DNA of 42,036 bases from Bacillota bacterium (GTDB lineage: Bacteria; Bacillota; Sulfobacillia; Sulfobacillales; JAIMBI01), in contig JAJZWS010000025.1 of assembly GCA_021846565.1 (NCBI GenBank), positions 1-42,036 on the forward strand, read 5' to 3'. This document shows positions 1 through 42,036 of this stretch, one piece after another. A model generated the notes under the pieces. It made no database searches. It had not been told where the DNA came from and saw only the letters and a list, made by a program, of their open reading frames with translations. Both the position numbers and the translations under genes were made by a program. How positions within the stretch are numbered: position 1 is the first letter of the stretch; each line of letters begins with the position of its first letter.

Positions 1-1
1 C

Positions 2-130
2 CGGGTGATTCGCTTGTCCAAGTTTGCCGTGATTGCCACCGAAGTGAGTCCCGAGCATCGCCAGAAGATATATGGCGAGTTTCTTGGAGAGGGTTCGCCG
101 GTGAAGTGGGTGCCCTGGCCAAACTGGTAG
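2..130 (+). CDS. C-terminal end of an unidentified protein (partial)
   Basis: An open frame runs in from the left edge and stops at the TAG at 128-130, giving the last 42 residues of a protein whose start lies outside the window. The tail is mixed charged and hydrophobic and ends in a tryptophan-rich WVPWPNW. I do not recognise a family from so short a piece. It points toward the convergent lipoyl-transfer gene, leaving about 110 bp in which I see no clear terminator. Confidence 0.4.
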   Translation, partial: RVIRLSKFAVIATEVSPEHRQKIYGEFLGEGSPVKWVPWPNW

Positions 131-239
131 CGTGCAGGCGATCGCATCAGCTGCCGGTTGTCTTGGGGGCGTGGGGCCGCTCGCGCGGGTCCTCGGCACC
201 GTGGCTGACCACGAAGCCGGCAGGAACCGGTGGGCCGCG

Positions 240-1019
240 TTACCGGGCCTCGGGTGGGGGAAACCGGCGCTCGCGCATCAGCGCCTCCGCCCGCGCCCAC
301 TCGTCTGGCCGCACGTCATCGGGCTCGAGGGACAGTGTCTCGGCGTATCCCGCCGCCAGGGCCGCGACGAGTTCGTCCGTAGAGGGCACGCGGCCCAACA
401 GCCGGTCCAGGCTCGTGACGGCACCGGCCGACAGTTGTTGCGTCGAGCCCGCGTCCCGGTACAGACGCTGAATGCGGTCGGTGATCGCCACCGGGTCCTG
501 ATGCACCACCAGCATGCCGCTCACCAGGGTGAATCCCTGGCGAATGGCCTGGGCGACGCCGGCCACTTTTTGCCCTCGCACCACGATGTCATACGGACCT
601 TCGCAATAGGAGCCGGGGGCCGCACCAAACTCGGCGGGCAGACCCAGCCGACGCAGGGCGGCGACGGCCCCCGCGGCCAGCTCGTGAAAGTTTCGGACGA
701 GCGTGGTGAGGTCGCGGCACGGCCGCGCCGCCCCAAACGAAAGCGTGCCCTCGTCCAGCAAGACGGCACTGCCGCCCCCAATGCGCAGGAACGCGGGCCA
801 CCCGTCGGCCTCCGCCGTCCGGGCGGCCTCCGCGATGCGGGGCAGGCGCCGGTCCTGCGGGCCCAGCAGCAGATAGCGGTGCTGCTCGCGCACCAAGACC
901 GCGGGCTCGCCGCCGGCCGCCGTGATGGCGATGGCCTCGGCGATCACCGGCGACAGGTGCAGGCGGTCGGGGTGGTTGGCCCGCGTGATGGGAAGCCAGC
1001 GATAGGGCATTTGGTCCAA
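240..1019 (-). CDS. LipL/LipM-type octanoyl/lipoyl transferase (biotin/lipoate ligase fold)
   Basis: Predicted to move octanoyl or lipoyl groups onto lipoyl domains in the cytoplasm. The fold's signature is visible: RIGGGSAVLL near residue 80 (the R-x-x-GGG substrate loop), then SYCEGPYDI near 138, whose Cys is in the position of the catalytic Cys of Bacillus LipL/LipM, then KVAGVAQ near 151, where the Lys contacts the acyl chain. A Cys rather than an ATP-binding arrangement favours an acyltransferase over an ATP-dependent lipoate ligase. About 259 residues, normal for the family. A GGAGGT site lies only one base before the GTG at 1025 but seven bases before the TTG at 1019, so I chose the TTG. 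Transcribed away from def. LipL versus LipM is not settled. Confidence 0.8.
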   Translation of the reverse strand: MDQMPYRWLPITRANHPDRLHLSPVIAEAIAITAAGGEPAVLVREQHRYLLLGPQDRRLPRIAEAARTAEADGWPAFLRIGGGSAVLLDEGTLSFGAARPCRDLTTLVRNFHELAAGAVAALRRLGLPAEFGAAPGSYCEGPYDIVVRGQKVAGVAQAIRQGFTLVSGMLVVHQDPVAITDRIQRLYRDAGSTQQLSAGAVTSLDRLLGRVPSTDELVAALAAGYAETLSLEPDDVRPDEWARAEALMRERRFPPPEAR

Positions 1020-1192
1020 CTGCACACCTCCAGGCGGCGGTGGGTCAAAAAAACCGCCCCCGGCAGTCTAGCGAAACGGCCCGGACTTTGAAAGCGGGCT
1101 CGCGCGTGCCACACTGAAGGAGCCGCAGTGCTCGAGAGGGTGCGCGGGCCACGACATTGTGGAGGCCGGAGGCCGATGGAGGACGATAAGCG

Positions 1193-1834
1193 TTGGAGCG
1201 TCCAATTTGCATGTTGCCGAGAGAAGCCGGGCTTTTAAGGCGGCGGTGCGTACGGGTGGCGAATTGGGGAGAGGCGTCGCGGCCGATTGAGGACCTGCTG
1301 GATACGTGGGGGACGGTGGCGGCGCATGGCATTGCCGCTCCGCAGATCGGGGTGCTGCGTCGGCTGTTTGTCTATCGGCCTTATGATGACGACGTGGATG
1401 AAAAGTCGGAAGCGGCCGCGCCGATTGCCGTCGTCAACCCGAAGGTCATCAAAGTGGCGGGGGAGTTAACCGACTATGACGGCTGCCTGTCCCTGCCAGG
1501 CATCTATGGGCAGACCCGGCGGGCGGAGCGGATCGAGATTTCGGCACAGCTGAGCCCCAGCGAGACGGTGCGGCTCAAATTCGAGGGATACACAGCCCGC
1601 ATCATCCAGCATGAGATGGACCACTTGGACGGCGTCTTGTGGATCGACCGGCTCACCGATGACGATCTGGACAACCTGTACACGCTGGCCGAAGCGCCCG
1701 CTGAGGGGGAGCCGGTCGACGGGGGCAGTGCGGCACCGCAGTCGGCCTTGAAGAAAACGCCACTCACCGACAGCGACCGGGAGTTTGTCGCAGGCGCCCG
1801 TCGGCCGCTGCCCGGGTTTGCTTTGCACTGGTGA
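1193..1834 (+). CDS. def: Peptide deformylase
   Basis: Removes the formyl group from the N-terminal methionine of new proteins; a metal enzyme acting at the ribosome. All three family motifs are present: GIAAPQIG (motif 1), DGCLSLPG (motif 2, with the metal-binding Cys) and QHEMDHLDG (motif 3, HExxH with both metal-binding His and the catalytic Glu). The protein is 213 residues, longer than the usual 150-190, because of an acidic linker and roughly 50-residue tail after motif 3. The start is a TTG nine bases after GGAGGA at 1178-1183. It converges on the asparagine synthetase gene with only nine bases between the stops. Confidence 0.93.
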   Translation: MERPICMLPREAGLLRRRCVRVANWGEASRPIEDLLDTWGTVAAHGIAAPQIGVLRRLFVYRPYDDDVDEKSEAAAPIAVVNPKVIKVAGELTDYDGCLSLPGIYGQTRRAERIEISAQLSPSETVRLKFEGYTARIIQHEMDHLDGVLWIDRLTDDDLDNLYTLAEAPAEGEPVDGGSAAPQSALKKTPLTDSDREFVAGARRPLPGFALHW

Positions 1835-1843
1835 GCGGCGCGG

Positions 1844-3697
1844 CTAGAGAGACACCGCGATGTGGTGCTGTCGAAACCAGTGGTCTGCCTGGACGAGATA
1901 TAAAAACAGGGCGGGAACCCCCATCATTTGTCCGAACCACGGCAGGGACCAGGAGCGGGGATCCGCTTGGACCAGGGCGTGCAAGGCGTCGCGATGCAAG
2001 AAGGGCCGCAGTGGCGACGAGGCGTCGTCCAGCAGCTCAATCATCGCTCGGCGGAATGCCTCGGCGTAGCTGGGGTGGTGCGTGGTGGGGTAGGGGGACT
2101 TCTGCCGTCGGCGCACCCGGTCGGGCAGAACCCCCGCCAGCGCCTCGCGCAGAATGCCCTTCGGCTCTCCTTGCCAGCTTTTCCAGGCCCACGGGATGTT
2201 CCACACATAGTCCACCAGGCGGTGGTCGCAAAACGGCACCCGGACTTCCAGGCTCGTCGCCATGCTCATCCGGTCCTTGCGGTCCAGAAGTGTCGGGAGA
2301 AAGCGCGTCAGGTTCAGGTACAGCACCTCACGGATGCGGCGCGCGGCTCCCGTTTCGCCGGGGAGCCGCGGCACCTCGTCCAGAGCTTCCTCGTATCGTT
2401 GGGCGACATAGGCTTCGGGGTTGAGCGTGTGGACCACCTCGGGTGCCAGAATGGCCAGGCGGTCGGGCAGGCGCCGGGCCCACGGGAATGTCGGCGCCGC
2501 CAGAGCGTCGGGTTGGTGGCACCAGGGGTACCCGCCAAACAGCTCGTCGGCGGCCTCGCCCGACAGAGCTACGACGGCGTGCTGGCGAATGGCTCGGCAA
2601 AACAGCAGGAGCGAAATGTCGATGTCGGCCATGCCCGGATGATCCCGCGCGGCGAGCGCATCATCGGCATGGGCCACGAGCCCTGGGGTGTCCACCAACA
2701 CCTCGTGGTGCTCCGTCTCCAGGAAAGTGGCCATCTCGCGCGCCCACGGGGCATCCAGGCTCCGCTGGAACGTGCTGGCCTCAAAGTAGCGCGCCTGGTC
2801 CACGAAGTCGACGGAAAACGTGTGCAGGTGGGGTCGTCCCCTCCGCGCCAGCTCTCGGGCGGCAAAGGCGGACACGGCGCTGGAGTCCAGCCCGCCCGAG
2901 AGCAGGGATACGAGCGGCACGTCCGATACCAGCTGGCGGCGGACGGCATCGTCCAGCAGATCGCGTACGGTGGCGCGGGTGGCGGCCAGGTCATCGGGGT
3001 GGTCGTGGCTCTCGAGGCGCCAATAACGCCATTGCTTGACGGACTCGCGGGTTGCCAACAGGCATTCGCCGCCTCGGAGCTCTTCGACGCCTTGAAAGAT
3101 CCCCGTGCCTGGGGTGCGAGCCGGTCCCACCGCAAACAGTTCCGTGAGGCCCGTCGCGTCCAGCACGGCCGGCACCGCTGGGTGCGCCAACAGTGCCTTG
3201 ACCTCCGAGCCGAACAGGAACCCGTGCGGCTGACGGACGAAGAACAGTGGCTTGACTCCCATGCGGTCCCGCGCCATGAGGAACGACCGTCGGCCATGGT
3301 CGTAGAAGGCAAAGGCGAAAATCCCGTTCAAACGCGCCAGCGCATCGGCTCCCCACTCCGCCAACGCATGGAGCAGCACCTCGGTGTCCGAGTGGCCGAT
3401 AAATCGATGCCCCAGCGGCGCCAGCTCCTGGGCCAACTCGGGCGTATTGTAAAGCTCGCCGTTGTACGCGAGGGAAAAACCGGGCTGCCCGCCCGGTCCC
3501 GCCAGATGCATGGGCTGGCGACCGCCCTCGGGATCGATGACGGTGAGCCGGCGGTGCGCCCACCCAATGCCCGGTGCCCGCCACTCCGTCCGGTCGTCGG
3601 GTCCCCGGCAGGCGAGCCGTTCCCCCATGGCCGCCAAAATGGGACCCGGGGCGGGGTCCACATCCATAAAGTCAATGCCACCCGCAATACCGCACAT
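1844..3697 (-). CDS. asnB: Asparagine synthetase, glutamine-hydrolysing (AsnO/AsnB type)
   Basis: Makes asparagine from aspartate, ATP and glutamine. Residue 2 is the Cys nucleophile (MCGIAG) of the N-terminal Ntn-type glutaminase domain (about 1-190), with RGPD near 31 and YNGELYN near 78. The synthetase half has the ATP pyrophosphatase loop SGGLDSS at 267-273 and the later SGEAADELFGGY motif. The length of 617 residues matches Bacillus AsnO. The frame is open upstream to 4153, but Cys must be residue 2, so the ATG at 3697, preceded by a GGGGGG ribosome site, is the start. It is last in a minus-strand run after the SDR and zinc-ribbon genes. It could instead amidate another carboxylate, as in AsnO-like spore or envelope enzymes; the fold itself is certain. 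Confidence 0.93.
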   Translation of the reverse strand: MCGIAGGIDFMDVDPAPGPILAAMGERLACRGPDDRTEWRAPGIGWAHRRLTVIDPEGGRQPMHLAGPGGQPGFSLAYNGELYNTPELAQELAPLGHRFIGHSDTEVLLHALAEWGADALARLNGIFAFAFYDHGRRSFLMARDRMGVKPLFFVRQPHGFLFGSEVKALLAHPAVPAVLDATGLTELFAVGPARTPGTGIFQGVEELRGGECLLATRESVKQWRYWRLESHDHPDDLAATRATVRDLLDDAVRRQLVSDVPLVSLLSGGLDSSAVSAFAARELARRGRPHLHTFSVDFVDQARYFEASTFQRSLDAPWAREMATFLETEHHEVLVDTPGLVAHADDALAARDHPGMADIDISLLLFCRAIRQHAVVALSGEAADELFGGYPWCHQPDALAAPTFPWARRLPDRLAILAPEVVHTLNPEAYVAQRYEEALDEVPRLPGETGAARRIREVLYLNLTRFLPTLLDRKDRMSMATSLEVRVPFCDHRLVDYVWNIPWAWKSWQGEPKGILREALAGVLPDRVRRRQKSPYPTTHHPSYAEAFRRAMIELLDDASSPLRPFLHRDALHALVQADPRSWSLPWFGQMMGVPALFLYLVQADHWFRQHHIAVSL

Positions 3698-3771
3698 TAA
3701 CGTCCCCCCTGCCGCATGGGGATACGGTATGAGGGCGGGGCACTCAGGTGACTGGCAACAAGTGGCGGCGA

Positions 3772-4170
3772 TCAGGGGTCCTGCGCGGATCGGTCCAGCC
3801 GCAGATAGATGGACGCGGCCAGCGCGGCAATGCCGAGTCCGAGCCACGGATCGCCGCCGCTGCCCCTGGCCACTGCGGCCAAGAACCCGACGATGGTCAA
3901 GACCCCGCCCAACAGAGCCACCAGACGGTCGATGGGTTGGCCCGCCAGCCCGAGCGCGCGCGGAAGGACCTGACGGTCCCTTTCGCCGGCCTGAGGGGTC
4001 AGAGCCAGCCGCCGGACGCGGGGCGGGGTCCGCACGGGGGGCGGCACCGGCTCGGTGCGCGGCTCGGGTGCCGGGGCCGGCGGGGGCTCTGCGGCCACCG
4101 CGCGGCCGCAGTACGGGCAGAAGGCGCTGTCCGCCGGAATCGTCGTTTCGCACGCTTCACAACGCCACAT
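3772..4170 (-). CDS. Zinc-ribbon membrane protein of unknown function
   Basis: A 132-residue protein with an N-terminal zinc ribbon (Cys4-x2-Cys7 and Cys18-x2-Cys21 in CPYCG), a Pro/Glu-rich linker (about 28-50), a basic segment, and two hydrophobic segments (about 83-101 and 108-123) likely to form a membrane hairpin. This layout is common in bacterial 'zinc-ribbon domain-containing' proteins and no activity is known. The ATG at 4170 follows AGGAGA by about eight bases. It sits between the SDR gene (68-bp gap) and the asparagine synthetase gene (74-bp gap) on the same strand, so the three may share a transcript. The asparagine synthetase frame is also open across most of this gene, but the zinc ribbon shows which frame is real here. 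Confidence 0.75.
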   Translation of the reverse strand: MWRCEACETTIPADSAFCPYCGRAVAAEPPPAPAPEPRTEPVPPPVRTPPRVRRLALTPQAGERDRQVLPRALGLAGQPIDRLVALLGGVLTIVGFLAAVARGSGGDPWLGLGIAALAASIYLRLDRSAQDP

Positions 4171-4238
4171 GAGATCATCTCCTCTTGCGGTTTCCTGCAC
4201 ACATCGGCTGAGAGCGGTCGAGCCTGAGCCTAACAGAT

Positions 4239-4976
4239 CTATTCGCCCGTAGGCCCCGTTTGCGGACTGACCGGGGTGAGCACCAGTTCCGACACGGCAG
4301 ATGCGCCGGGAATTACCAGCGCAAGCAGCGCGTCGGCCACCGCGGTCGCCGACAGCACTCCGGGCCGCGCGGATGCCTCGAACGTGGGCGGGTACACCAC
4401 GGAGACGGACACGCCGGTACCTGAAAGCTCGGCGTCGAGCGCGTGGGCAAAGACGGCGAGGCTCGACTTGGCCACCAGGTAAGGGACCGAGGTCCCCCGC
4501 GGGTTGGTCCCTCGGCCGGGAGCCACCGCGGCCGCCGCCACGAGTACGAGTTGCCCCTCGCCGCGGGCGACCATGCGGGGCAGGAACGCCTGGGCGATCC
4601 AATGTGCGCCCAAGACGGCGGTGTCAAGGATGCCGCGTACCACAGGGGGGTCCAGCGCGAACAGGCGCCCGCTGGCAAACTGGCCGGCGGCGTGGACAAT
4701 CCCCTGAAACGGGCCGCCGTCGCGGTGCAGCCGGTCGGCCAGCGCCCAGACCGCCGACGCGTCCGCCACGTCGCAGACGGCCTCCTCGACGGCGGCGGAG
4801 GGATGGAGGGTCCGGCGGGCCCCGGCCAAGGAAGCGGCGGTGCGTCCCACCAGCACCACCTCAGCCCCAGCCTGGGTGAGCCGCGCCGCCAGCGCGGTGC
4901 CGAGACGCCCAGACGCCCCGGTGATCAGGTATCGGCCGTGGAGCGGGGAGCGGCTCGGAATACTGTCCACAGGCAC
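4239..4976 (-). CDS. Short-chain dehydrogenase/reductase-like protein, active-site Ser missing
   Basis: A 245-residue Rossmann protein of the classical SDR type. TGASGRLG at 19-26 is the cofactor loop, HAAG at 95-98 replaces NNAG, and Tyr166-x3-Lys170 (YLVAK) is the catalytic pair. The strand that should carry the catalytic serine reads LVLVAAAAVAPG, with alanines where Ser is expected, so normal dehydrogenase activity is doubtful. The start is a GTG at 4976 behind AAAGG; a second GTG two codons later is possible. It is divergent from a second SDR gene starting at 5112, across a 135-bp gap with an AT-rich patch near 5026-5040 that could hold both promoters. The substrate is unknown. Confidence 0.8.
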   Translation of the reverse strand: MPVDSIPSRSPLHGRYLITGASGRLGTALAARLTQAGAEVVLVGRTAASLAGARRTLHPSAAVEEAVCDVADASAVWALADRLHRDGGPFQGIVHAAGQFASGRLFALDPPVVRGILDTAVLGAHWIAQAFLPRMVARGEGQLVLVAAAAVAPGRGTNPRGTSVPYLVAKSSLAVFAHALDAELSGTGVSVSVVYPPTFEASARPGVLSATAVADALLALVIPGASAVSELVLTPVSPQTGPTGE

Positions 4977-5111
4977 CTGCCTTTCTCGTCGGCCAGCGGG
5001 ACTGGACCCGGGCCCGGATGCCTACTACCATATAGCATAACGCGAGTTCGCCCCGACGGCCCCGAGGAACGGTCGGGTGGGCGGGATGCTGAGTCGGCGA
5101 AAGGGGGCGGC

Positions 5112-6056
5112 GTGCAAATCGAGACCCCCGAGACTTGGGCCGTGGTGACGGCCGGAGTGCATGGTCTGGGTCGGTCCATCGCCGAGCGGTTGGCGGAGGC
5201 GGGATTGGGTGTGGTGGCGACGACGCGACATGTGGATGCGGGCGCGGCCGCTTGGGCAGCTCAGGTCAGCGCGGCGGCTCAGCGACCGGTGCAAGTGGCG
5301 CCGTGGGACCCTGCGGACCCGGCGACCGATGACGCGGTGCTGGCGGTGCTGGCTCGAGCGGGGGCCGTCTTACGGGTGTTGGTGAACAACGCCGGTCCCT
5401 TTCGGCGCGCACGCCAGTCGCTTGCCGACGTGTCCCTCGAGACGATGACGCTGCTTTGGCAGGGCAATGTGGGGGGTGGGGTGCGCTTGACCCAGCGGCT
5501 CTTGCCCTCGTTGCGCGCGAGCGGCGAGGGACGCATCGTCAACCTCGGTGCGGTGGGGGCCGGCGCGGCCAGCGGGTGGACGGGCCGCGGGGCATACGCC
5601 GCCTCCAAGGCGGCGCTCGCTTCGCTGACCCGAACCTGGGCGCTGGAGGAGGCTCGCCACGGGGTGACGGCCAACATGGTGTGCCCGAGTGACGTCCACG
5701 CCCGCGACAAAGAGGCGCGGGAGCTCGGACGACACCGGCCCAGCGGAGCCGACGTCGCGGCGGTCGTGGCGTTTTTCGCGGGAACGGGGGCCCGATTCGT
5801 GACGGGCCAGGTGGTGGAACTGTCCTTTGGCGACGGCCCGCGTCTGCGGCCCGGAGAGACCACCGGGTCGCCGACGGCCACGCTGCTGCCGGCCGGCGTG
5901 CACGTCCAGTTGGCACGAGACGCTCGCGTCTATGAGATTCTGCAGGCGCGCACCGAAGGCGCCTCCGTGGAATATTTGGTGGGGCCAGCGACCGGAGATC
6001 CGCGCTGGGTGGCCGGCGACTCGGTGCGGAAGGTCGTGGCCGAGCCTGATCCTTAG
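5112..6056 (+). CDS. SDR-family protein with C-terminal extension, active-site Ser missing
   Basis: A 314-residue protein whose first 235 or so residues are a classical SDR fold: TAGVHGLG at 13-20, NNAG at 92-95 and Tyr162-x3-Lys166 (YAASK). The strand before the active site reads IVNLGAVGAG, with no Ser where one normally precedes Tyr by about 13 residues. After the SDR core there are about 75 further residues, rich in Asp, Gly and Val, that I cannot assign. The frame is open far upstream (from 4443), but the GTG at 5112, five bases after AAGGGGG, fits the SDR N-terminus. It is divergent from the other SDR gene. Partners and substrate are unknown; it may act as a nucleotide-binding or regulatory homologue. 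Confidence 0.78.
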   Translation: MQIETPETWAVVTAGVHGLGRSIAERLAEAGLGVVATTRHVDAGAAAWAAQVSAAAQRPVQVAPWDPADPATDDAVLAVLARAGAVLRVLVNNAGPFRRARQSLADVSLETMTLLWQGNVGGGVRLTQRLLPSLRASGEGRIVNLGAVGAGAASGWTGRGAYAASKAALASLTRTWALEEARHGVTANMVCPSDVHARDKEARELGRHRPSGADVAAVVAFFAGTGARFVTGQVVELSFGDGPRLRPGETTGSPTATLLPAGVHVQLARDARVYEILQARTEGASVEYLVGPATGDPRWVAGDSVRKVVAEPDP

Positions 6057-6065
6057 CGGCAGGCC

Positions 6066-6095
6066 TTGCGCAGTTGGCAGCGGTACGGATAAACT
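6066..6095 (+). promoter_or_regulatory. Sigma-A-type promoter for the small membrane protein
   Basis: TTGCGC at 6066-6071 and TAAACT at 6090-6095 are separated by 18 bp. They lie just after the stop of the SDR gene and about 55 bp before the start of the downstream small gene. Assigned by consensus match only. Confidence 0.45.
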
Positions 6096-6149
6096 AGGTG
6101 GCACTTCCAGACGTTTGGGCACACTTACTCCAGACAGGAGGCGGATCGG

Positions 6150-6386
6150 ATGCCCGGGTGGCACATTCCCATGGTTCAAGCCACGATCTATGGCATCGGC
6201 ATTGGTCTGGTGGCGTGTGTGGCGGTGCTCGTGTGGATGGCGTGGCGTGTCTCCGTGAAAGAGAACCAATACGGGCAGAGGCGCCCGGTCCGTCCTCATT
6301 TGACCGTGATTAAAGGCGGGAACCGGACCCCGCGGGAGCTGAAGCCTCGGCCCCGCCGGGAACGCCGCCGCCGCTCGGGCGCCTGA
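6150..6386 (+). CDS. Small single-pass membrane protein with basic tail
   Basis: A 78-residue protein with one hydrophobic helix (about residues 9-32) followed by a strongly basic cytoplasmic tail that ends in many Arg and Pro residues. The start is well supported by AGGAGG at 6136-6141, eight bases before the ATG. I recognise no family. It ends five bases from the convergent YtxG-like gene. The positive tail could bind nucleic acid or membrane lipid, but that is only inference. Confidence 0.65.
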   Translation: MPGWHIPMVQATIYGIGIGLVACVAVLVWMAWRVSVKENQYGQRRPVRPHLTVIKGGNRTPRELKPRPRRERRRRSGA

Positions 6387-6391
6387 CGGGT

Positions 6392-6811
6392 CTACGCGGA
6401 GGGAGCTGACGGGCCCCCCGGCCCGGTGTTGCGGCGGGCTGCCAGCGCCTTCACGGCCAGCACCCCCAAGGGAATGCCCACCCGCGTCCACAGCGTGCGG
6501 CGGACAGCGGCCGGGGCGGCAGCGGGCGTGCGGTGGCGCCAGAGCCGCCACAACTCGACGGCCACGAGTGCGTAGCGGGCTCCGCGGCTCACCTCACCCA
6601 ACACGACCCCCATCTGGCGACTGGTTGTGCGCACTTGTGCGGCAGTGGCCACCAGTTCGGTCCGTACCTCGTCCAATCCCGTCGTCAGTTGCTTTTCCAG
6701 CCGCAAAACGAGTCGGACCAGCGCGCCCAACAGGGCCAACCCGGCCAGCCCCGTCAACGCGATGAATGCCAGGATGACCAGCAGTAACGTGGAATCGGTA
6801 CCTGGCGTCAC
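6392..6811 (-). CDS. YtxG-like (DUF948-type) membrane protein
   Basis: A 139-residue protein with an N-terminal membrane helix (about 9-35), then a predicted amphipathic coiled region of Leu, Val, Thr and Arg heptads (about 36-85), and a short hydrophobic stretch near 110-125. This layout matches DUF948/YtxG-type proteins, which sit beside ytxH in Bacillus general-stress operons. The GTG start is one base after the stop of the ytxH-like gene, so the two are translationally close and surely co-transcribed. The proposed role in envelope stress comes from the Bacillus operon, not from this sequence. Confidence 0.6.
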   Translation of the reverse strand: MTPGTDSTLLLVILAFIALTGLAGLALLGALVRLVLRLEKQLTTGLDEVRTELVATAAQVRTTSRQMGVVLGEVSRGARYALVAVELWRLWRHRTPAAAPAAVRRTLWTRVGIPLGVLAVKALAARRNTGPGGPSAPSA

Positions 6812-6812
6812 G

Positions 6813-7112
6813 TCAGCTCTCGGCGGGCGCCGAAGCGTCCGCGCTGCTGGCGGCTGGCAGCTGGGTCTCGTGACTCCACAGGCGCCGCCCCTGGTCTACG
6901 ACCGGGTCCACCACGGCGCTCTTCAACTGGTCAACCACCGGATCTACCACGACCTGTCTCAACTGATCCGCCGAATCCTGGGCCTTCTTTTTGAGCGTTT
7001 CCCGCGTCTCCTGACCCGAACGAGGGGCAAACAGCAGGCCTGCCGCCACGCCGACGATCAGTCCCAGCGCCAACCCGCTCACTCGGTCCCAGGTGTGTCC
7101 GTCGTCCGCCAT
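6813..7112 (-). CDS. YtxH-family membrane protein
   Basis: The 99-residue product has a glycine-rich helix (LALGLIVGVAAGLLFAP, about 13-30) followed by the YtxH signature APRSGQETRE and a long charged helix (about 35-75) containing the repeated motif VVDPVVDQ. YtxH proteins are small stress-induced membrane-anchored proteins of Gram-positive bacteria. The ATG at 7112 has AAGGAGG eleven bases upstream; twenty further in-frame codons upstream lack such a site. First gene of a two-gene operon with the YtxG-like gene. Confidence 0.75.
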   Translation of the reverse strand: MADDGHTWDRVSGLALGLIVGVAAGLLFAPRSGQETRETLKKKAQDSADQLRQVVVDPVVDQLKSAVVDPVVDQGRRLWSHETQLPAASSADASAPAES

Positions 7113-7196
7113 TGTTTCCGTCGCCTCCTTGCGTAGTCCTCTCGTTGGCGCACCCGGCGATTCGGCTGCCAAAAACCTTGCCGTCCCGCGAGAGAC

Positions 7197-7221
7197 AAAA
7201 AATCCGCCGATCGGGATCGGC
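7197..7221 (-). terminator. Possible intrinsic terminator (minus strand)
   Basis: On the minus strand GCCGATC-CC-GATCGGC is followed by GGATTTTTTGT, a short perfect stem with a T run. It would stop minus-strand transcripts coming from the gene-poor region on the right before they enter ytxH, or act as a leader terminator for ytxH. The stem is only 7 bp with a tiny loop. Confidence 0.4.
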
Positions 7222-7313
7222 TGAATCCGGCATTACGCCGAGTCTAAATCCTATGCGCTGGCGTTAGTGTGGCACAATGGGCCGAACCCGTCCAGCCACG
7301 GTGGGCTCTATGC

Positions 7314-7444
7314 TAAAACCTGTGGGATCGCGTAGCCGCAGAAAGAAGCGGCAGCACGTCCAATTCGTAGGTCGCTCCGGCCGACGGACGAGGGGGCTTC
7401 CCGCCGGCACCGAGGATCGTGCATCGCCGGCAGCCGTGTTAGGC
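7314..7444 (+). repeat. 131-bp degenerate dispersed repeat, copy A
   Basis: Begins TAAAACCTGTGGGATCGCG and ends near GTGTTAGGCG. It aligns along its whole length, by eye about three quarters identical with few gaps, with copy B at 8998-9128 in the same orientation. Neither strand keeps an intact gene. Plus-strand conceptual translation gives a shared basic peptide pattern (RKKR, then TRGLP). The minus strand gives a shared WTC-x-RFFL, later GF and EP pattern. It may be a decayed mobile-element fragment. Confidence 0.7.
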
Positions 7445-7707
7445 GAACGACGGTAGGGTGGCGGACCCAGATCGCACAGCCCGGCGCTGAGCCCTACGCG
7501 GTCGGCGTCTTCTCCCATTTGCCCGAGGGGTGTCCGACGGGATTCCGCGCGTCCGAGGCCCGGAGCCCGGTGTCGCGACCGTGTGTCCATCAAGCCCGCG
7601 ATCTAGCTGCTCCCCATTCGTAGCCGCCATAACCCCGTTGGCACCTCACGGGTCCGCACCAGGCCGATGACCGCGGCCGAGGGGCCTCTGCGGGGTGGTT
7701 GTTTGAG

Positions 7708-7736
7708 TTGACACCCACGGTCCGCCCCCGTAGCAT
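7708..7736 (+). promoter_or_regulatory. Sigma-A promoter for the FMN riboswitch transcript
   Basis: A perfect -35 box TTGACA at 7708-7713, a 17-bp spacer and TAGCAT at 7731-7736 (4 of 6 to TATAAT). Transcription would begin near 7743, some 60 bp before the aptamer, giving a leader of about 320 nt. Confidence 0.6.
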
Positions 7737-7800
7737 GGCTCAGTGCAGTCGCCGTGTTGGCGACCCGCTGTCGCGGGGGGAGTCGTCCCAATTTCATAGA

Positions 7801-7972
7801 CCTTCAGGGCAGGGTGAGGCCGCTGAGCGGCGGCCAATTCCCGATCGGTGGTAATTCAGCCAAGTCTGATGAGCCCACGAGCTGCCGAATCGCATCGCGC
7901 ACCGCGCGGGCGACTCGGATGCAGGAACGGGTGCGAATCCCGTGCCGACGGTACAGTCCGGATGGAAGAAGG
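7801..7972 (+). promoter_or_regulatory. FMN riboswitch (RFN element) aptamer
   Basis: All conserved blocks of the RFN element occur in order: AGGGCAGGGTGA, AATTCCCGATCGGTGGT, GAGCCCACGA, GGGTGCGAATCCCGTGCCGACGG (split here as GGGTGCGAATCCC then GTGCCGACGGTACAG) and TCCGGATGGAAGAAGG. The P1 helix pairs CCTTC at 7801-7805 with GAAGG at 7968-7972. FMN binding to this RNA normally lowers expression of riboflavin synthesis or uptake genes. An unusual 18-nt insert, GGCCGC-TGAGCG-GCGGCC at 7818-7835, forms its own 6-bp hairpin inside the normally short, conserved P2 loop. The only gene downstream is an EamA-family transporter. Confidence 0.93.
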
Positions 7973-8036
7973 CGTTCTCATGCCCCGGTGCCGCGCCGAG
8001 TCGGCTGGTGCCCCCGGGCAGGGATTAGACCCTGAG

Positions 8037-8067
8037 GAGTCTCCCATTTAAGGGGGCTCATTTTCTT
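8037..8067 (+). terminator. Riboswitch expression platform: terminator / ribosome-site hairpin
   Basis: GAG-t-CTCCC at 8037-8045 pairs with GGGGGCTC at 8052-8059 around the loop ATTTAA, followed by a T-rich run to 8067. The 3' arm contains the only good ribosome site (AAGGGGG) for the TTG start at 8066, so one hairpin could both stop transcription and hide the ribosome site when FMN is bound. An upstream AGGGATTAGACCCT segment (8020-8033) could take part in an alternative fold. Confidence 0.6.
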
Positions 8068-8923
8068 GTCGGTTGCCATTGCGTTCGTGGTCCTCTCGGG
8101 GCTACTGCAGGCCGTGTGGAATCTGTTTGCCAAACAAAGCCCCCATCCGCTGGTCTTCCTGTGGTCGTTTCAGTGGGTGGCGGTCCTCGTCTTTCTGCCT
8201 TGGGCACTGATCCCTCTGGGCAGCCCCCACTCCATCCCCCCAGATGGCTGGCTGCTTCTAGCTGCCACCGCCAGCGTGCACGGTGTCTACGTGATTCTCC
8301 TCTCGCGCACCTATGAGGCCGGAGATTTATCGCAGGTGTACCCCATCATGCGCGGCATCAGTCCGCTGTTGGTGCCGCTCGTGGGAGCGACGGTCCTCGA
8401 CGAGATCGTATCGGCACCGGCGTGGCTGGGAATTGCCGCCATTGTCGGCGGCATCGCGATGCTCGGCGACTGGCGCCGCGGGACGCAGCCCGATGCCCGT
8501 GCGCAAGCGCCTTGGGTCACACGCATGGCTGTGGCCGTGGGGCTGGCGATTACGACGTACATCCTGCTGGACAAGGTGACTCTCCATTACGTGCCTGCCA
8601 TCACCCTGAACGATGGGTGCAATCTCGGAAACCTGCTGGCCCTATCGTGGGGGGCCCTCCGCTCCGGCGTCATTCGAGCGGAGTGGACGCGTCGCTGGCA
8701 GACCATCATCTTGGGCGGCCTGTTGGCGCCAGGATCCTACCTGCTTTTCCTCGCGTCCCTTCGCTTAGCGGCAGTGGCACAGATGGCCCCCATGAGGGAG
8801 ATCGGGACGGTCTTCGGCACCGGGTTCGGCGTCCTGGTGCTAAAGGAAGCGCACGGTTGGCGACGCGTGACGGCGGCGGGCCTGATCGCCGTGGGGGTGC
8901 TGGCGATCGGGCTGTGGGGGTAG
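8066..8923 (+). CDS. EamA/DMT-family transporter under FMN riboswitch control; predicted flavin importer
   Basis: A 285-residue membrane protein with about ten hydrophobic helices in two halves, the EamA (drug/metabolite transporter) fold. Family marks include the first-helix motif WNLFAK, the YPIMRGISPLLVPLVGA segment near residue 92 that closes the first half, and a matching segment near 243 in the second (MREIGTVFGTGFGVLVLKE). The start is a TTG placed nine bases after GGGGG inside the riboswitch hairpin. Regulation by FMN argues that the substrate is riboflavin or a precursor or analogue, by analogy with the EamA-type riboflavin carriers RibN and ImpX. The substrate itself is inference. 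It is a single-gene transcript lying between two direct repeats. Confidence 0.85.
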   Translation: MSVAIAFVVLSGLLQAVWNLFAKQSPHPLVFLWSFQWVAVLVFLPWALIPLGSPHSIPPDGWLLLAATASVHGVYVILLSRTYEAGDLSQVYPIMRGISPLLVPLVGATVLDEIVSAPAWLGIAAIVGGIAMLGDWRRGTQPDARAQAPWVTRMAVAVGLAITTYILLDKVTLHYVPAITLNDGCNLGNLLALSWGALRSGVIRAEWTRRWQTIILGGLLAPGSYLLFLASLRLAAVAQMAPMREIGTVFGTGFGVLVLKEAHGWRRVTAAGLIAVGVLAIGLWG

Positions 8924-8997
8924 GCGGAGCCCACGCACGTCACTCCCCAGGATCAGAGGGTCGAGGTCGCCCTCCCCCGACCGCCGCGGCTCACTGT

Positions 8998-9128
8998 TAA
9001 AACCTATGGGAACGCGTAGCGGGAGGAAGAAGCGGCCGCAGGTCCACTTCATCGATCGCGCACATCGACCAACGAGAGGGCTTCCGCGGTGACAGAGGAT
9101 AGGGCATCGCCGGCAGTCGTGTTGGGCG
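8998..9128 (+). repeat. 131-bp degenerate dispersed repeat, copy B
   Basis: Same length and orientation as copy A at 7314-7444: starts TAAAACCTATGGGAACGCG and ends GTGTTGGGCG. The strongest blocks are GAAGAAGCGGC, GAGGGCTTCC and GCATCGCCGGCAG. The 695 bp between the transporter (8923) and the ferredoxin gene (9620) hold only this repeat, a short CPACGS-encoding scrap near 9180-9250 that soon meets a stop, and the inverted copy C. Confidence 0.7.
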
Positions 9129-9500
9129 TGGCAGAAGACCAGGGGGAAAGGGTGGCGGGGACGGATGCGGGGGGCTGACCGTGCGGTGTTCAGGGCCGGC
9201 GCGGTGTCCCGCATGCGGCAGCACGCGGTGGCATCCCCCGGGCGATGGCCCGCCCGCGCCGTGACCCATCCGTGGGACGGCGAGACGCCCGTCCCAGGCG
9301 CGTGGACGGCCCCGCGCTCGCGGTGGGCAGACGCTCTGCCGGGGGCGGCCCGCGTGGTGGGCCCGCTGGTCACGGGGCCACAATTCACCAACGGGTGCAT
9401 CGCGGGGGCCGCAGCAAAATCAAGAGCCAAAAGCGGCAGAGTGACGGGTTCCGCGACCGGGGAGCGCTATCGCCGGACGATGTGTGGGGCTTCCGTCCCC

Positions 9501-9536
9501 CGACCCAGATCCCACAGGGTTTGGCGTAGAGCCGCC
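9501..9536 (-). repeat. Short inverted copy C of the dispersed repeat
   Basis: Read on the minus strand, this stretch gives CGGCTCTACGCC then AAACCCTGTGGGATC, matching the first 30 or so bases around the start of copy A (about 24 of 30 by eye) in the opposite orientation. The conceptual peptide DPTGFGVEP on the plus strand mirrors DPTGFSIEP from the minus strand of copy A. Too short to be sure of common origin. Confidence 0.45.
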
Positions 9537-9619
9537 CCGGTTGAGGGGAAGACACCGGGGGGCCCGTCCGCTATACTACGAGCAGTCTTGTTTACTTGGA
9601 CACGTTTAGGAGGACGGAT

Positions 9620-9889
9620 ATGCCCCACGTCATTACGCAGCGCTGTGCCGATGAGAAGGACCAGAGTTGCGTGGAGGTTTGCCCGGTGGACTGCATCCAC
9701 CCCGCCAAGAACATCGACGGTGCCGAGGCGTTCGACGCGGCCCCCCAGCTTTTCATCGACCCCGACGTGTGTATCGATTGCGGCGCGTGCGTGCCTGAGT
9801 GTCCGGTGGAGGCCATCTTCATGGATGACGAGCTCCCCGAGGAGTTTCAGGAGGCCATTCAGCAGAATCGCGACTACTACAAGCCATAG
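9620..9889 (+). CDS. 7Fe-type ([3Fe-4S][4Fe-4S]) ferredoxin
   Basis: An 89-residue acidic electron carrier. Cysteines at 9, 17, 21, 25, 51, 54, 57 and 61 fit the seven-iron ferredoxin pattern: C9, C17 and C61 for a [3Fe-4S] cluster, and C21, C51, C54 and C57 for a [4Fe-4S] cluster, with C25 extra. The motifs CPVDCIHP and CIDCGACVPECPVEAI are those of thermophile and actinobacterial 7Fe ferredoxins. The ATG at 9620 follows AGGAGG by six bases; an in-frame ATG at 9596 has no such site. A TATACT at 9572-9577 is a likely -10 box. The ligase gene follows after 23 bp, but the redox partner is unknown. Confidence 0.92.
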   Translation: MPHVITQRCADEKDQSCVEVCPVDCIHPAKNIDGAEAFDAAPQLFIDPDVCIDCGACVPECPVEAIFMDDELPEEFQEAIQQNRDYYKP

Positions 9890-9912
9890 CGTGGACCGGC
9901 ACCGGCAGGAAC

Positions 9913-11670
9913 TTGGTCGGTGCACCGCGAAACACGCCCCAGCAATACTCAGCGTTGCGGGCGGGGGGGCTTGTGGTGCATCCAGAGACACTGTATCGGT
10001 TTGACCAGGTGCTGCAGTCGCGCCGGCTTGGGGGGCGCCATGCCGACTGGGTGGAGTGGGATCTTCTGCAAGCGAATGCGGCGCGCCATGGCGGGCGCGC
10101 CGCATTTGTGGACACGTGGCAGGGCACGGGACCGGCGGTCCGCCGGCAGCGCACCTGGGGGGAGGCGGCGGCGGAGGTCGACACCATCATCGCCAATTTG
10201 CTGCGCCAGGGCGCCCAGCCGGGATCGGTCCTGGTGTCGCAGCTCCCCTCGGTGTACGAGAGCGTCTATCTGGACTTGGCCACGTCCAAGCTGTCTCAGC
10301 AGCATCTGGCGATGAGCCTCGACCTGGGGCGGACCGAAACGGTCGGGGTGCTCGAAAAGCTTCGCCCCCGGGTGGCGGTGACGGTGCCCAGCTGGCACGG
10401 CCGCGACGTTGCCGTCTGGTACCAGGAGGTGCAGCGGGCCCAGCCCGATTTGACCGTGTACGTGTTGCTGGCGCCCGGCGAGCCGTTGCCGCCCGGACTG
10501 CACGACTTCGCTGAGTTGCTGGACGGTTCGGTGTGGGAAACCTATCAGCGGCAGGATCTGGGCTATCTCCGGACCGACCCGCTCCGGGTGCATGAACTGC
10601 TACCCACATCGGGGACCACCGGCGTCCCAAAAATTTCGCGGCGCACCACCCTGGACTGGTTTCATGTGCACAGCGTCTGCATCGCGGAGCGGGCTGGGCA
10701 CACCGTGTATGACACGCGCCTCGTGATGGGCCCGCTCGCAGGCGGGTCCGGTCGGCTCTGGGGGGTGCACGTACCCCTCTATACGGCGGGGACGTCGGTG
10801 TACCTGACGGAATTTGAGGAAGAGCAGGCGCTGGACTTGACTGAGGAGCTGGGAGCCACCCTTTGGACATGGAACCCAGCGCTGCTTACGCGACTGGTCA
10901 CGGGGGCCGGCTTTAGAGAGCGGGCTCTGTCGACGCTGCGCCAGGTGAGCTACTCCGGCGCCCCGTTGCCCGGCGAGGTGAGCGAGCGGCTTCGGTCCCG
11001 GGGCATCGTTCCCTTCAACGTCTACGGCACGTCGGAAGTGGGGGGGTGCATGAGTCCCATTCTCCCGGGAGTCCGCGCGGAACATTTGGCGGACGCAGCC
11101 GGCGTGCCGTTTGAGGGCTTCGACGTTCCGGTCGTGGACGCGGCGGGCGAGCGGCTGGGTCCGGGCGAGGTGGGGGAGATTCTCATCTGGAACGTGCACC
11201 ACGGGTATTGGGACAGTCTCGAGGACGACCGCGCCACGTTCCACGACGAGGAATACGGTGGGCGCTGGGAGGGGTACCAGCACACTGGGGACTTGGGCAT
11301 GTACGACGCATACGGCTATCTCCGCATCATGGGTCGCAAGAAGGACATGATTCTTCGGGGCGGGCAAAACATCTTCCCCAAAGAAGTGGAGGACTGGCTC
11401 AGCCAGCATGAGGCGGTGCGCGATGTGGCGGTGGTGGCGATGCCCGATCCGGTGCTGGGGGAGCGCGCGTGTGCGGTGGTGGTGCCAGCGGCCGGTTTTC
11501 TGCCCACCGTCGAGGACTTTCAAACGTTCTTGGCGGATCGGGGCGTCGCGAAGTTCAAATGGCCCGAACGGGTGGAGCTTTTGAGCGCTCTGCCGCTGGG
11601 CTCCGGCGGAAAAGTTTTAAAGGGGGAACTGCGGGACTGGCTGCTGCGGCGGCTTGCTGACGACGCGTGA
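9913..11670 (+). CDS. AMP-forming acyl/aryl-CoA ligase (ANL superfamily)
   Basis: Activates a carboxylic acid as an acyl-AMP and probably transfers it to CoA or a carrier. ANL motifs appear in order: PTSGTTGVPK near residue 232 (phosphate loop), YGTSEVGG near 373, HTGDLG near 457, GRKKDMILRGGQNIFPKEVE near 474 (hinge and A8) and GSGGKVLKGELR near the C-terminus with the catalytic Lys. The N-terminus resembles 2,3-dihydroxybenzoate-AMP-ligase-type enzymes, so an aryl acid is possible. The TTG at 9913 gives 585 residues; a GTG at 9973 behind a G-rich run would shorten it by 20. It follows the ferredoxin closely and may be co-transcribed. The substrate cannot be read from sequence. Confidence 0.85.
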   Translation: MVGAPRNTPQQYSALRAGGLVVHPETLYRFDQVLQSRRLGGRHADWVEWDLLQANAARHGGRAAFVDTWQGTGPAVRRQRTWGEAAAEVDTIIANLLRQGAQPGSVLVSQLPSVYESVYLDLATSKLSQQHLAMSLDLGRTETVGVLEKLRPRVAVTVPSWHGRDVAVWYQEVQRAQPDLTVYVLLAPGEPLPPGLHDFAELLDGSVWETYQRQDLGYLRTDPLRVHELLPTSGTTGVPKISRRTTLDWFHVHSVCIAERAGHTVYDTRLVMGPLAGGSGRLWGVHVPLYTAGTSVYLTEFEEEQALDLTEELGATLWTWNPALLTRLVTGAGFRERALSTLRQVSYSGAPLPGEVSERLRSRGIVPFNVYGTSEVGGCMSPILPGVRAEHLADAAGVPFEGFDVPVVDAAGERLGPGEVGEILIWNVHHGYWDSLEDDRATFHDEEYGGRWEGYQHTGDLGMYDAYGYLRIMGRKKDMILRGGQNIFPKEVEDWLSQHEAVRDVAVVAMPDPVLGERACAVVVPAAGFLPTVEDFQTFLADRGVAKFKWPERVELLSALPLGSGGKVLKGELRDWLLRRLADDA

Positions 11671-11727
11671 GCGGCATTTCCGCGGAACCCCGTTGCGGTA
11701 AAAAAGTGGTGTCCAAAAAAAGGGCTC

Positions 11728-11757
11728 TTGACGCCGTGGCCGAATACCTCGGAAAAT
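11728..11757 (+). promoter_or_regulatory. Candidate promoter for the small membrane gene
   Basis: TTGACG at 11728-11733, then GAAAAT at 11752-11757 after 18 bp. It lies in the 143-bp gap after the ligase and 57 bp before the next ATG. The -10 box is weak (4 of 6). Confidence 0.35.
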
Positions 11758-11813
11758 TCATCCTCCTGCCGCCCAGAGGGGGTGGGGACGGAGCGGATTT
11801 GGGAGGCGCAGCT

Positions 11814-12014
11814 ATGGAAAAAATGCTGGGTATCACTCGGTTTCACCTGGGGTGGCTCATTGCGTGGGTCGTGCTGTGCATCTTCTTCTTGGTGATGCAC
11901 TGGCCGCTGTTGGCGGCGGCGGCGTTCGTGGGCACGCTGTGCGTGCCGGACGAGCCGGAGTCGCCGGGGAGTGGCAGTGAGGGTTCCCGCGGCCCTGAGC
12001 CCCCCCAGTACTGA
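11814..12014 (+). CDS. Small membrane protein, unknown function
   Basis: A 66-residue protein with two closely spaced hydrophobic stretches (about 11-27 and 29-42, WLIAWVVLCIFFLVMHW and the following Ala-rich segment) and an acidic, Ser/Gly/Pro-rich tail. GGGAGG at 11801-11806 stands seven bases before the ATG, which decides the start; the frame is open back to 11667 but the upstream codons have no ribosome site. I know no family for it. Confidence 0.6.
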   Translation: MEKMLGITRFHLGWLIAWVVLCIFFLVMHWPLLAAAAFVGTLCVPDEPESPGSGSEGSRGPEPPQY

Positions 12015-12034
12015 AAGGGAATCCGCCGCGGCGT

Positions 12035-12063
12035 TTGACGACCCCAGGCCGCCTTGCTACGAT
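12035..12063 (+). promoter_or_regulatory. Sigma-A promoter for the FlaR-like / VOC-GNAT / HAD operon
   Basis: TTGACG at 12035-12040, a 17-bp spacer and TACGAT at 12058-12063. Transcription would start near 12070, leaving a 14-nt leader that contains GGGGGTGG before the ATG at 12084. The next two genes overlap, so one transcript probably covers all three. Confidence 0.65.
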
Positions 12064-12083
12064 GACGGGCCGGGGGTGGCGGG

Positions 12084-12626
12084 ATGCAGCGGGTGCTGGT
12101 CATTGGTTGCTCGGGTGCGGGCAAGTCGACCACCGCGGTGCGCCTGGGCGCCACGTTGAGCCTTCCCGTTCATCACCTGGACCAACTGTTTTGGCAGCCA
12201 GGATGGCGGGAGGCGCCCCGCGAACAGTTTGATGACAACCTTGCCCGGGTGCTGGCCGAGGCGTCTTGGGTTATCGACGGCAATTTTTCTCGGACGTTGC
12301 CCCAACGCCTAGAGGCGGCCGACACCGTGTTGTGGCTGGACTTCAGCACGGGCGCCTGCCTTCGGGGGGTCCTGACGCGGTGGGTCCGCTTCCGGGGTCG
12401 GCAACGCCCGGATATGGGGCTCAACTGTCCCGAGAAGATTGACTGGCCGTTTTTGTGGTACGTGGTGCGCTGGCGCGCGCGGCACCAACAGCCGCTGGCC
12501 CGCCAGCTGGCCAAGGCCGCGTCGCACGGGGTGAGGGTGTGTCGTGTGCACAGTCGGGCCGAGTTGGATCGCTGGCTCGGACAAGTGACGGCGGCGAGCC
12601 CTGCGGGAGACCGCTGTGAGGCATGA
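12084..12626 (+). CDS. P-loop NTPase, FlaR/adenylate-kinase-like ('topology modulation' family)
   Basis: A 180-residue nucleotide-binding protein. GCSGAGKST near residue 8 is the Walker A loop. HHLDQLFWQPGWREAPREQF near 31-50 and WVIDGNFSRTLPQRLEAADT near 62-81 are hallmarks of the FlaR-like family, and WLDF follows as the Walker B strand. These proteins resemble small kinases; the 'DNA topology modulation' name is historical and the real substrate is not established. The gene overlaps the following VOC-GNAT gene by 11 bases, suggesting translational coupling. Confidence 0.82.
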   Translation: MQRVLVIGCSGAGKSTTAVRLGATLSLPVHHLDQLFWQPGWREAPREQFDDNLARVLAEASWVIDGNFSRTLPQRLEAADTVLWLDFSTGACLRGVLTRWVRFRGRQRPDMGLNCPEKIDWPFLWYVVRWRARHQQPLARQLAKAASHGVRVCRVHSRAELDRWLGQVTAASPAGDRCEA

Positions 12627-13506
12627 CGGGTTGCATCCGCTGGGTGGCGCCGCGGTCCGGATCCGCGGGTGGGCGGAGGTCACGTATTTCGTGCCCGACG
12701 TGCGTGCGGCGCGCGACTTTGTGTCGCAACTGACGGGGCGAGTCCCCCTGTTGGACAAGGAGAACCTGTGCCAGTTTGCGGTCGGGGACGGTCGTCTCAC
12801 GATCCATCCCTTGGACCCCAAGGGCCCCGCCGGCGTGGCGGGCCAGGTGGCCTACTGGCGCCTCGAGGACCCTGACGCCATGGCCCACATGATCGAGTGG
12901 TTTGAAACCCACGGGGGCCAGCGGTACCGGGGACCGATGAGCGGACCCGACGGGTGGACCGCGTGCCAGGTGCGAGATCCTTTTGGCAATGCCTGGGGCT
13001 TTCTGGCGCCCGCCCGGGTCGAGGTGCGGGCGGCCGAACCGGGGGACCGGCCCTGGCTGTGCGACTTGTGGCGACGAGAATGGGGTGGCGAGACCCAGGA
13101 GTACCAGGGAACCCACCACCACGTGAGAGACGTGGACGCGCTCGTGGCGTGGCGCGGCGAGGCTCGGGTGGGGGCAGCCACGTTTGTGGTGGCGGGGCGG
13201 ATGGCGGAACTGGTGACGCTCAACGCGGACCCGCGCGGCCAGGGCATTGGCAGCGGTCTGTTGGCGCGCTGGGAGCAGGACATGGCGGCCCGCGGAGTGA
13301 CGCGCCTCACGCTCACCACGACCAACGACAATCTGGATGCGCTGGCGCTTTACCAACGGCGCGGCTATCGCCTCGTCCGTCTCAACCCCGAGGCCGTCAT
13401 GCGCGCTCGGATGCAAAAGCCGTCCATTCCCCTGACGGGTGAACACGGGATCGCGCTGCGGGACGAGCTAGTGTTGGCCAAGGCTCTCGGTGGGGCGGAC
13501 GCGTAG
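12616..13506 (+). CDS. VOC-fold domain fused to GNAT acetyltransferase
   Basis: A 296-residue two-domain protein. Residues about 17-130 form a vicinal-oxygen-chelate (glyoxalase/bleomycin-resistance) domain: a repeat beginning VTYFVPDVRAARDFV and ending VRDPFGNAWGFL, the usual last strand. Residues about 133-290 are a GNAT acetyltransferase with the acetyl-CoA motif ADPRGQGIGSGLL near 207 and ALYQRRGYRLV near 250. The VOC part lacks an obvious full metal triad. The GTG start overlaps the end of the FlaR-like gene; the stop overlaps the HAD start by one base. A role in resistance or detoxification by acetylating a bound small molecule is inference. Confidence 0.85.
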   Translation: MRHDGLHPLGGAAVRIRGWAEVTYFVPDVRAARDFVSQLTGRVPLLDKENLCQFAVGDGRLTIHPLDPKGPAGVAGQVAYWRLEDPDAMAHMIEWFETHGGQRYRGPMSGPDGWTACQVRDPFGNAWGFLAPARVEVRAAEPGDRPWLCDLWRREWGGETQEYQGTHHHVRDVDALVAWRGEARVGAATFVVAGRMAELVTLNADPRGQGIGSGLLARWEQDMAARGVTRLTLTTTNDNLDALALYQRRGYRLVRLNPEAVMRARMQKPSIPLTGEHGIALRDELVLAKALGGADA

Positions 13507-14168
13507 TGCGGTGGACCACGGTGTTCTGGGATTTGGACGGCACCCTCATCGACCCGTGGGAGGGCATTACCGGCGCCGTGCGCTATGCCGTGACGACGCT
13601 GGGACACCCTCCGCTGGATGACGCGGCGCTGGCCCGCTTCATTGGACCGCCGCTCTTGGATTCGTTTCATCACGCGACCGGATGGGACGAGGCGCGTTGC
13701 CGCGTGGCCGTGGACTACTACCGGGTGTACTTCCGCCGCGAGGGCATCCGCCAGCAGCACCTGTATCCAGGCATCGCCGGCCTGGTGCGGGACTTGGCCG
13801 GTCAGGGGGTTCGCCAGGTGGTGGCCACCTCGAAGCCCACCCCGTTCGCGGAAGAGATTGTGGCCGGGCACCTGCTCCGGCCGTATTTGGCGGAGGTGGT
13901 CGGCTCGGAGTTGGACGGTCGACGGGCGGCCAAGCGCCAGGTGCTGCAGGCGGCCGTGGACATGCTGGGGAATGTGGACCTCAGCCGGGCCGTCATGATT
14001 GGAGACACCGCTGCCGACGTGGAGGCCGCGCACGCGGTTGGGTGCGACAGCGTGGCCGTTCGCTATGGCTACGGCCACTGGGAAGAGATGCAACGCCAGC
14101 GACCCACGGTCACGGTCGAGACGGTGGCCGAACTGGCACACCTGTTAATTAGGCCCCCGGTGATGTGA
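13506..14168 (+). CDS. HAD-superfamily hydrolase, phosphoglycolate-phosphatase-like
   Basis: A 220-residue haloacid-dehalogenase-type phosphatase. DLDGTLID near residue 9 holds the nucleophile and acid Asp pair (motif I), ATSKP near 107 gives motif II, Lys143 is a candidate for motif III, and IGDTAADVEAA near 165 is motif IV. A helical cap lies at about 16-90. The layout matches the Gph/PpaX group, which clears phosphoglycolate or pyrophosphate. The GTG at 13506 uses the last base of the preceding TAG, so it belongs to the same operon. Exact substrate not readable. Confidence 0.87.
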   Translation: MRWTTVFWDLDGTLIDPWEGITGAVRYAVTTLGHPPLDDAALARFIGPPLLDSFHHATGWDEARCRVAVDYYRVYFRREGIRQQHLYPGIAGLVRDLAGQGVRQVVATSKPTPFAEEIVAGHLLRPYLAEVVGSELDGRRAAKRQVLQAAVDMLGNVDLSRAVMIGDTAADVEAAHAVGCDSVAVRYGYGHWEEMQRQRPTVTVETVAELAHLLIRPPVM

Positions 14169-14199
14169 GACAAGACGTGGTCGCCTCCAGCCGGCGCAG

Positions 14200-14484
14200 T
14201 CAGCGCGTCTCCTCCGTGGCCTCCGCCAGCAGACGCAGGTTCGGCAGAAGGCCGGGAATGTCATCTTGTCCGGTGGCCCACACCATCTCCGGCTCCACAG
14301 GACCGTAATGGTGTACTGCGCGATGCCGGATCCCGTGATGTCCATCGCGGGAACCGCGCGGTGGCTCGCCGTCCACGGCGGCTCAATGTGTGTCGTCCAT
14401 AAATTCCAGACGGGCGCGGTTCTCACCGTACTGCAGGATCCTTTCACTGGCGGGCACCAATCGGCGAGCTGCACGGCCGGGTCG
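14200..14484 (-). pseudogene. Remnant of a HEPN-domain (DUF86-type) gene
   Basis: On the minus strand, directly after the MNT gene, pieces of a HEPN protein occur in different frames: SERILQYGENRARLEF near 14410-14455, a VPAMDITG piece, then RHRAVHHYGPVEPEMVW running to ATEETR and a TGA at 14200-14202. The last piece matches the end of DUF86 proteins (RNxLIHxYxxVDxExVW). A stop codon and at least one frameshift separate the pieces and the middle is short, so no full HEPN toxin can be made. Confidence 0.6.
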
Positions 14485-14808
14485 CTATCGGCCACGGCGG
14501 CCCCGAGGAGGGAAAACCGCGATGAGTTGCTCTTCCGCGCGTTCGCGGATGATGGGGTGAATCTGCCGCCATGTGGGCAGGTCTGCAGGTCGGTCTTCGA
14601 AGGCTTGCGAGACGCGGCGCTGAACGGCCAACAGCCGTAGCCTTCCGACCCGTTGCGCGGGAGCGAAACGCACGAGGAGGTCGACCTCGCTGTGAGGGGC
14701 AACGTCGTCCCGCGTCGCCGATCCAAACACGGATAGAGACTCAATCAGCTCCTGCCGACAAATCGGGACCCCCTCGGGCAAGCAGCGTTCACTTTCCTCC
14801 GCGAGCAA
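14485..14808 (-). CDS. MNT-type nucleotidyltransferase (MNT/HEPN pair), possibly inactive
   Basis: A 107-residue minimal nucleotidyltransferase. [10 protein letters not shown] near 27 is the GS loop and SEVDLLVRF near 40 holds the acidic motif, where the usual first Asp of D-x-D is Glu. In MNT/HEPN toxin-antitoxin pairs the MNT antitoxin adds AMP to the HEPN toxin. The TTG start at 14808 has GGGAGGT seven bases upstream; the frame is open far further but only through tRNA sequence. The neighbouring HEPN gene is broken, so this looks like an antitoxin left after loss of its toxin. The last few residues (PPRGRRGR) may be read-through past the original end. Confidence 0.65.
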
Positions 14809-15004
14809 GTGTCCACCTCCCTCAAGAACTACGCAAAGGATGCACCGATCTTGTGTGCGCCGAGGCCCGTCGGGCGAAAACAGACAAGCCCAAATCCGGC
14901 AAGCTCCTTGCCGCAGATATGACGTTGGCCCCAGTCTGGTTGTGTGGTGTATGGAAGTGTCCCGATTCACGCCAACATCGAAGACGCCCAGGCGCCTTGA
15001 AAAG

Positions 15005-15089
<85 letters not shown>

Positions 15090-15096
15090 TAAAAAT

Positions 15097-15183
15097 TGGT
15101 GCCGAAGGAGGGACTCGAACCCACACGAGCTTACGCTCACGGCGCCCTGAACACCGCGTGTCTGCCAGTTTCACCACTTCGGC
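15097..15183 (-). tRNA. tRNA-Leu (anticodon CAG)
   Basis: An 87-nt class II tRNA with CCA encoded. Acceptor GCCGAAG/CTTCGGC, anticodon stem CGGTG/CGCCG around the loop TTCAGGG (anticodon CAG), a variable arm GTGAGCGTAAGCTCG and T arm GGGTTCGAGTCC. It reads CUG, the expected major Leu codon at this GC content. First of two leucine tRNAs in one transcript. Confidence 0.95.
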
Positions 15184-15196
15184 ACGAAGCAACGCG

Positions 15197-15225
15197 ATTG
15201 TATCAGAGTGCGCCTGGGCCTGCAA
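15197..15225 (-). promoter_or_regulatory. Promoter of the two tRNA-Leu genes
   Basis: On the minus strand TTGCAG (15225-15220), a 17-bp spacer and TACAAT (15202-15197) lie 13 bp before the 5' end of tRNA-Leu(CAG). Spacing and position are what is expected for a stable-RNA promoter. Confidence 0.7.
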
Positions 15226-15386
15226 GGCATTTGTGCGCGTGACCGTCGCGGATCCAGGCGGAGTCCGCTGCCGTACTTAAAATCGGTGGCATGCCTGAGG
15301 CGCAGCACCGGCTGACGCGTCAAGCAGGGTTTCCGCGGGGGGCGGGGCTATACTGCTGTCCTGCCGCGCGGCAGCGGCGTACTAAG

Positions 15387-15422
15387 AAAGAATCGCGGAA
15401 AGAATCGCGGAAAGAATCGCGG
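15387..15422 (+). repeat. Three tandem 12-bp repeats
   Basis: AAAGAATCGCGG occurs three times head to tail with no mismatch. It sits just before the fragment of a dioxygenase gene, at the left edge of the decayed ccm region, and probably arose by replication slippage. Confidence 0.9.
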
Positions 15423-15439
15423 GGACGGAGCGACTCCGC

Positions 15440-15600
15440 ATGCCCGTGCTGTTCATCGCCCACGGGTCCCCGATGATTGCCCTGGGGAACAGTGCCTATA
15501 CGAGATTTTTTGACCAAGAGGCCAAGAGTGTGCCGGCTTCGCAGGCTATCGCGATGTTCTCGGCGCATTGGGAGAACACCACCCCAAGCCGTGAATGGCG
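15440..15600 (+). pseudogene. N-terminal fragment of a LigB/DODA-type extradiol dioxygenase
   Basis: The first 50 or so codons (from ATG 15440) read MPVLFIAHGSPMIALGNS, then FSAHWENT, which is the start of class III extradiol dioxygenases such as DODA/YgiD; the HGSP motif carries a metal-ligand His. After about residue 53 the similarity ends and the sequence passes into a ccmA-like ABC gene in another frame. About four fifths of the enzyme is missing, so this is a deletion remnant. Confidence 0.65.
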
Positions 15601-15630
15601 CGGCGTGGCTCGAGACCATGCGCGGTCGCC

Positions 15631-16331
15631 GTGTCCAAGCGGCGGGGCGCGCGGCTGGTGCTGCAGGATGTGACGCTCGCGGTGCCGGCGGGCACGGTGG
15701 TCGTGGTGCTGGGTCCCAATGGCTCGGGCAAGTCGACCTTCTTAGAACTGGCGGCCGGCGTGTGGGCCCCCTCGCGCGGACGCCTGGAGCGGCTGACGCA
15801 GGGGGCCACCACAGAGGCGACCGACCCACGGGTGGGCTATCTCGGCCACCGCTCGTTTCTGTACGGCGCCCTGTCGGGTTTGGACAATCTCACGTTCTAC
15901 GCGCGCCTCTACGGGGTGCTGCGGCCGCGCGAGCGGGCGGCGCGCCTCTTGGCGGAGGTGGGGCTCAGCCGCTTTCAGCGCGAACCGATGCGGCGCAATT
16001 CCGGGGCATGGAACAGCGCGCGGCGATGGTGCGCGCCTTTGTGGCCAGTCCCCAACTGCTGCTGCTGGCGGAACCTTACACAGGCATGGAGGTGGGGGCG
16101 AGCGCCCTGTGGGACCAGTGGATCCGGGACACCCCCGCCGCGGGCGGCGCGGTGTTGCTGATCACGCACCAGTTGGACGAGGCAGTCCGGATGGGCGACC
16201 GGCTGCGCATCCTGTGGCGTGGCCGGCTCGAGGGCCCCCCGATGACTCGAGAGGAACCCGCTAGATTCGGTGAGCCACTAACCCGCACCTACGAGGTGCG
16301 GGTTTCTCGGAGCGGCCCCATTGGGGCGTGA
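15631..16331 (+). pseudogene. ccmA: Broken ccmA-like ABC ATPase (cytochrome c biogenesis heme exporter)
   Basis: The first part (from GTG 15631) reads LVLQDVTLAVPAG, then GPNGSGKST (Walker A) and GYLGHRSFLYGALSGLDNL, typical of CcmA. Near 15990-16010 the frame shifts: the signature and Walker B part continues in another frame as FRGMEQRAAMVRAF and LLLLAEPYTGME, where the Walker B Asp is Ala. The HQLDEA switch His follows. A frameshift plus a lost catalytic-metal Asp make it non-functional. An intrinsic terminator lies inside its 3' end. The gene belongs to a decayed ccmABC series with an intact ccmD-like gene. Confidence 0.75.
16280..16305 (+). terminator. Perfect intrinsic terminator inside the ccmA remnant
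   Basis: AACCCGCACC-TACGA-GGTGCGGGTT is a perfect 10-bp stem with a 5-nt loop, ending in TTTCTC. The flanking A and T also pair, so it could work on both strands. It would cut any transcript of the ccm remnants before ccmB. Confidence 0.7.
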
Positions 16332-16341
16332 GTACGGGGCC

Positions 16342-16810
16342 ATGCTCCTGAAGGATCTGCAGCTGGAGATCCACAGTACGGACACCTGGGCGGCCATGGT
16401 GGCCCTAGTGTTCGGCATTGCGGTGAATCCGGTGCGGGTGCCGCTCGCCTCCGTGGTCCCGGGTGTGCTGTAGGTGGCGCACCTGTTTGCGGGGATGTTG
16501 GGCGTGGGCCGGGGCTTCGGGCAGGAAGCCCGCGATGGCGCACTGACGGGCTGCTGGCCATCTTCCTGGGCAAGCTCACGGTGGCCTTCGTGTTCATGTT
16601 TGCCATGGAGCTCTTGGTGTTGCCATTCATGGTGGTGCTGCTGGCGGAGCCGATGCCGGACGGGATCCTGCCCCTGGTTGCCGCCACGCTGGCGCTTGGG
16701 ACCGTGGGGTTCGTGGGCGTAGGGACCTTGTTTGCGGCCATGGCGGCCAATACGCGGCCCGGGTCGGTGCGGTTGCCCGTGCTCCTGGTGCCGTTTTCGG
16801 TGCCGGTGGC
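16342..16810 (+). pseudogene. ccmB: Broken ccmB-like heme-exporter permease
   Basis: From ATG 16342 the first 43 codons read like CcmB (MLLKDLQLEIHS, first membrane helix) up to an in-frame TAG at 16471-16473. The same frame resumes as VAHLFAGMLGVGRGF and GALTG, then a frameshift near 16560 moves it to the frame of LELLVLPF-like MELLVLPFMVVLLAEP and GFVGVGTLFAAMAANTRPG. The last third of CcmB is missing and the sequence runs into CcmC. About 160 of some 220 codons remain in three pieces. Confidence 0.7.
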
Positions 16811-16812
16811 TG

Positions 16813-17289
16813 ACTTGGGATCGCTGGGCGGCGGCCTTGGCGGAGGTGGGGACGCTGTTGACGACCATGGTGCTCGTGTCCGGGATCATTTGGGGACGAA
16901 CCGCTTGGGGTTCGTGGTGGACCTGGGATCCGACCATCACCACGACATTGATTCTTTGGGTGCTGTTTTTAGGCGACCTGCTGCTGCACGACTGGACCGA
17001 CGACCGCGAGCGGAGAGCCCGCTATGCCTCGGTACTGCCCATCGTGGCGTTCTTGCTGGTTCCGCTCGACTACTATGCGGTCTATTTCTTGAAGTCCATT
17101 CATCCGGCCGTCATCAGCACACATGGCGTGAACTTGGCGCCGTCGATGGTGCTGGCCATGCTGGTGTCGATGGTTGCCGTCATGCTTCTGGCGGCGGCTT
17201 GGATCCTGATCCGTCTTCACTTGCTCGCGGCCCAGGACTATGTCCCGGAGATTCAGGAGCGCGTGCGCACTCCGCTCGACTCGATGTGA
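16813..17289 (+). pseudogene. ccmC: 5'-truncated ccmC-like heme-export protein
   Basis: The readable part begins WDRWAAALAEVGTLL and contains the tryptophan-rich heme motif WGSWWTWDPTITTT, a periplasmic His in IHPAVISTHG and the last membrane helices, ending at TGA 17287-17289. This covers roughly the last two thirds of CcmC. The N-terminal helices and start codon have been lost in the deletion joining it to ccmB. CcmC normally loads heme onto CcmE. With its front gone it is unlikely to work, though the remaining frame is clean. Confidence 0.7.
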
Positions 17290-17311
17290 CACGAAAATCA
17301 GGAGGTGGGCC

Positions 17312-17521
17312 ATGAGCCCCTTGGAGCGTCAGGACCTCAGGTACTTGGTTTTTGCATACACCGCCCTGTTCGTCCTGATGTTCGGATTTCTGTACCGCAT
17401 GTTGCAGAGTACGCGACACCTGGAGCAGGAGCTCGGCCTGTTGCGCACCGAATATCGTGAGGAGGAGGACACCGATTTTCGTCGAGGGCGCGAAGCGGGC
17501 GCCCCCGACGTCACCGGGTAG
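17312..17521 (+). CDS. CcmD-like small membrane protein
   Basis: A 69-residue protein with one membrane helix (about 10-32, [21 protein letters not shown]) followed by a helical, charged tail. It matches the layout of CcmD, which stabilises the CcmABC heme exporter, and it is in the ccmA-B-C-D order. AGGAGGT stands six bases before the ATG, an excellent ribosome site. It is the only gene of this cluster that looks intact, although its partners are broken. Small size limits certainty. Confidence 0.6.
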
Positions 17522-17523
17522 CC

Positions 17524-17557
17524 TGGTCGGCGGCGCGGTATGGTCGGCGGCGCGGTA
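17524..17557 (+). repeat. Two tandem 17-bp repeats
   Basis: TGGTCGGCGGCGCGGTA is perfectly duplicated head to tail between the ccmD-like gene and the B12-binding subunit gene. It is probably a recent slippage duplication; a promoter or regulatory role is not evident. Confidence 0.9.
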
Positions 17558-17585
17558 TCATGGTGCATTGGGACGGGCCAGAGGC

Positions 17586-17996
17586 ATGAGAGATGGGGGC
17601 GAGCGAGTGATTCGTGTGTTGGTGGCCAAACCTGGCCTGGATGGGCATGACCGGGGCGCCAAGGTGATTGCGCGAGCGCTCCGGGATGCGGGCATGGAAG
17701 TGGTGTACACGGGCTTGCACCAAACGCCCGAGCAGGTGGCGGAAGCCGCGCTGCAGGAGGACGTGCAGGTGGTGGCGCTTTCTATATTGTCGGGCGCGCA
17801 CCCCACACTGGTCCCGCGCATTGCCGGGCTGCTCCAGCAGAACGGACAGGGCGACGTGCTGCTGCTGCTGGGGGGCATCGTGCCGGAGCAGGACGTGGCG
17901 AGCATGTTGGACGCGGGCGTGTCCCGGGTGTTTGGTCCCGGCACAGACACCCGCGACATTGTGCGCTACATCCAAGAGCGGGTGGGGGACTCATGA
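17586..17996 (+). CDS. Cobalamin-binding small subunit of an acyl-CoA mutase
   Basis: A 136-residue stand-alone B12-binding domain like the C-terminal domain of methylmalonyl-CoA mutase. [18 protein letters not shown] contains the D-x-H-x-x-G motif whose His is the lower ligand of cobalamin. LSILSGAH and [12 protein letters not shown] are the other two conserved loops (S-x-L and GG). The ATG at 17586 was taken as the start; GTG at 17607, which has a G-rich site before it, would shorten it by seven residues. The stop overlaps the MeaB ATG by four bases. The large catalytic subunit is not in the window, so which mutase (methylmalonyl-, isobutyryl- or hydroxyisobutyryl-CoA) it serves is open. 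Confidence 0.9.
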
Positions 17997-18958
17997 CGGG
18001 GGGGCCAACTTTGGGGGCCGAGGTGCTGGCGGGCCAGCGGCGCGCGGTATCGCGGGCGCTCACCGTGGTCGAACGCGGGGGGCCCGAGGCAGAGGCGCTG
18101 TTGCAGACGCTGTTGCCGCACACCGGCCACGCGCACGTGGTGGGTATCACCGGGGCTCCGGGGGTGGGCAAGTCCACCCTGGTGGACGGTTTGGCCCTGG
18201 CCGCACGCGGGCAGGGCCAAACGGCGGGCATCATCGCGGTGGACCCCTCCAGCCCCTTTACCGGCGGGGCGATTCTGGGCGATCGGATCCGAATGCAGGA
18301 CGCCACCATGGACCCTGGCGTATTTATGCGCAGCCTGGCCAGTCGCGGGCAGACGGGTGGCTTGTCGCGGGCGGCGGCGGCATCCCTCACGGTGCTGGAT
18401 GCGTCAGGATTCGACTGGGTGCTTGTGGAAACGGTGGGGGCCGGGCAGAGCGAGATCGAGATCATGGCGCTGGCCGAGTCGGTGATGGTGGTGCTCGCGC
18501 CGGGATTGGGCGATGACATACAGGCCATCAAGGCCGGGATTTTGGAGATTGCGGATTTGTTCGTGGTGAACAAGGCGGACCGCCCCGGTGCCGACGCGAG
18601 CGTGCGGGAACTGCGCGCGATGCTGCGGCTCGCGGCCGACCCGCCCCCCTGGATGCCCCCGATTGTGACCACGGTGGCCGCCGAACGGCGCGGCCTGGAC
18701 CAAATCCTGGCTGAGTTGGCCCGCCACCGCGCGTTTCTGGAGGAGACCGGGCGGCGCGCCGACCGCCGCACCCACCAGGTCGAGACCCTGGTGCGTCAGG
18801 CCGTGTGGGATGCGGTGGCGCGGCGCCTGGCGGCGGCCCGAGAAGACCCCGGCTGGGCGCGCGCCCTGACCGCGGTGGCGGCGGGAACCCGCGACGCCAC
18901 CGGGTTGGCGGACCAAGTGCTGCGGGGCGCGGGGGGCATGGGCGATGGAATTCACTGA
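17993..18958 (+). CDS. meaB: MeaB/ArgK-type GTPase chaperone of a B12-dependent mutase
   Basis: A 321-residue G3E-family GTPase that protects and reloads the cobalamin-dependent mutase. GAPGVGKST at 54-62 is the P loop, [19 protein letters not shown] at 83-101 is the MeaB hallmark, ETVGAGQSE near 146 replaces the usual ETVGVGQSE, and NKAD at 193-196 gives guanine specificity. The C-terminal helical arm used for dimerisation is present. Translation is coupled to the B12-binding subunit (ATGA overlap), and its end overlaps the acyl-CoA dehydrogenase start by 14 bases. Confidence 0.94.
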
Positions 18959-20105
18959 GGATGAACAGGCCATTGCCGACGCCGTCCGCCAGCTGGTGGC
19001 AGCCGCGATTACCCCGTCCAGCGACCAGAACGATCGGGACCAGGTGTACCCTCGGGCCAACCTGTTGGCGCTGGGGCAACATGGCTATCTGGGGATGACG
19101 GTGCCCCCCGCCGACGGTGGGGGGGGTACCAGCTACTTGGCCCAGACGCTGGTGGTGGAGGCGGTGGCATACGGCGATCCCGCCACCGCGGTGGTGTACG
19201 AAGTGCACAACTCACTGCATCTGGAGGCCATCCATCGGTACGGGACGGCGGCCCAGAAAGCCGAGTGGCTGCCCCCCCTGATTGCGGGCCAGCAGATTGG
19301 GGCCTTTGCGCTGACCGAGCCCGACGCGGGGTCCAATGCGGCCGCGCTTGCCACGGTCGCGGAGCCGGTGGAGGGCGGCTACCGTCTCCGGGGCGGCAAA
19401 GTGTTCATCACCGGGGCGGGGGAGGCGGATCGGTATCTGGTGTTTGCGCGGCTGCCTGGCACCTTAGGGCGGGACGGCATCACCGCCTTTTTGGTGGACA
19501 AGGGCGCGCCGGGGCTTAGCTTTGGGCGCGCCGAGGAGAAGATGGGCCTGCATGCCGCTAAAACCGGCGCCGTGTTGCTGGACCAGGTGATGGTGCCAAC
19601 GTCCCACCGCCTGGGGGCCGAGGGGGCGGGCTACGACATGGCGCTCCGTCTGCTGGAAGGGGGGCGCATCGGCATCGCGGCGCAGGCGTTGGGCATGCTG
19701 GGTCGCGCACTGGATTTGTCGCTGACTTATGCGCGCACCCGAAAGCAGTTCGGCCAGGCCATCGGGCGGTTCGAGGCCGTGCAGTTCAAGCTGGCGGACA
19801 TGGCCACGGACCTGCACGCGGGTCGCCTGCTGGCATACGATGCTGCGCGCGTCCGAGAAGATACCCAACAGGGCCGCATGGCGGCGGCCATGGCCAAGCT
19901 GTTCTGCTCCGAGGCGGCGGTGCGCCATTGTCTGGCCGCCGTCCAGGTGCACGGCGGCTACGGCTACATGCGGGAGTACCAGGTGGAGCGGCTCTTGCGC
20001 GATGCCAAGGTGACCGAGATTTACGAGGGCACCTCGGAAATCATGCGGCTGGTCATTGGCAGCCAGCTGCTGCGCGGCGACGCCGCCCCGCGGCTGGAGT
20101 CCTGA
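18945..20105 (+). CDS. Acyl-CoA dehydrogenase
   Basis: A 386-residue FAD enzyme that oxidises an acyl-CoA to the 2-enoyl-CoA. Family marks: TEPDAGSN near 122-130 (FAD/substrate loop), the KVFITGAGEAD strand near 148, RKQFGQAIGRFEAVQ near 268, and EIYEGTSEIMRLVIG near 362, where the Glu of YEGTSE is the usual catalytic base of short and branched-chain enzymes. Overlap with meaB indicates a shared operon with the B12 mutase genes, so a short branched-chain or propionyl-type substrate is a reasonable inference. No electron-transfer flavoprotein gene is nearby. Confidence 0.92.
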   Translation: MEFTEDEQAIADAVRQLVAAAITPSSDQNDRDQVYPRANLLALGQHGYLGMTVPPADGGGGTSYLAQTLVVEAVAYGDPATAVVYEVHNSLHLEAIHRYGTAAQKAEWLPPLIAGQQIGAFALTEPDAGSNAAALATVAEPVEGGYRLRGGKVFITGAGEADRYLVFARLPGTLGRDGITAFLVDKGAPGLSFGRAEEKMGLHAAKTGAVLLDQVMVPTSHRLGAEGAGYDMALRLLEGGRIGIAAQALGMLGRALDLSLTYARTRKQFGQAIGRFEAVQFKLADMATDLHAGRLLAYDAARVREDTQQGRMAAAMAKLFCSEAAVRHCLAAVQVHGGYGYMREYQVERLLRDAKVTEIYEGTSEIMRLVIGSQLLRGDAAPRLES

Positions 20106-20110
20106 CCGTC

Positions 20111-20866
20111 ATGGCAGAGCCTATTCGGGTGGCATTGGCCGGCGCGACGGGCCGCACCGGCCGTGAAGTGGGGCGGGCCATCGTGGCGGCCGACGACATG
20201 GTGCTGGTGGCGGCGCTGGCGCGCTCGCACGCTGGCGAGCACTTGGGGGCGCTCTGGGGAGACGAGGCGGCGGATCTGACGGTGGTGGGCACGGTCGGCG
20301 AGGCCGCCACGCAGTACCCCACGGTGCTGGTGGATTTCACCGAGCCGGACTCGGCGTATCCGCGCCTCTTGGACGCGGTGGACCGGGGCTGGTCCATCGT
20401 GGTGGGCACGACCGGCTTTTCGCGTGAACAGCGCAGCGAGTTGGCTAGGCGCACGGCGGCCAATGGCGTGGCGGCGGCGCTGATCGCCAACTTCTCGGTG
20501 GGCGCCTGGCTGTCCGAGCGCTTGGCCGAGGAGGCGGCGCGCTTCTTTCCCGATGTTGAGGTGCTGGAAGCCCACCACGCCACCAAGCGGGACCGCCCCT
20601 CGGGGACGGCGCTCCGCATGGCCAGCCTGCTGGCGGCCGCGACGCGCCGGGATCCCGACGCGATTCCCGTCCACAGTATGCGGCTGCCCGGCTTGGTGGC
20701 GCACCAGACGGTGGTGTTCGGGGCAGCCGGCCAGGTGCTCACGATACGGCACGATGTCCACGACCGATCGGCTTACGCCGCGGGCGTGCTGGCCGCCATT
20801 CGCCGCCTGCCGTCCCTGGCTGGCCGGTTCGTCGAAAACTTGGGGGACCTGATGCCCTCCCCCTGA
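20111..20866 (+). CDS. dapB: 4-hydroxy-tetrahydrodipicolinate reductase
   Basis: Reduces the cyclic precursor in lysine and diaminopimelate synthesis with NAD(P)H. GATGRTGREV near 11-20 is the nucleotide loop, GTTGF near 98, ANFSVG near 125, and the catalytic motif EAHHATKRDRPSGTA near 154-168 with the key His pair and Lys is intact. HDVHDRSAYAAGVL is the conserved C-terminal segment. 251 residues is normal. The ATG is five bases after the acyl-CoA dehydrogenase stop, so it appears to be the last gene of the mutase/dehydrogenase run, an unexpected place for a lysine/cell-wall gene. Confidence 0.93.
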   Translation: MAEPIRVALAGATGRTGREVGRAIVAADDMVLVAALARSHAGEHLGALWGDEAADLTVVGTVGEAATQYPTVLVDFTEPDSAYPRLLDAVDRGWSIVVGTTGFSREQRSELARRTAANGVAAALIANFSVGAWLSERLAEEAARFFPDVEVLEAHHATKRDRPSGTALRMASLLAAATRRDPDAIPVHSMRLPGLVAHQTVVFGAAGQVLTIRHDVHDRSAYAAGVLAAIRRLPSLAGRFVENLGDLMPSP

Positions 20867-21061
20867 GGAACGGAGCGTCGAGGCCGGTCCGGCGCGCAGC
20901 GCGACGTACACGGGCGCCAATGCGTGGCTGGACGGTTCCGTCGCACCCACGTGCCCGCGCGCTGGCGAGGGGTCCGCGCTGGTGTGCGTGGTGACGGGTC
21001 GCTGGCTAACTTCGTCAGGCCGTGTCATCGTTTTCGTGGCGGGACAGCTGGCTCGCAGGGT

Positions 21062-21256
21062 TTAGGCGTCAGGGTCCTGGTTGGCGGCGTCGCGGGCCAG
21101 CACCGCTCGGAGCGCCGCATGGAATTTCTGCACAGCCGGCCCTCGGGGCGCGTGGGGCAGTGGCGTGGCTGCCCCGCTGGTGCGCGCGCGCACGGACAGG
21201 GCGTCCAGCGCACCGCGCGCTTCGGGCACCAGCGGCGATTTTCTCCGCTTGCTCAT
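21062..21256 (-). CDS. Small protein with SASP-like N-terminus (uncertain)
   Basis: A 64-residue frame on the minus strand with GC-rich third positions. Its first part, SPLVPEARGALDAL, resembles the start of alpha/beta-type small acid-soluble spore proteins (VP-x-A-x-x-ALD-x-x-K), but the Lys and the later GGEMVKRM-like helix are not there; instead a Pro/Ala-rich middle and FHAALRAVLARD follow. There is no ribosome site before the ATG at 21256. It may be a diverged or decayed spore protein, or chance. The 195 bp between dapB and this frame contain nothing I can name. Confidence 0.3.
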   Translation of the reverse strand: MSKRRKSPLVPEARGALDALSVRARTSGAATPLPHAPRGPAVQKFHAALRAVLARDAANQDPDA

Positions 21257-21300
21257 GACAGGAGGGTGCCCGGCCGGCTGCGGCGGCTTGCATGCGTGCA

Positions 21301-21332
21301 AAACAAACGGGGCCGCATCGGCGGCCCCGTTT
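21301..21332 (-). terminator. Intrinsic terminator of tRNA-Pro
   Basis: On the minus strand AAACGGGGCCGC-CGAT-GCGGCCCCGTTT is a perfect 12-bp stem with a 4-nt loop, followed by GTTTTG. It starts five bases after the encoded CCA of tRNA-Pro. Confidence 0.85.
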
Positions 21333-21336
21333 CACA

Positions 21337-21413
21337 TGGTCGGAGAGACAGGATTCGAACCTGCGACCTCCTGCTCCCGAAGCAGGCGCGCTACCAAGCT
21401 GCGCTACTCCCCG
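21337..21413 (-). tRNA. tRNA-Pro (anticodon CGG)
   Basis: A 77-nt tRNA with CCA encoded. Acceptor CGGGGAG/CTCTCCG, D arm GCGCAGCTTGGTAGCGC, anticodon stem CCTGC/GCAGG around the loop TTCGGGA (anticodon CGG), T arm GCAGGTTCGAATCCTGT. It reads CCG. Flanked by its own promoter and terminator, so a single-gene unit. Confidence 0.96.
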
Positions 21414-21424
21414 ATGACGAAGTG

Positions 21425-21453
21425 AGTATAGCGCAAGTGGTCCCGCAGCGCAA
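21425..21453 (-). promoter_or_regulatory. Promoter of tRNA-Pro
   Basis: On the minus strand TTGCGC (21453-21448), a 17-bp spacer and TATACT (21430-21425) stand 11 bp before the tRNA 5' end. It is among the best promoter matches in the window. Confidence 0.75.
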
Positions 21454-21619
21454 TTGGAACAGCAATGATGGCGGCCCGCTCCTAGCCCGCCCCTTTTTGC
21501 TGGTACCGCTGGCTCGGCGGTGGCGGAGACGCCTGGAATGGCTACAATGAAGGGCACGAGATGGGGCGAGATCGGCGCGCGCGGCAGCGGTCGGTTTTCC
21601 GCCAAAGGAGGCAAACGGG

Positions 21620-22411
21620 ATGTCATTAAGTGTGGCTGAACCGCTGGTGCTCCGCGACGATCACCTGGCGCAGGAGCACATCGTGCGGCTGACCTTGAAC
21701 CATCCGGCGAAGCGCAACGCGCTGTCGGCGGCGATGCTCCGCGCCCTCGCGGAGGCGGTCGAAGGGGTCGCGCCAGACGAGGCGAGCATCATCATTCTGC
21801 GGGCGGCCGGGCCGGCCTTCAGCGCCGGGCACGACCTGAACGAAATTTTGCACGGGACGGACGACGAGGTGGCGGCGGTGTTCGAAGCCTGCGAACAGGC
21901 CATGCAGGCCATTCGGCAGGCGTCGCAGATTGTCGTGGCGGAGGTGCAGGGCATTGCGACGGCGGCGGGATGCCAGCTGGTGGCCACCTGCGATTTGGCG
22001 GTGGCGGCCTCGTCGGCGCGGTTTGCCACGCCCGGGGTGCGCATCGGGTATTTCTGCGTCAGTCCCGGGGTTGCGCTGTCCCGCAACGTGGGTGTGAAGG
22101 CGGCGGCGGCCATGCTGTTCACCGGCGAACCTGTGACGGCCGCCGAGGCGCTGGCGGCCGGTTTGGTCAATCGCGTGGTGCCGGCAGAGGCCGTCGAGGA
22201 CGCGAGCCTTGCGATGGCGCGGAGCATTAGCCGATTCAGCCGCCACGTGCTGGCCCACGGCAAGCAACACTTTTACGCCCAGCTCGCGATGTCTTACGGT
22301 GACGCCCTCAGCTACGCCAGTGGCGTCATGGTGGCGCAGCGGGCCATGCCCGATGCTCACGAGGGGATGGCGGCGTTCTTGTCGAAACGGGATCCCACGT
22401 GGCTGTCCTGA
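21620..22411 (+). CDS. Enoyl-CoA hydratase/isomerase family protein
   Basis: A 263-residue crotonase-fold protein. AFSAGHDLNEI near 66-76 and GIATAAGCQLVATCDLAVA near 113-131 form the two parts of the oxyanion hole that binds the thioester carbonyl. The region where hydratases carry their catalytic Glu pair reads differently (GVRIGYFCVSPGVAL), as in ECHDC3-like members, so hydration of a normal enoyl-CoA is not certain. AAAGGAGG precedes the ATG. A TACAAT at 21543-21548 is a possible -10 box. It stands alone, between tRNA-Pro and a transport lipoprotein. Confidence 0.85.
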   Translation: MSLSVAEPLVLRDDHLAQEHIVRLTLNHPAKRNALSAAMLRALAEAVEGVAPDEASIIILRAAGPAFSAGHDLNEILHGTDDEVAAVFEACEQAMQAIRQASQIVVAEVQGIATAAGCQLVATCDLAVAASSARFATPGVRIGYFCVSPGVALSRNVGVKAAAAMLFTGEPVTAAEALAAGLVNRVVPAEAVEDASLAMARSISRFSRHVLAHGKQHFYAQLAMSYGDALSYASGVMVAQRAMPDAHEGMAAFLSKRDPTWLS

Positions 22412-22522
22412 GCGCGTCCGTGCAAATATTTCAGGGTTTCTCCTCCCAAATCCCCGCTGGGGCGTTTCAAAAATTCTGGACACGTGCTATGGTGCTCGCG
22501 TAGGAGGGCCGAGCTTTATCCG

Positions 22523-22555
22523 ACGTTTAGCCAACGGTTAACGAACGTTTAGCCC
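22523..22555 (+). promoter_or_regulatory. Three 11-bp phased direct repeats, possible response-regulator site
   Basis: Three tandem 11-bp units: ACGTTTAGCCA, ACGGTTAACGA and ACGTTTAGCCC. The outer two agree in 10 of 11 bases, the middle one in 8 of 11. An 11-bp period puts all three on one face of the helix, as in PhoB/OmpR-type binding sites. They lie in the 301-bp gap before the substrate-binding lipoprotein gene, 56 bp upstream of a candidate promoter. Confidence 0.5.
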
Positions 22556-22610
22556 GTCCGCTCCTATCCCGCCTCTCATCCGGACCACTGGCGACATGCG
22601 ATGCGTCACC

Positions 22611-22638
22611 TTGGGTTTGCGGCGGGCCTTGCTATACC
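22611..22638 (+). promoter_or_regulatory. Candidate promoter of the substrate-binding lipoprotein gene
   Basis: TTGGGT at 22611-22616, a 16-bp spacer, and TATACC at 22633-22638. It is about 75 bp before the GTG start. The rest of the gap between 22411 and 22713 holds the phased repeats and no gene. Confidence 0.4.
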
Positions 22639-22712
22639 GGCTTCTAAGAGCGATTCGCATCTGAGTTCGCTCCGACCACGCCGCGGCGGAGGTCAACAAC
22701 GGAGGTGGGCGC

Positions 22713-24482
22713 GTGCGCGAGATAGTCAACCCCCGCTGGGTGCGATGGGGCATGCTGGCGGCGGGATCTTTGGGGCTCATTCTGGCAGGGTGCGGGAGCT
22801 CCCCGACTCCCACGGCGAGCAGCGTGAAAAGTATCACGCTGGTGGGGGGCGTCGTTACGGAACCCACGTGGTGGTTTCCGGTGGACCCGGTGTCGTACAA
22901 CTCGACGTCCAACGACGTCTCGGGTTTGATGTGGCAGAGTTTATTCCACATCTCCAAAAACGACACCATCAACTTCAGTCGGTCCATCGCGTCGAGCATC
23001 ACACCGAGCAAGAACGACACGGTCTTTACGATTAAATTTAATCCCAAGTGGCATTGGTCCAACGGGACGCCGGTGACCGCTTACGACAGTGCGTTCACGT
23101 GGCAGATTTACAAGGCGTCCAGCGTCTCGTCGGCGCCGTGGGAAAACAGCAGCGTCGGCGGGACTAGCTTCGACCGCATCCAGTCGGTGGTGGCAAAAAA
23201 CGCTAGTACATTGGTGGTGACCATCACCAAGCCGTCCAACCCCGTGTGGGTGGAGCTGAACGTGTTGAACTACCCCACGCCGGTGCCGGTGAAAGTCTGG
23301 AACCACTACCCGGATCCCTCGAACCCGAACCTGGTCAACCCGGCCGACATGACCAAGGAGCTCAACTGGCTCCTGAAGGTGGGTCGGACGCCGTTGGCCC
23401 CGCAATTTCGCGTCGTGGACGGGTCGTACGACGTCACCAAGTTTGTCAACAACAACTACTGGGTGATGAGCGCTAACCCCAACTACGACGGACACAAGGC
23501 CACCATCAAGACGCTGGTGTACCAGTACGAGACGTCGTCGACGCGTGTGTATGTGGGCCTCAAAAGCGGCCTGCTGGCCGAGGCGTCGCTGCCGTCCGCC
23601 TACACCGCGGATGCCCACAGCTTGAGCGGGTATCGGGCGGCCAATCACGGGTACGTCATCAGCTACAACCTGTTGCAACCGAACTTTCACAGCAATGCCC
23701 CGGTGATTGGCGGGCTGTTCAACCAGTTGTACTTCCGGCAGGCGATGCAGATGGGCATCAACCAAGCCGCCATCGCCCAGCACCTGTACCACGGCTTTGC
23801 GATTCCTGGTTGCACCGTGGTGGCGCGGGAGCCGGCCAACCCGTATTACGACACGCACGTGCATTGCTATCCGTACAATCCGGCGGCCGGCAAGAAGCTG
23901 CTGGAGCAGCACGGGTGGACGCCCAACAGCAACGGCGTGATGACCAAGAACGGCGTCACGCTGGCATTCAACTTCCTGGTGATGTCGGGGTCCACCACGG
24001 ACACGAACATCGTGCAGTACCTGAAGCAAAGCTGGGCGCAGGAGGGCATCGACGTCACCCTGAATCAGCAGCCGTTCTCTCAGCTGATCAACCTCATCAC
24101 CAACCCGAAAAATACAGGCAAGTGGGACTTGGCGTGGTGGGGGGCCGGCTGGTACGAGGGCGTGGGCTATCCGAGCACCAGCCTCTACCTGACGGGAGCC
24201 ACCAACAACTTTGGCGGCTTCTCAAGCAAAACCATGGACCGGCTGGCCACGGCGGTTTACGCGCCGGGCACTCCGGCCCAGGCGCAGCAGCGGCTGGACG
24301 CGTACGAAGAATACGCGGCCATCAACCTGCCGGTCCTGATGATGCCGGAGTACGTGGGAGTGGGCACGCCCGCCCCGTACCGAATCATCAAAAACGGCCT
24401 GCACGGGGTGTCGAAGTACCATTCCCCCGTCAATGGCGGAACCGAGCCGTGGCGGTGGACGGTGACGTCTCCGTCGGTTTAG
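22713..24482 (+). CDS. Peptide/nickel-type ABC transporter substrate-binding lipoprotein
   Basis: A 589-residue extracellular family-5 solute-binding protein. The signal sequence has a charged start, a hydrophobic stretch (13-25) and the lipobox LAGC with Cys27 as the lipid anchor, followed by a Ser/Thr/Pro linker. The mature part shows family signs: VSGLMWQSLFHI, KWHWSNGTPVTAYDSAFTW near 110 (the 'W-x-DG-x-P-x-TA-x-D' block) and a C-terminal PEYVG/PAPYR segment. It is rich in Asn, Thr and Tyr, as secreted proteins of acidophiles and thermophiles often are. GGAGGT precedes the GTG. No permease or ATPase gene is beside it, so its transporter must be elsewhere. Ligand unknown: peptides, nickel-chelate or sugars. 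Confidence 0.9.
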   Translation: MREIVNPRWVRWGMLAAGSLGLILAGCGSSPTPTASSVKSITLVGGVVTEPTWWFPVDPVSYNSTSNDVSGLMWQSLFHISKNDTINFSRSIASSITPSKNDTVFTIKFNPKWHWSNGTPVTAYDSAFTWQIYKASSVSSAPWENSSVGGTSFDRIQSVVAKNASTLVVTITKPSNPVWVELNVLNYPTPVPVKVWNHYPDPSNPNLVNPADMTKELNWLLKVGRTPLAPQFRVVDGSYDVTKFVNNNYWVMSANPNYDGHKATIKTLVYQYETSSTRVYVGLKSGLLAEASLPSAYTADAHSLSGYRAANHGYVISYNLLQPNFHSNAPVIGGLFNQLYFRQAMQMGINQAAIAQHLYHGFAIPGCTVVAREPANPYYDTHVHCYPYNPAAGKKLLEQHGWTPNSNGVMTKNGVTLAFNFLVMSGSTTDTNIVQYLKQSWAQEGIDVTLNQQPFSQLINLITNPKNTGKWDLAWWGAGWYEGVGYPSTSLYLTGATNNFGGFSSKTMDRLATAVYAPGTPAQAQQRLDAYEEYAAINLPVLMMPEYVGVGTPAPYRIIKNGLHGVSKYHSPVNGGTEPWRWTVTSPSV

Positions 24483-24490
24483 CAGCCATC

Positions 24491-24526
24491 GGCAGAGCCG
24501 GGCGCCCGGGTGCGCCCGGCTCTGCC
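24491..24526 (+). terminator. Perfect 15-bp hairpin after the lipoprotein gene
   Basis: GGCAGAGCCGGGCGC pairs perfectly with GCGCCCGGCTCTGCC around a 6-nt loop, eight bases after the stop. There is no T run, so it may be a Rho-independent terminator of weak type or a 3'-end stabiliser. Confidence 0.55.
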
Positions 24527-24601
24527 GTCGCTAGCGGCAGCAGGGATCAGGCGGGCGAACAGGGAATGCGACAGGACTGGACGGCGACGGGAGGGTGACC
24601 G

Positions 24602-27600
24602 ATGAACGATGGGCGGAAGGGCAACGAGACCGGCGGAGTGCGCCGGGCCGTAGAGAACCAGGCGCTGTGGCGGCAGCTCGGACCGTTTCGCGGGGGACGG
24701 GTGGTGGCGGTGGCGGGGGATCCCCGCGACCCCGCCACCTTTTACTTTGGTGGCGCGGCCGGCGGTGTGTTCAAGACCCAGGATGGCGGCGCCACCTGGG
24801 ACAACGTGTCTGATGGATTTTTCCGTGCCGCCTCGGTGGGGGCACTGGCCGTGTCGGCTTCGGAGCCGTCGGTGGTGTACGCCGGCATGGGTGAGGCCTG
24901 CATCCGCGGCAATGTGGTGGCGGGCGACGGCGTGTGGCGGTCTCCGGACAGCGGTGCCACCTGGGAGCACCGGGGGCTTTGTGCGACCCAACATATTGCG
25001 CGGGTGCGAGTGCACCCACACCACGCGGATTGGGTGTATGCGGCCGTGCTGGGGCACCCGTACGGGCCCCATCCGGACCGCGGTGTGTTTCGCAGCCGCG
25101 ACGGAGGGCGGCACTGGGACAAAATCCTGTACCGGGATGACCGCAGTGGCGCGGCGGATCTCGTCATGGATCCGCGGCGCCCCACCCTCTTGTACGCGAC
25201 CCTGTGGGACGCCCACCGCACGCCGTGGTCGCTCTCCAGCGGCGGGCCCGGCAGCGGGCTCTTTAAAAGTGTGGATGGCGGAGACACGTGGATCGATTTG
25301 ACCCATCGCCCCGGACTCCCCGAGGGGGTGCTGGGCCGTATGGGCGTGGCCGTGTCCCCCGGCACCGATGTCGTGTGGGTGATGGTGGAGGCGGCCGCCG
25401 GGGGGCTCTATCGATCGGACGACGGCGGCGGGCACTTTGTGCGCGTGACCGACAACCCCGACCTGATCCAGCGGCCGTGGTACTACATGCATGTGTTTGC
25501 CGACCCCGCCGACGTGGACACGGTTTATGTCCTGAACCTGCGCATGTGGCGGTCCAAAGATGGGGGACGGCACTTCACGGCCATTCCCACCCCGCACGGG
25601 GATAACCACGATCTGTGGATCGACCCCGAGCGTCCCGGCCGGTGGATCGAAGGCAACGACGGCGGGGCGTCCGTGTCCTACAACGGGGGCCGCACGTGGA
25701 GCCTCCCGTACAATCAGCCGACGGGGCAGTTCTACCACGTCACCACGGACCGGGAATACCCGTTTCGGATTTACGGCGCCCAGCAGGACAACAGTACCAT
25801 CTCGCTGCCCAACTTTTCGGACAAAGGAGCCATCACGGCGGGTGACACTTATCCGGTGGGCGGCGGCGAGAGCGGGTACATTGCGGTGCGCCCCGATCAG
25901 CCCCACATCGTGTTTGCCGGAAACTACGCCTCGCGCCTGACGCGCTACGACCACCGTTCCCACCAGCAGGTGGACATCACCGTGTGGCCGGAGGATCCGA
26001 TCGGATACGGTGCGGGAGACCTCCGGTACCGCTTCCAGTGGACGTTCCCCGTCTTGCTGTCTCCCCACGATCCGAACTGCCTCTACACGTGCGGCAACCA
26101 CGTGTTTCGGAGCTTGGACGGGGGTCAGCACTGGGAGGTGCGGAGCCCCGACCTGACGCGAGGCGATCCCAAGACCCTGGGGTCGTCCGGAGGCCCCATC
26201 ACGCAAGACAACGTCAGCACCGAATACTACGGCACAATCTTTGCCTTCGCCGAGTCCGGGTGCCAGCCCGGTGTGCTCTGGGCCGGGTCGGATGACGGCC
26301 GGGTGCACGTGTCTACGAACAACGGGGACACGTGGGCGGACGTGACACCCCCGGACCTCCCGGACTGGGCGCTTGTCAGCATCATTGAGCCGTCCCCGCA
26401 CGCCAGCCAGACGGCCTACGTGGTGGCCACGCGGTATAAGATGGACGACCGGGCGCCCTACGTGTACCGCACGGACAACTTCGGGGAGACGTGGCGGCGG
26501 TTGGACGACAGCCTCCCGTCTGACGACTTTGCCCGCGTGCTGCGGGAGGACCCCGGGTGTCCTGGCCTCCTGTACCTTGGTACCGAGTCCGGGCTTTACG
26601 TGTCCTACGACGGCGGCATCGACTGGTGCCGCCTCGGGGGACGGTTTCCCGTCACCCCGGTTCACGACCTCGCTGTGCATGACGAGAGCTTGGTGGTGGC
26701 GACGCATGGCCGCGGGTTCTGGGTGCTGGATGACCTCACGCCCTTCCGAGAGGCACGGGGACTGGCGGCTGAAAGCCAGGAGGCCCGGCTGTTTGCTCCG
26801 CCCGTCGCCGTGAGGCGACAGTCCGGCCGGCAGATGCGCGTGGAGCCGGTCGGAGGCTTTCACACCTACCGGCAGGCAGCGGGGGAAATGGTGGTGGGGA
26901 AGCCGGTGGCCGACGGCTTCTCGCCCGCCACGGCGGGCGAGAACCCTCCCGCCGGCGCCGTGCTCCTGTACTACCTGCCGGCTGCACCCGAGGCGCCGGT
27001 GCACCTCACGATTCGGACACGCGATGGCCAGGTGCTGCGTGAGGTGGCGAGTGACGACGGCAGTGTCTGGGGACGGTCACTCCGGCCGCGCGCGGGGCTC
27101 AACCGGGCGGTGTGGGACCTCAGGGTGGCCAGCGGCGAGGAGCTGCCGGGGGCGCTGCTGTCGGGCTACTGGGGCGGCAGTACCATAGGGCCCGAGGTGC
27201 CGCCGGGACAGTACCGGGTGGAGATCGCGAGCGGGGCGGTGCACCTGACCGGCGTCGTCACCGTCCGCCTGGATCCGCGCGTCCAGGGAGTCACGCAGGA
27301 GGACGTGGAGGCCCAGTATGGACTGCTGCTCGCCATTCGCGACCAGCTGTCCGCTGTGCACCGGGCGGTTCTGCGGGCGCGTGCGGTGCGCGCCCGCCTG
27401 GCGGAGCAGGCGCAAGAGTTGGAAGCAATCGGGCAGGCCGCCCTGGCCGAGGAGGCCCACAGCATGGTGATCCGGGTGCTCGGGATTGAGGGGGAGCTGC
27501 ACCAGGCCAAGAGCCGAGGGCGGGCCGACTCGTTCAACTACCCGCCGAAGGTCAACAGCCGGCTGGCCTCCTTGCAGTCCACGGTGGCGTTTGGGCTGTC

Positions 27601-27769
27601 GCGGCCCCCCCAGCAGTGTTACGACGTGTTTGAACGCTTGGCCGAGGAGGCTCGTGGGCACGTAAGCGCGCTCGATCACCTGATGGCGGATGCGGTGGTT
27701 CCGCTGTCGCGCCGCCTGACGGCAGCCATACCGCCGCTGGGACTCACGGCGCCGCCCTCCCGAGCGTAG
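24602..27769 (+). CDS. Large BNR/Asp-box (sortilin-like) beta-propeller protein
   Basis: A 1,055-residue protein. About eleven Asp-box motifs (S/T-x-D-x-G-x-T-W, for example KTQDGGATW, RSPDSGATW, KSVDGGDTW, RSLDGGQHW, VSTNNGDTW, RTDNFGETW) are spread over residues 55-690, predicting two joined beta-propellers like those of sortilin/VPS10 and BNR 'glycosyl hydrolases'. The start LWRQLGPFRGGRVVAV and IRGNVVAGDGV are typical of a large family usually exported. After a beta-rich part (LNRAVWDLRV near 835) comes a helical region (about 895-1000). No signal peptide or membrane helix is visible here. GGAGGG precedes the ATG. Enzymatic activity is not established for the family; a peptidase or ligand-binding role is guesswork. 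Confidence 0.85.
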   Translation: MNDGRKGNETGGVRRAVENQALWRQLGPFRGGRVVAVAGDPRDPATFYFGGAAGGVFKTQDGGATWDNVSDGFFRAASVGALAVSASEPSVVYAGMGEACIRGNVVAGDGVWRSPDSGATWEHRGLCATQHIARVRVHPHHADWVYAAVLGHPYGPHPDRGVFRSRDGGRHWDKILYRDDRSGAADLVMDPRRPTLLYATLWDAHRTPWSLSSGGPGSGLFKSVDGGDTWIDLTHRPGLPEGVLGRMGVAVSPGTDVVWVMVEAAAGGLYRSDDGGGHFVRVTDNPDLIQRPWYYMHVFADPADVDTVYVLNLRMWRSKDGGRHFTAIPTPHGDNHDLWIDPERPGRWIEGNDGGASVSYNGGRTWSLPYNQPTGQFYHVTTDREYPFRIYGAQQDNSTISLPNFSDKGAITAGDTYPVGGGESGYIAVRPDQPHIVFAGNYASRLTRYDHRSHQQVDITVWPEDPIGYGAGDLRYRFQWTFPVLLSPHDPNCLYTCGNHVFRSLDGGQHWEVRSPDLTRGDPKTLGSSGGPITQDNVSTEYYGTIFAFAESGCQPGVLWAGSDDGRVHVSTNNGDTWADVTPPDLPDWALVSIIEPSPHASQTAYVVATRYKMDDRAPYVYRTDNFGETWRRLDDSLPSDDFARVLREDPGCPGLLYLGTESGLYVSYDGGIDWCRLGGRFPVTPVHDLAVHDESLVVATHGRGFWVLDDLTPFREARGLAAESQEARLFAPPVAVRRQSGRQMRVEPVGGFHTYRQAAGEMVVGKPVADGFSPATAGENPPAGAVLLYYLPAAPEAPVHLTIRTRDGQVLREVASDDGSVWGRSLRPRAGLNRAVWDLRVASGEELPGALLSGYWGGSTIGPEVPPGQYRVEIASGAVHLTGVVTVRLDPRVQGVTQEDVEAQYGLLLAIRDQLSAVHRAVLRARAVRARLAEQAQELEAIGQAALAEEAHSMVIRVLGIEGELHQAKSRGRADSFNYPPKVNSRLASLQSTVAFGLSRPPQQCYDVFERLAEEARGHVSALDHLMADAVVPLSRRLTAAIPPLGLTAPPSRA

Positions 27770-27779
27770 CGGGAGGCCC

Positions 27780-28500
27780 AGGCCGCACCAGGTCCGGATA
27801 CGACGCGGCGAGCGCCACGCTCCTCCGTGAGGAGGGCGCGGCTTGGCAGCGCCTTGGGCCCGTATACGCACGGATGCAGGTGGCAGGCGGAGCAAGCGCC
27901 CGGTTTGCGCGGCCGCTGTGCCGGGCGATCTGGACCGCGTGCATGACGGTGGCCGAGCCTCCGCGGGCTGCGCGCTCGCGTAGACGGGCGGCCACCAGGG
28001 TGGTATAGGGGCTGCGGTGTCGAAATGCCTCCAACGTGTCGGACCCGCCCAGCAGCACGACCCCCATCGGGATCCACGACGACCGCAGACTACCCCACGG
28101 ACTTGGGGAGCTGCCGACTTAGGCCAGAGACACCTGTGCCGAGTCGCCGAACCCGGTGTAGAAGCGGCTGACAGCGTCCCTATCGCGCGGCGTCCCTCCA
28201 AGCGGAAGCGAGCCTCCCCGCGGTGGCGGGGCAGCGGTAGGGCGTGTGAGGTCTCGCCCATGACTATGCCCAAGGCGGTACGGTCTTGGCGGAAGAGCGG
28301 TGCCGCACCAAGCGGTCACCCACATCCGCCGGTGACCGGGTGGGCCCCACCACGCAGTGCATCACGGGGCCGGCCTGGTCGTATGCGGCCACCCGGCGGG
28401 CGCCGCTGGCCTCGGCCTCGTCCGCAAGCAGAGGCGCAATCCCGCCGTTTGCAGGAGGGGGAACTGCAGCGGGCCCGCACGTCGGACACGTCCAACGGCC
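27780..28500 (-). pseudogene. Fragments of one or more unidentified decayed genes
   Basis: The 966 bp between the BNR gene and murT hold no intact gene. On the minus strand, stretches with coding-like GC third positions occur in different frames: a piece with CPTCG, then GGIAPLLADEAEASGARRV and YDQAGPVMHCVVGPTRSP (about 28470-28264, ending in TAG); a piece MGVVLLGGSDTLEAF then YTTLVAARLRERAARGGSA (28067-27890); and in a third frame CSACHLHPCVYGPKALP (about 27890-27840). I recognise no family. Frame changes between pieces suggest one disrupted gene or a set of fragments. Confidence 0.4.
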
Positions 28501-28520
28501 CCATCTCGGGATCCGGGCGT

Positions 28521-28545
28521 CAATCCAATCCAATCCAATCCAATC
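28521..28545 (+). repeat. Microsatellite, five CAATC units
   Basis: CAATC is repeated five times without mismatch in the decayed region before murT. Such a 5-bp run is slippage-prone; here it is outside any intact gene, so phase variation of a protein is not evident. Confidence 0.9.
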
Positions 28546-28735
28546 CGATGCCCGATAAGGCTTTCCGCAAGGTGAGCCAAGGGATGGTCCGGTTCCATGG
28601 GTCACATCCCTGAGGCGGGCGGGCACGCGGCGATTCGAAGCACTCGATGGAACGACTGCAATCACGCGGATGCGCTGGGCGAATCGCGCATTGGCGCGGG
28701 CGCCGCGTGTTCGGGCTATCCGTTACACTGGGGAC

Positions 28736-30124
28736 ATGACCGTCCTGAGACGAATGCGCGTGTGGCTGGCCATCATGGGGGTTCGCGCGCTGGTGGGGAT
28801 CCTACGCGGCCTTTCCCGCGGCGGCGGCGCGTTGCCGGGGCGCGTGGCCCTTGCCATCGCGCCGGAGCTCTTGCGCGACCTCGCCCGGCGATTGCCGCGG
28901 GGCGTGGTGATGGTCACCGGCACCAACGGCAAAACCACCAGTGCGCACCTCTTGGACGAAGTCCTGACCGAGGCGGGGATCCAGGTAGTCCGCAATCATA
29001 GTGGCGCCAACCTGGCCAGCGGATTGGCCACCGCGCTGGCTCTGAACCGCGGCGCGGACGTGGCCGTCCTGGAAACGGATGAGGCCACCGTCCCGCGGGT
29101 GGCGGCGGCGCTGGCGCCGACCGTCATGGCGGTGTCAAATTTTTTTCGCGATCAGCTGGACCGGTACGGGGAGCTGACCACCACGGTCGGCCATGTGCAG
29201 CGGGGCCTGCCGCACATGGCCCGATCCGGTGTGGCGGTGCTGAACGCCGATGACCCCAACGTCACGTCCCTGGCCGCATCGGCCGCGCGGGTCGTGTATT
29301 TCGGATTGACGGGGACCGGCCGGCCGGCCCCTGCGAATGGGGCGGACGGAGCAGACGCCCGACGCTGCCCCGCGTGTGGAGGCGCGCTCGCGTACCAGGT
29401 GTATCAATACGCCCACTTGGGGTCGTACGCCTGCGCGGCGTGCGGGTTTCACCGCCCCCCCCTGGACTTGGCAGTCGCCGTGCACTCCCACCCGGCGGGA
29501 CAGGAACTGGAGATGGACTGGCACGGAGAGCGTTGGCGCGTCCCGCTGTCGCTGCCGGGCACGTATAATGCCTACAATGCGGCGCTGGCGGCGGCGGCGG
29601 CGCTGACGCTGGGGGTGGCCCCGGCCAGCGTGGCCAGCGGCTTGGCCCGGGCGGGTGCGTCCTTCGGCCGGATGGAGGCGCTGGTGTGGCGCGGGGTCGA
29701 CGTGCGCGTGGCCCTGGTCAAAAACCCTACAGGGTTCAATCAGGTGCTGGAGACCTTGGCCGACGACCCCCGGCCCAAAGACGCGGTGATGCTGGTCAAC
29801 GACCGCTATGCCGATGGCCGCGACGTGTCGTGGCTGTGGGACGTGGACTTTGAAGCGCTCCTCGCGGGGACAGGGATCGATCGGATCTGGACCGGGGGCA
29901 CGCGTGGACGGGACATGGCCGTGCGCCTGAAGTACGCGGGGCTGCCCCCGGATCGGGTGGTGGCCGTGCCGGGGCCGCCGGCGGCGGTGCTGGCCGCGGC
30001 GGTGGACAGTGCCGGTGAGGGAGCGGGGCGCCGGCTCTACGTACTGCCGACGTACACCGCGTTGTTGGCCGTACGGCAGCGGTTGGCCGCGGAAGGAGTG
30101 GTGCGCCATTTCCGGGAAGGGTAA
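28736..30124 (+). CDS. murT: MurT-type Mur ligase (lipid II isoglutaminyl synthase subunit)
   Basis: A 462-residue Mur-ligase-family protein with the MurT (DUF1727) C-terminal domain. VTGTNGKTTSAHLL near 59-72 is the ATP loop, NFFRDQLDRYGE near 136 the central conserved segment, and four cysteines in CPACGG and CAACG (about 215-240) form the MurT zinc ribbon. KNPTGFNQVL and NDRYADGRDVSWLWDVDFE are typical of the C-terminal part. With GatD, MurT amidates D-Glu of lipid II to D-isoglutamine. No gatD gene adjoins it. The ATG is preceded by TACACT-GGGGAC, a -10 box that would start the mRNA at the ATG itself, so it may be leaderless. SelB follows. Confidence 0.9.
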   Translation: MTVLRRMRVWLAIMGVRALVGILRGLSRGGGALPGRVALAIAPELLRDLARRLPRGVVMVTGTNGKTTSAHLLDEVLTEAGIQVVRNHSGANLASGLATALALNRGADVAVLETDEATVPRVAAALAPTVMAVSNFFRDQLDRYGELTTTVGHVQRGLPHMARSGVAVLNADDPNVTSLAASAARVVYFGLTGTGRPAPANGADGADARRCPACGGALAYQVYQYAHLGSYACAACGFHRPPLDLAVAVHSHPAGQELEMDWHGERWRVPLSLPGTYNAYNAALAAAAALTLGVAPASVASGLARAGASFGRMEALVWRGVDVRVALVKNPTGFNQVLETLADDPRPKDAVMLVNDRYADGRDVSWLWDVDFEALLAGTGIDRIWTGGTRGRDMAVRLKYAGLPPDRVVAVPGPPAAVLAAAVDSAGEGAGRRLYVLPTYTALLAVRQRLAAEGVVRHFREG

Positions 30125-30161
30125 GCGGGCCGGCGAGCGGCCCGCCGCCGGCGATCAGCCC

Positions 30162-32027
30162 GTGGTGTTTGGGACCGCGGGCCACATTGACCACGGGAAG
30201 ACGACGCTGGTGCGCGCCCTGACCGGGCGCGACACGGACCGATTGCCGGAAGAGAAGCGGCGCGGCATCTCCATCGACTTGGGCTTTGCGCCGCTCACGC
30301 TCCCCTCGGGCCGGCGCGCAGCGTTTGTGGACGTCCCCGGGCATGAGCGGTTCATTCGCAACATGGTGGCCGGGGTGCACGGCATGGACGCTGTGTTGCT
30401 GGTGGTGGCCGCGACCGAGGGCGTCATGCCGCAAACCGTGGAGCACTTGGCCATCCTGGACTTTCTAGGGGTTAGTGACGGTCTGGTGGTGCTCACGAAA
30501 GCCGACCTAGTCGAGGCGGACTGGCTTGACCTGGTGGCGACCGACACGCGGGCGACGCTGGCAGGCAGCTTTCTGGGATCCGCTCCCATCCTTGCGGTAG
30601 GCACCCCCTCCGGCCGAGGGATGCCCCTTGTGCTCGCGGAATTGGACCGCCTGGCGTCGGTCGTGCGGCCGCGGGATGCGGGTGGGGTGCTGCGCCTGCC
30701 GGTGGACCGCGTGTTTTCCGTGCGGGGCTTTGGCACGGTGGTGACCGGCACCCTGACCCGCGGTACGCTCCGAACGGATGAGGCGGTGGAGCTGGCGCCG
30801 GGAGGGCCGCGGGCGCGCGTGCGGGGGCTCGAATCTCACGGCGAGGTGGTGACCTTCGCCAGGGCCGGCCAGCGGGTCGCGGTGAACCTCTCGGGCGTGG
30901 ACCGCGCGGCGGTGGTGCGAGGCCAGGTGTTGACCCACCCGGGTCAGCTGGACCCGGTGACCGTGGCGGCGGTGGAGCTGACGCTTTTGCCGGACGCGCC
31001 GGCCTTGAAGCATCGGGGGCGGGTTCACACGTACGTGGGTACGGCCGAGGCGCTTGCCCGTGTTTACTTCTGGGATCGCGACGCCTTGGCCCCTGGAAGC
31101 CAGGCGTGGGCGGAGCTGCGGTGGGAGGAACCCGTCGTGCTGCAGCGGGGGGATCGGGTCCTTATTCGCACGTACAGTCCGGTGGTGACGGTCGGTGGTG
31201 GCGTGGTGGCCGAGGTAGGGGTTCACCATCGGCGGCGTGAGCCCAACCTGCTGGCCCGGCTGGACGAGCAGTTGGCGGGTGATCCCCTCACGCTCCTAGC
31301 GGAGGGCCTAGTGGGGCGCGAGGCGCCCCTGGCGCTGGACCAGGCGGCCCGGCAACTGGCCACGCCCCTCGAAGATCTGTCACGCGTGGTCGGCGAGCGC
31401 CCGGACATCACCCTCATCGCGGGGCGCTGGGTGTGGTCACCGACCGCCGCCCGCCGCGTGGCGGACCGGGTGCGGGAGGTTGTGACGGCCTACCACCGGG
31501 AGCATCCGCTGCGCTCCGGCTGGCCCCGCGAGCGCCAGAAGCAGGAGTTCCCGGAGTGGGATCCTCGGCTGTTTGGCCAGTGGGTGGCCGCGGTGGATGG
31601 CGTGGAGTTGGAGGGCGACGTGTTGCGCCGGACGGGCTTTCAGGTGGAACTGAGCGAGGCGCAGGCGGCATGGCGGGCCGAAATTCGAGAGGCGGTACGA
31701 GGGCGGGGGCTGGAGCCGCCGGACCTCGCATGGGTTTTGACCCGCGTCTCGGCGCCCGAGGACAGGGTGCGGGATGTGGTTGAGTGGATGGTGGCGCAGG
31801 GGGAACTGGTGCGTCTCGGTGACCAGTTGCTGGTGGACGGTGGGGTGTATGCGGAGGCGATCCGGGCGATCGCGGCCGCCCTCGCCCGGGAGGGACCGTT
31901 GGGGACCGCGGCGCTGCGCGACGTCCTGGGGACGACCCGCAAGTATGCCGTGCCGCTTTTGGAACGCATGGACGAGGCGCGCGTGACGCGTCGGGAAGGG
32001 GACGTGAGGGTGTTGGTGCAGTCGTGA
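30162..32027 (+). CDS. selB: Selenocysteine-specific elongation factor SelB
   Basis: A 621-residue GTPase that brings Sec-tRNA to UGA codons marked by a SECIS element. GTAGHIDHGKTT at 4-15 is the G1 loop, DVPGHERFIRNM near 60-71 is G3, and TKAD near 113 is G4. Domains II and III follow (RVFSVRGFGTVVTGTL near 187), then C-terminal winged helices that bind SECIS RNA. No ATG fits the start. GTG 30162, giving MVFGTAGH, matches the usual SelB N-terminus but has a weak ribosome site; an ATT at 30108 has AAGGAG before it and is a less likely alternative. It implies that the organism uses selenocysteine, although selA, selD and tRNA-Sec are not in this window. Confidence 0.93.
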   Translation: MVFGTAGHIDHGKTTLVRALTGRDTDRLPEEKRRGISIDLGFAPLTLPSGRRAAFVDVPGHERFIRNMVAGVHGMDAVLLVVAATEGVMPQTVEHLAILDFLGVSDGLVVLTKADLVEADWLDLVATDTRATLAGSFLGSAPILAVGTPSGRGMPLVLAELDRLASVVRPRDAGGVLRLPVDRVFSVRGFGTVVTGTLTRGTLRTDEAVELAPGGPRARVRGLESHGEVVTFARAGQRVAVNLSGVDRAAVVRGQVLTHPGQLDPVTVAAVELTLLPDAPALKHRGRVHTYVGTAEALARVYFWDRDALAPGSQAWAELRWEEPVVLQRGDRVLIRTYSPVVTVGGGVVAEVGVHHRRREPNLLARLDEQLAGDPLTLLAEGLVGREAPLALDQAARQLATPLEDLSRVVGERPDITLIAGRWVWSPTAARRVADRVREVVTAYHREHPLRSGWPRERQKQEFPEWDPRLFGQWVAAVDGVELEGDVLRRTGFQVELSEAQAAWRAEIREAVRGRGLEPPDLAWVLTRVSAPEDRVRDVVEWMVAQGELVRLGDQLLVDGGVYAEAIRAIAAALAREGPLGTAALRDVLGTTRKYAVPLLERMDEARVTRREGDVRVLVQS

Positions 32028-32734
32028 ATCCCAGTCGGGTGGAGGTGGCGTGGGCCAAGATGCCCAAGGCGGCCTTGGGCGAAAGCGGCGACACCATTGA
32101 GCTGGTGGAGCGGCCCTTGGGCGGTCTGTCGCTGATTTTGGCGGACGGACAGGGATCCGGGCCAGCGGCGCGGCGCATTGCGCGTCTGGTGGCCATGAAG
32201 GCCGTCAGCCTGCTGGCGGACGGCAGCCGAGATGGTGCGGTGGCGCGCGCGGTGCAGGACATGCTCTATACGGCCCGCGAGGGGCGGGTCACCGCGACGC
32301 TTGCCATCCTGTCTGCCGACCTGCACACCCAGACCGCCGTCATTGCCCGCAACTCACCGTGTCCGGTGGTGGTGCGCCAGGAGGGCGTGGTGTTTCGCAT
32401 TGAAGGCGGCGCGGAGGTGATTGGCACCTACCGCCGGACGCGGCCCGCCATCACGGAGCTGCCGCTGGGGCCGGATCTGGTGGTGGCCACGTACTCGGAC
32501 GGCATCGTGCATGCAGGGCGGCAGTGGGGGAAGTCGCTGGACTGGGAGGCGCTGGACGAAGAACTCAGGGCGCTGGACGTGGTGCATCTGGGCACCTGGG
32601 TGCAGTCCGTTTTGGACCGGGCGTTGGCGCTGGACCGCGGGAGGCCCGGCGATGACATGAGTGTCATGGCTTTTGGCCTGGTCGAAGATGAGCGCCCGCC
32701 GCTCCGCTGGCTGCGCGCCAGCATCCCGTCATGA
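32024..32734 (+). CDS. SpoIIE-like PP2C-family protein phosphatase
   Basis: A 236-residue metal-dependent Ser/Thr phosphatase domain without sensor regions. ILADGQGSGPAARRIA near 38-53 is the metal-binding D-G-x-G-x-G motif, TATLAILSADL near 90, VATYSDGIVHAG near 153-164 the second acidic motif, and GRPGDDMSVMAFG near 206 the last D-D motif. The length and motif order resemble the catalytic domain of SpoIIE/RsbU. Its GTG overlaps the selB stop and its end overlaps the next gene's ATG by four bases, so selB, this gene and the P-loop gene are translationally coupled. The target phosphoprotein is unknown. Confidence 0.85.
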   Translation: MNPSRVEVAWAKMPKAALGESGDTIELVERPLGGLSLILADGQGSGPAARRIARLVAMKAVSLLADGSRDGAVARAVQDMLYTAREGRVTATLAILSADLHTQTAVIARNSPCPVVVRQEGVVFRIEGGAEVIGTYRRTRPAITELPLGPDLVVATYSDGIVHAGRQWGKSLDWEALDEELRALDVVHLGTWVQSVLDRALALDRGRPGDDMSVMAFGLVEDERPPLRWLRASIPS

Positions 32735-33141
32735 CGGTGGGTGCTCGCGCCGAACCCGCCGTGCGGCCCGCCGACAACGCACTCGTGGTGGTGGGGCCGT
32801 GCGCGGCCGGGAAAACCACCCTCGTGCAGCGCTTGGTGGATGCGGGCGTTCCCGCCCGGGTGATTGCGCAGGAGCACTCGGTCGTGCCGACCTTGTTTCT
32901 CCGATATCCCGGGGCCGGATTGATTTATCTGACCGCGGACTGGACGGTCCTGCGGCGCCGCCGGCCCAGATCGGGCGGGCGCGCGCAGTATGCCGAAGAG
33001 ATGCGGGTGCTGCAAGCGGCGAGGGCCGCCGCCGCTCTGGTGGTGCACACCGACAGTCGGACGCCGGAGGCGGTGGCGGCCCTGGTGCTGGCTTGGTGGC
33101 AGCCCCACGGACTGGCTGCAGCGGCACATCCTCGGGTTTGA
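32731..33141 (+). CDS. Small P-loop NTPase/kinase-like protein
   Basis: A 136-residue protein with a Walker A loop GPCAAGKTT near 22-30, a possible Walker B strand LIYLTAD near 64, an Arg-rich lid segment (LRRRRPRSGG) and a final helix. This is the layout of small nucleotide or metabolite kinases, but I cannot name the family. Overlap of four bases with the phosphatase gene suggests the two work or are at least made together; a paired kinase-like and phosphatase module is a possible reading. Confidence 0.7.
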   Translation: MTVGARAEPAVRPADNALVVVGPCAAGKTTLVQRLVDAGVPARVIAQEHSVVPTLFLRYPGAGLIYLTADWTVLRRRRPRSGGRAQYAEEMRVLQAARAAAALVVHTDSRTPEAVAALVLAWWQPHGLAAAAHPRV

Positions 33142-33168
33142 CGCTCCAGGCATCCCTCAGGATATAAT
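33138..33168 (+). promoter_or_regulatory. Promoter of secD-secF
   Basis: TTGACG at 33138-33143 overlaps the stop of the P-loop gene, and a perfect TATAAT lies at 33163-33168 after a 19-bp spacer. Transcription should begin about 33174-33176, at or next to the ATG at 33175. Confidence 0.7.
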
Positions 33169-33195
33169 GGGACGATGATTGCGGGGGGGCTTGCC

Positions 33196-34425
33196 ATGCG
33201 GCGCGCGGGCTTTTGGTTAATTGCGCTGGTCGTGCTCATCGGAGCGGCCGGCTATTATTTTGGTGCCGTGAAGCCCGTGACCAACCAGCTCCACTTTGGC
33301 TTGGACTTTGTGGGCGGCGTGAGCGCGGAGTTTCAGGCGGAGCCGACGCCGGGGGCGCCCATCAATTCCACGAGCATGCAGCGGACCCTCACGATTATGC
33401 GGCTCAGAACCAATCAACTGGGCGTGAGCGATCCCGTGTTGCAGCAGGTGGGGACGAACCGGATCCAGGCGCAGTTGCCGGGGGTGAAGAACCAGGAGCA
33501 GGCGCTGAAGTATCTGGGTGAGACCGCGCTTTTGCAGATTAAGACGCCGCACGGCCATCACGTGTTGCTGAGCGGGAGCGAACTGACCTCAGCCCAAGCC
33601 GCGACCATTGGCTCGTCCTCCACGAATCCGAGCGGCATCGTCATCAACCTGACGTTCAATGCCCAGGGGACCAAAGCGTTTGCGGCGGCCAGCGCCAAGT
33701 ATCTTCACCAGCCGCTGCCGATTTACTTGAACAACAAGCTGATTGAGGCTCCGACCATTCAGTCGGTGATTCCCAATGGACAGGCCCAGTTGTCGGGAGG
33801 CTTCGCCAACCTGCAGGCGGCACAGCGCACCGCCAACCTCCTGATGTCGGGGGCGCTGCCCGTGCGACTGAATGTGTTGGATGTGCGGACCGTGAGTGCG
33901 ACCCTGGGCCAAAAATCCATCCAGGACAGCAAGATTGCTGGGGCGCTGGCGCTGGCCCTCATCGGGATCTTTCTCATCATCTGGTACCGGCTGGCGGGTC
34001 TCTTAGCCGACATTGCGCTGGGCGTCTATATGTTCCTGCTGGTTGGAGCGCTGGCGCTGTTGGGAGCCACGCTTACGCTGCCCGGTGTGGCGGGCATGAT
34101 TTTGTCGGCGGGCATGGCGGTGGACGCCAACGTCATCATCTTCTCGCGCGTGCGCGAAGAAATCGTCGGGGGAAAAACCCCGCGTGCGGCGGTGGAAGTG
34201 GGCATGCGGCATGCGTTTCGCGCCATCATCGACTCGCACTCCACGACCTTCTTGGCAGGCGCGATTCTGTTCTTCTTGGGATCCGGTGAGGTTAAAGGGT
34301 TTGCCATCACGCTGATGGTGGGCAATGTCATCTCGCTGTTCACGGCGGTCTTCTTGACGCGGAGCTTTATCCGGTTGGCGGCCGACGCGGGCTGGGCTAA
34401 GGTTCGCGCCGTGTTCGTGGGTTAG
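33196..34425 (+). CDS. secD: Protein translocase subunit SecD
   Basis: A 409-residue membrane protein that, with SecF, uses the proton gradient to pull secreted proteins through SecYEG. An N-terminal helix is followed by GLDFVGG (the GLDxxGG block), an extracytoplasmic domain (about 50-240) with the P1 head, and five more helices with GVAGMILSAGMAVDANVIIFSRVREE near 300-325 and SHSTTFLAG. The ATG at 33196 is six bases after a run of seven G. The in-frame ATG at 33175 sits where the mRNA should begin, so a leaderless form seven residues longer is possible. It is followed by secF after 22 bp. Confidence 0.93.
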   Translation: MRRAGFWLIALVVLIGAAGYYFGAVKPVTNQLHFGLDFVGGVSAEFQAEPTPGAPINSTSMQRTLTIMRLRTNQLGVSDPVLQQVGTNRIQAQLPGVKNQEQALKYLGETALLQIKTPHGHHVLLSGSELTSAQAATIGSSSTNPSGIVINLTFNAQGTKAFAAASAKYLHQPLPIYLNNKLIEAPTIQSVIPNGQAQLSGGFANLQAAQRTANLLMSGALPVRLNVLDVRTVSATLGQKSIQDSKIAGALALALIGIFLIIWYRLAGLLADIALGVYMFLLVGALALLGATLTLPGVAGMILSAGMAVDANVIIFSRVREEIVGGKTPRAAVEVGMRHAFRAIIDSHSTTFLAGAILFFLGSGEVKGFAITLMVGNVISLFTAVFLTRSFIRLAADAGWAKVRAVFVG

Positions 34426-34447
34426 AGCGAGGGAAGGAGGAGACGCC

Positions 34448-35344
34448 ATGCCCTTTCATTTTCAGTTTGTCAAGCACTGGCGCACCTGGTTTGCCCTGTC
34501 CGCCATCCTGATGCTGGTGGCCCTGTTTGGCATCTTTGTGCGCGGCCTGAACTATGGGATTGACTTCACTGGCGGCACGCAGATGGACCTGCGCTTCAAC
34601 CACGCCGTCAGCTCGACCCAGTTGCAGGGCCCTCTCGGCCAGTACCATCTCAGTGGCAACAGCACCGTCGTGTTTGTTGGCTCGGGGCACCGGGAGGTGC
34701 TCATCACCACGCCCACGATTTCTGAGCAGGCGCGCGCTGGCCTGCTGGCGGCGTTCAAGACCCACGTGGGCACGTTTTCCGCCATCGGCACCAGTCGGGT
34801 GTCGTCCATCATTGGCCAGCAGACCGAGCAGACCGCACTTCTGGCCGTCCTCATCGCTATCGCCGGCATTATTCTGTACATCGCGATTCGTTTTGAATTT
34901 CGCTTCGCGATGGCAGCGATTATTTCCCTGGTCCATACGGTCGTGATTGCGGTGGGGATCGTGGCCATCATCCACATCAGCCTAACGCAGTACTTTGTTA
35001 TGGCCGTGCTTACCGTGTTTGGCTATGCCATAAGTGATACGATTATCATATTTGACCGCATCCGGGAGAATTTGCGCAAGCAGAAACGTGGCGAGGCGCT
35101 GGATGAGCTGGTCAATAAAAGCCTGAACCAGGTGTTGGTGCGGTCGATCAACACGTCCAGCACCGTGATGTTCGCTCTGCTGGCCATTCTGGTGTTTGGC
35201 GGGTCCACCATTCGCGACTTTGCGCTGACCATGCTGCTGGGGGTGCTGTTCGGGACGTACTCGTCGATTTTTATCGCGAGCCCCATCTGGCTCTTGTGGC
35301 GCAACAAGACCGTGCCGACCCCGCGGAAGAGTCGCGCGGCCTAG
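34448..35344 (+). CDS. secF: Protein translocase subunit SecF
   Basis: The 298-residue partner of SecD. One N-terminal helix (about 12-31), GIDFTGGTQMDL near 38-49, a small extracytoplasmic domain, then five helices with AVLTVFGYAISDTIIIFDRIREN near 183-205 and SINTSSTVM near 231, the conserved proton-path segment. GGAGGAG precedes the ATG. It shares the secD promoter. Confidence 0.94.
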   Translation: MPFHFQFVKHWRTWFALSAILMLVALFGIFVRGLNYGIDFTGGTQMDLRFNHAVSSTQLQGPLGQYHLSGNSTVVFVGSGHREVLITTPTISEQARAGLLAAFKTHVGTFSAIGTSRVSSIIGQQTEQTALLAVLIAIAGIILYIAIRFEFRFAMAAIISLVHTVVIAVGIVAIIHISLTQYFVMAVLTVFGYAISDTIIIFDRIRENLRKQKRGEALDELVNKSLNQVLVRSINTSSTVMFALLAILVFGGSTIRDFALTMLLGVLFGTYSSIFIASPIWLLWRNKTVPTPRKSRAA

Positions 35345-35393
35345 GGCCGGGGATCGGCTGCCGCGCCGTGGCACAAGGGGGAGGGTGGGTGAT

Positions 35394-35867
35394 GTGACGC
35401 CCGCGATGATCCGGCCCGCGATCCCAGGGGACGCCATCGGGATTTGTCGCGTCCACCAACGGGCGGTCCGCCTGCTCTGTCGCGGAGACTACACCGCTCC
35501 GCAGATTGAAGCGTGGGTGGGACCGAGGCGTCCCGAGGACTATATCGCCGCCCTCGTGGATGGGGAACGCTTGTGGGTGGCGAGTGCCGCCGGCAGGGTC
35601 GTGGGTTTTGCCGGAGTCAAAGGGCATGAGCTCACGGCCTGTTATGTGGATCCAGACCAGGGACGCCGGGGCATTGGCCAGCGCCTGCTGCGGGCAGTCG
35701 AGTCGGTTGCCCTGACAGAAGGGGCCGCCTGCCTCGTCGTGATGTCGTCGCTCACCGCATTAGCGTTCTATCACCGCGCGGGCTATGGGGCGGACCAGCC
35801 CCGGACCCATCGGCTGCGTTCCGGCATGACCATTCCGTGCGTCCGCCTGGCGAAGCGACTGGTGTAA
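35394..35867 (+). CDS. GNAT-family N-acetyltransferase
   Basis: About 157 residues with the acetyl-CoA motif VDPDQGRRGIGQRLL near 87-101 and the C-terminal AFYHRAGY strand-helix near 128, both standard GNAT elements. The first part (IRPAIPGDAIGICRVH) is the usual beginning. GTG 35394 stands about nine bases after GGGAGG; GTG 35385 is too close and ATG 35406 too far. The substrate is unknown. It follows secF after 50 bp on the same strand. Confidence 0.85.
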   Translation: MTPAMIRPAIPGDAIGICRVHQRAVRLLCRGDYTAPQIEAWVGPRRPEDYIAALVDGERLWVASAAGRVVGFAGVKGHELTACYVDPDQGRRGIGQRLLRAVESVALTEGAACLVVMSSLTALAFYHRAGYGADQPRTHRLRSGMTIPCVRLAKRLV

Positions 35868-36075
35868 CCCGCGGACGCCCGTCGCGTGTGAGGCCGCGCG
35901 CTGGCATCGTGCCGCGTGAAGCCGCCACAGCGCCCGGAGGGCGCATGCGAAGCGTCTTTCTGGGTAAGTTGGGGAAGAGTGGGGCAGGACCGTGGATGGG
36001 ACGAGCGCGTGCGCCCCACTTAGGCGGGCAGCCTGAGGAGAGGGTTGGCGTGGAGGTCCGAGGGGGGACGGGGTG

Positions 36076-36489
36076 ATGCCGTGTCCTCTGTATGAAGCCG
36101 CCGCCGGGGTGGTCGTGGCGCTGGCGCTGATCGTGGAGGCGCCCTGGCTGGTGGCGTTCGCCGCACTGTCGGTCGTGGCCGGCCCGATCGGGTGGGCCGC
36201 GGCTGCGGTCGGCGGCCTGGCCGTGGCAGGGGAGGTGTTGGCGAGCCGCGCCTTGCCAGGTCCCCGCGAGCGCGCGGCGCTGGCCCGGGTGCGGACGGCG
36301 CTGTGGGGACTGGCCGCGATGAGCGTGGCGTTTGGCACGACGGTGGGGGCGGGCACCTGGTGGCTCGGGCCGGGGCATGCCGTGCAGGCCGATCGCGCGT
36401 GGGCCCTGCGTGCGGTCAAGCGACGGGCGCTGGTCCGCGTGGGGCGCGTGGCCGTCGGGGTGGCGCTGGTGTACCTGCCGCGCCGCTAA
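36076..36489 (+). CDS. Hydrophobic membrane protein, unknown function
   Basis: A 137-residue protein with two long hydrophobic segments near the start (about 7-33 and 34-55), a charged Arg/Glu loop (about 58-72), and further hydrophobic helices (about 75-98 and 123-134), so about four membrane passes. I recognise no family. GTG 36073 and ATG 36076 both follow a GGGGGGACGG run; the ATG is preferred. The 208-bp gap before it contains only a doubtful 43-codon frame. It runs ahead of recJ with 52 bp between. Confidence 0.6.
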   Translation: MPCPLYEAAAGVVVALALIVEAPWLVAFAALSVVAGPIGWAAAAVGGLAVAGEVLASRALPGPRERAALARVRTALWGLAAMSVAFGTTVGAGTWWLGPGHAVQADRAWALRAVKRRALVRVGRVAVGVALVYLPRR

Positions 36490-36541
36490 GCCCGGCAGGG
36501 TGTTCTGTTCCCGTGATAGACTCACTCCGGGGGGGCGCACG

Positions 36542-38857
36542 ATGTCAAGCCAACAGGACCGCGCGCGAGAGGCGGCGGAGACGGCAGCCTGGGAGGCACT
36601 CGGGCGCGAACTGTCGGTGCCGACGCTGTGGGCCCGCATCCTGTGGCAGCGCGGCATCAGGGACGCCCAAACCTTTCGTAACGTGATTGGCAAACCCGCG
36701 GCTCTGGGGGATCCGGGGGCCTTGCCGGACCTGCCGGCGGCGGCCGATCTCCTGCGCCGCGCGATCCGGGATGGCGAGCGAATCCGGGTCCATGGCGACT
36801 ACGACGCGGATGGGGTCACCGCCACGGCCATTATGGTGCGGGCGCTCTATCGGCTGGCCCCCGGCGCCGCCGTGGATTGGCACGTGCCGTCTCGGTTCGA
36901 TGAAGGCTACGGCGTGTCGCTGGACGCCGTTTGGCGCGCGCACCAGGCGGGTGTCCGCGTCATGCTGACCGTGGACTGCGGCACGAGCGCGCCAGACGCG
37001 GCCCAGCTCGCGGACAGCCTCGGGCTGACGTTTCTCGTGACGGACCACCACCGACTGCCGGCAGCCCTGCCGGTGGTGCCCGCGCTGGTGAATCCCGAGC
37101 GCATGGCCGTGCCCCAGATTCTATCCGGGGCGGGCGTGGCGCTGCAGCTGGCCCGCTATCTCCTGGGGGACGAGGCGCCGCCCGCGCTGTGGGGCCTCGC
37201 GGCCGTGGGCACGGTGGCCGACGTGGTTGCTCTCGTGCGCGACAGCCGGGCCGTCGCGCAGCGCGGACTTGAGGCGCTGGCGGCTGGCGCGGTGCCGGGG
37301 GTGGCGGCGCTCCTGGACGTGGGCCGCCGCGACGTGCGCACCGTGACGGCGCGGGACGTGGCCTTTTCGGTCGGACCGCGCCTCAATGCCGCGGGGCGCA
37401 TGGGAGAGCCCGCGCCTGCGGTGGAACTGTGCCTAGCGGACGACGCGGCGGCGGCCCAAAGCCTGGCCACGCGCCTCGAGGAGCTGAATCAGGAGCGGCG
37501 CCGGGTGGAGGTGGCCGTTCGGACGGCCGCCGTGGCCGAGGTGGACCAGCGGCGGCAACTGCCCGCGTTTTTGGTCGTCAGTGGCCCGTGGCACGAGGGG
37601 GTCATTGGCATTGTCGCGGCGCGCCTGGCGGAGCGATACCGGCGGCCGGCGGCGGTGATCGCGCTGCGCGACGGCGCGGGCAAAGGGTCCGCCCGCTCTG
37701 GCGGGTCAGGCGACCTGGCCGGCGCGCTGGCAGGAGCGGCGCATCACTTCACCAAATGGGGGGGCCACCGTGGGGCCGCCGGATTCAGCCTGGCGCCTGG
37801 AGGGCTGACGGGGCTGGAGGACGAGCTGGCCGCTCTTTGGCGCGACCGGTGGGGCACCGGCTCGGTGCCAGCGCCGACGGTGGACGCGGACGTGGCGGTG
37901 TCGGACCTAACACCGGAACTGGCCCGTTTTCTCGCGCAGCTGGAGCCGTTCGGGCATGGATTTGAGGCTCCCCGATTCCGGGTGGCCGGCCTCGTGGTCG
38001 AGAGCACCCCTATGGGATCCGGAGGCCAGCATCTGCGCCTGAAGCTGGCCGGCGAGCGCGTGGGTTCGGTGGCGTTTGGCCTAGGTGCGCATGCCGCGGA
38101 TTTGCCGGGACGCTGGCTGGTGGGGCGGGCGGGTTTGTCGCTTGGACAGTTTCGTGGGCGTGAACAAGTACAGATTCGCTGGGAAGCGTTTGCCGAGCCC
38201 CCCGGCCCCCTGGGGTCCTTGGACGGCCACCGGTGGGAGCGCGGACGGCCGCCCGACAGCGAGCGCGTGCTGGTGTTAGTGGGCAATGCTGGTGAGCGGG
38301 CGCGTCTGGCCCCGTCACTGCCGGAGCACTGGCACGTGTGCAGCTGGTGGCGGCCCGACCCGAGCCTGGAGGGATTCCCGACCTGCACCGCGCTTTGGAT
38401 TCATGACGCGCCGCCGCATGTGGCGGCCCTGCGTTCGGCCGTGGGTCAACTAGTGGCGGACGGCGTCGTATACTGGGAGGAGCGTGCCCTGTCGGGATCT
38501 GGTGTGCTGGCCAAGTGGGCGCGTCTCGTGCCCGACCGGGACCGGCTCTTGGCCCTGTGGAAGGGCCGTCGCGCCGCCCGGCGCGGACTGGTCCCCGGCG
38601 GCGCGGTGCTTCAGGACTTGGGGCTCGACGGCGGAGAAATGCCGCTGGGGCGGCGCGACCTGGAGGACAGCGGCCGCTGGGTGGCGGCATGCCATGAACA
38701 CGAACGGGCACGGCGGGACTGGCTTTTGGGCGGGCCCCTCATATGGCGAGAACACATGAAAGGGGCCACAACGGGCGGTGGAACGCGTGGAGAGGCCGAG
38801 TGGGCCGCCGGTCCGCGGGCCGGGAGGCTGGCGGACGCGGGTCCGGGAGATTCCTGA
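36542..38857 (+). CDS. recJ: Single-stranded-DNA-specific exonuclease RecJ
   Basis: A 771-residue DHH-family nuclease that degrades single strands 5' to 3' in repair and recombination. HGDYDADGVTATA near 83-95 (motif I), VDCGT near 144, VTDHHRLP near 165 (the DHH motif III), GTVADVV near 221, and the DHHA1 part with HEGVIGIVAARL near 357 and GGHRGAAGFSL near 406 are intact. An OB-like domain follows (to about 560), then some 200 residues of the C-terminal region seen in Gram-positive RecJ. The ATG is preceded by a G run. Its last 80 bases overlap apt in another frame. Confidence 0.93.
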   Translation: MSSQQDRAREAAETAAWEALGRELSVPTLWARILWQRGIRDAQTFRNVIGKPAALGDPGALPDLPAAADLLRRAIRDGERIRVHGDYDADGVTATAIMVRALYRLAPGAAVDWHVPSRFDEGYGVSLDAVWRAHQAGVRVMLTVDCGTSAPDAAQLADSLGLTFLVTDHHRLPAALPVVPALVNPERMAVPQILSGAGVALQLARYLLGDEAPPALWGLAAVGTVADVVALVRDSRAVAQRGLEALAAGAVPGVAALLDVGRRDVRTVTARDVAFSVGPRLNAAGRMGEPAPAVELCLADDAAAAQSLATRLEELNQERRRVEVAVRTAAVAEVDQRRQLPAFLVVSGPWHEGVIGIVAARLAERYRRPAAVIALRDGAGKGSARSGGSGDLAGALAGAAHHFTKWGGHRGAAGFSLAPGGLTGLEDELAALWRDRWGTGSVPAPTVDADVAVSDLTPELARFLAQLEPFGHGFEAPRFRVAGLVVESTPMGSGGQHLRLKLAGERVGSVAFGLGAHAADLPGRWLVGRAGLSLGQFRGREQVQIRWEAFAEPPGPLGSLDGHRWERGRPPDSERVLVLVGNAGERARLAPSLPEHWHVCSWWRPDPSLEGFPTCTALWIHDAPPHVAALRSAVGQLVADGVVYWEERALSGSGVLAKWARLVPDRDRLLALWKGRRAARRGLVPGGAVLQDLGLDGGEMPLGRRDLEDSGRWVAACHEHERARRDWLLGGPLIWREHMKGATTGGGTRGEAEWAAGPRAGRLADAGPGDS

Positions 38858-39335
38858 CTTCCCGGCACCGGGAGTCCTGTTTCGCGACATTCTGCCGGTG
38901 CTGGCCGATCCGACGGCCTATCGGCAGTTGCTGGACGAACTGGCCACAGCAGCAGCACCCTTCGAGGCAGCGCTCATCATGGCACCGGAGGCGCGCGGCT
39001 TCCTGTTGGCAGCGCCGCTGGCCCAGCGGTTGGGGGCTGGCCTTATTCTCGCCCGCAAGGGGGGCAAGTTGCCGCCGCCGGTGTACGGCGAAGACTATGC
39101 CTTGGAGTACGGGATCGCGCGGTTGGAAGTGGAGCCGGAAGCCTCCGCGGTTGGCCGCCGGGTGCTGGTCGTGGATGATGTGCTCGCCACAGGAGGGACC
39201 GTGGCCGCCGTTGCCCGCCTGGTCGAACGTTTGGGTGCGCAGGTGGCGGGATACCTGTTTGTCATGGAGCTCGCGGCGCTTTCGGGTCGGTTGCAGTTGG
39301 GCGGCCGGCCGACGGCGGCGCTCTGGACCGTTTAG
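38778..39335 (+). CDS. apt: Adenine phosphoribosyltransferase
   Basis: Converts adenine and PRPP to AMP (salvage). The conserved blocks are IPDFPAPGVLFRDI near 25-38, APEARGFLLAAPLA near 69-82, RKGGKLPPPVYGEDYALEYG near 93-112 (split as RKGGKLPP and YALEYG) and the PRPP-binding VLVVDDVLATGGT near 128-140. The GTG start at 38778 gives 185 residues and overlaps the recJ end by 80 bases; a second GTG at 38787 is possible. The recJ-apt-rel order is common in Bacillota. Confidence 0.93.
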   Translation: MERVERPSGPPVRGPGGWRTRVREIPDFPAPGVLFRDILPVLADPTAYRQLLDELATAAAPFEAALIMAPEARGFLLAAPLAQRLGAGLILARKGGKLPPPVYGEDYALEYGIARLEVEPEASAVGRRVLVVDDVLATGGTVAAVARLVERLGAQVAGYLFVMELAALSGRLQLGGRPTAALWTV

Positions 39336-39403
39336 CGCCCACTGGGCGGTGGCCCGGGACGGGACATAAAACAATTGCGGCGAAAGCCGAAAGGAGGACG
39401 CCG

Positions 39404-41554
39404 GTGTCGGTGGACCTGGACCGCATGGCGGAGGAGCTGGGCTTTAAGCCTGACCCCGAGTCGTCCGTGCGCCTTCAGGCGGCGCTGGCCCTGGCCGAGC
39501 GGGCACACGCCGGGCAATCCCGCGCGTCGGGCGACCCCTACATTGCCCACCCGGTAGCCGTGGCCCGCATTCTGGCCGAGCTTCACATGGATACCGACAC
39601 CATCGTGGCGGCGCTGCTGCACGATGTGGTGGAAGACACCGGTGTATCGCTGGCCGCGATTCGGGCGGAATTTGGCGATGACGTGGCCGAACTGGTGGAC
39701 GGCGTGACCAAGCTGTCGCGCCTGAAGGTGCAGTCCCGCGAAGAGGAGCAGGTGGAGAACCTCCGCAAGATGTTCTTGGCCATGGCCAAAGACATTCGCG
39801 TGATTTTCATCAAGCTGGCGGATCGGCTGCATAATATGCGCACCCTGAAGCATCTGAGCTCGGACCGGGTGGAGCGCATTGCGCGCGAGACGCGCGAAAT
39901 TTATGCCCCGCTGGCCAATCGGCTGGGAATTTTCCGCATCAAGTGGGAGCTGGAGGACTTGGCCTTTCAGTTTCTGGAGCCCGACGCCTTCCAAGACATG
40001 CGGGAGAAAGTCCAAAAGCGGCGGCAGGAGCGCGAGGCCGCCGTCGACGAAGTGGTGTCCGTGCTGACTCGGCGTCTGGGCGCCACGGGCGTCGAAGCGG
40101 AGGTGTCCGGTCGGGCAAAGCATCTCTACAGCATCTACCGGAAGATGCGGGCTCAGGACAAGGACTTTACCCAAGTTTACGACCTGGTGGCGGTCCGCGT
40201 GCTGGTGGAAAGTGTGCGGGACTGCTACGCCGCTCTGGGACTGGTGCACGAGATGTGGAAACCGTTGCCCGGGCGGTTCAAGGACTACATTGCCATGCCC
40301 AAGTCTAATCTGTACCAAAGCTTGCACACCACCGTCATCGGGCCGGGCGGAGACCCCCTGGAGGTGCAGATCCGCACCTTTGAGATGCACCGGACCGCAG
40401 AGTTCGGGATTGCCGCCCACTGGCGCTACAAGGAGTCGCGCCCCGAGGACCGCGACTTCGAGCAAAAGCTGGCGTGGATTCGGCAACTCATGGAGTGGCA
40501 GCGTGACATGGGGGACGCGGGCGAGTTTATGGAAACCCTCAAGGTGGATCTGTTCGCGGACGAGGTGTTCGTGTTCACGCCCCGCGGCGATGTCATCGAG
40601 CTTCCCAGCGACGCGACGCCGGTGGACTTCGCCTACCGGATCCACACAGACATTGGCCACCACTGTGTGGGGGCGCGGGTCAACGGTCGTGCGGTGCCTC
40701 TCCACTCTACGTTGGACAACGGCGATATTGTCGAGATCATGGTCAACCGGTCGTCTGCCGGGCCTTCCCTGGATTGGCTCAGCTTCGTGCGCACGAGCAG
40801 TGCAAAGCACCGCATCCGGCAGTGGCTCCGGCGGGAGCGGCGCCAGGAGCATCTGACGCGTGGTCGCGAGCTTTTGGCGCGCGAATTGAAGCGTACGGGC
40901 CTTGGTGAGGCGATTGGCGAAGATCGCCTCGCGGCACTGGTTCGAAAAATTGGGATGGGCACGGTCGACGAGTTGGCGGTTCGTCTTTCCGAAGGCGGCT
41001 TGACACCGGGCCAGGTGTCGCAGCGCCTGACAGAAGAGATTGGACGCGATGTGCCGGCCGTGCCGGCGCGTGCGCCTCGCCCGAGGCGCGCGTCGCCCGA
41101 GCCCGAGGTGCTGGTGCATGGCGAACCTCGACTGCTGGCTCGCTTTGGGCGTTGCTGTCTGCCGGTGCCCGGGGATCCCGTCATTGGGTATCTGACACGG
41201 GGCCGAGGCGTGTCTGTGCACCGAGTGGACTGCAAAAACTTTGCCAAGCTGTCTGTCGACGACCCCGCTCGGATTATCGACGTGGCTTGGGACGGTGGCG
41301 CGGGAGGAACGCCCCATCCGGTGGAGCTGGCGGTGTACGCATGGGACCGGCCGGGACTGTTGGCAGATGTCGCCAACACCGTGCAGGGCACCAACATTCA
41401 AACTGCCTCGGCCCGTGGCTTTCGAGACCGGACCGCCGTGGTTCACCTGAAACTGGAGGTGCGGGACTTGGGCCAGTTGACGCACATCATTGACAAGATT
41501 TCCGCGCTGCCGTACGTCCTTCGGGTGGGCCGTGTGGCCAAGGAGCGGGCATAG
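39404..41554 (+). CDS. relA: Bifunctional (p)ppGpp synthetase/hydrolase Rel
   Basis: A 716-residue stringent-response enzyme. The hydrolase domain has HDVVEDT at 73-79, the active HDxxED motif. The synthetase domain (about 230-350) has GRFKDYIAMPKSN, with RFKD in place of the EXDD of synthesis-only RelA, and YQSLHTTV, so it should both make and break (p)ppGpp. A TGS domain (DEVFVFTPRGDVIELP, near 386) and a C-terminal ACT domain (AYAWDRPGLLADVANT-like, near 645) follow. AAAGGAGG is seven bases before the GTG. Confidence 0.95.
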   Translation: MSVDLDRMAEELGFKPDPESSVRLQAALALAERAHAGQSRASGDPYIAHPVAVARILAELHMDTDTIVAALLHDVVEDTGVSLAAIRAEFGDDVAELVDGVTKLSRLKVQSREEEQVENLRKMFLAMAKDIRVIFIKLADRLHNMRTLKHLSSDRVERIARETREIYAPLANRLGIFRIKWELEDLAFQFLEPDAFQDMREKVQKRRQEREAAVDEVVSVLTRRLGATGVEAEVSGRAKHLYSIYRKMRAQDKDFTQVYDLVAVRVLVESVRDCYAALGLVHEMWKPLPGRFKDYIAMPKSNLYQSLHTTVIGPGGDPLEVQIRTFEMHRTAEFGIAAHWRYKESRPEDRDFEQKLAWIRQLMEWQRDMGDAGEFMETLKVDLFADEVFVFTPRGDVIELPSDATPVDFAYRIHTDIGHHCVGARVNGRAVPLHSTLDNGDIVEIMVNRSSAGPSLDWLSFVRTSSAKHRIRQWLRRERRQEHLTRGRELLARELKRTGLGEAIGEDRLAALVRKIGMGTVDELAVRLSEGGLTPGQVSQRLTEEIGRDVPAVPARAPRPRRASPEPEVLVHGEPRLLARFGRCCLPVPGDPVIGYLTRGRGVSVHRVDCKNFAKLSVDDPARIIDVAWDGGAGGTPHPVELAVYAWDRPGLLADVANTVQGTNIQTASARGFRDRTAVVHLKLEVRDLGQLTHIIDKISALPYVLRVGRVAKERA

Positions 41555-42013
41555 ATGCGGGTGTTGGTGCAGCGCGTGGCGTCGGCCCGGGTGGAAGTGG
41601 ACGGGACGGTGGTGGGGGCCATTGGCACGGGCCTCTTGGCGTTGGTGGGCGTCGCGGTGGATGAGCGGGGGGCCGACGTTGAGTGGTGTGCTGACAAGGT
41701 GGTTGGGCTGCGCATCTTTCGGGACGCTGAGGACCACCTGAACCGGTCCGTGGCGGATGTTGGGGGCGCCATTCTCTCGGTGTCCCAGTTCACGCTGTAT
41801 GGCGACGTAGGACGGGGGCGGCGGCCCGCGTTCACCGAAGCGGCGCCGCCGGACGTGGCGGAGCGGTGGTGGCAGCATTTCAACGACCGAATGCGCGGGG
41901 CCGGTACGACCGTGGCCACGGGTCGCTTTCGGGCGAATATGGCCGTTCATCTGGTGAATGACGGTCCGGTGACCCTCTGGATTGATTCCGCCGCACGTCG
42001 GAGGGGGCCATAA
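41555..42013 (+). CDS. dtd: D-aminoacyl-tRNA deacylase
   Basis: A 152-residue enzyme that clears D-amino acids from wrongly charged tRNA. MRVLVQRVASARVEVDG is the normal start. SVSQFTLYGD near 79-88 holds the Ser-Gln-x-Thr motif, and NDGPVTLWID near 137-146 the Gly-cisPro motif that excludes L-amino acids. The ATG directly follows the rel stop codon with no gap, and AAGGAG inside the rel end serves as its ribosome site. It ends the recJ-apt-rel-dtd group. Confidence 0.94.
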   Translation: MRVLVQRVASARVEVDGTVVGAIGTGLLALVGVAVDERGADVEWCADKVVGLRIFRDAEDHLNRSVADVGGAILSVSQFTLYGDVGRGRRPAFTEAAPPDVAERWWQHFNDRMRGAGTTVATGRFRANMAVHLVNDGPVTLWIDSAARRRGP

Positions 42014-42036
42014 TGACCCGCCAATCCGACTAACCC

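What the first reader, a model, noticed from the sequence alone, without database searches (positions are those of the whole stretch)
7708..8923. FMN riboswitch controlling a lone EamA/DMT transporter: candidate flavin importer
The sequence shows a full RFN element with its own TTGACA promoter directly before one EamA-family gene and no riboflavin synthesis gene. RFN elements are known to control riboflavin synthesis and uptake only, and two EamA-type flavin carriers (RibN, ImpX) are known elsewhere. I infer that this protein imports riboflavin or a close relative. Whether it belongs to a known carrier group or is a new branch cannot be told here.
Basis: partly seen in the sequence, partly recalled or inferred. 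Interest (0 to 1): 0.8.

Follow-up and report, generated by a model that had tools for sequence, protein, structure and literature searches.

The report
FMN-switched EamA transporter, likely vitamin B2 importer
This bacterium carries a vitamin-B2-sensing RNA switch directly in front of a single membrane-carrier gene, and across relatives the two nearly always travel together, so the carrier very probably imports riboflavin; it looks like a separate branch of carriers that the literature I could read does not describe as flavin transporters.

Summary
Window 7796-7977 is a full FMN riboswitch (RF00050, 83.7 bits, cut-off 66.2), behind a TTGACA-N17-TAGCAT promoter-like site at 7708 and before one 285-aa EamA gene (8066-8923, TTG start). 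The predicted fold has ten helices, nearest the choline importer LicB.

The link is conserved. In the organism's order (42 genomes) every second FMN riboswitch (8 of 8) precedes this gene, and homologues in Alicyclobacillus and a Clostridia MAG keep it. Paralogues without the switch fall elsewhere in the tree. All 14 riboswitch-bearing leaders share CCCTGARGAGTCTCC...SD directly before the start. It can pair with the aptamer's 5' strand (CUUCAGGG), or form a hairpin over the Shine-Dalgarno site. That predicts OFF when FMN is plentiful, which argues for import over export.

The genome makes riboflavin itself and has no detectable RibU domain. The family is not the other riboswitch-linked EamA family of Bacillota (probably ImpX): hhalign probability 0.9%, separate on the tree. 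Authentic ImpX and RibN sequences could not be obtained. Gene loss is frequent. Best reading: a riboflavin (or FMN) importer, a new EamA branch of a known kind. Transport was not tested.

The parts
7708..7736 (+). sigma-70-type promoter-like site TTGACA-N17-TAGCAT
   Evidence: 10 of 12 matches, 0.1 expected in shuffles; consensus match only
7796..7977 (+). FMN riboswitch aptamer (RFN element, RF00050)
   Evidence: 83.7 bits, E 9.8e-18, model 1-138 of 138
7798..7809 (+). 5' strand of the aptamer (AGACCUUCAGGG) that can pair with the downstream anti-sequestor
   Evidence: duplex -18.4 kcal/mol, 0 of 500 shuffles as good
8030..8042 (+). anti-sequestor segment CCCTGAGGAGTCT, complementary to the aptamer 5' strand (one bulged A)
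   Evidence: 15-mer CCCTGARGAGTCTCC in all 14 distinct RFN-bearing leaders of the family, no perfect match in the other RFN loci held
8037..8059 (+). sequestor hairpin GAGTCTCC-N7-GGGGGCTC that would mask the Shine-Dalgarno site; its tail is weakly terminator-like
   Evidence: 8 pairs, about -12.4 kcal/mol; same stem in the homologous leaders
8050..8056 (+). Shine-Dalgarno-like AAGGGGG (AGGAGG in most relatives)
   Evidence: sequence, alignment
8066..8923 (+). EamA/DMT-family transporter, 285 aa, TTG start; proposed riboflavin (FMN) importer
   Evidence: PF00892; ten helices, pLDDT 88.8; nearest fold LicB choline importer; tree

Best explanation
An FMN-repressed flavin importer. At low FMN the leader's CCCUGAGGAGUCU pairs with the 5' strand of the aptamer (AGACCUUCAGGG). 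This opens the aptamer and leaves the Shine-Dalgarno site free, so the EamA carrier is made. At high FMN the aptamer closes around FMN, the freed GAGUCUCC pairs with GGGGGCUC over the Shine-Dalgarno site, and translation stops (with perhaps some transcription termination). The carrier, a ten-helix DMT-fold protein, brings in riboflavin (possibly FMN or a close analogue) to top up an organism that also makes riboflavin. Shown: aptamer, gene, conserved linkage, conserved competing complementarities, clade, predicted fold. Inferred: FMN binding in this RNA, OFF direction in vivo, import direction, substrate.
For: RFN over the curated cut-off. In the order, the 8 genomes with a second RFN are exactly those with the gene behind it (7 intact, 1 frameshifted). 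Homologues elsewhere are RFN-preceded. Of 13 distinct intact genes of the clade found, 11 are RFN-preceded. The 15-nt platform is conserved behind a variable spacer (16-74 nt), with no perfect match in any other held RFN locus. The anti-sequestor duplex is -15.9 to -18.9 kcal/mol in the 12 leaders folded at the right place, 0 of 500 shuffles as good in each. The RFN clade has 100/99 support. DMT fold, nearest to the choline importer LicB. No ECF RibU domain detected in the genome, and rib genes present. Precedent: the RFN-controlled carriers ImpX and RibN rescue an E. coli ribB mutant (PMC4418817).
Against: No transport or binding data. Two intact clade members lack an RFN (G478/L214; G126/L046), and L046 also lacks Q36, N182 and N189. 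The nearest curated model is a phosphonate-associated membrane protein of unknown substrate (TIGR03340, 116.6 bits, cut-off 288). A few RFNs control genes with no obvious flavin role (PMC4418817). The pairing segments are mostly invariant, so covariation support is slight.
Confidence: 0.8

Rival explanations
1. The carrier exports a flavin or flavin precursor, made when FMN synthesis is wanted or for extracellular redox use.
For: Many EamA/DMT proteins are exporters (general knowledge), and the family also resembles SMR drug-efflux subunits weakly.
Against: The conserved platform predicts OFF at high FMN, the wrong sign for an exporter; known RFN-controlled carriers import (PMC4418817); the nearest fold is an importer.
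Confidence: 0.08
2. The carrier moves something else (for example an aminophosphonate, amine or another vitamin) and FMN is only a metabolic signal.
For: Best curated model is TIGR03340, a phosphonate-associated family; RFNs before pdxS and a pdxK-like gene occur in the same class.
Against: The TIGR03340 cut-off is missed by far; no phosphonate gene adjacent; the RFN sits on this clade and not on the TIGR03340-like paralogues of the same genomes.
Confidence: 0.1
3. It is simply a divergent ImpX (or RibN), not a separate branch. (This rival concerns membership, not function, so it can hold together with the best explanation.)
For: Same fold class, same riboswitch, same single-gene unit, riboflavin-making hosts, as described for ImpX (PMC4418817).
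Against: Against the RFN-linked EamA family of f48 and f30 genomes (10 of 11 RFN-preceded, likely ImpX) hhalign gives 0.9% probability and the tree separates them with full support. RibN is reported only in Proteobacteria.
Confidence: 0.15
4. Chance neighbourhood or decaying remnant without function in this genome.
For: Several relatives carry broken copies; the unit lies between two direct repeats.
Against: Intact 285-aa frame, intact aptamer and platform, conserved linkage over Alicyclobacillus, this order and a Clostridia MAG.
Confidence: 0.03

Closest known systems
ImpX (Fusobacterium nucleatum, Desulfitobacterium hafniense)
   Same: RFN-controlled single-gene carrier in riboflavin-making bacteria; riboflavin uptake shown by complementation for F. 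nucleatum ImpX (PMC4418817)
   Different: The probable Bacillota ImpX family (A2) shows no significant profile similarity and a separate clade; direct comparison with the named prototypes was not possible
RibN (Rhizobium leguminosarum, Vibrio cholerae)
   Same: DMT-family riboflavin importer; the alphaproteobacterial genes carry an RFN (PMC4418817, PMC10012899)
   Different: Reported only in Proteobacteria; sequence not available here, so relation untested
TIGR03340 phn_DUF6 (phosphonate-associated putative membrane protein)
   Same: Best curated model over the whole length, 116.6 bits
   Different: Far below its cut-off of 288; no phosphonate context; RFN control instead
LicB, Streptococcus pneumoniae choline importer (PDB 7paf)
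   Same: Nearest solved fold, TM-score 0.78; a DMT member that imports
   Different: 14% identity; other substrate
RibU / ECF riboflavin transporter
   Same: Common RFN-controlled riboflavin uptake in Bacillota (RibU-like genes follow many RFNs)
   Different: Unrelated fold; domain PF12822 not found in this genome

Membership tests
FMN riboswitch (RF00050) | Covariance-model score above the curated cut-off over the full aptamer | tested here: met
   83.7 vs 66.2 bits, positions 1-138
FMN riboswitch (RF00050) | Binds FMN and changes structure | not testable with these tools
   needs in-line probing or ITC
EamA / DMT superfamily | Two PF00892 domains, ten TM helices, DMT fold | tested here: met
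ImpX | FMN riboswitch before a single-gene unit in a riboflavin-making host | tested here: met
ImpX | At least 38% identity over 80% to F. nucleatum ImpX (criterion of PMC4418817) | not testable with these tools
ImpX | Groups with the other RFN-linked EamA family of Bacillota (probable ImpX, identity inferred) | tested here: not met
RibN | Sequence orthology to R. leguminosarum RibN | not testable with these tools
   no RibN found among 14 plasmid RFN loci fetched
TIGR03340 phn_DUF6 | Score above 288.15 bits | tested here: not met
   116.6 bits; all 12 members of A3 match the model at E 0.001 or better
ECF RibU | PF12822 domain | tested here: not met
   protein is EamA; no PF12822 match in the genome
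Riboflavin importer (function) | Flavin uptake | not testable with these tools
   needs complementation or uptake assay

The most novel reading that the evidence does not exclude
A further, independently recruited EamA lineage of flavin importers, separate from ImpX and RibN, spread patchily over Alicyclobacillus and related Bacillota. It carries its own conserved expression platform, in which the strand that frees the ribosome site directly invades the 5' strand of the FMN aptamer, and clade-specific polar residues (Q36, N182, N189) that may contact the flavin.
Probability: 0.6. Interest if true: 0.5.

Novelty: new member of a known kind. Interest (0 to 1): 0.42.

Why it matters
PMC4418817 concluded that unidentified riboflavin transporters exist and counted 720 riboflavin-making species without a known one. 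This family fills part of that gap for Bacillota in which no RFN-linked RibU was seen. It suggests that the EamA fold was recruited for flavin uptake more than once, and it gives a compact, testable pair: an RNA switch whose two exclusive pairings can be read from sequence, and a carrier with clade-specific residues to mutate. Repeated decay of the gene in relatives bears on the open question of why riboflavin-making bacteria keep an importer.

Tried and rejected
(1) Three RFNs in the genome: rejected, two of them are the same element at two contig ends (127-nt identical overlap). (2) Finding authentic RibN or ImpX through RFN-like DNA in the plasmid collection: 14 loci fetched; those with readable genes were ribB, ribH, ribD or rib operons, no EamA. 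(4) Reading the 2002 RFN paper: not held. (5) Relatives of known structure by sequence: nothing significant. (6) Weak RFN relics near the RFN-less members L214, L008, L013, L046, L063, L065: none even at relaxed threshold. (7) Transcription terminator as the only mechanism: the stem 8037-8059 is terminator-like, but the T-run is interrupted in relatives and the stem holds the Shine-Dalgarno site, so translational control is preferred; a mixed mechanism is not excluded.

Full report
Observation. The window holds a full-length FMN riboswitch aptamer at 7796-7977 on the + strand (RF00050, 83.7 bits, cut-off 66.2, E 9.8e-18). A promoter-like site TTGACA-N17-TAGCAT lies at 7708-7736 (10 of 12 matches, 0.1 expected). 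The only gene behind the aptamer is 8066-8923, TTG start, 285 aa, with two EamA domains. Neighbouring genes (asparagine synthase, a short-chain dehydrogenase, an AMP-binding enzyme, a GNAT protein) have no evident link to flavins.

The organism. The genome (3.4 Mb, 134 contigs) has one further RFN, which lies before ribD-ribE-ribBA-ribH. The search reported three RFNs, but two of them are the same element at the ends of contigs C43 and C52, with an identical overlap of 127 nt. So the organism makes riboflavin. No ECF-type RibU domain was detected (the assembly is 96% complete). The named relatives of the protein lie in Alicyclobacillus, Cohnella and unnamed Bacillota or Clostridia MAGs. The leader of the rib operon ends with what looks like an ordinary terminator (GGTTCCCCCGAAGAGCGGGGGAACTTTTTTT, sequence), unlike the transporter.

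Conserved linkage. A scan of named genomes found ten homologues (best segments 47-70% identical), and eight have an RFN directly upstream. In the 42 genomes of the order, eight have a second RFN (G000, G001, G008, G011, G019, G027, G029, G038), and in all eight it lies before this gene (seven intact, one frameshifted); no other genome of the order shows a second RFN. Counting each locus once (G019 and G038 give the same scores as L006 and L007 and are taken as the same loci), 13 distinct intact members of the clade were found and 11 have the RFN. The exceptions are G478/L214 (79% identical to the A. kakegawensis protein; leader replaced) and G126/L046 (40% identity, f48), with no relic even at a relaxed threshold. 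The counts are not independent trials because the genomes are related, but the linkage spans Alicyclobacillus, this order and a Clostridia MAG.

Expression platform. Alignment of the leaders shows that the spacer after the aptamer is unconserved and 16-74 nt long, but that directly before the start codon all 14 distinct RFN-bearing leaders carry CCCTGARGAGTCTCC, a short loop, then a Shine-Dalgarno stretch, mostly AGGAGGCTC (GGGGGCTC in the window and in L007). No other held RFN locus, about 100 of them, has a perfect match. Two exclusive pairings follow. GAGUCUCC pairs with GGAGGCUC and masks the ribosome site (about -12 to -15 kcal/mol). CCCUGARG-A-GUCU pairs with the aptamer's own 5' strand AGAC-CUUCAGGG (-15.9 to -18.9 kcal/mol; 0 of 500 shuffles as good in each of 12 leaders; for L011 the script picked an earlier CCCTGA, so that row is not used). 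Since the 5' strand belongs to the closed aptamer, FMN binding should release the sequestor: FMN turns the gene off. This is an inference from sequence; covariation is slight because most positions are invariant. The window's own changes (A to G in CCCTGAGG, AGGAGG to AGGGGG) and the GGAGACTC of L010 keep both pairings through wobble or Watson-Crick exchange. The hairpin also looks weakly like a terminator, so a mixed mechanism is possible.

The protein. AlphaFold2 on an alignment of 12 members gives ten membrane helices, mean pLDDT 88.8, pTM 0.87. The nearest solved fold is LicB, a choline importer (TM-score 0.78), followed by nucleotide-sugar transporters and other DMT structures. No solved relative is found by sequence. 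The best curated model is TIGR03340, a phosphonate-associated putative membrane protein, far under its cut-off (116.6 against 288). The RFN-less paralogue of the same genome matches it about as well (104 bits).

Phylogeny. In a tree of 52 proteins the 11 RFN-bearing ones plus L046 form one clade (100/99), apart from RFN-less paralogues of the same genomes and from proteobacterial relatives. The other RFN-linked EamA family lies beyond a long, fully supported branch. Residues fixed in the RFN clade and different in its sisters include Q36, M95, S99, N182, N189 and F228. The RFN-less L214 and the Cohnella copy keep Q36, N182 and N189, while the diverged L046 does not. That would fit a retained substrate in the former and a changed one in L046, but it is only a lead.

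Comparison with known carriers. Reading the genes behind about 100 RFNs of the phylum gave mostly ribD and RibU-like genes and one other EamA family, in f48 genomes (Paenibacillus-like by size). Its relatives occur in 11 of 398 genomes (f48, f30 and one of the window's class), and 10 of 11 are RFN-preceded. Profile comparison with our family gives 0.9% probability. So our family is not that family. RibN is known only from Proteobacteria (PMC4418817) and could not be fetched. No paper found describes an EamA family with an FMN riboswitch in Alicyclobacillus or relatives (open-access texts only).

Decay. The gene is broken in several relatives: frameshifts in G011/L011 and L012, an N-terminal deletion behind an intact RFN in G480/L215, an internal deletion and lost leader in G035/L013, a fragment next to resolvase-like sequence in G006/L063, an internal stop in Cohnella L008. 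Most are draft assemblies, so single frameshifts may be errors. The patchy presence (4 intact copies in 3 of 41 genomes of the Alicyclobacillus family) suggests a dispensable uptake function.

Verdict. The most likely function is import of riboflavin (or FMN) under FMN repression, in a bacterium that also makes riboflavin. It is a new member of a known kind (RFN-controlled EamA flavin carriers), and probably a separate branch. Function is untested.

Noticed in passing
window 7304-7445 and 8988-9128: The riboswitch-transporter unit lies between two direct copies of a ~142-nt repeat (78-82% identical); three further partial copies occur in the genome (C87, C131, C57) with a shared core like GGCTCTATGCTAAAACCTGTGGGAT. 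Nature unknown; may hint at mobility.
   Followed up: partly
L114 (G054:C22) and L116 (G053:C189): FMN riboswitches before pdxS (vitamin B6 synthase) and before a pyridoxine-kinase-like gene in genomes of the same class (read by eye); the first resembles the Thermaerobacter yaaD case of PMC4418817, the second may be a further link between FMN sensing and vitamin B6.
   Followed up: no
L083 (G197), L089 (G163): FMN riboswitch before an ABC-transporter ATPase gene, possibly a RibXY-type system.
   Followed up: no
L004 and L010 (Alicyclobacillus sp. ALC3): Two copies of the transporter in one genome, each with its own FMN riboswitch and platform.
   Followed up: partly
L150, L151, L167, L186-L195: A second RFN-linked EamA family in f48 and f30 genomes, probably ImpX.
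   Followed up: yes
L215 (G480): Intact FMN riboswitch and expression platform in front of a transporter gene that lost its first ~125 codons: a riboswitch left without its gene.
   Followed up: partly

Follow-up and report, generated by a model that had tools for sequence, protein, structure and literature searches.

A PHO-box-like array of 11-bp repeats in the putative leader of a family-5 solute-binding lipoprotein gene in the Sulfobacillus order

The stretch of DNA analysed here, referred to below as the window, is a contig of 42,036 nucleotides from a bacterium of the order Sulfobacillales. Upstream of a gene for a family-5 solute-binding lipoprotein it carries an array of 11-bp direct repeats, which we consider to be, with moderate confidence, an operator of the PhoP type (PHO box). 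This reading starts from facts at the sequence level, namely a conserved array that resembles those at phosphate genes, a phoPR-pst cluster in the same genome, and a recognition helix common to the regulators compared. Within it, we tend to favour repression over activation as the effect on the gene. The features involved are the following:

22465..22493, plus strand: promoter-like element P1, TTTCAA - 17 nt - TATGGT, recognized by its conservation, the promoter role being putative.
22511..22521, no strand assigned: degenerate fourth 11-bp unit, GAGCTTTATCC, upstream of unit 1.
22522..22532, no strand assigned: unit 1, GACGTTTAGCC, with the minus-strand hexamer CTAAAC at 22530-22525.
22533..22543, no strand assigned: unit 2, AACGGTTAACG, with the minus-strand hexamer TTAACC at 22541-22536.
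22544..22554, no strand assigned: unit 3, AACGTTTAGCC, with the minus-strand hexamer CTAAAC at 22552-22547.
22562..22576, plus strand: conserved stretch TCCTATCCCGCCTCT after the array, from the alignment.
22713..24482, plus strand: family-5 extracellular solute-binding lipoprotein, 589 aa, with a GTG start and GGAGG upstream (Pfam PF00496, E 1e-49).
24602..27769, plus strand: sortilin/Vps10-BNR repeat protein, 1055 aa, the next gene downstream, on the same strand as the binding lipoprotein.

The first-pass annotation had described three adjacent 11-bp units with a near-identical outer pair at 22523-22555, and these are indeed present: in that frame they read ACGTTTAGCCA, ACGGTTAACGA and ACGTTTAGCCC, the two outer ones being identical at 10 of 11 positions, and 25 of the 33 comparisons summed over the three unit pairs match. 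The array thus has enough 11-bp direct repeats for a PHO box, which requires at least two. The cores originally assigned, GTTTAGC and GTTAACG, lie one base out of register with each other, and the in-register units that replace them are CGTTTAGC and CGGTTAAC. Read on the minus strand, the array is CTAAAC-n5-TTAACC-n5-CTAAAC; read on the plus strand with four units, it is TTATCC/TTAGCC/TTAACG/TTAGCC. The fourth unit is a better match in the sister genome G002, where the alignment gives GAGCTTTAGCC, than in the window.

The bare repeat is only mildly beyond chance for the window. Its 25 of 33 matches are the top score at period 11 and are equalled in 3 of 100 simulated windows (order-2 Markov), and when any period from 9 to 13 is allowed, at least 10 of the 100 simulations hold a triple as good or better; the window also contains better triples, at periods 9, 10 and 12. 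A chance repeat is consequently not dismissed by repeat statistics alone, and what remains against it is the conservation of the array and its match to arrays located at phosphate genes elsewhere, which are the reasons why the array counts. Elsewhere in the window, a 12-bp unit is repeated three times in tandem without any mismatch at 15386-15422, which makes it a stronger repeat than the array at 22522-22554.

Conservation was assessed in three congeneric genomes (G001, G002 and G003), whose orthologous binding proteins are 90-93% identical. The array retains 30 of 33 positions in G002 and 27 of 33 in G003 and is absent from G001, where the gene is intact, so that it is kept in two of the three congeneric orthologues. 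Identity at the 4-fold sites of the binding-protein gene is 81%, 63% and 61% for G002, G003 and G001, respectively, and the array sits inside a block more conserved than these synonymous sites. Without mismatches, the triple is found at the orthologous place in three of the four genomes of the genus and nowhere else among 42 genomes of the order. All three substitutions of G002 fall, in the alignment, outside the minus-strand hexamers and inside the plus-strand ones, and the matrix built from phosphate-gene arrays scores the array at 23.2 minus vs 15.9 plus in G002 and 14.6 minus vs 9.7 plus in G003. No array was found at the binding-protein homologues of G004 and G006, which, at about 52-54% identity, are too distant for an outgroup to decide between loss in G001 and gain in the others.

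The likeness to phosphate genes comes from a motif search across the 42 genomes. Searching for triples of YTAAMC-n5 with at most one mismatch yielded 13 matches, spread over 10 genomes; a reversed-pattern control yielded 44, so that the counts alone prove nothing and any weight comes only from gene context and from the independent pstS test described below. The window array and its G002 orthologue account for three of the 13. Among the other ten, four lie directly before phosphate transport genes (pstB-pstS in G016 and relatives of the PHS symporter in G026, G009 and G011), one before a PiT-like gene (G009), one before uppP (G007), and four have no phosphate link that we could see (L145, L147, L148, L151). 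Looser matches are 11-bp arrays before uppP (G007) and before an uppP-like gene, recognized by eye from its first residues, and a PHS-type symporter gene (G009); on their opposite strand these are TTAACC-n5 repeats. In G006, a member of the host's family, a two-unit array also precedes a PHS symporter relative. The top NCBIfam matches of the proteins next to these arrays are the phosphate:H+ symporter, PstB, PstS and undecaprenyl-diphosphate phosphatase, none of them reaching its curated cut-off, and the PiT-like protein is named only weakly, since sulfate permease scores above PitA.

In the pstS test, loci were chosen by protein family (TIGR00975) in the same 42 genomes, not by motif, and seven pass the cut-off. 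In five of them (G005, G016, G028, G009 and G032), the strand of the gene carries an array 0.9-1.2 kb upstream of pstS; with a matrix from which arrays of the same genus were excluded, each of these outscores all 300 simulated sequences. One of the five, G005, belongs to the host's family, and the array of G016 stands directly before pstB, which precedes pstS. The pstS loci of G034 and G039 have no array, and none of 23 weaker pstS-like loci (L174-L196) exceeds 11.4. With the matrix from phosphate-gene arrays, the window array scores 24.5 minus and 22.3 plus, vs 12.3 for the best in 6.8 Mb of simulated sequence; this score is partly circular, because the loci of the matrix were found with patterns derived from the window array. 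The unit sequence is therefore shared with sites at phosphate-uptake genes of related genomes, on evidence that is partly circular for the matrix and motif-independent for the pstS test.

The arrays at pst, PHS and uppP genes are oriented the same way as the gene, and seven of the 11 arrays compared have a TAnnnT in phase 4 (mod 11), counted from the start of the array. Outside phase 4, four arrays have it within a unit itself (phase 1), and L171 (phase 1), L173 (phase 2) and L149 (phase 5) have one occurrence each. The TTAACC-type arrays before pst, PHS symporter and uppP genes at L139, L142, L143, L144, L157 and L168, with TAnnnT in a fixed helical phase, outline a possible design of PHO-box promoters in the Sulfobacillus order. 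In G007 and G009 (L142 and L138), uppP-like genes of two different families each have such an array upstream, which suggests phosphate control of lipid-carrier recycling. At L152, around 1476-1530, a reversed array is located about 25 bp before the start of the PiT-like transporter gene of G009, possibly reflecting repression of low-affinity uptake in starvation.

A cognate regulator is available, as contig C66 of the host genome encodes phoP-phoR-pstS-C-A-B, with top NCBIfam matches to PhoB, PnpS/PhoR and PstS/C/A/B, all below the curated cut-offs. The recognition helix RTVDVH[IV]RH[LV]REKL is present in PhoP of each of the 11 genomes compared, the host and ten others (the short stretch taken from G006 contained no regulator), and RegX3 is the top match of the host regulator among solved structures. 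The proposal that the repeat is bound by a PhoB/OmpR-type, PhoP-like regulator thus survives in kind, through the pst and PHS arrays of related genomes, which belong to the same class of 11-bp direct repeats with TTAAC-like cores, the phoPR-pst cluster of the host and the near-identical recognition helix.

How this regulator would act depends on what lies around the array. The strongest conservation of the region is found just upstream, where 22464-22500 is identical at 36 of 37 positions in G002, 35 of 37 in G003 and 31 of 37 in G001. This segment contains TTTCAA-17-TATGGT, with a TG one base before the -10 (extended -10) and a predicted start near 22500; the element with its TG is present in four of four genomes, including the array-less G001, and its core occurs once in each of these four congeners and nowhere else in them. 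Even though a strict sigma-70 scan and a terminator scan of 22390-22730 listed nothing, P1 included, we read 22465..22493 as the probable promoter P1, whose predicted start would place the array at about +12 to +55. No TAnnnT follows the array in the expected phase, so the arrangement of an activating PHO box is missing here. With the array downstream of P1 and no phased -10, a simple induction in nutrient shortage, the condition suggested by the first-pass annotation, is not borne out.

The orientation of the array is not settled: the plus-strand four-unit score is slightly higher (28.4 vs 25.6 minus), whereas conservation favours the minus strand. Repression is nevertheless favoured, because the array comes after P1, has no phased -10 and is better conserved in its minus-strand reading; the occurrence of P1 even in G001, and the reversed array before the PiT-like gene of G009, are further points on its side. 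Binding by PhoP, the phosphate signal, P1 and the sign of the control are all components that we infer. Three good units and a poor one, about one helical turn apart, would be bound head-to-tail by PhoP, the phosphate-responsive member of the PhoB family encoded in the phoPR-pstSCAB cluster of the host. Since the array would begin about 12 bases after the predicted P1 start and its better-preserved reading runs against the direction of the gene, PhoP~P accumulating when phosphate is scarce may occupy the leader DNA and block initiation or early elongation from P1. This block would result in less binding protein and perhaps in less product of the downstream BNR gene. A bolder version of this proposal is of a re-assigned Pho regulon in this uncultured genus, in which a PHO box absent from the pst cluster has been kept, or gained, in reverse within the transcribed leader of a peptide-type binding lipoprotein, where PhoP~P would serve as a starvation roadblock and phosphate shortage would lower the uptake of another nutrient; we put this forward as a tentative idea, possible rather than likely.

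Within the PhoP reading, the same PHO-type array may instead act as an activator, a sub-case that we hold to be a little less likely than not once PhoP binding is granted and, taken on its own, rather unlikely. PhoP~P on the plus-strand reading would recruit RNA polymerase to a weak promoter at TATCCC (22565), the only -10-like candidate after the array, and raise the binding protein in phosphate shortage. The pst, PHS and uppP arrays would be its model, given their orientation and the single helical phase of TAnnnT in most of them, and it would also account for the higher plus-strand four-unit score and for TCCTAYCCCGCC, which follows the array in all four genomes of the alignment. However, the sixth base of TATCCC is not a T, the hexamer is shifted by one base from the phase of the phosphate-gene arrays, and the three changes of G002 hit the plus-strand hexamers while sparing the minus-strand ones.

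Slightly more doubtful is the explanation in which a different regulator of the OmpR/PhoB family, or another single-gene repressor, binds the repeat and the PHO likeness is incidental. The distribution of the array in the host genome speaks for it and counts against the PhoP reading. With several patterns searched, the array is the only good tandem, with no second exact two-unit array; near matches on C105 and C96 were set aside as probable chance, since they appear to fall within coding sequence or at its beginning. The 13.5-kb phoPR-pst cluster of the host (L163) has no array, its best score being 6.1, nor do the pst clusters of three congeners (L164-L166) have any over 6.1, so the same box is not found at the genome's own pst genes. 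The binding protein has 17 relatives in the host, and a check of 12 other PF00496 matches (10 gene places) found no array, with a best pair score of 14.0 vs 32.4, which rules out a regulon shared with other family-5 binding proteins at the loci examined. Any of the 10 OmpR-type effector domains in the host could bind 11-bp repeats. Contrary to this explanation, the TTAACC-type core is that of phosphate genes in related genomes, the host's family included, and the recognition helix of PhoP is shared. The first-pass annotation had held that its reading would fall if no other instances preceded related transport genes in this or related genomes; half of this applies, as no second such array was found in the host, neither at the pst cluster nor at the other binding-protein loci examined, whereas related genomes do carry arrays before phosphate-transport genes.

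It is improbable that the array is a relic without a function today, left by an ancient tandem duplication or by the decay of a PHO box. The mild improbability of the bare repeat and an intact gene in G001 without the array (a genome that does have PhoP, which also counts against the PhoP reading) would fit such an origin, but an identity of 30/33 and 27/33, set against 81% and 63% at 4-fold sites and within a conserved block, speaks against it. Very improbable is an RNA element of the 5' leader, a hairpin or protein-binding repeats in the transcript: the repeats would be transcribed if P1 is right and a stem GUAGGAG/CUCCUA can enclose them, but the leader folds no better than its shuffles (z 0.57, 146 of 200 folding as well; z -1.30 for a shorter piece) and has no Rfam match at E up to 1.

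The gene that would be controlled by the PHO-type operator encodes a binding lipoprotein whose matches among solved structures are peptide- and nickel-binding proteins, and binding proteins of family 5 are not known as typical members of the Pho regulon, a point against the PhoP reading. Its description as an orphan transport lipoprotein is fair, as none of nine neighbouring proteins scanned is a permease. No terminator-like site was found between it and the BNR gene, which also follows the binding-protein gene in G002, G003 and G004 (BNR part 73% identical) and was not found after it in G001. Array and BNR gene are both absent there, a possible link that rests on four genomes. Further along the window, a SelB-like elongation factor gene at 30009-32024, after MurT, hints at a selenocysteine system; no tRNA-Sec is listed in the window.

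Compared with known systems, the arrangement seen in the sequence is that of PHO boxes, a kind already known. The PhoP boxes of Bacillus subtilis are TTAACA-like repeats, and PhoP~P reportedly acts there as a repressor at tagAB/tagDEF; the window array resembles them in its TTAAC-like hexamers 11 bp apart and in the possibility of repression by PhoP~P, and differs in its target, a family-5 binding lipoprotein, and in being a site predicted from sequence. Other OmpR-family regulators, WalR and MtrA among them, recognize consensus sequences of their own, for WalR one of the TGTAAT type. The nearest form is the cyanobacterial PHO box (SphR/PhoB), which has three CTTAACCT repeats with 3-bp linkers, and in which PhoB binding is weakened or lost when any one of the three TTAA cores is mutated (PMC1906773, PMC11126600). 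Three tandem units, the 11-bp period and the TTAAC core are common to both; in the window, contrary to the cyanobacterial box, CTAAAC forms two of the three hexamers, the better-conserved reading runs opposite to the gene, and the likely promoter precedes the array instead of following it. The phase-4 TAnnnT spacing of the order's arrays is near that of the Escherichia coli boxes, which are reported to stand 10 bp before a TAN3T/A -10 (PMC1906773). The Streptomyces PHO box consists of 11-nt direct repeats with a GTTCACC sequence and seven better-kept positions; the window array shares the 11-nt direct repeats and the seven better-kept positions, but its core is GTTTAGC/GGTTAAC (PMC4415409). 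For Sulfobacillus, a Pho gene set has been described (PMC6803676), and no description of a PHO operator for the order is found among the literature matches listed. What the present analysis adds is a candidate PHO-box consensus for the Sulfobacillus order, YTAAMC every 11 bp with a -10 about 15 nt after the unit start, together with an unusual putative non-phosphate target and array position, at which the sign of control is predicted from position and orientation.
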